Below, in pieces: positions 1 to 45,615 of a stretch of 45,615 nucleotides of DNA (position 1 is its first letter; each line of letters opens with the position of its first letter). Source of the DNA: Bacteroidota bacterium (GTDB lineage Bacteria; Bacteroidota; Bacteroidia; B-17B0; Aurantibacillaceae); the NCBI GenBank assembly GCA_025363015.1, contig JANYEQ010000076.1, positions 1 through 45,615 of the forward strand, in the 5' to 3' direction. The position numbers and the translations under genes were made by a program. The notes under the pieces are model-generated. The model saw nothing but the letters and a program-made list of their open reading frames with translations. It was not told the DNA's origin and ran no database searches.

Positions 1-190
1 TAAATACTTATTCTATATTTTTGACCGTTGGGGAGAAAAATTATTTACTTCAAAAGATTTTGCAACCGGTTGGGACGGCACTTACAACGAACAACCATGC
101 AAAAACGACGTATACGTATACAAAATTATTTTAACCAACAGCTTTGGTAAAGTCATTGAAAAAACTGGACATGTAACACTAAATAGGTAA
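1..190 (+). CDS. C-terminal end of a T9SS type-B secreted protein (5' end outside window)
   Basis: An open frame runs from base 2 to a TAA at 188-190 and encodes the last 62 residues of a longer protein. The residues match the gliding-motility-associated C-terminal (type-B T9SS sorting) domain: an IFDRWGEKLF strand, then a GWDGTYN turn, then a DVYVYKI strand, ending with a short conserved strand at the terminus. In known members this domain directs export across the outer membrane by the type IX system and attachment to the cell surface. The function of the exported body cannot be judged because it lies outside the window. The gene is followed after 8 bases by a small HhH gene on the same strand. 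Confidence 0.85.
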   Translation, partial: KYLFYIFDRWGEKLFTSKDFATGWDGTYNEQPCKNDVYVYKIILTNSFGKVIEKTGHVTLNR

Positions 191-198
191 GAGATTGG

Positions 199-495
199 AT
201 GACAGACAAAGATTTAGTTTACAAACAAAAGGTTTTAAAACAATTTCAAACAATACCAAGCATTGGCAAAGCGTGTTCACTCGATTTATGGGATATTGGC
301 TTAAGAAAAATAGAAGACCTAAAAGGTAAAAATCCTACTGTTTTATACAATAAATTAAATACAGTTACAGGATTAACACATGATATATGTATGCTTTATA
401 CATTTAGGTGTGCCGTATATTATGCCACAGAAAAACAACATGACTTAGAAAAATTAAATTGGTGGTATTGGAAAAATAAAAAGTATTTAGATTAA
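199..495 (+). CDS. Small helix-hairpin-helix (Cdd1 / 'pathogenicity locus'-like) protein
   Basis: A 98-residue protein with ATG start, 8 bases after the T9SS gene. An HhH-like segment at about residues 18-45 (IPSIGKACSLDLWDIGL, then DLKGK) is followed by a conserved C-terminal half with DICMLYTFRCAVYYA and the W-rich LNWWYWK. This pattern matches the Cdd1 family (Pfam 'Pathogenicity locus'), whose biochemical role is not established. The HhH motif suggests nucleic-acid binding, by inference only. The name 'pathogenicity locus' is historical and implies no virulence. Length is normal for the family. Confidence 0.75.
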   Translation: MTDKDLVYKQKVLKQFQTIPSIGKACSLDLWDIGLRKIEDLKGKNPTVLYNKLNTVTGLTHDICMLYTFRCAVYYATEKQHDLEKLNWWYWKNKKYLD

Positions 496-546
496 AATAT
501 TAATTTAAGTTTATTAATTCTTTCTTAAAGTATAAAAATTAAATTG

Positions 547-2031
547 CTATTTAGATGAGGTTTTTATCAATAACAACACGCAAAAGGTTATTAAAGCGTT
601 TATAACAATTAGCTCGTTACCAATTTGATAACCTTGTGGGTAATTTAAATTTATTGTTTTTACAAGGTAACAAATTAATGGGCCAACTATACAGGCAATA
701 GGCACTAACTTATCTTTAAAATTAAGTTTAGTAAACAATCCGGCAGCAAACAAAGCTAATAAAGGTCCGTAAGTATAGCCCGCCAACATTAAAATAGTAT
801 TTACAATTGCTGTTTTATTAAGCCAATTAAATACTAAAATAATAAACCATAAAACTACTGCAAAACCAATATGAATAAATGTTCGGTACTTTTTCTTTTT
901 TTCTTCTGATAGTTTTTTATTGTTATCGAACTCTAAAATATCAATATAAGTACTAGTAGTAAGCGTTGTTAACACACTATCGGCACTACTAAAGGTGGCA
1001 GCGGTTAATCCTATTATAAAAACTAAACCAGCATAGGCCCCTAAATTATTTAATGCCAAGTTAGGAAAAACTTTATCAGTTAATGTTTTGCCTGTAAGGG
1101 CATCGACAGGTAAACTTAAATGAGCAAAATTATAATACTCAAATAATAAAACGCCTAATGATAAAAAGAAAACATTTACAATTACCATGGTAATACTAAA
1201 CCAAAAAATATTTTTTTGTGCATCTTTTAGCGATTTACAACTAAGGTTTTTTTGCATCATGTTTTGGTCTAAACCCGTCATTGCTGTTGCTATAAAAATA
1301 CCCCCAATAAATTCTTTAAAAAAGAAATTTGATTTTTTGAAATCCCAAAAAAATGTTTCAGAATAATTTGAATTATAAATTGTAGATATGGCTTTACCAA
1401 AACCAATATCCATTTTACTAATAATAGCAGCAATAGAAAGCACTACGCCCAATACTAAAAAAAGTGATTGTATAGAATCAGTATATACCAAGGTTTTAAT
1501 GCCCCCTCTATAGGTATATAATAACATTAATACTAAAATAATAGAAACGCTTAATGCAAACGGAATTTTTATAGTTGTGAATTGATCAAACACAAAATAT
1601 TGTATAACACTTGCGGCTAAATATAATCTACCAGCAGCACCTAATAAACGAGAGATTATAAAAAATACGCTTCCTGTTTTTTGAGTTATTTTACCAAAAC
1701 GTTTTTCTAAATATTCGTAAACCGAAATTAAATTAAGTTTATAGTAAATAGGCAATAAAACATGAGAAATAATAAAATAACCTACAAAATAACCCAACAC
1801 CAATTGTAAATACGAAAAATGATTTGTGCCCACAGTGCCAGGAACAGAGATATAAGTAACCCCACTGAGCGAATCGCCAATCATACCAAAGGCTACTAAA
1901 TACCAAGCACTTTGTTTATTACCTATAAAATAGCTATTTGCTGAGCTTTTACGAGAAGTAACCCAACCAATTAGTAAAAGCAATAAAAAATAAACTGCAA
2001 TAAAGCCAAGTATTAATGCGGGCGAAATCAT
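547..2031 (-). CDS. Sodium:solute symporter family (SSS) permease
   Basis: A polytopic inner-membrane protein of about 494 residues with more than twelve hydrophobic segments and the SSS signature region (YFIGNKQSAWYLVAFGMIGDSLSG near the N terminus, and ATFSSADSVLTTLTTSTYID in the second half). SSS proteins import small solutes with Na+; the substrate cannot be read from sequence. The frame extends to an upstream ATG at 2091. I chose the ATG at 2031 because MISPALILGFIAVYF is a normal SSS N terminus and because a TAnnTTTG element sits just before it, inside the longer version. It is divergent from recR across a short intergenic gap. The stop codon is TAG. Confidence 0.88.
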   Translation of the reverse strand: MISPALILGFIAVYFLLLLLIGWVTSRKSSANSYFIGNKQSAWYLVAFGMIGDSLSGVTYISVPGTVGTNHFSYLQLVLGYFVGYFIISHVLLPIYYKLNLISVYEYLEKRFGKITQKTGSVFFIISRLLGAAGRLYLAASVIQYFVFDQFTTIKIPFALSVSIILVLMLLYTYRGGIKTLVYTDSIQSLFLVLGVVLSIAAIISKMDIGFGKAISTIYNSNYSETFFWDFKKSNFFFKEFIGGIFIATAMTGLDQNMMQKNLSCKSLKDAQKNIFWFSITMVIVNVFFLSLGVLLFEYYNFAHLSLPVDALTGKTLTDKVFPNLALNNLGAYAGLVFIIGLTAATFSSADSVLTTLTTSTYIDILEFDNNKKLSEEKKKKYRTFIHIGFAVVLWFIILVFNWLNKTAIVNTILMLAGYTYGPLLALFAAGLFTKLNFKDKLVPIACIVGPLICYLVKTINLNYPQGYQIGNELIVINALITFCVLLLIKTSSK

Positions 2032-2036
2032 AATTA

Positions 2037-2044
2037 CAAATGTA
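2037..2044 (-). promoter_or_regulatory. Possible -7 element of the SSS permease gene
   Basis: Reverse-strand TACATTTG fits the Bacteroidota -7 consensus TAnnTTTG. It lies 5 bases before the ATG at 2031, so transcripts would be leaderless or nearly so. No clear TTG -33 element is visible, so the call is weak. Confidence 0.3.
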
Positions 2045-2114
2045 AATGTTGTTTGGTTACTTGTAATTAAGCTTAAAATAGTTCTAAACAATTAATAAGT
2101 GAATAAGTAAGCGC

Positions 2115-2143
2115 TTGTATTTTTTAGCTTTTTACTATTTTTG
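2115..2143 (+). promoter_or_regulatory. Promoter of recR (-33 TTG, -7 TATTTTTG)
   Basis: TTG at 2115-2117 is separated by 18 bases from TATTTTTG at 2136-2143, a good match to the Bacteroidota primary-sigma promoter in both elements and spacing. The predicted transcription start is about 2147-2150, which coincides with the TTG start codon preferred here for recR. Confidence 0.55.
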
Positions 2144-2149
2144 TATGAA

Positions 2150-2767
2150 TTGCAATTTAGCTCTAAAATAATTGAACAAGCCGTTGATGCCTTTGGCAGT
2201 TTACCAGGTGTAGGAAAAAAAACAGCCTTACGTTTTGTGTTGCATGTTATAAAGCAAGATATACACAGTGCTCAAAATATAAGTAAACTTATTTTACAGC
2301 TAAAAAACGATTTAAAATTTTGCATAAAATGCCATAACATTAGCGAAAACAATGTGTGTGATATTTGCTCAAACCTAAGTAGAGACGAAAGTATTATTTG
2401 TGTAGTGCAGGATTATAGAGACGTGTTAGCAATCGAAAATACTGGACTTTACAAAGGTCATTACCATGTTTTGGGCGGCTTAATTTCGCCATTAGAAGGT
2501 ATTGGACCTAGTAATTTAGCGATTGAAACCTTATTAGAAAAATTAAATAACAATACCGTTACCGAAATTATTTTAGCCTTAAATGCAACTATGGAAGGCG
2601 AAACAACCTCGTTTTATATTTTTAGAAAAATTGCGCCCTACTCTATTAAATTAAGTGCTATAGCCCGAGGCATTGCCGTGGGTGATGAGTTAGAATATAC
2701 CGATGAGATTACACTTGGTCGATCTATCACCAACCGTGTACCTTTTGATTCATTATTAAAAAAATAA
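2150..2767 (+). CDS. recR: Recombination mediator protein RecR
   Basis: RecR works with RecO (and RecF) to load RecA on gapped DNA. The protein shows the N-terminal HhH (LPGVGKKTALRFVLHV), a four-cysteine zinc finger (CIKCHNISENNVCDIC) and a Toprim domain (VVQDYRDVLAIE, then HVLGGLISPLEGIGP), at about 205 residues, the family's usual size. No ATG is available in frame: candidate starts are TTG at 2141 and TTG at 2150. I chose 2150 because homologues begin M-x-F-S-S-K and because 2141 lies inside the predicted promoter. An out-of-frame ATG at 2145 leads to a stop after eight codons. It is followed by wecB after one base. Confidence 0.95.
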   Translation: MQFSSKIIEQAVDAFGSLPGVGKKTALRFVLHVIKQDIHSAQNISKLILQLKNDLKFCIKCHNISENNVCDICSNLSRDESIICVVQDYRDVLAIENTGLYKGHYHVLGGLISPLEGIGPSNLAIETLLEKLNNNTVTEIILALNATMEGETTSFYIFRKIAPYSIKLSAIARGIAVGDELEYTDEITLGRSITNRVPFDSLLKK

Positions 2768-2768
2768 A

Positions 2769-3920
2769 ATGATAAAAATTGTTACTATTATTGGCGCTCG
2801 TCCGCAAATTATTAAAGCGGCTGCTTTAAGCCGAGCTATTAAAACAAAATTTAATACAAAAATTACTGAAGTAATTGTGCACACGGGTCAACATTACGAT
2901 GCCAATATGAGTCAAATTTTTTTTGAAGAACTTCTAATACCCCAACCCAATTACAATTTAAATGTAGGCAGTGGAAGCCACGGCAAACAAACCGCCACAA
3001 TGATTACAGGTATTGAAGAAATTTTAATGACCGAAAAACCAAATGCTATTGTGCTGTATGGCGATACTAACTCTACACTTGCTGGTGCAATTGCTGCTAG
3101 TAAAATTCATATTCCGGTAGTGCATATTGAGGCAGGATTACGTTCGTTTAACAAAACCATGCCCGAAGAAGTAAACCGTATTATGGCCGACCATATAAGC
3201 ACACTTTTATTTTCGCCAACACAAACAGGTTTTACAAATTTATTAAACGAAGGTTTTAAAAAAGATAACCCTGCCCCCTACTCTGCCAACAACCCAAAAA
3301 TATACCATTGTGGCGATGTGATGTACGATAACAGTTTATACTTTAGCAACATTTCAGATATTAAAACTGAAATTATAACCAAACTAAACCTTACAAAAAA
3401 TAATTTTATTCTCGCTACCATTCATCGTAATAACAATACCGACGAGCCTTTGCGACTAAACGCACTTTTTAAATCCTTAAACGATATTTCTATCGAAAAT
3501 AATATAGATGTTATACTACCGCTTCATCCGCGTACTGCAAAATTATTACAAACTAATTTGTCCACCGAAATATACCAACAAGTTTCATCAAACAAAAGAT
3601 TAAAAATAATAGAACCTGCCAGTTTTTTAGAAATGATTGCGCTCGAAAAAAATTGCAAATTAGTAATGACAGATAGTGGAGGCGTTCAAAAAGAAGCTTT
3701 TTATTTTGAAAAACCCTGTATCATCCTTCGCCCCGAAACCGAATGGGTGGAGTTGGTAGAATGTGGTACAGCTATAATTACAGATGCAGATGAAATTAAA
3801 ATTAAAACCGCTTATGATACATTAACAATGGCGAAGGATTTAAAATTTCCAAAACTATACGGCTCGGGTAATGCTGCCGAATTTATTTGTGAAGAAATAA
3901 TTAATAATTTACAACACTAA
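2769..3920 (+). CDS. wecB: UDP-N-acetylglucosamine 2-epimerase (non-hydrolysing)
   Basis: Interconverts UDP-GlcNAc and UDP-ManNAc, supplying ManNAc-type sugars for surface polysaccharides. The 383-residue protein has the GARPQIIKAA N terminus, the HTGQHYD motif, GDTNSTLAGA, HIEAGLRSFN and MPEEVNRIMAD, and the C-terminal TDSGGVQKEAF and RPETEWVELVE typical of the bacterial epimerases. It begins one base after recR and is probably cotranscribed with it. No other polysaccharide gene is adjacent. Its TAA overlaps the stop of the convergent nitronate monooxygenase gene by four bases. Confidence 0.95.
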   Translation: MIKIVTIIGARPQIIKAAALSRAIKTKFNTKITEVIVHTGQHYDANMSQIFFEELLIPQPNYNLNVGSGSHGKQTATMITGIEEILMTEKPNAIVLYGDTNSTLAGAIAASKIHIPVVHIEAGLRSFNKTMPEEVNRIMADHISTLLFSPTQTGFTNLLNEGFKKDNPAPYSANNPKIYHCGDVMYDNSLYFSNISDIKTEIITKLNLTKNNFILATIHRNNNTDEPLRLNALFKSLNDISIENNIDVILPLHPRTAKLLQTNLSTEIYQQVSSNKRLKIIEPASFLEMIALEKNCKLVMTDSGGVQKEAFYFEKPCIILRPETEWVELVECGTAIITDADEIKIKTAYDTLTMAKDLKFPKLYGSGNAAEFICEEIINNLQH

Positions 3921-4870
3921 ACATCTATATTTTTTAAACCATTAATAGTAGCTTTAAATTCTTCATAAATTTCTTCTACTATTTGTGCTGCGGGTTTTTC
4001 ACTATTAATCATAGCGCTTACTTGACCAATTTCTAATTCGCCTTCGTTTAAATCGCCTTCAAACATACCCTTTTTAGCACGGGCTCTACCTAATAACTCC
4101 GCTAACTCTTCGGAAGATGCACCACGTTTTTCAGCATCATTAATTAAATTAAAAAATTTATTTTTTATTAAACGAACTGGCGTTAATTGTTTTAGGGTTA
4201 ATTGAGTATCTCCTTCTTTTGCCTCAAGCACTGCGTTTTTAAAATTTTGATGAGCACTACTTTCAGGCGACGCTACAAAACGGCTTCCAACTTGCACTGC
4301 ATCAGCACCCAAACAAAATGCGGCGGCCATTTGAGAGCCAGTAGCAATGCCTCCAGCGGCAATTAAAGGTAAGGTAACAGCTTTTTTTATTTGTGGAATT
4401 AAAACCATGGTAGTAGTTTCTTCTCTACCATTATGCCCACCAGCTTCAAAGCCTTCGGCTACAATGGCATCTACCCCAGCATCCTGACATTTAATAGCAA
4501 ATTTTACAGCGCTTACAACGTGTACAACAATAATGCCATGCTGTTTTAAATAGCTAGTAAATGTTTTTGGGTTACCAGCACTTGTAAATACTATTTTAAC
4601 ACCTTCTTCAATAATTATTTTAATATGCTCTTCAATATTTGGGTAAAGTAAAGGTACATTAACGCCAAAAGGTTTATTGGTGGCAGCTTTACATTTTTTA
4701 ATTTGCATGCGTAATACATCAGGGTACATACTACCCGAACCTATTAAACCAAGCCCGCCAGCATTACTAACGGCACTAGCCAGTTCCCAGCCGCTACACC
4801 AAATCATACCTGCTTGTATAATAGGTTTTTCAATCTTAAATAAATCACAAATTAAATTGTTTGTCATCAT
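3917..4870 (-). CDS. Nitronate monooxygenase / 2-nitropropane dioxygenase-like FMN enzyme
   Basis: A 317-residue TIM-barrel flavoprotein. Family features are the N-terminal KPIIQAGMIWCSG, SNAGGLGLIGSGS, the phosphate-binding region LPLIAAGGIATG and GADAVQVGSRFVAS, and a central EGFEAGGHNG that aligns with the catalytic-loop histidine of this superfamily. Members oxidise nitronates; the related FabK is an enoyl-ACP reductase, and sequence alone does not fully separate the two. Two adjacent ATGs (4870 and 4867) could start it. It is the last gene of a reverse run after prfA and a methyltransferase (5-base gap). It ends with TAG. Confidence 0.88.
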   Translation of the reverse strand: MMTNNLICDLFKIEKPIIQAGMIWCSGWELASAVSNAGGLGLIGSGSMYPDVLRMQIKKCKAATNKPFGVNVPLLYPNIEEHIKIIIEEGVKIVFTSAGNPKTFTSYLKQHGIIVVHVVSAVKFAIKCQDAGVDAIVAEGFEAGGHNGREETTTMVLIPQIKKAVTLPLIAAGGIATGSQMAAAFCLGADAVQVGSRFVASPESSAHQNFKNAVLEAKEGDTQLTLKQLTPVRLIKNKFFNLINDAEKRGASSEELAELLGRARAKKGMFEGDLNEGELEIGQVSAMINSEKPAAQIVEEIYEEFKATINGLKNIDV

Positions 4871-4875
4871 ACAAA

Positions 4876-5586
4876 TTATTTATTGATAGTGTTATTTTTT
4901 GTGAGTACTAATATAGAATAGCCCCCAATGGTTTTAGTACAAAATTTTTTATTGAGTTTAAATAAAACCTTACGCGCTACATTTATAACTTTTTGTTTAA
5001 AATTAGTGGCAGTGCTTATGGGAGGGGTGTACATTTTATCAATTACAGTAAAACCATAATCGGCTAAAATGTTTAAAATAAAGTCTTCAGTAAAGTTATG
5101 TATGTGCCCTACTCTATCTTTTGATTCGATGAGCATTTTTTCTCTAAAGAGGGTCCATACATACATATCTAATGGTATATGAAAAAGTGTGTAGTTACTT
5201 TTTTTAGAAATGCTGTTTAAAAATACAAAGTAATTATCTAAATGTTCAATGACATCAATTACCAGTAGTAAATCATAAAAACTAGTATTACTGCTAGTGG
5301 TAATATCGCTAAGCTCAAAAGTAATTTTATTGGTTTGCTTTGTTTTAGCTATTTGTATGGCTTCCGCAGAAATATCGAACCCGTAAAAGTGAGTTACCGT
5401 TTTTAAATGAGGTTCTAATTCTACTAATATTTGCCCGCTGCCACAGCCAACTTCGGCTACTGTTTTAAATGGTATTGCTTTTTTGTTTAATAATTGTACA
5501 ATTTTATTTGCTTTAAAGGGTGCATCTTCTTCGTGCCAAGTTGGGTTATTATTTAAGTAGGTGCTATTGTTATAAATATCCTTCAT
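4876..5586 (-). CDS. Class I SAM-dependent methyltransferase
   Basis: A 236-residue protein with a Rossmann methyltransferase core: motif I VAEVGCGSGQ at about residues 42-51, the acidic FYGFDIS after the second strand, ELSDIT, and the LLLVIDVIEHLDNY post-motif segment. It resembles the Methyltransf_11/23 group, which act on small molecules or glycan precursors; the substrate is unknown. It lies between prfA and the nitronate monooxygenase gene with 5-14-base gaps, so it is likely cotranscribed. It is not PrmC, the release-factor methyltransferase often found beside prfA, since the NPPY motif is absent. Confidence 0.85.
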   Translation of the reverse strand: MKDIYNNSTYLNNNPTWHEEDAPFKANKIVQLLNKKAIPFKTVAEVGCGSGQILVELEPHLKTVTHFYGFDISAEAIQIAKTKQTNKITFELSDITTSSNTSFYDLLLVIDVIEHLDNYFVFLNSISKKSNYTLFHIPLDMYVWTLFREKMLIESKDRVGHIHNFTEDFILNILADYGFTVIDKMYTPPISTATNFKQKVINVARKVLFKLNKKFCTKTIGGYSILVLTKNNTINK

Positions 5587-5600
5587 AAATTAATAAAGTG

Positions 5601-6671
5601 TTACAAGCCACCCTCTTTTAAGCGTTCGGCATTTTCGGCAAATTGTAATTTATCAATCATTTCTTGTATATCGCCGTTTACAAAGTTTTCTAAATCGTAA
5701 AGAGTTTCGTTGATGCGATGATCGGTAATACGGTTTTGCGGGTAATTATAGGTTCTAATTTTTGCACTTCTATCGCCAGTAGTAACCATTGTTTTACGTT
5801 TTTTAGTAGTTTCTTCTAAACGTTTTTGGTACTCAATATCGTAAATTTTACTACGCAACATATTCATAGCTTTTTCGCGGTTACCTAATTGGTTACGCTC
5901 AGTTTGGCAAGTAACAACCAAGCCTGTGGGTTTGTGGGTTAAAATCACTTTACTCTCTACCTTATTTACGTTTTGCCCACCGGCGCCACCACTTCGGGCA
6001 GTTGCCATTTCAATATCGCTATCTTTAATCTCTACATCTAACTCCTCGGCTTCGGGTAATACTACTACGCTGGCGGCACTTGTGTGTACACGACCTTGGG
6101 CTTCGGTGGCAGGTACACGTTGTACACGATGCACTCCACTTTCAAACTTTAAAATACCGTAAGCACCAGGGGCAGTAACATTAAAAACTATTTCTTTAAA
6201 GCCCCCCATTGTGCCAGGGCTTGTATCTACAATTTCTATTTTAAAGTTTTTAGTTTCGCAATAGCGGCTGTACATTTCAAAAAGGTTTCCTGCAAAAATA
6301 CTGGCTTCATCGCCACCAGTGCCAGCTCGTAATTCCATTACACAGTTTTTAGCATCTTCAGGGTCTTTAGGTATTAGCATTAGCCTAATTTGTTCGGTTA
6401 AAGTAGTTTCTTTTAACCTGTTATCTTCTAGTTCGGCCTTGGCCATATCTAAAAAATCTTTATCTTTTTCGGTGGCTAATATTTGTTTAGCACTCTCCAT
6501 ATCGGCTAGTACTTTTTTGTATTCATCTATCACTTTTACCACTAAACCTAACTCTTTATACTCAATATTTAATTTTTTAAATAATTTCATATCGGCAATA
6601 ATGGTAGGATCTGCCAATTTTAATTCCACATCTTGGTAGCGGCGTTTTATTTCTTCTAACTTATCAATCAT
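5601..6671 (-). CDS. prfA: Peptide chain release factor 1
   Basis: Recognises UAA and UAG and triggers peptide release. The protein has 356 residues, standard for RF1. It shows the PAT tripeptide that reads the stop codon, within [18 protein letters not shown], and the catalytic GGQ in [14 protein letters not shown], with the long N-terminal helical domain before them. ATG start; first gene of a three-gene reverse cluster. The genes in this window use almost only RF1 stops (TAA, TAG). Confidence 0.97.
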
Positions 6672-6730
6672 AATTTTTACGAGGCGTAAATGTACTAAAA
6701 AATTAGGCTATTTAGTGTGTGTTTTTTGTT

Positions 6731-6738
6731 TATATTTG
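6731..6738 (+). promoter_or_regulatory. Likely -7 element for the OmpA/TSP3 gene
   Basis: TATATTTG matches TAnnTTTG, 22 bases before the ATG at 6761. There is no convincing TTG at -33. Confidence 0.4.
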
Positions 6739-6760
6739 AAGCCTACAATTTTATATAATT

Positions 6761-9226
6761 ATGAAAAAAATACTACCTTTTTTATTTATTACCATATTTT
6801 TTAAAACCCAAGCGCAAGACTATTTAGGCTTACAAAGTAGCAATTATGCTGGCGTAATTGGTGCTATTAGCAACCCTGCAAATATAGTAGATGGCCGCTT
6901 AAAATTTGATATGGTATTAGTAGGCGCCAACGTAACAGCAGATAATAACTACGTAGGCATAAAACATAATACCATTAGCGGTGCTAAATTAAAAAAGGTA
7001 TCTGTAACCGATAAAAATGGCGTTACTACCACACAATACACTGTTACAGGTTACGCACCATCGTGGGATAACCAAGACAAACTATCTCCCGATTATTGGA
7101 AAAATAATTTAATTACTAACGATAATAGTAAAAGTAAAAGTATTTACTCATCTACTAGAGTTACTTTGCCATCATTTATGATACCTATTAACCGTAAAAA
7201 TGCCTTAGCGTTCAACTGGAGCTTACGTAATTATGTTAATATTGATGGGGTATCGCCTAGCTTAGCCAAATTAGCGTTTGAAGAGTTTAAATACCCTAGC
7301 CTTTGGATACAAGATTTAAATAACAAAAAATTAAGCATACAACAAATGGCTTGGGCAGAGTATGCTTTTACTTACGCCCGCGTTATAAAAGACGATAACC
7401 AACATTACTTTAAAGCTGGGGCTACTTTTAAATTACTACAAGGTCTTTCTGCAGCCTACATGTATATTAATAATTTAGATTATAAGTTTCCAATAGCATC
7501 AAAAGATACCATTAGTATTTTAAGTTCTGATGTGGCTTACGGACACTCTGATAATTTTGATTTTACACAAACCGACCCCACTAAATACTATAAATTTCAA
7601 TCGTACCCTGGTGTAGGTTTTGATATTGGTGGCGTATACGAATGGCGCCCCGATTACGAAAAGTATAAATACGAAATGGATAATGAAAAAGGTTTATGGC
7701 GTAACGATAAAAACAAATACAAACTAAAAGCAAGTTTTGCCATTGTAGATATTGGCGGCATTCGCTTTAAAAAAGGAAGCCTATCAAACGATTTTACAGC
7801 CAATATTAATAACTGGAATTTAAAACCTGTAAAAGTGAGTAGCGTAGGAGGTTTTGATAGTTTAATGCGTCAAAACTTTGGTAGCAAAGCCAGCGAAACT
7901 ACTTTTAAAATGGCATTACCCACTGCCATTAACGCCAATGTAGATTATAATATTTGGAAACCGTTTTACATTAACGTAATGGCAAACATTACCAACTTTA
8001 TGCAAAACCGCCAATCAAAAGTACACGAGTTTACAAATATTAGCATTGCCCCAAGGTTTGATCATAAATGGTTTGGTGTAACCCTACCGTTTAGCTATAA
8101 CACATTGGCAGCTTCGCGTGGCGATAACGTATTATTTGGCACCATGTTTAGAGCAGGGCCACTAGTAATTGGCACTAACGATTTACTACCCCTTCTGCGT
8201 AAAAAAGATGTGTATGGTGCCAATATTTACTTTTTACTTAAAGTGCCTATACCATACGGACGACCTCGCGATAGAGATAAAGATAAAATTAGCGATAAAA
8301 AAGACCTTTGTAAAGATGTACCAGGCGTTTGGGAATTTATGGGATGCCCTGATAAAGATGGCGACCACATCCCTGATAAGGATGATAAATGCCCCGATGT
8401 AGCTGGTGTTAAAGAATTACAAGGTTGCCCAGATAGAGATGGCGATGGTATTACTGATTTAGAAGATGCCTGCCCAGATGATAAAGGCTTAGCAGAGTTT
8501 AAAGGTTGTCCAGACCGTGATGGCGATAAAATTATTGATAAAGATGATGAATGCCCTGATAATGCTGGTTTAGTTGAGTTTATGGGTTGCCCCGATAAAG
8601 ATGGTGATGGCACTCCTGATAAGTTAGATGCTTGCCCAGATTTATTTGGCCCTAAAGAATACAAAGGTTGCCCAGATAGAGATGGTGATGGTACCTTAGA
8701 TAAAGATGATAAATGCCCTGATGTGGCTGGCCCTAAAGAAAACACAGGTTGCCCTTGGCCTGATACAGACAAAGATGGTATTTTAGATAAAGACGATGCC
8801 TGTCCTACAGTGCCTGGTGTAATTGCCTTTAAAGGTTGTCCACCACCGCCACCAGTAAAAGCAGCTGAGCAAAAAATTATTGAGCGTGCCTTCCAAAGCT
8901 TAGAATTTGCTACAGGAAAAGATATTATTAAAGCGGTATCTTTCCCATCGTTAAACGATTTAGCAAAATTATTAATCACCCACAAAGGCGATTGGAAGCT
9001 TAAATTAAGTGGCCATACCGATAACCAAGGTAATGCCGATGCCAATATGTTATTATCTGAAAAACGAAGTATTGCTACCAAAGCCTACTTAGTTAAAAAA
9101 GGTGTACCTGCTGATAATATTTTAACAGAATGGTTTGGTCAAACAATGCCAGTAGCTGATAACAATACTCCTAAAGGCCGTCAGAAAAATAGACGTGTGG
9201 AAATGAAAATTATATTTAAAGAATAA
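6761..9226 (+). CDS. DUF5723 / thrombospondin type-3 repeat / OmpA-domain outer membrane protein
   Basis: An 821-residue exported protein that probably links the outer membrane to peptidoglycan. A signal peptide covers residues 1-19 (hydrophobic core, cleavage after AQA). Residues about 20-500 resemble the DUF5723 beta-barrel (LGLQSSNYAGVIGAISNPAN). About 502-695 hold seven Asp-rich thrombospondin type-3 repeats (D-x-D-G-D ... D-x-C-P-D), expected to bind Ca2+. About 700-821 is an OmpA domain (KLSGHTDNQGNADAN, LSEKRSIATKAYL, GRQKNRRVEMKI) that binds the cell wall. It is monocistronic, with a -7 box upstream and a strong terminator downstream. Large DUF5723-OmpA proteins of this kind are common in the phylum; the exact role is unknown. 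Confidence 0.9.
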   Translation: MKKILPFLFITIFFKTQAQDYLGLQSSNYAGVIGAISNPANIVDGRLKFDMVLVGANVTADNNYVGIKHNTISGAKLKKVSVTDKNGVTTTQYTVTGYAPSWDNQDKLSPDYWKNNLITNDNSKSKSIYSSTRVTLPSFMIPINRKNALAFNWSLRNYVNIDGVSPSLAKLAFEEFKYPSLWIQDLNNKKLSIQQMAWAEYAFTYARVIKDDNQHYFKAGATFKLLQGLSAAYMYINNLDYKFPIASKDTISILSSDVAYGHSDNFDFTQTDPTKYYKFQSYPGVGFDIGGVYEWRPDYEKYKYEMDNEKGLWRNDKNKYKLKASFAIVDIGGIRFKKGSLSNDFTANINNWNLKPVKVSSVGGFDSLMRQNFGSKASETTFKMALPTAINANVDYNIWKPFYINVMANITNFMQNRQSKVHEFTNISIAPRFDHKWFGVTLPFSYNTLAASRGDNVLFGTMFRAGPLVIGTNDLLPLLRKKDVYGANIYFLLKVPIPYGRPRDRDKDKISDKKDLCKDVPGVWEFMGCPDKDGDHIPDKDDKCPDVAGVKELQGCPDRDGDGITDLEDACPDDKGLAEFKGCPDRDGDKIIDKDDECPDNAGLVEFMGCPDKDGDGTPDKLDACPDLFGPKEYKGCPDRDGDGTLDKDDKCPDVAGPKENTGCPWPDTDKDGILDKDDACPTVPGVIAFKGCPPPPPVKAAEQKIIERAFQSLEFATGKDIIKAVSFPSLNDLAKLLITHKGDWKLKLSGHTDNQGNADANMLLSEKRSIATKAYLVKKGVPADNILTEWFGQTMPVADNNTPKGRQKNRRVEMKIIFKE
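8262..8845 (+). repeat. Seven in-frame thrombospondin type-3 coding repeats (about 78 bp unit)
   Basis: Imperfect tandem repeats inside the OmpA-like gene. Each unit encodes about 26 residues of the pattern DxDGDxxxDxxDxCPDxxGxxxxxGCP. The sixth-to-seventh junction carries a small insertion (CPWPD). The Asp ladder is the calcium-binding signature. Similar units can recombine, so copy number may vary between strains. Confidence 0.85.
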
Positions 9227-9248
9227 GTATTAAACAACGTAGTATATT

Positions 9249-9287
9249 AAAAAAAAGCGTGTTAAGCAAACTAACACGCTTTTTTTG
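9249..9287 (+). terminator. Rho-independent terminator after the OmpA/TSP3 gene
   Basis: A perfect stem AGCGTGTTA / TAACACGCT with a 7-base loop, flanked by A6 on the left and T7 on the right. It is 25 bases after the stop codon and symmetrical enough to work in both directions. The 155 bases between it and purQ hold no other recognisable feature. Confidence 0.85.
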
Positions 9288-9442
9288 TTGCTATAACTAA
9301 AAATTACTACGGTGTTTTAATTATGTGTAAACGTTATACATTTCGCCTAGGCAAATAGTTTATTAAGTATACAAATTTGATTGGCAAAAAAATAGAGAAG
9401 TATATACCTTCAATTTCTTTAGTCCCTGAGGTTTAAAAAAAA

Positions 9443-10135
9443 CTAAGCGTTTACTAATTGTAAAATACTTTCAAATAAAAATTTACCATCTTGGTTAAAT
9501 AATTCGGCATCGGCAGCTCTTTCGGGGTGAGGCATCATACCAAATACGTTTTTTGTAGTATTACAAACGCCTGCAATATTATCTAAAGCGCCATTAGGGT
9601 TAGCCTCTGGGCTTACAGTGCCATTTTCATCGCAGTACCTAAATAATATTTGCCCATTGGCGTTTAATGTTTTTATCGTTTCGGCATCGGCAAAATACTT
9701 ACCCTCGCCATGGGCAATGGGTATTTTTAAGGCCTTAGTAATAGGTACAGCATTGGTTAAAATAGTCGTATTATTTTCGGCTTTTATAAATACGTTTTTA
9801 CAAATAAACTTACGCGAATTATTATGTAATAATGCACCAGGCAATAAACCACTTTCGCATAATATTTGAAAACCATTACACACGCCAAATACAAAACCTC
9901 CGTTATTGGCATGGGCTATAACACTTTGCATAATGGGCGAAAAACGAGCAATAGCACCGCTTCTTAAATAATCGCCATAACTAAAACCACCCGGTAATAT
10001 AATATGGGTACAGCCTTCTAAATCGGTATTTTTATGCCATAACTTTACTGTTTGTTGCTTAAAAATAGTTTTAAGCACATATACCATATCTTCATCGCAA
10101 TTAGAACCCGGAAAAACTACAACACCAAACTTCAT
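9443..10135 (-). CDS. purQ: Phosphoribosylformylglycinamidine synthase, glutaminase subunit PurQ
   Basis: Supplies ammonia from glutamine to PurL in step four of purine synthesis. The 230-residue class I glutamine amidotransferase has the N-terminal VVFPGSNCDED, the oxyanion/nucleophile elbow FGVCNGFQIL (catalytic Cys) and the C-terminal GMMPHPERA (catalytic His-x-Glu). Its presence as a separate gene implies a small PurL and PurS elsewhere rather than the single large PurL. It lies alone on the reverse strand, with its own -7 box and a TAG stop. Confidence 0.95.
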   Translation of the reverse strand: MKFGVVVFPGSNCDEDMVYVLKTIFKQQTVKLWHKNTDLEGCTHIILPGGFSYGDYLRSGAIARFSPIMQSVIAHANNGGFVFGVCNGFQILCESGLLPGALLHNNSRKFICKNVFIKAENNTTILTNAVPITKALKIPIAHGEGKYFADAETIKTLNANGQILFRYCDENGTVSPEANPNGALDNIAGVCNTTKNVFGMMPHPERAADAELFNQDGKFLFESILQLVNA

Positions 10136-10169
10136 ATATTTTATTGTTTTTAAATTAAATAATCAATTA

Positions 10170-10177
10170 CAAAAATA
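10170..10177 (-). promoter_or_regulatory. Likely -7 element of purQ
   Basis: Reverse-strand TATTTTTG, 34 bases before the purQ ATG, fits TAnnTTTG. No convincing -33 element. No PurR-type operator or purine riboswitch could be recognised in this 118-base gap. Confidence 0.4.
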
Positions 10178-10226
10178 ACAATACCCCTGTTTTTTTAAGC
10201 TTTGTTTTTAAACAATTTTTAAAATG

Positions 10227-10256
10227 TAATGCACACTTTAGGTTAAACGTGCATTA
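10227..10256 (-). terminator. Weak hairpin overlapping the nadB stop
   Basis: An eight-base perfect inverted repeat (TAATGCAC / GTGCATTA) with a 14-base loop begins at the nadB TAA. There is no immediate U tract on the reverse strand, so it may be an mRNA-end structure rather than a true terminator. Confidence 0.3.
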
Positions 10257-11816
10257 GTTGTTTTTATAATTAGCCATATAGTGCAAGCCTACGCTATTTT
10301 TTCGGTGCATGGCATGTTTAATTATTAAGTAGCCAATACAAATAAGGTTTCGCAGTTCGCACAGGCGTTGGGTAATAATTGTTTTTTCGTACAGCTTTTC
10401 ATTTTCGTTATATAAAATCTCTAAACGATCGAAAGCTCGTTTTAAACGCAATTCGCTACGTACAATACCCACATAGTTACTCATTATTTGTTGCACTTCT
10501 TTTTGCGATTGGGTAATTAAAATCATTTCTTCGGCGTGTTCAGTGCCTTCTGCATCCCAGTTAGGTATATTTTCGTTAAACGTAATGGTATCAATAGTTT
10601 CTTTTATTTTTTCAAAAGCACGGTGGGCAAATACAACGGCTTCTAATAAAGAGTTACTTGCTAAACGGTTGGCACCATGCAAACCGGTGCAGGCACACTC
10701 GCCAATAGCATATAAATTAGTAATAGTGCTTTGTGCAAATTGGTTTACTTCTATCCCTCCGCATAAGTAGTGTTGGGCAGGTATAACGGGTATCATTTTC
10801 ATAAAGGGGTCAATACCTAAACTCATACACTTATTGTAAATGTTAGGAAAATGCTCAATAAATCCTTTTCTATCAAAGTGGCGGCAATCTAAAAAAACAT
10901 AATCTTGCCCACTAATTTTTAATTCGTTATCTATTGCTCGGGCTACAATATCGCGCGGTGCTAGGGCGCCACGGCTATCGTACTTTTGCATAAACTCGTT
11001 ACCATTTTGTGTTTTTAAAACACCACCAAAACCACGCATAGCCTCGGTAATTAAAAAACTTGGATTTTCGGCAGGATTGTATAAGGAGGTGGGGTGAAAC
11101 TGAACAAACTCCATATCTTTAACATGCCCTTTTGCACGGTAAACCATAGCAATACCATCGCCAGTAGCAATGGTAGGGTTAGTGGTAGTGGCATATACGT
11201 GCCCAGCGCCACCCGTGGCCATTATGGTTGTTTTTGCCAAAACGGTATCAATTACGCCAGTTTTAATATTTACCACATAAGCGCCAAAGCAAGTAATATT
11301 GGGGGTTTTAGAGGTTACAAATTCGCCCAAGTGATGTTGGGTGATTATATCAATGGCGTAATAATGATCATAAATACTTATATTTTTATTATTGTGAATT
11401 TGTTTTAAAAGTGCACGTTCAATTTCAAGTCCTGTAATATCTTTATAATGCAAAATGCGTGCTTCGCTGTGGCCGCCTTCTTTAGCAAGGTCGTAATTAC
11501 CTTTTTCGTTTTTATCAAAATTAGTACCTAATTCAATTAATTCTTTTACCCGCTCTGTTCCTTCGCTTACCACCATGCGCACAATCTCTTCGTTACATAA
11601 ACCTGCACCAGCATCTAAGGTATCGGCAATGTGTTTTTGTATGCTATCACTATTTTGCCAAACGGCCGCAATACCCCCTTGTGCGTATTTAGTATTGCTT
11701 TCGTCTTCGTTACTTTTTGTAATTAAAATGACTTTGCCAATGGTAGCAGCTTTTAGCGCAAAACTAAGTCCTGCAATGCCTGAGCCTATAACTAAAAAAT
11801 CGGTTTTTGTTTGCAT
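10254..11816 (-). CDS. nadB: L-aspartate oxidase
   Basis: Oxidises L-aspartate to iminoaspartate, the first step of de novo NAD synthesis with NadA. The 520-residue flavoprotein of the fumarate reductase/succinate dehydrogenase superfamily has the FAD motif VIGSGIAGLSFALKA near the N terminus, the NTKYAQGGIAAVW region, the catalytic-core MEFVQFHPTSLY, and HYLCGGIEVN followed by GLHGANRLASNSLLEAVVFA. Length agrees with the family. nadA and nadC are not adjacent here. ATG start with a TAAATTTG box 10 bases upstream. Confidence 0.96.
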   Translation of the reverse strand: MQTKTDFLVIGSGIAGLSFALKAATIGKVILITKSNEDESNTKYAQGGIAAVWQNSDSIQKHIADTLDAGAGLCNEEIVRMVVSEGTERVKELIELGTNFDKNEKGNYDLAKEGGHSEARILHYKDITGLEIERALLKQIHNNKNISIYDHYYAIDIITQHHLGEFVTSKTPNITCFGAYVVNIKTGVIDTVLAKTTIMATGGAGHVYATTTNPTIATGDGIAMVYRAKGHVKDMEFVQFHPTSLYNPAENPSFLITEAMRGFGGVLKTQNGNEFMQKYDSRGALAPRDIVARAIDNELKISGQDYVFLDCRHFDRKGFIEHFPNIYNKCMSLGIDPFMKMIPVIPAQHYLCGGIEVNQFAQSTITNLYAIGECACTGLHGANRLASNSLLEAVVFAHRAFEKIKETIDTITFNENIPNWDAEGTEHAEEMILITQSQKEVQQIMSNYVGIVRSELRLKRAFDRLEILYNENEKLYEKTIITQRLCELRNLICIGYLIIKHAMHRKNSVGLHYMANYKNN

Positions 11817-11826
11817 AGTGTGACTA

Positions 11827-11834
11827 CAAATTTA
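11827..11834 (-). promoter_or_regulatory. Likely -7 element of nadB
   Basis: Reverse-strand TAAATTTG matches TAnnTTTG and ends 10 bases before the nadB ATG, implying a very short leader. Confidence 0.4.
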
Positions 11835-11911
11835 CGGATAAATAGTTTTATGTAAAGAGTTTTAATAATTTGCTAATTAGCAATAGGTTGTTTCTTTGGT
11901 AAAGTATAAAT

Positions 11912-12411
11912 TTAAAAATTTAAGCCTGTTTTTACCATAGAAGTTGAAACCCAATTTTTAAAAGGGTTAAACGTATAATCGTATCTTTGATAAAAATTAC
12001 TATGAGGCGAAAGATTTATGTATAGATTAATGTTTTATCTTCATCATTACTGGCGTACAATTACAAGGTACCGCCCAACTAGTTCCAGCACTATATTGCA
12101 CATATTGAAAATTACAATTAGCAAAAAAGTAAACTTTTTTTGGATGGTCTAAAATAATAACTGTAGCCTGTTTAAAATCCATAAATATTATAACGTTTAT
12201 TATAAAAACTTAATTCATAAATATAAAGTCCTACGAATACTTGATGATGGTTTTGCCCATAAAAATAAATAAGGAGTTTTAGCAATGTTAGGTGTTTGAA
12301 TAGATGTACCAGAAACACTAATGCCAACACCAAATGCTTTTAAATTTTGTTTTATGCATAATAACTAGTGCTTACAAATAGTAATATAAAAATAATTAGA
12401 TTTATTTTCAA
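11912..12411 (-). pseudogene. Decayed outer-membrane beta-barrel protein gene
   Basis: No intact reading frame, but protein-like segments follow one another on the reverse strand in changing frames. A signal peptide (TTG at 12411, then KINLIIFILLFVSTSYYA) runs into a stop at 12352. The next frame continues QNLKAFGVGISVSG ... YLFLWAKPSSS from about 12349 to 12218. Further barrel-like pieces follow (LYIYELSFYNKRYNIYGF; TGYSYYFRPSKK; VYFFANCNFQYVQYSAGTSW within 12182-12027; then NDEDKTLIY). The end is SPHSNFYQRYDYTFNPFKNW ... TGLNF and a stop at 11912. The terminal Phe and alternating aromatic strands are typical of outer-membrane barrels. At least four frame changes and two in-frame stops make this a dead gene of about 165 codons. 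The remaining bases between nadB and this gene hold only the nadB -7 box. Confidence 0.7.
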
Positions 12412-12475
12412 TTAATAATTTTATCTACTATCAAGATATATATAAATTAACCAACAACCAAGCAAAATTTTATTC

Positions 12476-12483
12476 TAAATTTG
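12476..12483 (+). promoter_or_regulatory. Likely -7 element of the LOG-family gene
   Basis: TAAATTTG, 20 bases before the ATG at 12504, fits TAnnTTTG. No TTG at the expected -33 position. Confidence 0.45.
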
Positions 12484-12503
12484 TATCTACAAAATAAAAA
12501 TAT

Positions 12504-13217
12504 ATGACGCCCGAGGGAGAAGATAAAATACGCAGTGCATTTGCAAATAAAGATTGGAATGATATAAAAGCACAAAATAGCTGGCAAATTTTTAAAATAA
12601 TGAGCGAGTTTGTTGAAGGTTTTGAAAAAATGAGTCGTATTGGGCCTTGCGTTTCTATTTTTGGAAGCGCACGTACCAAGCCCGATAACAAGTATTATAT
12701 TTTAGCCGAAGAAATTGCTTTTAAATTGGTAAAAGAAGGTTACGGTGTTATAACTGGCGGTGGCCCAGGTATTATGGAAGCTGCAAATAAAGGGGCGCGC
12801 AGAGGTAACGGAAAATCGGTAGGCTTAAATATTGATTTACCCTTTGAACAAAAACATAACGATTTTATAGATAACGATAAGTGTATAAACTTTGATTATT
12901 TTTTTGTGCGTAAAACTATTTTCTTAAAATACTCGCAAGGCTTTATTGGCATGCCTGGTGGTTTTGGCACTATTGATGAGTTATTTGAATCGTTAACCTT
13001 AGTGCAAACACATAAAATTGCCCAGTTTCCAGTGGTTTTAGTAGGCAAACACTATTGGAGCGGTATGATTGATTGGATTAAAAATACCATGTTAGAACAA
13101 GAAAATAATGTAAATGCAGCCGATTTAGAATTACTTAAAATTGTAGATACTGCCGATGAAGCCGTAAAACATATTGTAGATTTTTACAGTAAATATTTAT
13201 TGAAACCCAATTTTTAA
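12504..13217 (+). CDS. LOG-family (TIGR00730) nucleoside-monophosphate phosphoribohydrolase
   Basis: A 237-residue Rossmann-fold protein. The family motifs are clear: VSIFGSARTKPDNKYY at the first strand, VITGGGPGIMEAANKGA, and the signature MPGGFGTIDELFE. Characterised relatives cleave nucleoside 5'-monophosphates to base and ribose 5-phosphate; plant-type LOG enzymes activate cytokinins this way. The natural bacterial substrate is uncertain. The protein has an N-terminal extension of about 45 residues before the fold, as in the longer clade of the family. The next gene starts one base after its stop, so the two are likely coexpressed. Confidence 0.88.
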   Translation: MTPEGEDKIRSAFANKDWNDIKAQNSWQIFKIMSEFVEGFEKMSRIGPCVSIFGSARTKPDNKYYILAEEIAFKLVKEGYGVITGGGPGIMEAANKGARRGNGKSVGLNIDLPFEQKHNDFIDNDKCINFDYFFVRKTIFLKYSQGFIGMPGGFGTIDELFESLTLVQTHKIAQFPVVLVGKHYWSGMIDWIKNTMLEQENNVNAADLELLKIVDTADEAVKHIVDFYSKYLLKPNF

Positions 13218-13218
13218 T

Positions 13219-14103
13219 TTGAACAAATTACTTTTTAATACCCTTGTAATTCCGTTATTTTATTTTATTTCGGTATGGCCATTTTGGCTATTACACGCCT
13301 TTAGTTTTTGTGTATATGCCTTAGTATATCATATAATTGGGTACAGAAAAAAAGTAGTAATACAAAATTTAAAAAAATCATTTCCTCAAAAAACCGATAA
13401 AGAAATAAAACAAATTACAAAACAGTTTTATAAACATTTATGCGATGTAATTTTTGAAACTCTTAAACTGCTTACTATTAGTTCCAAACAATTTAAAAAA
13501 CATTTTATCTTAACACAAAATGCTATAAACCAATTTACTTATTTTGAAACTAAGCAACAAAGCATTATTGGTGTGATGGGCCATTGTGGCAATTGGGAGT
13601 GGGGAGCTATTGCACCACAATTTTATTTTAAACAATTACTTACAGGCGTTTACCATCCACTTAGTAATAAAAATTTTGATGCCTTTATGCTAAAACTTAG
13701 AGGGCGAATGGGTGGAAATATTGTAGCTATGAATAATTTATTACGCGAACTGATTACTTTACGCCAAAAAAAAACAGCTACTATTGTAGGGTTAATTGCC
13801 GACCAAACCCCACCACCCGAAGGAAGCCATTGGACAAGCTTTTTAAACCAAGATACTCCCATTTTTTTTGGTCCTGAGAAACTATCAAAAAAATTTAATT
13901 ACCCAGTTGTGTATATTAGTATAAAAAAAATAAAACGCAGTTATTACCAAATGGATACCGAACTCATAACTAATGCGCCAAACGAATTAGCAGAAGGAGT
14001 TATAACAGAATTACATACAAAAGCGCTCGAAAAAAATATTATAGAACAGCCTCAATTTTGGCTTTGGAGCCACAGGCGTTGGAAACATAAAAAGCCTAAT
14101 TAG
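13219..14103 (+). CDS. Lysophospholipid acyltransferase, LpxL/HtrB family
   Basis: A 294-residue membrane-bound acyltransferase that in known relatives adds a secondary acyl chain to lipid A or related lipids. It has an N-terminal hydrophobic anchor (about residues 8-40), then the catalytic GHCGNWEWG (His plus acidic residue, about 123-131), ADQTPPPEGSHW and TPIFFGPEKLS, all characteristic of LpxL. The start is TTG at 13219, one base after the LOG gene stop; no ATG lies nearby, and MNKLLFNTLVIPLFYF is a normal family N terminus. The acyl chain and acceptor cannot be told. It fits the envelope theme together with lptE at 37482. Ends with TAG. Confidence 0.88.
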   Translation: MNKLLFNTLVIPLFYFISVWPFWLLHAFSFCVYALVYHIIGYRKKVVIQNLKKSFPQKTDKEIKQITKQFYKHLCDVIFETLKLLTISSKQFKKHFILTQNAINQFTYFETKQQSIIGVMGHCGNWEWGAIAPQFYFKQLLTGVYHPLSNKNFDAFMLKLRGRMGGNIVAMNNLLRELITLRQKKTATIVGLIADQTPPPEGSHWTSFLNQDTPIFFGPEKLSKKFNYPVVYISIKKIKRSYYQMDTELITNAPNELAEGVITELHTKALEKNIIEQPQFWLWSHRRWKHKKPN

Positions 14104-14172
14104 TTTAACATTAAGTTTTAAGCTAAAAAATAGTATATTTAATATGTGTTTTTTTTACGAATGATATATTTA

Positions 14173-14787
14173 ATGAAAACAAAATTTCTACTTCTACTAC
14201 TTGTTTTCGTTTTATTTTCTTCGTGTGCCATTCATGTAAAATTTCCTTTTATTTGTTTTAAAAAAGAGTGCGTACTCGGGCAATTAGGATACTATGGTGC
14301 AAAGGAATCTTTTAGAAAAGTAAAAATAAATTCTTCTATTCGAAAAAAGAAAAGAACAATGAATAGAAGTAAACATCGTGCAAAAAAAGATAAATCGTTT
14401 CCACCCAACCCAAAACTTGTAGAGGCCAAAACAAAAGATTCGTTAGCTTACGTAAAAGGTTTTTCGGGGCTTTGTAACCAAAGTATAGTTATTTTTAATT
14501 CTGTTTTAATGAACGATACCTTAACTAAAAACTATTTAAACGACACAATTATTATAAACTATTTATTTGATGAAAGAGAGCCATCGCCCTCTCAAAAAAA
14601 CGAAATAAAACTACTTATTGAAAAAATTGGTGTAAAACAAATATCTAATATTACCATAAAAGAATGCCACAATAGAAGTGTGTTAAGCGAATATGAAATT
14701 TATTGGTTAGAAGCTCGTTTTCAGAAAATAAATAAATATCTTAAAAAATTAGATATACCTTCAACTAAAATAACACTAGATGATTAA
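14173..14787 (+). CDS. Putative lipoprotein with basic linker and OmpA-like C-terminus
   Basis: The 204-residue product is not matched to a named family. A lipoprotein signal (MKTKFLLLLLVFVLF) ends in the lipobox SSCA, so it is probably membrane anchored through Cys at about residue 18. A very basic stretch at about residues 60-85 (RKKKRTMNRSKHRAKKDK) follows. The C-terminal 85 residues resemble a worn OmpA domain: INYLFDEREPSPSQKNEIKLL, then an ITIKECHNRS strand where GHTD would stand, and EARFQKINKYLKKLDIP like the OmpA R-x-x-x-V-x-x-Y-L-x-x-x-G-I helix. I chose the ATG at 14173; the frame extends to a GTG at 14146. No promoter is clear. Confidence 0.65.
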   Translation: MKTKFLLLLLVFVLFSSCAIHVKFPFICFKKECVLGQLGYYGAKESFRKVKINSSIRKKKRTMNRSKHRAKKDKSFPPNPKLVEAKTKDSLAYVKGFSGLCNQSIVIFNSVLMNDTLTKNYLNDTIIINYLFDEREPSPSQKNEIKLLIEKIGVKQISNITIKECHNRSVLSEYEIYWLEARFQKINKYLKKLDIPSTKITLDD

Positions 14788-14815
14788 ACTAATTTAAACC
14801 TTATATTTTTTTTAA

Positions 14816-16306
14816 ATGACTACAACCACAACAAACCAAACTACCAATGTTATTTTAATAGGTGCAGGTATAATGAGCGCTACACTTGGCGTATTTTTAA
14901 AAGAACTACAACCCGAGTTAAACATTATAATTATTGAACGCCTAAACGAAATTGCAGGCGAAAGCTCTGATGCTTGGAATAATGCAGGTACTGGGCACTC
15001 AGCATTTTGCGAATTAAATTATACACCTCAAAAAGAAGATAAATCCATTGACGTGAGTAAGGCTTTAAAAATTGCCTCATCGTTTCAAGCATCTAAACAA
15101 TTTTGGGCTTATTTGGTAGAGCAAAAAAAAATAAGTAGTCCTACTATTTTTATCAATTCCATTCCACATATTAGTTTTGTGTGGGGAGCCGATAATGTTT
15201 GGTATTTGCGTAAACGCCATGCCGAGCTTACAAAACATGCTTTGTTTAAGGATATGCAATATTCTGAAAAATGGAATATACTTGAAAAATGGATGCCTTT
15301 GGTAATGAATGGACGCGACCCAGGTGTAGAAGTTGCCGCTACAAAAATGGAAGGGGGAACAGATATAAATTTTGGCGAATTAACGCGCGCCATGTTTAAA
15401 CATTTACAAAGTTTAAATGGCGTTAGTATTTTATTAAATACCGAAGTGAGAGATATTATAAAACAACAAAATGGGCAATGGAATATTGAAATAAAAGATT
15501 TAATTACACACCACCAACAACAACTAACAGGCAATTTTGTGTTTATTGGTGCGGGTGGTGGCTCGTTACCTTTACTAGAAAAATCGGATATAACAGAGGC
15601 TGAAGGTTATGGAGGTTTTCCGGTAAGTGGACAATGGCTAAAATGCAACAACCCAAAAGTAATTGAACAACATGCGGCAAAGGTTTATGGTAAAGCTTCG
15701 GTAGGTGCGCCACCCATGAGTGTACCACATTTAGATACACGTATTATTAATGGTAAAAAGGAATTATTATTTGGTCCATTTGCTGGTTTTTCTACCAAAT
15801 TTTTAAAAAATGGATCGTATTGGGATTTAACGTCATCTATTGAATTAGATAATATTTTTCCATTATTATCAGTAGGCTTGCATAATATTCCACTAACAAA
15901 ATATTTAATACACCAAGCCACACAATCTCCAGAGGATAGATTAGAGGCCTTACGCGAATACTTACCACAGGCAGTGTTAGAAGATTGGGAATTAGTAGTA
16001 GCCGGGCAACGCGTGCAGGTAATAAAAAAAGATAAAGAAGAGGGCGGTGTTTTAGAATTTGGTACCGAAATTGTATGTGCTGGTGATGGAAGCTTAGCTG
16101 CCTTATTGGGTGCATCTCCTGGGGCTTCAACATCGGTAAGTGTAATGTTAGATGTTTTAAAAAAATGTTTTAGTACACAAATGCAATCGGTACAATGGCA
16201 ACAAAAATTAAAACAAATAATACCAAGCTATCAAAAATCGTTTATTGATGATGAACAACTTTGTGTACAAACAAAAGTAAATACTGATAAGATATTGGAG
16301 TTGTAA
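14816..16306 (+). CDS. mqo: Malate:quinone oxidoreductase
   Basis: A peripheral-membrane FAD enzyme that oxidises malate to oxaloacetate and passes electrons to quinone, bypassing NAD-dependent malate dehydrogenase. The 496-residue protein has the FAD motif VILIGAGIMSATLGVFLKEL at about residues 12-31, IIIIERLNEIAGESSDAWNNAGTGHS split across the second strand, VFIGAGGGSLPLLEKS, GFPVSGQWL, and the C-terminal AGDGSLAALLGASPGASTSV. Size agrees with the family. It is convergent with a T9SS gene 16 bases downstream, with no visible terminator between them. Confidence 0.95.
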   Translation: MTTTTTNQTTNVILIGAGIMSATLGVFLKELQPELNIIIIERLNEIAGESSDAWNNAGTGHSAFCELNYTPQKEDKSIDVSKALKIASSFQASKQFWAYLVEQKKISSPTIFINSIPHISFVWGADNVWYLRKRHAELTKHALFKDMQYSEKWNILEKWMPLVMNGRDPGVEVAATKMEGGTDINFGELTRAMFKHLQSLNGVSILLNTEVRDIIKQQNGQWNIEIKDLITHHQQQLTGNFVFIGAGGGSLPLLEKSDITEAEGYGGFPVSGQWLKCNNPKVIEQHAAKVYGKASVGAPPMSVPHLDTRIINGKKELLFGPFAGFSTKFLKNGSYWDLTSSIELDNIFPLLSVGLHNIPLTKYLIHQATQSPEDRLEALREYLPQAVLEDWELVVAGQRVQVIKKDKEEGGVLEFGTEIVCAGDGSLAALLGASPGASTSVSVMLDVLKKCFSTQMQSVQWQQKLKQIIPSYQKSFIDDEQLCVQTKVNTDKILEL

Positions 16307-16322
16307 TATGTTACAAAAAATT

Positions 16323-18521
16323 TTACTCTTTTATAAATTTAAAAGTTTTATTACCCTCTTTACCTTTTAACTTAACGTAGTACAAACCTATTGGGCTTGC
16401 CTCTAAATTAATTTCTAACAGCTCATTAATAACCATTGATTGATAAACTAACTCTCCTAAACTATTATATATTTCTAATTGGTAAGTTTCATTTTTATGA
16501 TCTAAACTAATATTAAAAATGCCCTTATTTGGATTAGGGTATAATTTTATATTTTCTAAATTAGTATTGTTAGTTTTTATACCTACTGCCATTGAGTTTA
16601 TAACATTTACGCTTAACATATTAGCCGTAACATTTGCCGTAGTACGATAAATGTTGGTATTATTACAGGTTGTAGATTGTGAACCACAGCTTAGTGATAC
16701 CGTTAAACAAATATTATAATAGCCTGCCGCTGAATAAGTATGTACCGGGTAAAAACCTGTTGAAGTTGTTCCATCACCCCAACTCCAAATAGCAGAAACA
16801 GCAGTAGATTGATAATTAGGATAAGCATATCAACTATAATTTTGAGAATAATCTTTATACAAACTAAAAATAGAATTAGCATTGCAACCTGTGTTTGAAG
16901 AGTTAGTAACATTTACAGGAATTACAGTATAATTTGCACAAGGCGTTAAACTATCTACAATAAATAACGAAACATTATATAAACCATTGCTTAAATATGT
17001 ATTGTTTGTTGCTATTATGGCTGAACCAAATGCCGAATTACCGTCACCAAAATTCCAATAATAGTTTGTAAGTGAACTTGTACCTGTTGATAAATCATTA
17101 AAATTTACTAAACCAACGGCACCGTTAGTATAATTAAAATTGGCGTTTAAATTACAAGTAGCGCCTGTAATACTTAAAGGACTTAGCACAACTGTTTTAC
17201 TACATATTGGTGAAAGTGAATCCCAAACAACAAAAGTTGAGGTATATGTACCATTTAAACTATAGGTATGTACACAATTTAGTAAATTTGATTGGGTGCC
17301 ATCGCCAAAATACCAAGTATAATTTGTAGTGCCTGTGTAAGTAATATTAGCGTAAAAACATCCGGTATTATTAATATATGGACCAACTATATATGAATTA
17401 CATCCATAGGCATTTGCAGAAACTCCAATTCCACAGGTAACATTTGTAACAGAAATAGGGATAGTTATAGTATCATTACACCAGCCAGAAACAGAACTAG
17501 TGTCAGTAATTGTTAAATGCACATTATAAACTCCATTGTTAATATAATTATTCGTAATCGGGCTTCCATAACCATGATTACCATCGTCAAAATTCCAGTT
17601 GATATTTGTAATAGTAGAAGAAGATATTGATGAAGATGTATTTGAAAATGTAACCAAACCGTTATTACCTAAAGTGTAAGAAAAATTAGCAGTTAAAGAA
17701 CAAGCTATAATAGAAACTGTATTACTATAAGTAGCATTACAAGTACCTGTTATATCTGTTGTAACAAGCGAAACCGTATAAATACCTGATGCTGTATAGG
17801 AATGCACTGGATTTTGCATAGTGGTGGTTCCTCCGTCGCCAAAATTCCAACCGAAAGTATTACTTGGAGAATAAGGCGATGAATTACCAAAAAAACTAAT
17901 TGTTGCATTTGGCCCAAAATAATATGTAAAAAAAGGATTAACATTACAAGGAAGATTATTTATTAATATGGGTATTGTAATGCTATTATAGCAATAGTTT
18001 AAGGAATCGGTTACGTATAGTGTTACACTATAATTACCATTTGACATATAGGAGTGTGTAGTTGTTGCTGTTTGATAGACAGCTGTTCCATCATCAAAAT
18101 TCCAGCTGTAAGACGTTAATGATGTTGTTCCGGTAGATGTGTTTGAGAAATTAATTACTCCACCTACATTTATTGTATAGCTAAAGTTTGGAGTTATATT
18201 ACAGGTAGAGGTTACGGCTACACTAATAGTTTGTGTGGTTGACGATGTACAGGATGGTCCAGTATTAATAATACTTAAACTCGCCGAATAAACTCCACTA
18301 GCACTATATTGATGACTTGCTGTTGGTCCAATTGCTATTACACCATCGCCAAAAGCCCATGTGTAGTTTGTGCCTGCATTTGTAAATGTGCTTGTGCTTA
18401 CAAAATTAACGTTATTGCTTGGCAAAACGGTATAATTAAAGTTGGCGGTGCATTGGGCTTTATATAAACTGGTTATTAATAAAAAAATAGCCAGAGATAA
18501 TAGTTGAATGTTTCTTTTCAT
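16323..18521 (-). pseudogene. PKD-repeat T9SS type-A secreted protein, interrupted by one in-frame TGA
   Basis: Reading from the ATG at 18521, a signal peptide (MKRNIQLLSLAIFLLITSLY...) precedes seven PKD-type domains, each starting near a Cys and carrying a W-x-F-G/D-D-G core. The frame stops at TGA (16830-16832) inside the seventh PKD. The same frame then continues without interruption (YAYPNYQSTAVSAIWSWGDG ...) to a type-A T9SS sorting tail (NIKLYPNPNKGIFNISL ... GLYYVKLKG) ending at 16323. The stop sits where Trp fits (NYS-stop-YAYPNY), so one change, TGG to TGA, explains it. With Trp restored the protein has 732 residues. Without the tail the truncated product could not be sorted by T9SS. 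Alternatives are read-through or a sequencing error. PKD proteins of this kind are usually surface adhesins or enzymes' accessory regions; no catalytic domain is visible. Confidence 0.85.
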
Positions 18522-18593
18522 AAATGATTTGTTAAAATGTTTAATATTATAACGTTTGCTTATAATAAATGGTTGGGTAATATTAAAATTAAA

Positions 18594-18633
18594 TAATAAA
18601 CCCCAAAGACTTTAAAAATCTTTGGGGTTTATT
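18594..18633 (-). terminator. Rho-independent terminator of recQ
   Basis: The inverted repeat AAACCCCAAAGA / TCTTTGGGGTTT, with a loop of about ten bases and flanking A and T bases, lies between the recQ stop (18655) and the start of the PKD gene. It separates the two reverse-strand units. Confidence 0.75.
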
Positions 18634-18654
18634 TATATTGCTTATACGTAAAAT

Positions 18655-20865
18655 TTAATTTCCAAAATCTGATAAAAATTTAATGCGCATTAAGCGAATC
18701 TCTTCTTCGGTATAATCATTTTCGCCCAATTCTTTTAAGGCATCTTTTACGCTACTGGTTTCGCTTTCTTTAAAATAATCCATTACCTCTTCTTGTTTTT
18801 CTTCGTCTATTTCGTTTTCAATGTAGTAGTTAATATTTACTTTGGTTCCGCTCTCTACAATGGTTTCTATTTCGGTTAAAAGCTCTGGTAGTTTTAAATT
18901 TTTACTTTTTGCCATTGCTCCTAAATCAATTTTACGGTCGATGTTTTGAATGATATATACTTTTAAACCCGATTTGTTTACAACAGATTTAATAACCATA
19001 TCTACAGGTCGTTCAATTTCATTTTCTTCAACATACGCTTTTATTAAATCAATAAAAGGTTTGCCAAATTTGGTGGCTTTCCCTGCTCCCACTCCGCTAA
19101 TTTTAGTCATTTCATCCATTGTAATTGGATATTGAATGGCCATTTCTTCTAAGGATGTTTCTTGAAAAATAATATACGGCGGTAAGGCTTTTGCTTTAGC
19201 CGTTTTTTTAACTAAATCTTTAAGCATCGCAAAAAGGGTTTCGTCGGCAGCGCTACTACCACCTTTTCCGCCCGCCATATCGTCATCGTTATCGCTTTCG
19301 GCATTACTATAATCGTGGTCGCGCGTAAATTTAATACTTACGGGTTTCTTTAAAAAAGCATGTCCTTTTTCAGTAACTTTTACGGTACCATACTGCTCAA
19401 TATCTTTTGCAAAAAAACCATTTACAATGGCTTGTCGCATTATGGCTTGCCAAAATTTATCATCCTTATCATGCTCTACACCCTCGCCCCACGTTTTTAA
19501 TAAATTGTGCTTGTGCATTTTTGCATTGGCAGTAAGGTTACCCATTAAAATGTTTATGTTGTCTTTTACTTTGTGTTTCTCTTTTGATTCGATAACACTT
19601 TGTATGGCTAGTTCTAAATCTTCTTTAGCTTCAAATTTTTGTTTTGGATTACGACAGTTGTCGCACATTTCGTTACATCCTTTTTCATCATATTCCTCGC
19701 CAAAGTAATGTAAAATAAATTTACGTCGGCAACTGCTTGTTTCGGCAAACGAAGCTGTTTCAGATAACATTTGCTTTCCAATTTCTTGTTCGGCAACGGG
19801 TTTATCTTTCATAAATTTTTCCAGCTTCATAATATCGTCGTAACTATAAAATGTTACGCAATTACCTTCAGCTCCATCTCGACCAGCTCTACCAGTTTCT
19901 TGGTAATAACCTTCTAACGATTTTGGAATATCGTGATGAATAACAAAGCGTACATCGGGCTTATCTATCCCCATACCAAAGGCAATAGTGGCTACAATTA
20001 CTTTAACGTCTTCCATTAAAAAGCCATCTTGTGTTTTAGCACGTTCTTTAGCATCTAAACCTGCATGATATGGCATTGCTTTAATGCCATTAACTTGTAA
20101 GGCTTGGGCTATTTCTTCTACTTTTTTACGACTTAAGCAATAAATAATACCGCTTTTTTTACCGTTTTGTTTTACGTATTTTATAATTTCTTTAATTACG
20201 TTTTGTTTGGCTCTAACTTCGTAAAATAAATTACCGCGGTTAAATGATGACTTAAATAAGCTAGCAGTCATCATGCCTAAGTTTTTCTGAATATCTTGCT
20301 GTACTTTAGGCGTAGCTGTGGCTGTTAATGCAATAACGGGTACATTGCCTACGGCATCAATTATGGGACGTAAACGGCGGTATTCTGGCCTAAAATCATG
20401 CCCCCATTCAGATATACAATGTGCTTCATCAATTGCAAAAAACGAAATTTTAAATTCTTTAAAAAAAGTTATGTTTTCTTCTTTAGTTAATGTTTCGGGA
20501 GCAACGTATAATAATTTTGTTTTGCCCGATAGAACATCTTTTTTTACAATAGCGGTTTCGCTTTTGTTTAACGATGAATTTAAAAAATGAGCAATACCTG
20601 TTTCGTTACTAAACCCGCGTATAGCATCTACTTGATTTTTCATTAAGGCTATAAGGGGCGATACAACAATGGCTGTACCGTTGCTCATTAACGCTGGTAA
20701 TTGATAGCATAAACTTTTACCACCACCCGTTGGCATAATTACAAAAGTATCTTTGCCATTAAGTACATTTTTTATAATTTGTTCTTGACTGCCTTTAAAT
20801 TTATCAAAGCCAAAAAAACTTTTAAGGGTGTCTAATAATTCGGTGGTTTCTATTTCGGCAATCAT
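18655..20865 (-). CDS. recQ: ATP-dependent DNA helicase RecQ
   Basis: A superfamily 2 3'-5' helicase for recombination and fork repair. The 736-residue protein has Walker [20 protein letters not shown]-box [20 protein letters not shown], the helicase C-terminal ETGRAGRDG motif, a RecQ zinc-binding site ([11 protein letters not shown] ... CNEMCDNC), a winged helix, and an HRDC domain ([16 protein letters not shown] ... [13 protein letters not shown]). A C-terminal extension of about 115 residues follows the HRDC domain and is rich in acidic residues; such tails are common in the phylum. Monocistronic, ATG start. Confidence 0.96.
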
Positions 20866-21009
20866 TTTGTTAAGATATTTGAGTTAATAATTTAGTGTTG
20901 TAGTATAAAGATATACAATAATTTTTTAATGAAACAAACTAAAACAGTTAAATGTCTTTGTTTTTAGATGACTATAGTATTTTGTTAGACGAATGCTACC
21001 ATAATAAAC

Positions 21010-21042
21010 AAACACTAAAATGTTGACATTAATTTAGTGTTT
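21010..21042 (-). terminator. Possible terminator after the small membrane protein gene
   Basis: A ten-base perfect inverted repeat (AAACACTAAA / TTTAGTGTTT) with a 13-base loop, downstream of the 21076-21414 gene. It is low in G+C and has no strong U tract, so the call is weak. The rest of the gap up to recQ (20866-21009) shows nothing recognisable. Confidence 0.35.
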
Positions 21043-21075
21043 ATGTAATTTTTTAGATTATATTATGGTAAAAAA

Positions 21076-21414
21076 TTACAAATTAGCATTCATGTGCTTG
21101 TAAAATTTTAGAAAAATAATTATAGATACAATTGATATTACATTGCCAACATAAAAACTAAACCCAACTTGATTAGTAAAAATAAAAAATAATATTTTCG
21201 CAAAAAACGATATTAAATATAATTGTACGCCCCATTGCTTAAAATACCAAATACCCACACAGGCAATAAAATAAAGCGATACTAAAATACCATATACCGC
21301 TGGCATAAGCACGCCTAATTTTTTTATTTGTGGCGAAAATACTTGCGGAAAACTAAGCACCACTGATAAATAACCAATAATACAAAGAATAGATATGATG
21401 CGTGGACGTAACAA
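21076..21414 (-). CDS. Small integral membrane protein, function unknown
   Basis: The 112-residue protein is almost entirely hydrophobic, with about four membrane segments (near residues 5-22, 33-52, 58-78 and 82-103) joined by short loops, and a basic C-terminal KFYKHMNANL. I do not recognise the family; small DoxX-like or DUF2127-like proteins look similar in layout, but no motif supports either. The only possible start is TTG at 21414, with a stop two codons upstream. It stands alone, between recQ and a T9SS protein gene on the same strand, with a hairpin on each side. Confidence 0.6.
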   Translation of the reverse strand: MLRPRIISILCIIGYLSVVLSFPQVFSPQIKKLGVLMPAVYGILVSLYFIACVGIWYFKQWGVQLYLISFFAKILFFIFTNQVGFSFYVGNVISIVSIIIFLKFYKHMNANL

Positions 21415-21457
21415 TAGTTAATAGAGATTAGTATATAATAAGTACCAAATATAAAAT

Positions 21458-21494
21458 AAAAAAGCTGTTTTATATTTTATAAAACAGCTTTTTT
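21458..21494 (-). terminator. Rho-independent terminator of the T9SS type-A gene
   Basis: The perfect stem AAGCTGTTTTAT / ATAAAACAGCTT has a 5-base loop, A tract before and T tract after. It starts 17 bases beyond the stop at 21512. Confidence 0.8.
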
Positions 21495-21511
21495 AATAAA
21501 CTAAATAAATA

Positions 21512-22531
21512 TTAGTGCGATACTGTAAACTTACCGCTTGTTAATGTTAGATTGGTATTACTTTTAATAGTGTAAATATAAATACCCGATATTAATGTAC
21601 TTGTATTAAAATTTGCTTGCCCATTAGTAAATGTGAAGGTATTAATTTTTTTACCGGTTACATCAAATACATCTACAGTATGAGCTGAAGTATTAGCCGT
21701 TTTTAAAGTAATAACATTACTTGTAGGGTTTGGAAACACTACTAAATCACTAATCGTTTCAGTATTTTCGGTTAAACCTACTGGAGTTAAATAATCTGAA
21801 GCAATAGTAGCGTTAGATGCAGTACTTGCCGAACTAATAATTGGAGGTGCTACAACTGTAGAGTTAGATACTGTATAAATTGGTGCTTTACGACCTGGAA
21901 TATAAAAATTATATACATCTTGATTTAATACACCATTGCTAATAAACGCAGTTGGCACTGCAAAATTTATAGTTTGTGTTGATAAAACTCTTAATACATT
22001 TGTAAATGTTTGGCCTGGCAACATTAAGGTACCAAAACCATCGGCCACTGCTGTAGCGCTACCAGTAAACGTACCATTATTGCTTAATGCTGTTAATGTG
22101 CCACCAATTGGTGCTGTTGTTGTTGTACCAAAACTCATTGGGTATTTTGCATAATTTGCTGGAGTTGTATAAGTAATGGTTGCAGGGTTACCAGCAATAA
22201 TAATGTTACCACCATAATACTTTAAATTATTAGCATTGCTTAAATAATAAGATGATTCGCCTGTATTAGCATTTACTACAATGTTTGCAGGGTTATATAC
22301 AGCGTTTGACGAGTTTGCGCCTGTAAAAGCACTAACTGTAGAGGATAATACTACTGACGAAAAATTCCAGGTAACACCTGTACCTGCTACACCTTGACTG
22401 GTATTGGTACTGCTAATAGCTGTCATAGTGTAGGTATCGCTATTTGCTGGTGCATGGTTGGCTTGGGTTAATGTTTGGGCATTTACTGCGGCACTAATAA
22501 TTATTGAACTTAAAAGTAAAATTTTTTTCAT
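21512..22531 (-). CDS. Secreted protein with T9SS type-A sorting domain
   Basis: The 339-residue exported protein has a signal peptide (MKKILLLSSIIISAAVNAQ, residues 1-19), a Ser/Thr/Asn-rich beta body without a recognised enzymatic domain, and from about residue 263 a type-A sorting tail (VVFPNPTSNVITLK, VDVFDVTGKKINTF, LISGIYIYTIKS). The tail sends the protein through the type IX system, where it is normally cleaved and the protein attached to the cell surface or released. The frame extends to 22684, but that longer version would run through tRNA-His, so I take the ATG at 22531, which has a -7 box 24 bases upstream. Confidence 0.88.
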   Translation of the reverse strand: MKKILLLSSIIISAAVNAQTLTQANHAPANSDTYTMTAISSTNTSQGVAGTGVTWNFSSVVLSSTVSAFTGANSSNAVYNPANIVVNANTGESSYYLSNANNLKYYGGNIIIAGNPATITYTTPANYAKYPMSFGTTTTAPIGGTLTALSNNGTFTGSATAVADGFGTLMLPGQTFTNVLRVLSTQTINFAVPTAFISNGVLNQDVYNFYIPGRKAPIYTVSNSTVVAPPIISSASTASNATIASDYLTPVGLTENTETISDLVVFPNPTSNVITLKTANTSAHTVDVFDVTGKKINTFTFTNGQANFNTSTLISGIYIYTIKSNTNLTLTSGKFTVSH

Positions 22532-22554
22532 ATTTTTTTTGTTTTTGGTTTTAC

Positions 22555-22562
22555 CAAATGTA
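22555..22562 (-). promoter_or_regulatory. Likely -7 element of the T9SS type-A gene
   Basis: Reverse-strand TACATTTG fits TAnnTTTG and lies between the tRNA-His terminator and the ATG at 22531, which shows that this gene has its own promoter. Confidence 0.45.
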
Positions 22563-22609
22563 TAAATTTTTTTTGAATAAATTAAATTAAAAACGAAATG
22601 ATATAAACT

Positions 22610-22641
22610 AAAAAAGTACGCTACTGCTAGCGTACTTTTTT
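22610..22641 (-). terminator. Rho-independent terminator after tRNA-His
   Basis: A perfect 13-base stem (AAAAAGTACGCTA / TAGCGTACTTTTT) with a 4-base loop CTGC, directly adjoining the tRNA 3' end. It ends the tRNA transcript and insulates the T9SS gene. Confidence 0.85.
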
Positions 22642-22642
22642 G

Positions 22643-22717
22643 GGTAAGTAATGGGACTCGAACCCACGACCCTCGGTACCACAAACCGATGCTCTAACCA
22701 ACTGAGCTATACCTACC
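22643..22717 (-). tRNA. tRNA-His (anticodon GTG)
   Basis: A full cloverleaf on the reverse strand. The acceptor is GGTAGGTA paired with TACTTACC, in which the extra 5' G pairs with C73, the hallmark of tRNA-His. The D arm is GCTC-AGTTGGTTA-GAGC, the anticodon arm TCGGT-TTGTGGT-ACCGA (anticodon GTG), and the T arm GTGGG-TTCGAGT-CCCAT. The 3' CCA is not encoded (CAA follows), so it must be added after transcription. No integrated element is seen at its 3' end. Confidence 0.95.
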
Positions 22718-22731
22718 ATAATTTTGTATTT

Positions 22732-22770
22732 AAAAAAAACCTCATAATTACTAAAATTTGAGGTTTTTTT
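22732..22770 (-). terminator. Rho-independent terminator of the rpsF-rpsR-rplI operon
   Basis: The inverted repeat AAAAAAACCTCA / TGAGGTTTTTTT lies 16 bases after the rplI stop. On the reverse strand it ends in eight T, so it should be efficient. Confidence 0.8.
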
Positions 22771-22786
22771 AATTTCTAAATACCTT

Positions 22787-23233
22787 TTATTCAGCTATCA
22801 CTTCAAAGCTTACAGTAGCACTAATTTCTTTATACAAACGTACTTTTGCACTATATGTACCTAATTGTTTAATACTTTCTTCTGTAATTTCAATGTTTTT
22901 ACGCTCAATTGCATAACCTGCTTTAATTAAAGCCTCTGCAATTTGAATAGTAGTAACTGAGCCAAATATTTTACCGCTTTCGCCAGCTTTTGCACCTACT
23001 TTAATAGCAACTGTTGCTAATTTTTCAGCATTTGAAGTCGCTTCTTTACGTAATTTATCTTCTTTAAAGGCTTTTTGCTTTAAAATTTCGGCATGCATTT
23101 TTTTAGCACTTGGCGTAGCTAATGTAGCCATAGCCTTAGGAATTAAAAAGTTACGACCATAACCGTTTTTTACAATTACTTGATCGTCTTTGTAACCTAA
23201 TCCTTTTATATCTTGTTTTAAAATAACTTCCAT
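22787..23233 (-). CDS. rplI: 50S ribosomal protein L9
   Basis: The 148-residue protein shows the L9 N-terminal domain (MEVILKQDIKGLGYKDDQVIVKNGYGRNFLIPKAMA, listed here in part: VKNGYGRNFLIPKAMA), the long linking helix, and the C-terminal RNA-binding domain (SGKIFGSVTTIQIAEAL). It is the last gene of rpsF-rpsR-rplI and is followed by a terminator. Length matches the family. Confidence 0.97.
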   Translation of the reverse strand: MEVILKQDIKGLGYKDDQVIVKNGYGRNFLIPKAMATLATPSAKKMHAEILKQKAFKEDKLRKEATSNAEKLATVAIKVGAKAGESGKIFGSVTTIQIAEALIKAGYAIERKNIEITEESIKQLGTYSAKVRLYKEISATVSFEVIAE

Positions 23234-23264
23234 GATTTCTTTTTATTGTCTTTTGGGATAATGT

Positions 23265-23531
23265 TTATTTCATTAAATCGGCTACATAAGGCATTAACGA
23301 TAAGTGGCGAGCGCGTTTTACAGCTTGTGCTACTTTACGTTGAAATTTTAATGAAGTACCTGTTAAACGACGCGGTAACAATTTACCTTGTTCGTTTACA
23401 AATTTCAATAAAAAATCAGGGTCTTTGTAATCAATATATTTAATACCACTTTTTTGAAAGCGACAGTATTTTTTCTTTTTAACCTCGGCAGTTTGCGGGT
23501 TTAAGTATCTAATATCTTTTTGAATGCTCAT
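23265..23531 (-). CDS. rpsR: 30S ribosomal protein S18
   Basis: An 88-residue small-subunit protein that pairs with S6 on 16S rRNA. It shows [31 protein letters not shown] and [19 protein letters not shown], the S18 signature. It sits between rpsF and rplI with short gaps (26 and 31 bases), the order usual in bacteria that lack priB at this position. Confidence 0.97.
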
Positions 23532-23557
23532 TTTTTTAAATTTAAAAGGTTAAACCA

Positions 23558-23929
23558 TTAGGCGGTAGCGCCTTCTTTCTTTTTAGTTTTAGCTTCGGCG
23601 TATTTACCTTTGCGTTTTTCTGCGTAAGCAACAGCGTGTTTATCTAAGGCTACAGTTAAAAAACGTAAAATGCGTTCGTCGCGTTTGTAGGTTACTTCAA
23701 GGGTATTAATAATTTCTTCGCCCTCGCCAGTAAACTGTACTAAATGGTAAAAACCAGTTGTTTTCTTTTGAATTGGGTAAGCTAATTTTTTTAAGCCCCA
23801 GTTTTCTTCGTTCACTACTTTGCCTCCTAAATCAGTAATGGTTTTTTTAAACTTTTTTGCGGCCTCCTTTGCCTGATCATCAGACAAAACGGGAGTTAAA
23901 ATGAAGACCGTCTCATAATTTTTACTCAT
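23558..23929 (-). CDS. rpsF: 30S ribosomal protein S6
   Basis: The 123-residue protein begins [19 protein letters not shown] and shows the S6 fold residues [21 protein letters not shown]-like (here [15 protein letters not shown] and [10 protein letters not shown]), followed by [18 protein letters not shown] basic, Ala-rich C-terminal tail ([17 protein letters not shown]) is typical of the phylum. First gene of the S6-S18-L9 operon. I could not recognise the S6:S18 autoregulatory RNA in the short leader with confidence. Confidence 0.97.
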
Positions 23930-23955
23930 TGTTTATGTTTTTATAATTTGGGTTG

Positions 23956-23963
23956 CAAATATA
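23956..23963 (-). promoter_or_regulatory. Likely -7 element of the rpsF operon
   Basis: Reverse-strand TATATTTG, 26 bases before the rpsF ATG, fits TAnnTTTG. A -33 TTG is not evident. Confidence 0.45.
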
Positions 23964-24033
23964 GTTTAAATTTTGAACTAATAAAACATTTTAACCATTT
24001 ATTTTACTAATTTTAAGCACTTTAGTAAAAAAT

Positions 24034-24522
24034 ATGCAAAATAAACTTACAATTACCTCTGTATTTACTACTTATGAGTCGGTAAACGACTTAACAACTA
24101 TTGATAAAACCTTGTGCCAAAGCGCTAAAGATATTTTAAAAAATGCCTATGCTCCCTATTCTAATTTTTTTGTAGGTGCGGCTATATTATTAGAAGATGG
24201 TACTATTGTAACAGGCACCAATCAAGAAAATGCTGCTTACCCAAGTGGTTTGTGTGCCGAAAGGGTGGCTATTTTTTATGCCTCTACTATTTACCCCACA
24301 AAAAAGGTGGTTACTGTGGCGGTGGCTACTAAAAGTAACCGCCCCAACCCAAGTAGCAAGCCAGTGTCGCCATGCGGGGCTTGTAGGCAAGCCTTAAGTG
24401 AGTACGAGGTAAAGTTTAACTCCCCCATAAAAATACTAATGATGGGCGAAAATGGAGAGGTTTACGAAAGCCAATCGGTAGCTAATTTACTGCCTTTAAT
24501 GTTTAGTAGTAATAGTTTTTAA
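24034..24522 (+). CDS. cdd: Cytidine deaminase
   Basis: Converts cytidine and deoxycytidine to uridine forms in pyrimidine salvage. The 162-residue, homotetramer-type enzyme has an N-terminal extension of about 30 residues, then AYAPYSNFFVGAAI, the zinc-site and catalytic GLCAERVAIFYA (C-A-E) and the second zinc motif PCGACRQALSEY (P-C-x-x-C). It is divergent from rpsF. The 160 bases after it contain a short inverted pair (ATCCATCA / TGATGGAT) but nothing I can name. Confidence 0.95.
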   Translation: MQNKLTITSVFTTYESVNDLTTIDKTLCQSAKDILKNAYAPYSNFFVGAAILLEDGTIVTGTNQENAAYPSGLCAERVAIFYASTIYPTKKVVTVAVATKSNRPNPSSKPVSPCGACRQALSEYEVKFNSPIKILMMGENGEVYESQSVANLLPLMFSSNSF

Positions 24523-24683
24523 GCAGGTTTATCCATCACAAAGGGCTAGTTGTATTAGCAATATTAATTATAACTGCTTTAATTTTTATTATTTAGTTTA
24601 GGGAAATTTTTGCATGATGGATTTAATCCCTAAAAATTTAACCTTATACCCGTTTAAAATGCTTTTTACATTAAGGTTTAGTT

Positions 24684-27254
24684 TTAAAGTGCCATGCAAT
24701 TAATTTGTTTGCCATTACAATAAATTATATATTTTTTAGTACTGTTAAATAAATTACTTATTAAAGGAAATGCATTTGCCGTTATTGCTTTTGTATTTTG
24801 CGAATTAATATCGTTTAAAAATAATTGTTTTAATGTTTGGCTAAAAGATAGCGTTATAGAATTAATTTCATCGCTATAATAAATAGATTTTGATAATTGC
24901 TTATCATTATTTTTTTCAAAAATTAAATTACCATTAAAGTCATAGGATAATAATTGCCTGGGGCTTGTAATTAAAATATCCATGGTACGGTTATCATCTA
25001 TTAAATTAAAGCTAACTGAAGCATCTGTAATTTGATTGTTTAGTTTTTTTATTTCTTTTTTATCCGCAAACGAAATTTTATTTATCAAATTATTTTTATC
25101 ATCAACATATACTAAAAAAGTAGAATGTATAGTATTTGAAGCATCAACATAAAATGCTGAACAATTTTCGATCGTTTTATTTTTTAACCCAATACGCTCC
25201 TCTCCTTTACGGCTGTAAGTATAAATTTTCCCCATCTTATCAATTGCCACAAGGTAATCACTTAAGCCTACTTTTACATATTGAATCGGTAGCTCCACCT
25301 CATTATCTGTTACAATAGTTGTAAAACCTTGCTGCTTTATACCATATAAGGTATAATTATAAATACTTTTATTTTTACACGAAATAAATAATCGGTAATT
25401 TTTATCGTTATCGTAATCTAATAAAGATAAAGGCGCCGTAGCTTGGCTTGGCAATTTTACAGGGTATCCCTGAACGTACTTTCCATTTCTATCCATTAAA
25501 TGCAAGTAATTTTTTGTATTAAATAATAATTGTAATTTATTATTTTTAAAAATATCAACGGTGTAAATTTTAGATTGTATGGCTTCGTTAATTTTTTTTG
25601 TCCATAATTTATTTCCTTTTGCACTTATAAGATGTAAATTATTTGCATCATCTTGTATTACAATTTCGGTTTCGTTAGTTAAATGATTTGTAAATGCATA
25701 GGGTTGCTGCTGTGCCGTGGTATCTAATAGCAATGCCCATAATGCGTTTTGTTCGCTATTCGTTTGCTCTGTTTCGTAAAGCAAATTGCATCTAAATTTA
25801 AAATTAGCACTTTCGTTGCAAAGCGTATAACAAAAGTGTTGTAGGTTACTGCAATACTTTAAATCAATTGGAAAAAAAGATGTAACAGCAGCTTTATTAT
25901 TATTTAAAGCCGTGTAATAAACGTAGTTATATTCTTCAGATAATTGTTGGCTTTTGTAAGTAACAAAATTTGTGTTAAAGCTTAGATTAGTAAACTTTAA
26001 ATTATTAATTATTGAGAGTAAAGCTTCTTTAGTTGTACTAAAATATAAGCACGAATGATAAAACGCCACATAATTAGTTTCGGTATTAAAAAAGGGATAA
26101 AATAATTGTAATTTCTTTTTATTTTTTTTAAGCGTATAAATTGTTGAGTTACTGATTATTTTTGCCGAATCGCACATAAAACTAAGCTGTTCAAAGGTTT
26201 TAATACTATCTGTTATTGGTATTAAACACGTATTTTCGGTTGCAAATTTTAATTTAAAATTTACTATTTGATGGTTTATATTTTGATAAAAATCGTTTTG
26301 TACATTAAATAAAGCCGAATCGTTTACCTGTTGCCAAAAAGAGTTTAATTTATTTATTTTTATAAGTTGAGAATATGAAGTAAAACCATATGATGAAAAC
26401 TCAACGGTTGTAAACGGTAAATCTTCTATATAATTAATAGCTTGTGCGTGTTGATTGTGTAAATTAAAAAATATATTTGTGCTATCTACCGTTAATAAAC
26501 CGTTTATTTTAACTTCGTTAGGTTCAATATCTATTTTTCCAACGCTTAAGCCAATAGTGGTTAAAGCATTTAGGTTAAGATTTGTTTTTATTTTATTTTG
26601 TTGAAACGCACTATGATTAACATATATTGAAAACGAATTATTTTCTTGTAAATTATTTTTATAAGTACTAAAATTTATATTGTTTATTAACTTAGGTAAA
26701 TTAGTGCTTAAAGCATCTGCTATTAATTGCGAAGAATTAGATATAATTAAAATGCCCTCTTTTAAAGTAAATACAAAATTAGATATAGCATTAAGTTTAA
26801 ATCCATAATAATTTGCCTCTGTTTTTTTTGTGTTAAATAATTTAACAAGTTGGCTTAAAACTAAAGCTTCACTTCCTAATTGCTTAATGTTTAAAGCACT
26901 TAGCCACTCTTTATTTTGGTTATAAATAGCTAAATGTATGGTAGCATTTTCAAGTTCGTCTTTTAATAATGGGTGGTTTGTAATAATAGAATCTAAGGTT
27001 TGTAAAGTAGTAACTATAGTACTTATATCTTCTTGGGCTTTTAATTTATCTATTATTAAACTTTGAAAATTAATTTTTGTATTTAATTCGGTAAAATTAT
27101 TTGTACTTAAATATATCAAACAATTATCTGGTAAAATACTTAAAGCATCTATTTTGGGTTTTTTACTATTTTTTAACTGTGAGTAGCCCATTACAGCTGC
27201 AATTATTGCAATTGTAATAAATAGTAAAAAAAATATACGTTTGGTTAGGGTCAA
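24684..27254 (-). CDS. Large membrane-anchored protein of unknown function (DUF3352-like) with C-terminal propeller-like half
   Basis: The 856-residue protein has an N-terminal membrane anchor (TKRIFFLLFITIAIIAAVMG) followed by a long periplasmic part. The segment after the anchor (ILPDNCLIYLSTNNFTELN) resembles DUF3352-type proteins, which lack a known function. Residues from about 560 on have repeated strands of the PQQ/WD-like propeller type (NLHLISAKGNKLWTKKI, LHLMDRNGKYVQGYPVKLP, NYTLYGIKQQGF, SYDFNGNLIFEKN). No catalytic motif is visible. The frame is open to a TTG at 27305. I prefer the TTG at 27254, which places a short charged head before the anchor. It follows rnhB and is probably cotranscribed with it. 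Confidence 0.65.
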   Translation of the reverse strand: MTLTKRIFFLLFITIAIIAAVMGYSQLKNSKKPKIDALSILPDNCLIYLSTNNFTELNTKINFQSLIIDKLKAQEDISTIVTTLQTLDSIITNHPLLKDELENATIHLAIYNQNKEWLSALNIKQLGSEALVLSQLVKLFNTKKTEANYYGFKLNAISNFVFTLKEGILIISNSSQLIADALSTNLPKLINNINFSTYKNNLQENNSFSIYVNHSAFQQNKIKTNLNLNALTTIGLSVGKIDIEPNEVKINGLLTVDSTNIFFNLHNQHAQAINYIEDLPFTTVEFSSYGFTSYSQLIKINKLNSFWQQVNDSALFNVQNDFYQNINHQIVNFKLKFATENTCLIPITDSIKTFEQLSFMCDSAKIISNSTIYTLKKNKKKLQLFYPFFNTETNYVAFYHSCLYFSTTKEALLSIINNLKFTNLSFNTNFVTYKSQQLSEEYNYVYYTALNNNKAAVTSFFPIDLKYCSNLQHFCYTLCNESANFKFRCNLLYETEQTNSEQNALWALLLDTTAQQQPYAFTNHLTNETEIVIQDDANNLHLISAKGNKLWTKKINEAIQSKIYTVDIFKNNKLQLLFNTKNYLHLMDRNGKYVQGYPVKLPSQATAPLSLLDYDNDKNYRLFISCKNKSIYNYTLYGIKQQGFTTIVTDNEVELPIQYVKVGLSDYLVAIDKMGKIYTYSRKGEERIGLKNKTIENCSAFYVDASNTIHSTFLVYVDDKNNLINKISFADKKEIKKLNNQITDASVSFNLIDDNRTMDILITSPRQLLSYDFNGNLIFEKNNDKQLSKSIYYSDEINSITLSFSQTLKQLFLNDINSQNTKAITANAFPLISNLFNSTKKYIIYCNGKQINCMAL

Positions 27255-27333
27255 AAATACATTTAAAAATAAATGTTTTAGTCTTACAATAATTATAATA
27301 AACAAAGAGTTTTTAGAGTATAAATGTTTATTA

Positions 27334-27933
27334 CTACAACTCTAAACTTAACTGAGTAGCTAATAACCTAAAGCTTAGTCGATGCAATGGCGTTGTACCA
27401 AATTGCTCAATGCCTTGCCTGTGTAGTTTTGTAGGATAACCCATATTTTTTTCCCAGCCATAATTTGAATAAGTTATTGCCGCTTTTTTCATAAAATCAT
27501 CGCGATAGGTTTTTGCTAAAATACTTGCTGCTGCAATACTTAGGTATTTTGCATCTCCTTTTATAATGCATTGATGATTAATTTTTTTGTAGGGCTTAAA
27601 TCTATTACCGTCTATTAATAATAATTGGGGGTTAGTTTTTAGTTTACTAATAGCACGATGCATGGCTAAAAACGAGGCATTTAAAATGTTAATGTTATCA
27701 ATTTCAACATTATTAACTTGTCCTATCGCCCATGCTATGGCTTCTTTTTCTATGAGGGGGCGCAATTCGTAACGTCTAGTATCGGTTAGTTGTTTGCTAT
27801 CATTAAGTAGTTTGTTTTTAAAATTTTTTGGTAAAATTACAGCTGCTGCAAACACTGGTCCTGCTAAGCAGCCTCTACCCGCTTCGTCGCAACCAGCTTC
27901 AATTAACGTTTTATTAAAATATGATTTTAACAC
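27334..27933 (-). CDS. rnhB: Ribonuclease HII
   Basis: Cleaves the RNA strand of RNA:DNA hybrids and starts removal of misincorporated ribonucleotides. The 199-residue enzyme has the catalytic [21 protein letters not shown] (D-E-x-G-R-G), the third acid in [11 protein letters not shown], and the fourth in AKTYRDDFM, with [21 protein letters not shown] near the C terminus. Length matches the family. ATG start, TAG stop. Confidence 0.96.
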
Positions 27934-27985
27934 AGTTTAAAAATAGAATGCTGATTGTTATACTAAAATTGATTGTGATTAATTA

Positions 27986-28348
27986 TTATTTATTAAACAA
28001 CATTTTAAAACCTATTAAAATAATAATAGCACCAAATAGTTGTTTTACAATTTTAGTATCAATCACTACTACTGTTTTAGCCCCAAAATAACTCCCAACA
28101 ATAAACGTAATAGCCATAATGGCTGCCATTTTATAATCAATTAAACCTGCTTTGTGGTAATTATAAACGCCTAAAATACCCACCGGAAACAAAAACATAA
28201 ACAAGGTTGTGCCTTGTGCCATTTTTTGATTCATACTAAATAAATACACCAGCAAAGGCACAATAACAATACCACCACCAATGCCTATTAAGCCACTCAA
28301 AAAACCTGCTAATAAACCTATTGCTAATAAAAATAAAACTGTATTCAT
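27986..28348 (-). CDS. TauE/SafE (TSUP) family permease, half-size
   Basis: A 120-residue inner-membrane protein with four membrane segments. It carries the TSUP repeat signature GFLSGLIGIGGGIVIVPLLV at about residues 15-34 and the closing GAIIILIGFKMLF. Full-length members have about 250 residues and two such repeats, so this one should act as a dimer; half-size versions occur as functional families in this phylum. Known relatives move sulfite, taurine derivatives or other anions; the substrate here is unknown. It ends 52 bases before rnhB and starts 14 bases after the large barrel gene, on the same strand. Confidence 0.85.
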   Translation of the reverse strand: MNTVLFLLAIGLLAGFLSGLIGIGGGIVIVPLLVYLFSMNQKMAQGTTLFMFLFPVGILGVYNYHKAGLIDYKMAAIMAITFIVGSYFGAKTVVVIDTKIVKQLFGAIIILIGFKMLFNK

Positions 28349-28362
28349 AATAATTTTTAAAT

Positions 28363-31300
28363 TTAAAAATCCGTTGCTAATGATATACCAACTATTTTTT
28401 TCTTAGATACTTCCCAATTATCTATACCCCAACCTAAATCTAACCGAACAAAATACCCAAACAAACGCGAGCGGAAACCAAAACCCATACCACCCACTAA
28501 TGGATTTTTAAGATTTACAACCGTTACAATAACACCCGTACCTTCTTTAACATAGGTATTTACATTTTCGGTATTAATTTTACTTAACGGATTAGCACCA
28601 TACCAAGCCATACCCACATCAGCAAAACCTATTAACTGAAAATTATTTAAAAAATCGCTTCTAAATGGCGTACTTATTAAATAACGTACAATTGGAATTC
28701 GTAGTTCGGAATTATACACTAAAAAATTATTACCATTACGTATGTTTTGTTTAAAGCCTCGCATATTAGTAGCAATGGTTTGAAAGCCATATTGCTCGGG
28801 GTGTACAATATTAATATCGTTATTAAACGAAGGATTTATCCAATTATCAACGCCACCTAAATAAAAAATTAATCTATCGGTACCAATAGAGTTACCACCA
28901 GCCAAACGGTTGCACCAGGTTATTTGCCTATGCACTTTTTGGTAATGTCTTGCATCAAAGCCAAAGGTAATTAAGTTGCGGGCTTGGTATGGCTTGTAAA
29001 CTATTTGCCAATATTCGCCCCACACTTTAGCTCTAAAGCCATTAAAAATATTTAGCATTACTTTACGCGTGTTATCAAAAATATATTCTAAACGGGCGCC
29101 ACCTAAATTTTGATAATTGGATTTTAATGGTAATGGTAAATCGCCGTTGGCTAAATATATATATCTATCGTTACGGTAAAGCAACGATAAACGCATAGCC
29201 GAAACAGGACTAAATGGATACTTAATTGAATAACGAACGGTTTGTGTATTTACTTTTGCAAAATAATTACCACCTAAAGGCACGCGCGCAAAGGTTTGCC
29301 TATCTATTAAAATTTGATGATCGATTAATTTTTTGCGCTGTTCCCAACTTAGCATAAACTCATTATCTAATGATGGGTTAATTCTAAACCCTCCTAAAAT
29401 GCGTTTGTCTTCAAACAAATCGCTGATGGCTAATTTGGTTAAAAAATTAAAACCTGGGTTTAAATATACTGGCGAACCGCCACCAGCAAATATTTGGTAG
29501 TTATTTGCTAAAAATGAATTATCGAATTGGGTAACTACATAATCTGTATAAAACGAAGGATAATAATTTTTTTGTATTGGAAATTTAAACAACGTGCTAT
29601 TTAAATTTTTTGTTGCAGAATCTTTTTTACTAATATTGTTTGTAGTATTAGCAGCAATTGTGGTGGTATTTATGGCTACATTTTTTTCACCATCTAATTT
29701 ATAATTATCAAAATCTATCCCTTTAATATTGTTTTCATTTTTATCGGGTTGTGTAGTTTCGTTTGGTTTTAATTCTTTATAGTTTGATGGGTCAGATAAA
29801 ATTGGGCGAGCACTGCCTTTAAACCACGTTGGGTTGGGCTCTTTTAAATTTACCTCGTTTAATTTTGCAATAGGCGACACCAATAGCATATCTTTTCCAT
29901 TGGCATAAATTACTTCGGCAACGTGTGTGTTTAAAAAATTAATGTGTTGTTCTAATATATTTCTATCTAAATTAGATACTGCTTTTGATTTAAAAAAGTA
30001 ACGGTAATGCTCAGTTGTATCTACAAACGAAATACTGCTATCAAACTCAGCTACATAACGGTTGTAAATACCATTTTTATCGCTTAAGTAACTTATATAA
30101 TTGTTTGTATACGCCTGGGGCTGTGTTTCATTAGCATCGGTAGTGTTTGTTACTCGCACCAATACTTTATTTGTAAATGGGTATTGCGCCATAAACAAAT
30201 CCATATTACGATTAAATTTATAAAAGTATTGGGCATCGTCTTTTGCTTTAATGGTATCGTTTTGGCGATTACTTTCAAACACTATTTGTTTATTGCCTTT
30301 TACAAAAATGGGGTTGTTATCGTCCCACACATCGTTAGTTAATTGTTCAATAGCGCTTGTATTTAAGCCAAACACAAAAACATCACTTTGCCCTTTACCT
30401 TTCTTAACGCCACTTAGGGCTAGTTTTTTTCCATCGGGGCTAAACGAAAAACTATTTATTTTTTCAAAACCTGGTAGGTTTCGTTTTACAACTTCTTTGG
30501 TTTCTAAATCAACGGTGTGAATAATGAGTTGATCTTTTCTTTCATAAATCATTGCTACAATGTTTCCTTTTGGATTAAAGGCTAGTAGCGGGTAATTGTA
30601 ATCATCAATTTGCTCAACTTTAGGACCAAATTTTAATAATCGTTTTTGTTTTTTTTCGCCAATAGTTTTTAAGTAAACGCGCATTTGATTTAATTCGTTA
30701 CGAGCGTAAATAACTTGTTTGCCATCTGGACTAATTTTTAGCTGATAATAATGGCGAGTGCTTTTATATTTTTTTAAAACGCTATTATTATTTATGGGCG
30801 ATTTACGCAAACTATCTTTGTACATAAATAATTTACGGTTATACGAATCTGTAAAATCGTAAATTAAATTATCGAGCGATACACCCAATACAAACAAAAA
30901 TGCATTATCGGGGCTACGCGTAACCCTTGTCATGTACAATAAATTAGGTATAACGGCTTCGCCATAAGTATCTACAATATAGTACCAAAGGGCATAGCCT
31001 GCATTAGTAGCTTGTTTGCCCGTTAGTTTATTAAAATTATTAAAATGATTGTTTTTAATAGCATCGTACATGAGGTTGTCGCTGTAGCTTGTCCATCCTT
31101 CGGATAAATATTTTGTAAGGCCTTGGGTGTACCAAGCGGGTAAGTTTAAAAGTGTGGAGTTACGCAACATTTCGCGAGCATTGCCACCATATAGGTTTTG
31201 GTTAATTAATAATTCGGCAAGGGCAGCTCTAATTTGTTGATCTAGTTCGGCATGTGAGCCATTAAAGTAAACGCTTATTTTATCGCCAATAATTTTTGTA

Positions 31301-31653
31301 ACACCACCTATGTTTGTTTGGTCATCGTTACTTAAGCCAAGGTTACTTTGTTTAAAATCGTTTTGGTTGTTGTACACTAAAACGTTTATTTTATCTTCCA
31401 CTACATAATCTAACCGTTTTTGAATAATGGGTAATTGGTTGTTTATAGATACCGAAACATATTTTGCAATTTCGGCACCACCTTGATAAGAGTATACGCG
31501 GTATTGTTCGTAATCAAAATACGTCCAATTAAAATCTTGGTATTGAATACGGTTTTTACCAAAATCCATTTGATGCCCATAATTAAATTGAGCTTTAGCA
31601 AAAGTTGAGGCTAAAATTAGGAGAGAAAGTATAAAACGTTTATAAAAAATCAT
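28363..31653 (-). CDS. Large envelope protein: pseudopeptidase domain, TolB/PD40 propeller, surface-antigen barrel
   Basis: A 1096-residue exported protein. A signal peptide covers residues 1-21 (MIFYKRFILSLLILASTFAKA). Residues about 22-290 resemble a gluzincin (peptidase MA) domain (LPAWYTQGLTKYLSEGW; AELLINQNLYGGNAREML) but lack HExxH and the Glu of the W-x-x-E-G motif. Residues about 300-545 contain PD40/TolB propeller blades (LKISPDGKQVIYARNE, SFSFSPDGKKLALSG, NKQIVFESNRQ). After an Asn/Thr/Lys-rich linker, the last 400 residues look like a bacterial surface antigen barrel (LGGARLEYIFDN, GFGFRSRLFGYFVRLDLGWG), ending in Phe. It probably sits in the outer membrane with the propeller in the periplasm. 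Function unknown. Confidence 0.75.
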   Translation of the reverse strand: MIFYKRFILSLLILASTFAKAQFNYGHQMDFGKNRIQYQDFNWTYFDYEQYRVYSYQGGAEIAKYVSVSINNQLPIIQKRLDYVVEDKINVLVYNNQNDFKQSNLGLSNDDQTNIGGVTKIIGDKISVYFNGSHAELDQQIRAALAELLINQNLYGGNAREMLRNSTLLNLPAWYTQGLTKYLSEGWTSYSDNLMYDAIKNNHFNNFNKLTGKQATNAGYALWYYIVDTYGEAVIPNLLYMTRVTRSPDNAFLFVLGVSLDNLIYDFTDSYNRKLFMYKDSLRKSPINNNSVLKKYKSTRHYYQLKISPDGKQVIYARNELNQMRVYLKTIGEKKQKRLLKFGPKVEQIDDYNYPLLAFNPKGNIVAMIYERKDQLIIHTVDLETKEVVKRNLPGFEKINSFSFSPDGKKLALSGVKKGKGQSDVFVFGLNTSAIEQLTNDVWDDNNPIFVKGNKQIVFESNRQNDTIKAKDDAQYFYKFNRNMDLFMAQYPFTNKVLVRVTNTTDANETQPQAYTNNYISYLSDKNGIYNRYVAEFDSSISFVDTTEHYRYFFKSKAVSNLDRNILEQHINFLNTHVAEVIYANGKDMLLVSPIAKLNEVNLKEPNPTWFKGSARPILSDPSNYKELKPNETTQPDKNENNIKGIDFDNYKLDGEKNVAINTTTIAANTTNNISKKDSATKNLNSTLFKFPIQKNYYPSFYTDYVVTQFDNSFLANNYQIFAGGGSPVYLNPGFNFLTKLAISDLFEDKRILGGFRINPSLDNEFMLSWEQRKKLIDHQILIDRQTFARVPLGGNYFAKVNTQTVRYSIKYPFSPVSAMRLSLLYRNDRYIYLANGDLPLPLKSNYQNLGGARLEYIFDNTRKVMLNIFNGFRAKVWGEYWQIVYKPYQARNLITFGFDARHYQKVHRQITWCNRLAGGNSIGTDRLIFYLGGVDNWINPSFNNDINIVHPEQYGFQTIATNMRGFKQNIRNGNNFLVYNSELRIPIVRYLISTPFRSDFLNNFQLIGFADVGMAWYGANPLSKINTENVNTYVKEGTGVIVTVVNLKNPLVGGMGFGFRSRLFGYFVRLDLGWGIDNWEVSKKKIVGISLATDF

Positions 31654-31770
31654 TGCTTAATATCCTTTAAAAGTACGTATTTTTTTTGCGTTTGACAATA
31701 ATTATAGTGTAAAATTATAACTAATATTTTACAAGTTATGAATGTAAGCTTAAACCATTTATATAAAATC

Positions 31771-31807
31771 AAAAAAGCCCTAAACAAATTCATGTTTAGA
31801 GCTTTTA
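31771..31807 (-). terminator. Rho-independent terminator of the thiolase gene
   Basis: On the reverse strand, GCTCTAAACA pairs with TGTTTAGGGC (one G-U wobble), preceded by A4 and followed by T6, 15 bases after the thiolase stop. Confidence 0.75.
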
Positions 31808-31821
31808 AAATAGTTTATAAA

Positions 31822-32997
31822 TTACATATTTTCAATTACTAATGCACTGGCACCACCGCCACCATTACAAATGCCTGCTGCACCGTATTTTGCATTGTTT
31901 TGTTTTAATACATTAATTAAGGTTACAATTACACGTGCACCGCTGCAACCTAATGGGTGCCCTAATGATACCGCTCCGCCATTAACATTTACTTTGCTGG
32001 CATCTAAATTCATTATTTTTATGTTTGCTAAACCTACTACACTAAAGGCTTCGTTTAGTTCAAAATAATTAATATCTCCCATTTTTAAGCCTGCTTTTTC
32101 AACAGCTTTTGGCACCGCTAAACTTGGTGCAGTAGTAAACCATTCTGGTGCCTGCTCCGCATCGGCATAGCTTTTTATTTTAGCCAATGGTTTTAAACCT
32201 AAGCTTTCTGCTTTTTGTTTACTCATTAAAATTAAAGCCGCTGCACCATCGTTCATGCTACTGGCGTTAGCAGCAGTTACAGTACCTTCTTTACTAAATA
32301 CGGGTTTTAACGTTGGTATTTTTTCAAAATTTACATTTTTGTATTCTTCATCTTCGTTAAATTCAATGTCGCCTTTTTTTGTTTTAACAGTTACGCTTAC
32401 AATTTCATCTTTAAACTTCCCAGCACTCCAAGCTGCTGCACTTCGTCTGTAAGATTCAATGGCAAAAGCATCTTGCTCTTCGCGAGTAAATTTATATTCC
32501 TTAGCACATAAATCTGCACAATTACCCATTGCAGTTCCTGCATATACATCCGTTAAACCATCTTTGGCCAAACCATCAATTAATTTACTATCGCCATACT
32601 TTGCGCCCCAACGGGTAGCATCGCTATAAAATGGCACAGCACTCATGTTTTCCATCCCTCCCGCAATTACAACATCATTATCGCCCAACATAATACTTTG
32701 TGCAGCAAGAGCAATGGCTTTCATACCACTGGCGCACACTTTATTAATTGTGGTACAATTTACGGCATCGGGCAAGCCTGCAAATTTAGCAGCTTGGCGG
32801 GCAGGTGCTTGGCCTAAATTAGCTTGCAATACACTGCCCATAAATACTTCTTGTACTAAATTTACATCTAATTTTATTTTATCTAATGCCCCTTTAATAG
32901 CTGCCGCGCCTAGTTGTGTGGCGGGTACACTTGCTAAAGCACCACCAAAACTTCCTAATGCTGTGCGTACAGCCGATACTATATATACTTCGTTCAT
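31822..32997 (-). CDS. Acetyl-CoA C-acyltransferase (thiolase)
   Basis: The 391-residue thiolase has the nucleophilic Cys in TINKVCASGMKAIALAA (about residue 88), the SMNDGAAALIL segment, the His of ELNEAFSVVG-x, and the C-terminal NGGAVSLGHPLGCSGARV and GICNGGGGASALV with the second catalytic Cys. It condenses two acetyl-CoA or cleaves 3-ketoacyl-CoA; the sequence does not decide between synthetic and degradative use. No 3-hydroxyacyl-CoA dehydrogenase lies beside it. ATG start; alone on its strand. Confidence 0.95.
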   Translation of the reverse strand: MNEVYIVSAVRTALGSFGGALASVPATQLGAAAIKGALDKIKLDVNLVQEVFMGSVLQANLGQAPARQAAKFAGLPDAVNCTTINKVCASGMKAIALAAQSIMLGDNDVVIAGGMENMSAVPFYSDATRWGAKYGDSKLIDGLAKDGLTDVYAGTAMGNCADLCAKEYKFTREEQDAFAIESYRRSAAAWSAGKFKDEIVSVTVKTKKGDIEFNEDEEYKNVNFEKIPTLKPVFSKEGTVTAANASSMNDGAAALILMSKQKAESLGLKPLAKIKSYADAEQAPEWFTTAPSLAVPKAVEKAGLKMGDINYFELNEAFSVVGLANIKIMNLDASKVNVNGGAVSLGHPLGCSGARVIVTLINVLKQNNAKYGAAGICNGGGGASALVIENM

Positions 32998-33316
32998 AAT
33001 TTGTTATTTTTTTAATTCGTGGCCAAATTACAATTTAAATTAAAATACCCACGTTAAATTTTATAAACAGTTTAAGAGCCTGTTTAAGTTTTATAACCAT
33101 CCTTTTTTTTTAAAAACACATAGCAAGTACACATACTTTACAAATAATTTATATAAAATGCAGTAAATTACCAGTAAACATAGTAAATTGAAGCAAAGCT
33201 TCAATTTATGTACTCTTTAATAATGAGATGTTTTAATTCTGTCTTCTGTGTTACTATGTGTTTAATTTTGTACTAAATTATATAGAGTAATAGTATATTG
33301 TTAATTTTATGGCAAA
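32998..33316. other. 319-base intergenic region with nested inverted repeats and the rsgA promoter
   Basis: The gap between the divergent thiolase and rsgA genes has no coding frame. It holds an outer inverted pair AAACACATAG (33114-33123) / CTATGTGTTT (33254-33263) and inside it a perfect palindrome, AAATTGAAGC-AAA-GCTTCAATTT (33185-33207). The right outer arm touches the -7 box TAATTTTG. This layout looks like a small mobile or extragenic repeat unit, or a structured leader; I cannot tell which from one copy. Confidence 0.5.
33263..33270 (+). promoter_or_regulatory. Likely -7 element of rsgA
   Basis: TAATTTTG fits TAnnTTTG and lies 46 bases before the rsgA ATG, at the edge of the inverted repeat. 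No clear TTG at -33. Confidence 0.4.
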
Positions 33317-34249
33317 ATGCAGGGACTAGTTATTAAATCTACCGGAAGTAATTATTTAGTAAACATAAATAATACCGTTTATACGTGTAAACTACAAGGT
33401 AAAATTAGGTTAGAGGGGCGCAAAACCACTAACCCCATTGCTGTGGGCGATATTGTAGATGTGCTATTTGAAAACGAAAAAGAAGTATCTATTATAAAAA
33501 TACACCCTCGCAAAAATTATATTATTCGTAAATCGTTAAACTTAAGTAAGCAAGCGCATATTATTGCTAGTAACCTCGATCAAGCCATTTTAATTGCCAC
33601 CTTATTAGCACCACGCACCAGTTTAGGCTTTATAGATAGATTTTTAATTACTGCCGAAGCGTATAGAATACCCGCCAAACTTATTTTTAATAAATGTGAT
33701 TTATTAAACGAAGAATTGCTGGGTTACCAAAAAGAAATAATTAATATATATGTAAAAGCGGGGTACGATTGCTTTGAAGTAAGTAGCTACAACAACCAAC
33801 AGATAGATGCACTAAAACCTATTTTTAAAAATAAAACTACCTTAATTGCAGGGCATTCGGGGGTTGGTAAATCCACCTTTATTAATGCCATTGAGCCTAG
33901 TTTAACTATTAAAACGGGGCAAATATCATCGGCACATGCCAAAGGTATGCACACTACAACCTTTGCCGAATTGCACCCCCTAAGTTTTGGAGGTAATATT
34001 ATTGATAGCCCTGGAATTAAAGAATTGGGCTTGGTAGAAATGAAAAAAGAAGAAGTTGGGCATTATTTTCCTGAAATTAGAATCCTAATGAATGCCTGTA
34101 AGTTTAATAATTGCATACACGTTAATGAACCCAAATGCGCTGTAATTAAAGCTGTAGAAGATGGTGAATTAAACGAAGAGCGCTATAACAGCTACTTAAA
34201 AATTTTAAACGGTGAAGAAATGGATTGGAATGAATGGGAAATAAAGTAA
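33317..34249 (+). CDS. rsgA: Ribosome small subunit-dependent GTPase A
   Basis: A circularly permuted GTPase that checks late 30S assembly. The 310-residue protein has an OB fold in residues 1-70, then the permuted GTPase order: G4 FNKCD, G1 GHSGVGKST, the switch HTTTFAELH and G3 DSPGIKE. A C-terminal zinc motif follows (NACKFNNCIHVNEPKCAV: C, C, H, C). ATG at 33317, chosen because the ATG eight bases upstream is out of frame. The next gene follows after 77 bases on the same strand. Confidence 0.96.
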   Translation: MQGLVIKSTGSNYLVNINNTVYTCKLQGKIRLEGRKTTNPIAVGDIVDVLFENEKEVSIIKIHPRKNYIIRKSLNLSKQAHIIASNLDQAILIATLLAPRTSLGFIDRFLITAEAYRIPAKLIFNKCDLLNEELLGYQKEIINIYVKAGYDCFEVSSYNNQQIDALKPIFKNKTTLIAGHSGVGKSTFINAIEPSLTIKTGQISSAHAKGMHTTTFAELHPLSFGGNIIDSPGIKELGLVEMKKEEVGHYFPEIRILMNACKFNNCIHVNEPKCAVIKAVEDGELNEERYNSYLKILNGEEMDWNEWEIK

Positions 34250-34326
34250 ATTAACTAAGCCTACTATACATTTGCTATTCGTTAATTTTATGTGCATTTT
34301 TACCCTTAAAATTTAAATTTATATAT

Positions 34327-34845
34327 ATGGATGATAACTTTAACAATAATTTTACAAACGATACAAACCCTACCCTAGCCCAAAAGCCCCAGTTTTTAAA
34401 AGTATTGTGTATTTTATCTATTGTGGCCTGTAGCTTATTAATTATAATTTATACCTGCGGTGCATTTTGCTTAAGCTTGGGGCAAGATAGTATAAATAGC
34501 ATTTGGCAAAAAGTAATTGAAACACAGCCACAGCTAGAAGACGTTAATCCAATGGAGTTTTTTCATGAAGTAGGCATGGTGTGTTTATATGCTTTAATGG
34601 CAAACATTACAGCTTTATTAGGTGTAATAATGATGTGGAATTTAAATAAAATAGGCTTTTTTATTTATGCCATTGCCGAGTTATCATCAAACTTTTTTGG
34701 TTTAAATATGAATGTAAATGGTACCGAAACTAAATCGTACACTGGTACTATTTTTTGGATACTAATAGATCTTATTTTTATAGGCATGTACTTTGTTAAC
34801 CTAAAGTATATGACTAAAAATAAAACTCAAAATTCAGAACTTTAA
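34327..34845 (+). CDS. Small four-helix membrane protein, unknown function
   Basis: The 172-residue protein starts with an Asn-rich soluble head of about 22 residues and then has four hydrophobic segments (around residues 25-50, 80-100, 100-122 and 137-158). The segment LNKIGFFIYAIAELSSNFFG resembles uncharacterised Bacteroidota membrane proteins that I cannot assign to a named family. It lies between rsgA and a POT transporter gene (20-base gap), so it could be cotranscribed with the transporter. Confidence 0.65.
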   Translation: MDDNFNNNFTNDTNPTLAQKPQFLKVLCILSIVACSLLIIIYTCGAFCLSLGQDSINSIWQKVIETQPQLEDVNPMEFFHEVGMVCLYALMANITALLGVIMMWNLNKIGFFIYAIAELSSNFFGLNMNVNGTETKSYTGTIFWILIDLIFIGMYFVNLKYMTKNKTQNSEL

Positions 34846-34865
34846 TTTTTTATTTAAATTTTTTT

Positions 34866-36491
34866 ATGTCAAAATATCCTAAAGGACTTTTCTTTTTAGT
34901 GTTTACCGAATTTTGGGAGCGCTTTGGCTATTATTTAATGATAGGTATTTTTACCCTATACATGACCGCCGAAAAAGCCGATGGTGGCTTTGGTTGGGAT
35001 AATGCCGATGCTGCCGATATTTACGGTACATTTATTGCCGCCGCTTATTTAACGCCCTTTATGGGTGGTCTTTTGGCCGATTTAAAATTAGGCTATCGTT
35101 TTTCAATTACATTAGGTGGTATATTAATGGGCATTGGTTACTGTATGTTGGCCATACCCCAAACCTGGGCATTTTATAGCGCATTAGCGATTATGGTGGT
35201 GGGCAATGGTTTTTTTAAACCTAACATTAGCACCCTACTTGGAAATTTATTTAATGCCCCAGAGTATAAAGATAAAAAAGATACGGGCTACAATATTTTT
35301 TACATGGGTATTAATTTAGGTGCTTTTATTTGCACGTTTATTGCAGCCGTAATGCGTAATAAAATTGGTTGGGGCGCTGCATTTATTTCGGCAGGGGTTG
35401 GTATGTTTATTGGTGTAATTACTTTTTTAATTGGTTCAAAACATTACAAACATGTTGATATTAGAAAAGAACCTAAACCCGAAGACAAACCATTTTTAAT
35501 ACAATTTGTAAAAACCTTATTAGTAGGTTTAGGCTTTGCTACCCTTGGTTGGTTTATACCTAATAATATTATGGGCAGTAATAGCACCGATGCTTTTTTT
35601 ATGTTTTGCATCCCTGTAATTTATTTTTACGCCTCTATTTATTTCAAAGCAAATGCCGAAGAAAAAAAACCATTAGGCACAATGTTTACTATTTTTATTA
35701 TTGTTATTTTATTTTGGGCCATATTTAAACAAAATGGTACCGCCTTAACCACCTATGCTAATTATTATACGGATAGAGAAAGCCCAGCGGCAATTACTGG
35801 TGTAACAAATTATTTAGGTTTTTCAGAAAAGTTAATTGCCGATAACAAAGAAGTAAACCAGGTAGATGAGCAGTTTCGTAAAATAAAAGATAGTGTGGGT
35901 AACCCCATAAAATGTATGGATTATCCCGCTTATTTTAAAAATTTAGACCCTGCAAAAATTCCCGCCAAGGGGCAACCCATAAACTTGGTGAATACCGAAA
36001 TTTTTCAATCGGTAAATCCGTTTTTTGTAGTAGTGCTTACACCATTGCTTATTGCTTTTTTTGCGTTTATGAGGCGCAAAGGTAAAGAGCCCACTACGGC
36101 TAGTAAAATTGCTTATGGTTTGTTAATTAGTGCCCTATCTATTTTAGTAATGGTAGCGGCTATACATTATACTAACAACGGTATGCATAAAGCAAGCGCT
36201 TGGTGGCTTATTAGTTGCTATGGTGTAATTACCATTGGCGAGTTATGTTTAAGCCCAATGGGTCTATCAATGGTTAGTAAACTATCGCCTTTGCGTTTAA
36301 CAGCCTTAATGATGGGCGGCTGGAGTTTAGCCACCTCTATAGGTAATAAGCTAAGCGGTGTATTAGCTAAAAATTGGGATAAGTTTGATAACAAAGCCAA
36401 TTACTTTTGGTTAAACTTTGCGTTATTATTATTTGCTTTTTTCATTATGATGCTGTTATTAAAACGTTTAAACAAAGTGTTTAAAGAGTAA
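34866..36491 (+). CDS. Proton-dependent oligopeptide transporter (POT/PTR2 family)
   Basis: Imports di- and tripeptides with protons. The 541-residue protein carries the POT signature FTEFWERFGYYLMIGI (E-x-x-E-R-F-x-Y-Y) in the first helix and the second family motif near FYMGINLGAFICTF. It has about 14 membrane segments. A hydrophilic insertion of about 75 residues (around 300-375, rich in Asp, Lys and Pro) splits the second half, as in many members of this phylum. Upstream is the small membrane protein gene, downstream dgkA. Confidence 0.93.
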   Translation: MSKYPKGLFFLVFTEFWERFGYYLMIGIFTLYMTAEKADGGFGWDNADAADIYGTFIAAAYLTPFMGGLLADLKLGYRFSITLGGILMGIGYCMLAIPQTWAFYSALAIMVVGNGFFKPNISTLLGNLFNAPEYKDKKDTGYNIFYMGINLGAFICTFIAAVMRNKIGWGAAFISAGVGMFIGVITFLIGSKHYKHVDIRKEPKPEDKPFLIQFVKTLLVGLGFATLGWFIPNNIMGSNSTDAFFMFCIPVIYFYASIYFKANAEEKKPLGTMFTIFIIVILFWAIFKQNGTALTTYANYYTDRESPAAITGVTNYLGFSEKLIADNKEVNQVDEQFRKIKDSVGNPIKCMDYPAYFKNLDPAKIPAKGQPINLVNTEIFQSVNPFFVVVLTPLLIAFFAFMRRKGKEPTTASKIAYGLLISALSILVMVAAIHYTNNGMHKASAWWLISCYGVITIGELCLSPMGLSMVSKLSPLRLTALMMGGWSLATSIGNKLSGVLAKNWDKFDNKANYFWLNFALLLFAFFIMMLLLKRLNKVFKE

Positions 36492-36537
36492 AAATATAGG
36501 CTACTAAAATAGTTAAAAGAATACCTATACTTACACT

Positions 36538-36573
36538 AAAAGCCCAAAAGCAGGTTAATATTTAAGGCTTTTT
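36538..36573 (+). terminator. Possible terminator after the POT gene
   Basis: AAAAGCC pairs with GGCTTTT around a loop of about 21 bases, with T5 at the end. The long loop makes this a weak candidate. Confidence 0.35.
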
Positions 36574-36620
36574 ACTAATATTAATACTAACTGGCTTATA
36601 TTTACATTTAAACCATAAAT

Positions 36621-36986
36621 ATGCTTAAAATGAATTATTTTAAAAAACGCATACTCGCATTTGGCCACGCCTTTAGTGGTTTTTTGGCGGCGTTTAAAGC
36701 CGAAGCACATTTAAAAATTCATGTATTGGCAACCATTTTAGTAATAGCTTGTGGTGTTTATTTTAAAATTAGTAAGTTAGAGTGGCTTATAGTTATTATA
36801 TGTTGCGGACTAGTAATTGCTGCCGAATTATTTAACACTGCCATTGAAAATTTATGTAATGTAATTTCGTCACAACACCACCCAACTATAAAGTTTATAA
36901 AAGATGTAAGTGCAGCGGCCGTATTAATACTTTGTGTAATGTCTGTAATAATAGCAGTACTAATTTTTGGACAAAAAATAGTCTAA
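36621..36986 (+). CDS. dgkA: Diacylglycerol kinase-family membrane protein
   Basis: The 121-residue protein has three membrane helices, like the DgkA/undecaprenol kinase family that phosphorylates diacylglycerol or undecaprenol with ATP. Family residues are present: FGHAFSGFLAAFKAEAHLKIH, the catalytic-site AAELFNTAIENLCN (Glu, Asn) and IKFIKDVSAAAVLI. The Gram-negative/Gram-positive split in substrate is not decided by sequence alone. The start is ATG 36621; a second ATG at 36630 is also possible. It ends before a bidirectional terminator. Confidence 0.9.
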   Translation: MLKMNYFKKRILAFGHAFSGFLAAFKAEAHLKIHVLATILVIACGVYFKISKLEWLIVIICCGLVIAAELFNTAIENLCNVISSQHHPTIKFIKDVSAAAVLILCVMSVIIAVLIFGQKIV

Positions 36987-37000
36987 GTTTTAATGGAGGT

Positions 37001-37042
37001 AAAAAAAATCCGTACTGGTTACAACCAATACGGATTTTTTTT
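37001..37042 (+). terminator. Bidirectional terminator between dgkA and the 114-residue protein gene
   Basis: AATCCGTACTGGTT pairs with AACCAATACGGATT (one C/A mismatch, a wobble on one strand), with a loop of two bases, A8 on the left and T8 on the right. It serves two convergent genes. Confidence 0.85.
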
Positions 37043-37057
37043 ATAAATTATCTTTAA

Positions 37058-37402
37058 TTACGATACTTTTACCGCCTCATAACATTTAAGTTCGCCTGAA
37101 GCGCCTAAAAATTCAGCGTCAATATCTACCAAGCCTACTTTTTTAGTTTGTTCTTTGCTCATAGGTTTGTTTAAGTACCATCTATCGTCTTGTAATTTTA
37201 GATCAATATCCTTATCAACAATAACTTGGTTTAATTGTTTTTGAGTTAAAAACAATACACCCTCTTCATCATCTTCCGTTTCGGGATTAAGCAGGGTACC
37301 AAATAATTTTAACTTAGGTACTTCGGGTTTATATTTAAACTCTAAATCTGTTTGGTCGTTAATTTCAATATATTTTATACCTACTATGTGAATTTCTGCC
37401 AT
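37058..37402 (-). CDS. Conserved-looking small protein of unknown function
   Basis: The 114-residue soluble, acidic protein has no signal peptide or membrane segment and no motif I recognise. It has strands such as EIHIVGIKYIEIN and LKLFGTLLNPE, a run of acidic residues (ETEDDEEG), and a closing GLVDIDAEFLGASGELKCYEAVKV. It lies 79 bases downstream of lptE, on the same strand, before a bidirectional terminator, so it may be the last gene of that operon. Confidence 0.6.
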   Translation of the reverse strand: MAEIHIVGIKYIEINDQTDLEFKYKPEVPKLKLFGTLLNPETEDDEEGVLFLTQKQLNQVIVDKDIDLKLQDDRWYLNKPMSKEQTKKVGLVDIDAEFLGASGELKCYEAVKVS

Positions 37403-37481
37403 TTTATTATAATTTTATGCAAGTTTAATAATAATTTACTTTAAAATGCTGTTTTTTTATTAAAATATTTGAAGTTTATTT

Positions 37482-37994
37482 TTACCAATTATTAAAGGCT
37501 TTGTTAAAAATATCTTCGGTTAATTGCCTATAAATTTCGGTTATTAATTCAGTTTCAACGCTATTAATGGCTTTGTTTGATGAAAAATCGGCAAAACGGG
37601 TAAAGCTTTGCTCAAAGCTTTTGCTGGCCTCAAACTTATTTGTATATTTTACGGTTACGCTTATGGTTAAGCGGTTTTGCCCTGCTTGATCGTTACTTTG
37701 TATGGCTATTGCCGAAATATTGTAATCAGATAAATAACCTTCAAACTGCAAATCGGCATTGTTTTTAATTAAAGCTAGGCGTGTTTGTTGCGATACCACA
37801 TCGCGCATTTTTTCGGTAAAACGTTGCGATAAAGTGGGTGGCCCTAACGTTGTGTTATTTGCAAACACAGCTACACTAATAGTTTTTGCTTCTAGTGGAA
37901 TTGAAGCGCCACTTAAAGACACTGTAGGTTTACACGAAATTAAAAACGTAAAACTTATACTAATAAATAAATATATAGCCAATTTAAATTTCAA
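37482..37994 (-). CDS. lptE: LptE-family lipopolysaccharide assembly lipoprotein
   Basis: LptE plugs the LptD barrel that inserts lipopolysaccharide in the outer membrane. This 170-residue lipoprotein has a signal with the lipobox FLISC (mature Cys at about residue 21), then the LptE-like pattern SIPLEAKTISVAVFANNTTLGPP, SQRFTEKMRDVVSQQTRL and DLQFEGYLSDYNISAIAIQS. The start is TTG at 37994, giving MKFKLAIYLF; another TTG at 38003 is in frame. No ATG is available. The start overlaps the end of the phosphatase gene by 11 bases, suggesting coupled translation. Placement after a sigma-54 activator gene is often seen in the phylum (from memory). Confidence 0.85.
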   Translation of the reverse strand: MKFKLAIYLFISISFTFLISCKPTVSLSGASIPLEAKTISVAVFANNTTLGPPTLSQRFTEKMRDVVSQQTRLALIKNNADLQFEGYLSDYNISAIAIQSNDQAGQNRLTISVTVKYTNKFEASKSFEQSFTRFADFSSNKAINSVETELITEIYRQLTEDIFNKAFNNW

Positions 37995-39966
37995 TAATAG
38001 CAAGGGTTATATCGTCGGTTTGTTCAAAATTTTGTTTAAAGGTATTTAATTTATTGGCAATTAATTCTTTTTGTTCTTCAAGTTTTAAATCAGCAGTTTC
38101 AATTAACCATATTTTTAAATTTTTAGATTTTAATTTTTTTCCATCTTGTCCTCCAAACTGGTCAACTAAGCCATCACTGTATAAAATAATTCTGTCTTGC
38201 TTTAATAAATTAAAATTTACTTCCGAAAAATCTACATTGTTATCTGATAAACCTATGGGTTGTTTATTGCCTTTTAGTTCTATTAATTCTTTATTTCGTA
38301 AAATATAAATGGACTGGTTGGCGCCCGAAAAGCTTAATTTTTCATCATTAAATGATATTAAGGCAATATCCATTCCATCTTTTTTATCGCTATCGCTTGA
38401 TGAATTTAAACTATTTACAACTCCTTTTCTTAATTCATTTAAAATTAAGGAAGGTTGTATTAAGCCTTTTTCGTTTACAACTGTGTTTAATTGGTTAATG
38501 CCAATAATACTCATAAATGCACCAGGAACGCCGTGCCCTGTACAATCAGCTAAAGCAAAAATAGTTAGATTTTGTTGTTTACTAAACCAATAAAAATCTC
38601 CACTCACAATATCGCGAGGTTGAAAAAAAATAGAAATATTTTTAACTATTTTATTTATTTGGCTTTGGCTGGGAATTAGTGAAGATTGTATGCGATGAGC
38701 ATAAGTAATACTGTCGGTAATATCTTTATGTTTTTCTTCAATTAAATGTTTTTGTTCTGAGATTAATAAATTTTTACTTTTTAATAATTTATTACTTTTA
38801 AAAAAATTAAATAAAAATAAAAGTAAGGCTATCATAAGCATTGCGCCTATAATAATTATACCAAATTGTTTTTGCTTTTGTTGCTCTGATTTTGTTAATG
38901 CTAAATCTTTTTCTAATAGTTGGCTTTGTTTTTGTTCTATTTGTATTTCAGATTCTAGTTGCTGTATATTATTATTTAATCCCTCTTTTTCAAAATCGAA
39001 ATTTAGTTTATTTTTTTTATTTAAATATTCATACGCCATTTTATAATTACCCATTTTAGAATATATTTGATCGTATGTATCATATATTTCTACTTGTAAT
39101 TTTTTGTAGCCATTCAATTTTGCTATGTAAAATGCTGAGTCAGCAATGAATAAAGCTAATTTAAAATTACTAGTTTCGTTTTCAACAAGTGCTAAATTAT
39201 TTAGAGAACCTGCAATACCAATGCTATCGTGTTCCTTATAACGGTAAACTAACCCAATTTTTAAATATTTTTTAGCAGAATCTAAGCGAAACTTTGGCTT
39301 TAATGGATCTATTGAATAATGTGCTAAAAACACAACACCTAAATTGTTATAATCGTTACCTAAAGTAACCTCACGTAAGTTAATTTTGTCATCATTTAAA
39401 GCTTTTAAAAAATATTCGCGTGCCATATCCCAATCGCCTTTATTACCATAGCAAATACCTATATTGTTATATATACCCGAAAAATTACTCGATAATTTAT
39501 TTTTTTTAATTGTGGTTAATTGTTTTGTAAACTGTTCAATCGCTTTTTGAGGGTTACCTTGCGTAATACTAACTAAACCATACTCAGAATAACATCTACT
39601 TAAATAATTATATTTATTATTTTTTAAAGCTTGCGCGTATACAAGATTTGTATAGAATAAACTCGAATCAAGATTACCTAACAATCTAAAAATTTCTGCT
39701 TTTTTTAAATAGCAACCATAATAAAATCTACTCGATTTTTTTTTTAAATAAAAAATAGATTTATTGATATAAATAAGCGATTGTTTGGGGTTATTTAAGG
39801 CGTTATCAAATGCAAGATAATAATACGTTTCGCCAATTATACTGTCATTTAAAGAAGTATTAATTATTTTTAATAACGAATCGTTTCTGTTATTTGATAC
39901 AGAAAAAAGGCTTAAAAAAACAAATACTATTAGTATATAAAACTTATTCTTCAATGTTAAACTCAT
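37984..39966 (-). CDS. TPR-repeat, membrane-anchored SpoIIE (PP2C-like) serine phosphatase
   Basis: The 660-residue sensor phosphatase has a signal or anchor at residues about 9-24, then about seven TPR-like helix pairs (periodic NNIGICYGNKGDWDMAREYFLKAL, YNNLGVVFLAHY, SLNNLALVENETSNFKLAL), and a membrane helix at about 368-388 followed by a coiled coil (SEQKHLIEEKHKDI). The SpoIIE domain covers 440-660. Metal-binding residues are intact: SGDFYWF, ADCTGHGVPGAFMS, KDGMDIALIS, LYSDGLVDQ and TDDITLAII. It probably sits with the TPR part outside and the phosphatase in the cytoplasm. Its ATG overlaps the end of the activator gene by 23 bases. The substrate is unknown. Confidence 0.9.
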   Translation of the reverse strand: MSLTLKNKFYILIVFVFLSLFSVSNNRNDSLLKIINTSLNDSIIGETYYYLAFDNALNNPKQSLIYINKSIFYLKKKSSRFYYGCYLKKAEIFRLLGNLDSSLFYTNLVYAQALKNNKYNYLSRCYSEYGLVSITQGNPQKAIEQFTKQLTTIKKNKLSSNFSGIYNNIGICYGNKGDWDMAREYFLKALNDDKINLREVTLGNDYNNLGVVFLAHYSIDPLKPKFRLDSAKKYLKIGLVYRYKEHDSIGIAGSLNNLALVENETSNFKLALFIADSAFYIAKLNGYKKLQVEIYDTYDQIYSKMGNYKMAYEYLNKKNKLNFDFEKEGLNNNIQQLESEIQIEQKQSQLLEKDLALTKSEQQKQKQFGIIIIGAMLMIALLLFLFNFFKSNKLLKSKNLLISEQKHLIEEKHKDITDSITYAHRIQSSLIPSQSQINKIVKNISIFFQPRDIVSGDFYWFSKQQNLTIFALADCTGHGVPGAFMSIIGINQLNTVVNEKGLIQPSLILNELRKGVVNSLNSSSDSDKKDGMDIALISFNDEKLSFSGANQSIYILRNKELIELKGNKQPIGLSDNNVDFSEVNFNLLKQDRIILYSDGLVDQFGGQDGKKLKSKNLKIWLIETADLKLEEQKELIANKLNTFKQNFEQTDDITLAIIEI

Positions 39967-41167
39967 TTATTTTTCGGTATAGCGTTCGTTCGCTAATCCC
40001 CAATTCTTTAGCAGCATTTTTACGTTTACCTTTGTATTTTCGTAATGCTTTTTTAATCATATCAATTTCTTTATCTTGTAAAGATAGTGTTTCTTCAACC
40101 TCAATAGTTTGTGTTGTTTGCTGAGATTGAATTACAGATGGATGAAGCGTTAAACCATTGCTGTTATTTAAAATATCGCTTGGTGTGTACATGCGATTTA
40201 TTATTTGCACATCGTCGCCACTTACTTTACCATTACCCGAAACTAAATCGTACACCATTTTTTTTAATTCGTTTAATTCGGTGCGCGTATCTCTAATAAC
40301 TTTAAATATTAATTCCCTGTCATTACTTTCAAAAGCCGAACCGCCCAAACTATTTGTATTCATTAGGCTTGGTACATTGTTATTACTAAATTGGGGTAAA
40401 TACTTTAATAATGTTTCGGCATTTATTTCTCTACTTTTTTCAATAATAGAAAGCTGTTCGGCAATATTTTTTAACTGCCTAATATTACCAGGCCAATAAT
40501 AATTAGTTAATACTTGCTCTGCATCTTGTAACAAACGCAATACTGGCATACGGTATTTAGCTGCAAAATCATTTGCAAATTTGCGAAACAATAAATGTAT
40601 GTCTTCTTTACGTTCGCGCAAGGGTGGTAAATAAACTGGCACTGTATTTAAACGGTAATATAAATCGGGTCTAAATTTTTCTTTTTCTAAGGCTTGATAA
40701 AAATTAATATTAGTAGCAGCTACAACTCTCACGTCAGTTTTTAAAACTTTACTGCTCCCTACTTTAATGTATTCGCCGCTCTCTAGCACTCGCAATAAGC
40801 GGGCTTGGGTGGCAAGTGGTAACTCCCCTACTTCATCTAAAAAAATAGTTCCGCCATTGGCTACTTCAAAATATCCTTTGCGAGCTTCGGTAGCTCCTGT
40901 AAATGCTCCTTTTTCGTGTCCAAATAATTCGCTATCAATTGTTCCTTCGGGTATAGCACCACAATTTACAGCAATGTACGGCCCGTGTTTGCGTGCACTA
41001 TTTTGGTGAATTATTTGTGGAAAAACTTCTTTACCGGTTCCGCTTTCGCCATTAATTACAACGTTTAAATCGGTAGGTGCAACTTGGCGGGCAATGTCTA
41101 CGGCTCTATCTAACAGCGTATCATTTCCAATTATGCCAAATTTTTGTTTTAATTCTTGAATCGTCAT
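39944..41167 (-). CDS. Sigma-54 enhancer-binding protein without an N-terminal receiver domain
   Basis: The 407-residue protein activates RpoN-dependent promoters. It starts almost directly with the AAA+ domain: Walker A GESGTGKE (about residues 40-47), the sigma-54 contact loop GAFTGA (87-92), Walker B GGTIFLDEVGEL (105-116), and RPDLYYRLN with the arginine fingers. A Fis-type helix-turn-helix closes the protein (KNAAKELGISERTLYRKINEF). No response-regulator, GAF or PAS domain precedes the ATPase, so control must come from another protein, or from expression. It is the first gene of an overlapping set with the phosphatase and lptE. Confidence 0.93.
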   Translation of the reverse strand: MTIQELKQKFGIIGNDTLLDRAVDIARQVAPTDLNVVINGESGTGKEVFPQIIHQNSARKHGPYIAVNCGAIPEGTIDSELFGHEKGAFTGATEARKGYFEVANGGTIFLDEVGELPLATQARLLRVLESGEYIKVGSSKVLKTDVRVVAATNINFYQALEKEKFRPDLYYRLNTVPVYLPPLRERKEDIHLLFRKFANDFAAKYRMPVLRLLQDAEQVLTNYYWPGNIRQLKNIAEQLSIIEKSREINAETLLKYLPQFSNNNVPSLMNTNSLGGSAFESNDRELIFKVIRDTRTELNELKKMVYDLVSGNGKVSGDDVQIINRMYTPSDILNNSNGLTLHPSVIQSQQTTQTIEVEETLSLQDKEIDMIKKALRKYKGKRKNAAKELGISERTLYRKINEFNIEE

Positions 41168-41219
41168 TTTTTATTGAGGTACTAAACAAGACTTGACGAA
41201 GCAAGACCTGTGTTGCAAA

Positions 41220-41648
41220 TTATTTATTATTATCGTTTATTAGTGTATTAAATTCTGTTATGTTTAGGCAATTAATTTTTGGAAAATTTATTTCTTTTAA
41301 AATATTAAAGTGTTTGTCGTTAGTAATTATATAATCGCAATTTGAAGCTAAATAACAATCTACAATTTTATTATCATCAGGGTCTATTATAATAAAATTA
41401 TATTTATAATAAACAATTGACTGACTTACATTTTCTAATTCTAATAATAAAATTATTACAGCCTTTGCAGTTTCAATACCTAAATGTTTAGTAATTATTT
41501 CTTCGTATTCCGATAAAATCTCGTTAGTAATAAATACATTTATTTTATTTTCTATTATTAATTTAAAAATCCAATGATATTTTGATTTATCGGAAATTGA
41601 AACTAATAAAACGTTTGTATCTATTACTATTTTTAATTTATTGCTCAT
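41220..41648 (-). CDS. PIN-domain putative toxin (COG1569 type)
   Basis: The 142-residue protein is a PIN nuclease-like toxin. The acidic active-site residues are recognisable: IVIDTNVLLVSI at the N terminus (D), FITNEILSEYEEI (E), IIDPDDNKIVDCYLAS (D-D-N-K-x-x-D) and YIITNDKHF. Such toxins cleave RNA. Its start overlaps the end of the upstream small gene by 11 bases, as in toxin-antitoxin pairs. Confidence 0.85.
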   Translation of the reverse strand: MSNKLKIVIDTNVLLVSISDKSKYHWIFKLIIENKINVFITNEILSEYEEIITKHLGIETAKAVIILLLELENVSQSIVYYKYNFIIIDPDDNKIVDCYLASNCDYIITNDKHFNILKEINFPKINCLNITEFNTLINDNNK

Positions 41649-41850
41649 CTGAATTTAACAGCTCATCCATTTTTTCGTTTGATAAATTATTCTCATCCCA
41701 AGCTTTATTTGCCAATGCAATTGCTTTTTTTGAATAAAATTCCGTTAATACAGATTTTAAATCGTGTAAATCTTCATCCGAAATATCTACAGAAAATATT
41801 TTTAGCAATTCTAATTGCACATTCGATAATGTTTTTGATTGATGGATCAT
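41638..41850 (-). CDS. Putative antitoxin paired with the PIN toxin
   Basis: The 70-residue acidic protein precedes and overlaps the PIN toxin gene. It has a helical pattern (LSNVQLELLKIFSVDISDEDLHDLKSVL, given in parts) and ends in acidic ENNLSNEKMDELLNSDEQ, which suits binding a basic toxin surface. It lacks an obvious DNA-binding motif. I assign it by position and size, and because similar small proteins accompany PIN toxins in this phylum. Confidence 0.65.
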   Translation of the reverse strand: MIHQSKTLSNVQLELLKIFSVDISDEDLHDLKSVLTEFYSKKAIALANKAWDENNLSNEKMDELLNSDEQ

Positions 41851-41866
41851 TTTATATTAATTTTAA

Positions 41867-43303
41867 TTAAACTACTTCCCCTATTAAAGTTGATGATGTT
41901 GAAGATGTAACCAACACATTTACATACTCTCCTCGCTTATAATTTCCTTTAGGAAAAACAACTACCGAGTTTTGTGAATTACGCCCCATTAACATTTCTT
42001 CTGATTTTTTCGAAAAACCTTCTATTAAAACTTTGGTAATATTACCAACTTGTTTACGCGTATGGTATTCGCTATGTTGGCGCTGCAAAGCAACAATTTC
42101 GGCTAATCGTTTTTGTTTAATAACTTCTGGTACATCGTCTTTATATTTACGTTCTGCCAATGTTTTAGGGCGTTCGCTGTACATAAACATAAATGCAAAA
42201 TCGTATTTTACCTGGTTCATTAGGCTAATGGTTTCTTGGTGATCTTCTTCTGTTTCACCACAAAAACCTGAAATGGTATCTGTACTAATGCCGCAACCTG
42301 GAATAATTCGTCTAATGGCTGCTATTCTATCTAAATACCATTCGCGGGTATAGCCACGGTTCATCATTTCCAATACTTTACTGCTTCCGCTTTGTACTGG
42401 TAAATGAATATTATTACAAATATTTTCGTACTTAGCCATTACTTCAATAACGTCATCCGTCATATCTTTTGGATGAGACGTAGAAAAACGCACACGCAAA
42501 TCGGTATTAATCAAGGCCACCATTTTCATTAATTGGGCAAAGTTTACGCTATTGGCTTTTTGTTCGTCTGTTAAAATTTCTTTTTTTAATCCACCACCAC
42601 TGTATAAATAACTATCTACATTTTGCCCCAACAGAGTAACTTCTCTATAGCCTGCTTCAAAAGCATCTTGGCATTCTTTTACAATACTTTTTGGGTCGCG
42701 GCTACGTTCTCTGCCTCTTGTAAAGGGCACTACACAAAAACTGCACATATTATCGCAGCCACGCATAATGCTTACAAAGGCACTTACCCCATTTTTATCT
42801 AAACGCACAGGCGCAATATCTGCATACGTTTCTTCTTTACTTAAAATAACGTTTATTGCCTGTTGTCCGGTTTCGGCTTGGGTAATTAAATTGGGTAAAT
42901 CGCGGTAAGCATCAGGGCCTACAACAATATCTACTAATTTTTCTTCTTCTAATAGTTGTGATTTTAAACGCTCGGCCATACAGCCTAAAACGCCAATTAA
43001 TAGTTCGGGTTTAGATCTTTTAATTTTTTTATAGTCTTGTAATCGTTGTCTAACCCTATTTTCGGCATTATCCCTTATAGCGCAGGTATTCATAAAAATA
43101 AGATCGGCTTCTTCGGCATTTGAAGTAGTGCTAAATCCCTCTTTCATTAAAATTGAGGCTACAATTTCGCTATCAGCAAAATTCATTTGACAACCGTAAC
43201 TTTCTAAAAACAATTTTTTACCATTTTTAGATGCTGAGCTTGTCAAAACATCCATTACCAAAACTTCACCTTGTTTACTTTCGTCTATTATTTTGTTTTC
43301 CAT
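41867..43303 (-). CDS. miaB: tRNA (N6-isopentenyl adenosine(37)-C2)-methylthiotransferase MiaB
   Basis: A radical-SAM enzyme that adds a methylthio group to i6A37 in tRNAs. The 478-residue protein has an N-terminal UPF0004 domain ([37 protein letters not shown]: three cluster Cys), the radical-SAM motif [22 protein letters not shown] (C-x3-C-x2-C), [21 protein letters not shown], and a C-terminal TRAM domain. Length agrees with the family. The toxin-antitoxin genes lie between miaB and the activator gene. A -7 box lies 19 bases upstream. Confidence 0.96.
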
Positions 43304-43322
43304 CTATGCCTTTAATAGTGGG

Positions 43323-43330
43323 CAAAGGTA
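43323..43330 (-). promoter_or_regulatory. Likely -7 element of miaB
   Basis: Reverse-strand TACCTTTG fits TAnnTTTG, 19 bases before the miaB ATG. No clear -33 TTG. Confidence 0.4.
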
Positions 43331-43357
43331 AGATATAATTATGACATTTTGACGCAT

Positions 43358-43455
43358 TTTTACTTAAATTAACAAAGCTTGAGATTGGCGGACAATTAAC
43401 ACCTACTGGTAGAGAAAGGTTAATGGTGTTATTAGAAAAGTATCCTGAGAAATAA
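43358..43455 (+). other. Short unassigned reading frame, possible gene fragment
   Basis: A forward frame of about 31 codons ends in TAA at 43453-43455 and reads in part LEIGGQLTPTGRERLMVLLEKYPEK. It looks protein-like but has no ATG and no matching start. It is probably the tail of a lost gene next to the DUF4143 remnant. Confidence 0.3.
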
Positions 43456-43786
43456 ACTGAGCACACATCGTTTTAAAGGTGCATTATTTGAAAACATAAT
43501 TATTGGCGAATATATAAAACGCAACCACCATTTTGGTTTAGCAACAAATTATTGGTTTTGGCGAGATTCGCAAGGACACGAAGTTGATTTACTATCTTTT
43601 GAAGAAAATGGTTGGGATGCTTTTGAAATTAAAGCCTCTAAAACTATAAATACCGATTATTTTAAAGAATTAGATTATTTTGGGAAATTAGCAGGTAATA
43701 AACTAAAACAAAAATACCTTGTTTATGCCTATGAAATTAACCAAAACCTAACCAATTATCAAATTTTAGCTCAGGATAAAATTTAG
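43442..43786 (+). pseudogene. C-terminal remnant of a DUF4143 AAA ATPase
   Basis: A forward frame without a start, ending in TAG at 43784-43786, encodes the DUF4143 tail: GALFENIIIGEYIKR, NYWFWRDSQGHEVDLLSFEE, AFEIKASKTINTDYFKELDYF and KQKYLVYAYE. The nuclease-like D and E-x-K residues (HEVDLL, FEIKAS) are intact. Full proteins have an AAA ATPase of about 300 residues before this domain; here an in-frame TAG at about 43432 and unrelated sequence replace it. It is a fragment of an accessory gene, now inactive. The 149 bases between it and topA hold nothing recognisable. Confidence 0.75.
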
Positions 43787-43935
43787 AGATAAATCATAAC
43801 TATTTAAAAAACAAGCATTTAAACTTAACTATTTAGCCCGAAAAATAAAATTAGGTTTATTTGGATTAATTTTTTTTCCTTTGCAACAATTTTTAAATGC
43901 GTTTTTTAATTTTTTAATACCTATACATATATATA

Positions 43936-45615
43936 ATGAGTAAAAATTTAGTGATTGTGGAGAGCCCAGCAAAAGCCAAAACTATTGAGGGTTTTTTAGG
44001 GAAAGATTTTACTGTAAAATCAAGTTTTGGACACGTGCGCGACCTTGCCAAAAAAGGATTTGGAATTGATATTGAAAATAATTTTACCCCAACTTACGAA
44101 GTACAACCTGATAAAGAACGAGTAATAGCCGAATTACGCAAATTAAGTAAAAGTGCTGATATGGTTTGGTTAGCTTCCGATGAAGACCGCGAGGGAGAAG
44201 CCATTAGCTGGCATTTATTTGAAACTTTAGGTTTAGATAAAAACAAAACTAAACGCATTGTTTTTCACGAAATTACAAAACCCGCCATACAAAAAGCTAT
44301 TGCCAATCCTCGTGAAATTGATATTAATTTAGTAAATGCACAACAAGCGCGCCGTATTTTAGATAGATTAGTGGGTTTTGAATTAAGCCCAATTTTATGG
44401 CGAAAAATCCGCCCGAGTTTATCAGCAGGCCGTGTACAATCGGTTGCTGTGCGATTAATTGTGGAGCGTGAGCGTGAAATTCAAAATTTCACATCAACAT
44501 CCGCTTACAAAGTAAGTGCCTTATTTTATGTGGGCAAAGCCATTTTAAAAGCGGAGTTAGATAACCGTTTTAAAACCGAAGCCGAAGCACAAGCCTTTTT
44601 AGAAAAATGCAAAGGAGCCATTTATACTATTACAAGTTTAGAAACCAAACCTGCAAAACGCAGTCCCTCAGCTCCTTTTACAACATCTACCTTGCAACAA
44701 GAGGCAGCTCGTAAACTAGGTTTTAGTGTGGCACAAACCATGCAAGTAGCACAACGGTTGTACGAAGCCGGTAAAATTACCTATATGCGTACGGATAGTG
44801 TAAATTTATCAGAAACGGCCATGAACCAAGCCAAAGAAGCTATTACAGGTAATTATGGAGTAAAATATCATTCTCCACGCCAATATAAAACCAAAAGTAA
44901 AGGCGCGCAAGAGGCTCACGAGGCCATTCGCCCAACGTATATTAATGTGCAATCTGTTGATGGCGAACGTAATGAACAACGTTTGTACGAATTAATTTGG
45001 AAACGCACCATTAGTAGCCAAATGGCAGATGCAGAGTTAGAAAAAACAACTGCAAAAGTGGGTATTAGCACCACATCAGAATTATACATTGCCCAAGGTG
45101 AAGTATTAAAATTCGACGGCTTCTTAAAAGTATATATGGAAAGTACAGACGAAGAATCTGCAGATGAGGAAAATTCATCGATGCTCCCTCCAATGACACA
45201 AGGCGACAAGTTAGAATTAAAAGAAAGTACCGCCACACAACGTTTTACGCATCACCCAGCCCGATACACTGAGGCAAGTTTGGTAAAAAAATTAGAGGAG
45301 TTAGGCATTGGTCGCCCTAGTACCTATGCACCAACAATTAGTACGGTGCAAAAACGTAATTATGTTGAAAAAACAGATAGAGAAGGAACGCCTCGCCAGT
45401 ATGTAAATTTAACATTTAACGGCACAAAAATTGATAAAGAAATTAAAACCGAAAATACCGGTGCCGAAAAATCTAAATTATTTCCTACCGATATAGGCAT
45501 GGTGGTTAACGATTTTTTATTACAATATTTTCCTGATATTTTAGATTTTAATTTTACTGCAAAAGTTGAAGAAGAATTTGATGACATTGCTGATGGTAAA
45601 ATAGTGTGGACAAAA
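43936..45615 (+). CDS. topA: DNA topoisomerase I (3' end outside window)
   Basis: A type IA topoisomerase that relaxes negative supercoils. An open frame of 560 codons runs from the ATG at 43936 to the window edge. The Toprim domain is at the start (LVIVESPAKAKTIEGFLG; ASDEDREGEAISWHLFETL with the metal-binding D-x-D-x-E). The core includes GRVQSVAVRLIVEREREI, the active-site Tyr in GKITYMRTDSVNLSETA, AHEAIRPTY and FTHHPARYTEASLVKKLEE, GIGRPSTYAPTI. The zinc-ribbon end of the protein is missing because of the window edge. No promoter box is clear upstream. Confidence 0.95.
   Translation, partial: MSKNLVIVESPAKAKTIEGFLGKDFTVKSSFGHVRDLAKKGFGIDIENNFTPTYEVQPDKERVIAELRKLSKSADMVWLASDEDREGEAISWHLFETLGLDKNKTKRIVFHEITKPAIQKAIANPREIDINLVNAQQARRILDRLVGFELSPILWRKIRPSLSAGRVQSVAVRLIVEREREIQNFTSTSAYKVSALFYVGKAILKAELDNRFKTEAEAQAFLEKCKGAIYTITSLETKPAKRSPSAPFTTSTLQQEAARKLGFSVAQTMQVAQRLYEAGKITYMRTDSVNLSETAMNQAKEAITGNYGVKYHSPRQYKTKSKGAQEAHEAIRPTYINVQSVDGERNEQRLYELIWKRTISSQMADAELEKTTAKVGISTTSELYIAQGEVLKFDGFLKVYMESTDEESADEENSSMLPPMTQGDKLELKESTATQRFTHHPARYTEASLVKKLEELGIGRPSTYAPTISTVQKRNYVEKTDREGTPRQYVNLTFNGTKIDKEIKTENTGAEKSKLFPTDIGMVVNDFLLQYFPDILDFNFTAKVEEEFDDIADGKIVWTK

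Follow-up and report, generated by a model that had tools for sequence, protein, structure and literature searches.

A gene for a PKD-repeat protein with a type IX secretion system (T9SS) sorting tail, from a bacterium of the Aurantibacillaceae (assembly GCA_025363015.1), is interrupted by one in-frame TGA at a position where its full-length relatives carry tryptophan, and we consider it probable (roughly 0.7) that a recent nonsense mutation, changing a Trp codon to TGA, broke this probably dispensable member of a large PKD/T9SS family. Throughout, the window denotes the whole stretch of DNA that was analysed, the 45,615 nucleotides of contig JANYEQ010000076.1. In the proposed course of events translation would stop after codon 563, leaving a short product in which the six PKD domains and what is likely an export signal would remain but the sorting tail would be missing. 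A T9SS product lacking its sorting tail goes to the periplasm and does not reach the surface, and, since the tail is absent, the short product should enter the periplasm rather than arrive at the cell surface.

A single TGA splits one continuous PKD/T9SS frame

On the minus strand of the window, a frame of 732 codons runs from 18521 to 16323, with a TGA at 16832-16830 as its sole interruption. The upstream part (16833-18521) comprises 563 codons and has an N-terminus that looks like a signal peptide when the translation is read by eye; the TGA is codon 564 (16830-16832), and the continuing open frame (16323-16829) contains 168 codons, from 16829 to 16326, before a closing TAA at 16325-16323. 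No second stop was found within the read-through frame, leaving a single lesion in 733 codons. The initial annotation had placed a 563-codon frame (16830-18521, minus strand) and its continuation in the same frame with the TGA as the only break, and these coordinates were right; the 98-codon tail that it described is indeed in frame, but it is only the ATG-started part of a real stretch of 168 codons that also holds a seventh PKD domain.

At the stop frequency of the window (0.0698 per codon), 168 open codons would occur by chance with a probability of ~5e-6, and the post-stop stretch alone matched both Pfam PKD_4 (41.1 bits, cut-off 27, at 16668-16805) and Por_Secre_tail (49.9 bits, cut-off 27, at 16326-16544); together these results argue that the continuation is not a product of chance. 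Among 36 likely genes, picked by eye from the 50 open reading frames of the window, the longest open frame following a gene's own stop was this one, at 168 codons, and the next was 49. Searching the window and 400 kb more for stops followed by at least 60 open codons with little overlap by another gene gave 26 frames, of which the other 25 were, by eye, neighbouring genes sharing a frame by chance; only the frame described here has TGA.

The Pfam matches on the two sides of the TGA bore out the view that a PKD/T9SS protein has been split. PKD_4 was found in seven stretches of the read-through frame, six before the TGA (222.7 bits for the upstream part) and one after it, and the sorting domain lies beyond the stop (in the read-through frame, Por_Secre_tail 46.4 bits, cut-off 27; TIGR04183 49.1 bits, cut-off 23). 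In its domain order, its scores over the cut-offs and its full-length relatives in the genus, the protein resembles the PKD-repeat T9SS type A proteins (PF18911, PF18962, TIGR04183), whereas it differs from them in having a frame interrupted once and a sorting domain outside the primary product. The host has SprA of the T9SS (TIGR04189, 2359.6 bits, cut-off 200), for which the same profile search gave no match in 14 control genomes. It could be argued that the locus makes two functional proteins, one soluble with six PKD domains and the other a tail protein started internally, given that an ATG at 16619 opens the 98-codon frame. We consider this very improbable: the start lies beyond the seventh PKD domain, no signal peptide is seen by eye, so that the product should not be exported, and each of the three full-length relatives has one frame.

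Full-length relatives carry tryptophan in the TGA column

Relatives were sought in 60 genomes, 37 of which belong to the genus (the host's own included), and 18 candidates were scored per genome. As expected of a repeat family, every one of the 60 genomes had some match. Full-length matches, at 42-43% identity, appeared among the matches listed in three of the 36 other genus genomes (L022 in G013, L023 in G029 and L024 in G015), all of them unbroken with one frame each, while weaker long matches of about 30% identity were listed in G001 and G030. The initial annotation had proposed Trp as the lost residue, and we found Trp at the TGA column in all three full-length relatives, within the motif SQ..SW(Y/F).YP; moreover, of the eight columns where all three agree on W, seven are W in the window too and one is the TGA. 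Across a looser set of 27 loci, including a paralogue from the host's own genome (L137), W was the aligned residue at 12, N at 6 and each of I, S, T and D at 2, the remaining locus having a gap, and in 13 of the 15 non-W loci a W stood one or two columns off, mostly beside a gap. The best-scoring paralogues within the host genome were only about 37-38% identical, and there is thus no close intact duplicate to explain dispensability, a point against the preferred reading.

The position of the gene gave little further comparison. Upstream, and on the same strand, lies recQ (18655-20865, minus; Pfam DEAD, RQC, HRDC and RecQ_Zn_bind), separated from the PKD gene by a terminator-like hairpin of 18 pairs (18595-18633, minus). 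The hairpin was the one found, against a mean of 1.2 in shuffled sequence, so that the count alone is no evidence; its position between the two genes suggests that the PKD gene is probably transcribed alone. On the other side, 16 bases away and convergent, is mqo for malate:quinone oxidoreductase (14816-16306, plus; Pfam Mqo 784 bits). Using recQ as an anchor, we looked through the flanks (6 kb at most, some shorter) of 80 recQ loci: none held a full-length relative of the PKD gene, three showed weak PKD or tail similarity (L079, L085 and L104), and mqo had no match at E 1e-10. These flanks thus offered no counterpart of the gene's place. A second protein with a T9SS tail, of 390 codons in one open frame, is encoded at 21512-22684 of the window, also on the minus strand.

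The gene belongs to a large family with other damaged members

In this genome at least 126 T9SS tail matches exceeded the cut-off, of 148 listed from the best 150 of 182 candidates; in 14 control genomes the same tail search gave matches in 13 and exceeded the cut-off in 1. Because the family is this large and full-length relatives of the gene are patchy, we read the broken gene as a probably dispensable member. Nine of the at least 126 tails over the cut-off, the present one among them, lie in open frames of fewer than 200 codons. Five of the other eight start at contig ends (C6, C59, C74, C101 and C137) and one, on C64, is a complete small gene; the remaining two, both borderline over the cut-off, appear by eye to be frameshifted (C88, L134, at a contig end) and fragmentary (C33, L135).

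The paralogue L137 (G000 C42:144-2060, minus), also a PKD/T9SS gene, is interrupted by a lone TAA (1266-1268). In three of its other repeats Gln stands at the place of the TAA, as seen in a motif search that could find Gln or a stop only, and Q was the commonest aligned residue among loci related to it (23 of 89 matches, some places counted twice), which is suggestive only of Gln as the residue that may have been lost there. The mixture of lesions, comprising TGA, TAA, TAG, frameshift-like changes and fragments, is the pattern that ordinary decay gives. The initial annotation had offered four options, namely phase-like loss, recent decay, stop read-through and a sequence error; recent decay fits best, given the mixed stop types, the other damaged tails and the fresh sequence after the stop, while phase-like loss found no support, as no repeat tract or switch was seen at the site on inspection of the sequence by eye.

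The gene shares with nonsense-interrupted surface-protein genes, taken as recent pseudogenes, a single stop, a frame that is otherwise intact, a patchy distribution and the presence of another stop-split member in the genome, and nothing special was seen to set it apart from them except its tRNA background. We found no paper that joins type IX secretion, a premature stop codon and a C-terminal domain. Elsewhere among the genomes, a long surface-type frame of G025 is apparently split by TAG into 475 and 840 codons (L258, 11837-13264 and the frame after it, by eye), a PKD frame of a class-level relative is apparently split by TAG at the Trp of WxFGDG, with 248 codons open before and 504 after (L290, G041 C119:9761-9777, by eye), and a PKD match in another member of the genus has one TAA inside (G018 C11:6650-7189).

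The sequence beyond the stop is as well conserved as that before it

Identity to the three full-length relatives was 50%, 42% and 43% after the stop and 40%, 43% and 43% before it (in the same order). We also counted lineage-only changes, defined as changes found in the window alone or in L022 alone at sites with agreement between the two outgroups. The part before the stop, with 377 sites, yielded 46 window-only and 68 L022-only changes (p=0.049), the window being the slower, and after the stop, 102 sites yielded 12 and 15 (p=0.70), revealing no accelerated change in the post-stop sequence. With this sequence conserved, unaccelerated and free of a second stop, the lesion is either recent or tolerated, or it is not real. 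Relaxed constraint is not to be expected after a very recent break, and a sequence error or read-through fits equally; the lack of any sign of relaxed constraint is accordingly one of the points that stand against a recent nonsense mutation.

An alternative is that the TGA entered the assembly as a consensus error or from a minority allele, the majority of cells having an intact gene; this is in our judgement unlikely, though it ranks next after the recent mutation. The draft genome consists of 143 contigs and is probably metagenome-assembled like its named relatives; both sides of the TGA are undamaged and have evolved normally, as an error would produce; and two PKD genes of this genome have one clean stop each. 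Against this, the listed contamination is low (1.33) and the other lesions in T9SS genes of the genome appear to differ in kind. Substitution errors in consensus sequence are, in general, rare. Under the preferred reading, a recent nonsense mutation, we infer that the population truly carries this base, that the gene has lost its function and is dispensable, and that the short product meets the fate described above.

TGA is a stop codon in the host

The host has an RF2 gene (482.6 bits, cut-off 370) at G000 C109:17054-18088 on the minus strand (L142), in which AGGGGG TTT CTT TGA C forms the programmed frameshift signal and the remainder continues in another frame, and TGA terminates other genes, for example the complete T9SS gene on C64. 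The presence of this RF2 and the genes terminated by TGA show that the codon is genuinely read as a stop in the host. It is a scarce one: the 36 likely genes of the window end in TAA (30), TAG (5) and TGA (1, the interrupted gene alone). Stop-to-stop frames of 120 codons or more, taken from 20 stretches per group independently of annotation, ended in TGA in 20 of 359 cases in the host (window and 400 kb, the interrupted gene included) and in 76 of 629 in 17 sampled relatives, so that, as raw counts, TGA stops are scarcer in the host. This low share may reflect the low GC of the genome (0.321); G013 and G033, alike in GC, had higher TGA shares in small samples (7/33 and 5/54).

A single tRNA-Trp, with anticodon CCA, was found at the loci of 29 tRNA matches (from the best 150 of 308 candidates, in which no tRNA-Val or tRNA-Ile was seen), and no UGA-reading tRNA, including tRNA-Trp(UCA), was present at these 29. 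None of the 115 PKD_4 matches of this genome contains TGA, and one contains a stop, the TAA on C42. We further searched the 60 genomes for the motif WxFGDG with TGA, TAG or TGG at its Trp; the Trp of the interrupted gene itself stands outside this motif. TGG gave 1689 matches; TGA gave 23, none of them in a PKD frame as judged from frame lengths and peptides by eye, and TAG gave 5, one of which (L290) is a PKD frame by eye. As a reversed-pattern control returned 21 for TGA and 26 for TAG, the TGA and TAG counts are at chance level. Within PKD sequences, to which this search was confined, the conserved Trp codon was thus nowhere else seen replaced by an in-frame TGA.

These results bear directly on whether TGA might mean tryptophan genome-wide, through a changed code, or selenocysteine at this site. 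In favour of such readings, few genes end in TGA (none of the window's 35 other likely genes does), and a tRNA list without tRNA-Val and tRNA-Ile means that a missing tRNA proves little. However, RF2 is present with a programmed frameshift at TGA, terminal TGA stops are in use, the 29 tRNA loci include no tRNA-Trp(UCA), and the relatives carry Trp and not Cys at the site. We therefore rejected both readings, which retain next to no probability.

The host tRNA-Trp leaves some room for read-through

The only tRNA-Trp(CCA) found in the host (G000 C95:7192-7263, L174) has anticodon arms TCGGT/ACCGC around a 7-base loop. In our own numbering, 27:43 is a U:C mismatch followed by four further stem pairs, and A24 stands opposite U11; with U27 and C43 unpaired, the anticodon stem is 4 bp long. 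The 30 best-matching tRNA-Trp loci were read: the stem was 4 bp long in 19 and 5 bp long in 11, two of these last lying outside the genus, and the genus mixes 4-bp forms (U:C, A:C, C:U) with a 5-bp form (G:U).

Such tRNAs are the subject of Fakih et al. 2026 (PMC13092985), and in the parts of that paper drawn on here, overexpressed 4-bp-stem tRNA-Trp increases read-through of UGA in E. coli by a factor of about 2.5, G24A is said to favour such read-through, about 6.5% of standard-code genomes are given as having only 4-bp-stem tRNA-Trp, and 13 of 19 orders show lower use of UGA as a stop. The same parts cite earlier in vitro work where a single stem-opening change alone led to no read-through, describe native-level effects as unassessed, and state that RF2 seems to outcompete these tRNAs (PMC13092985). 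The host tRNA-Trp is like those described there in its unpaired 27:43, its 7-base loop and its CCA anticodon, but the 'Blastocrithidia-like' tRNA-Trp(CCA) subset, as defined in these parts of the paper, is without A9C and G24A, so that the host tRNA-Trp, which carries A24 in our numbering, falls outside it, and the host code is standard.

Leaky read-through of the TGA by tRNA-Trp thus has mechanistic room, and the presence in the host of a tRNA-Trp with features linked with UGA read-through is a further point against our best explanation. It agrees with this possibility that the residue inserted by misreading, Trp, is the residue of the relatives, that conservation persists beyond the stop, and that TGA stops are scarcer in the host than in the sampled relatives. 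On the other hand, TGA stop use is alike in genus genomes with 4-bp stems (39/331, 8 genomes) and 5-bp stems (37/298, 9 genomes); TGA is used as a stop and has no other in-frame occurrence at the PKD Trp motif, where 1689 TGG matches contrast with 23 TGA matches, none of which lies in a PKD frame by eye, and this speaks against systematic read-through; and the paralogue L137, the other PKD gene with a clean stop, has a TAA, which this tRNA-Trp would not read. The comparison of stem types and the motif search lend no support to an effect of the tRNA in this case. The base directly 3' of the TGA is U, and U after a stop codon is a good termination context, which likewise counts against leakage. 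Weighing both sides, we regard leaky read-through as doubtful, with a small chance of being the correct account; by analogy with the published tRNAs, a trace of full-length protein made by UGA misreading is possible. Slighter still is the chance that the 4-bp-stem, A24-bearing tRNA-Trp reads UGA often enough to place some full-length PKD protein at the surface, in which case TGA mutations of Trp codons would be partly silent and could persist, as a step towards UGA capture.

Significance

Taken as a recent nonsense mutation, an isolated broken adhesin-like gene carries little weight beyond annotation, where the locus should be recorded as one interrupted gene and not as two. The consequences at native level of a 4-bp-stem tRNA-Trp in standard-code bacteria are left open in the parts of PMC13092985 considered here, and if the link to the tRNA were true, the gene would be a natural test case for such native-level effects in standard-code bacteria.
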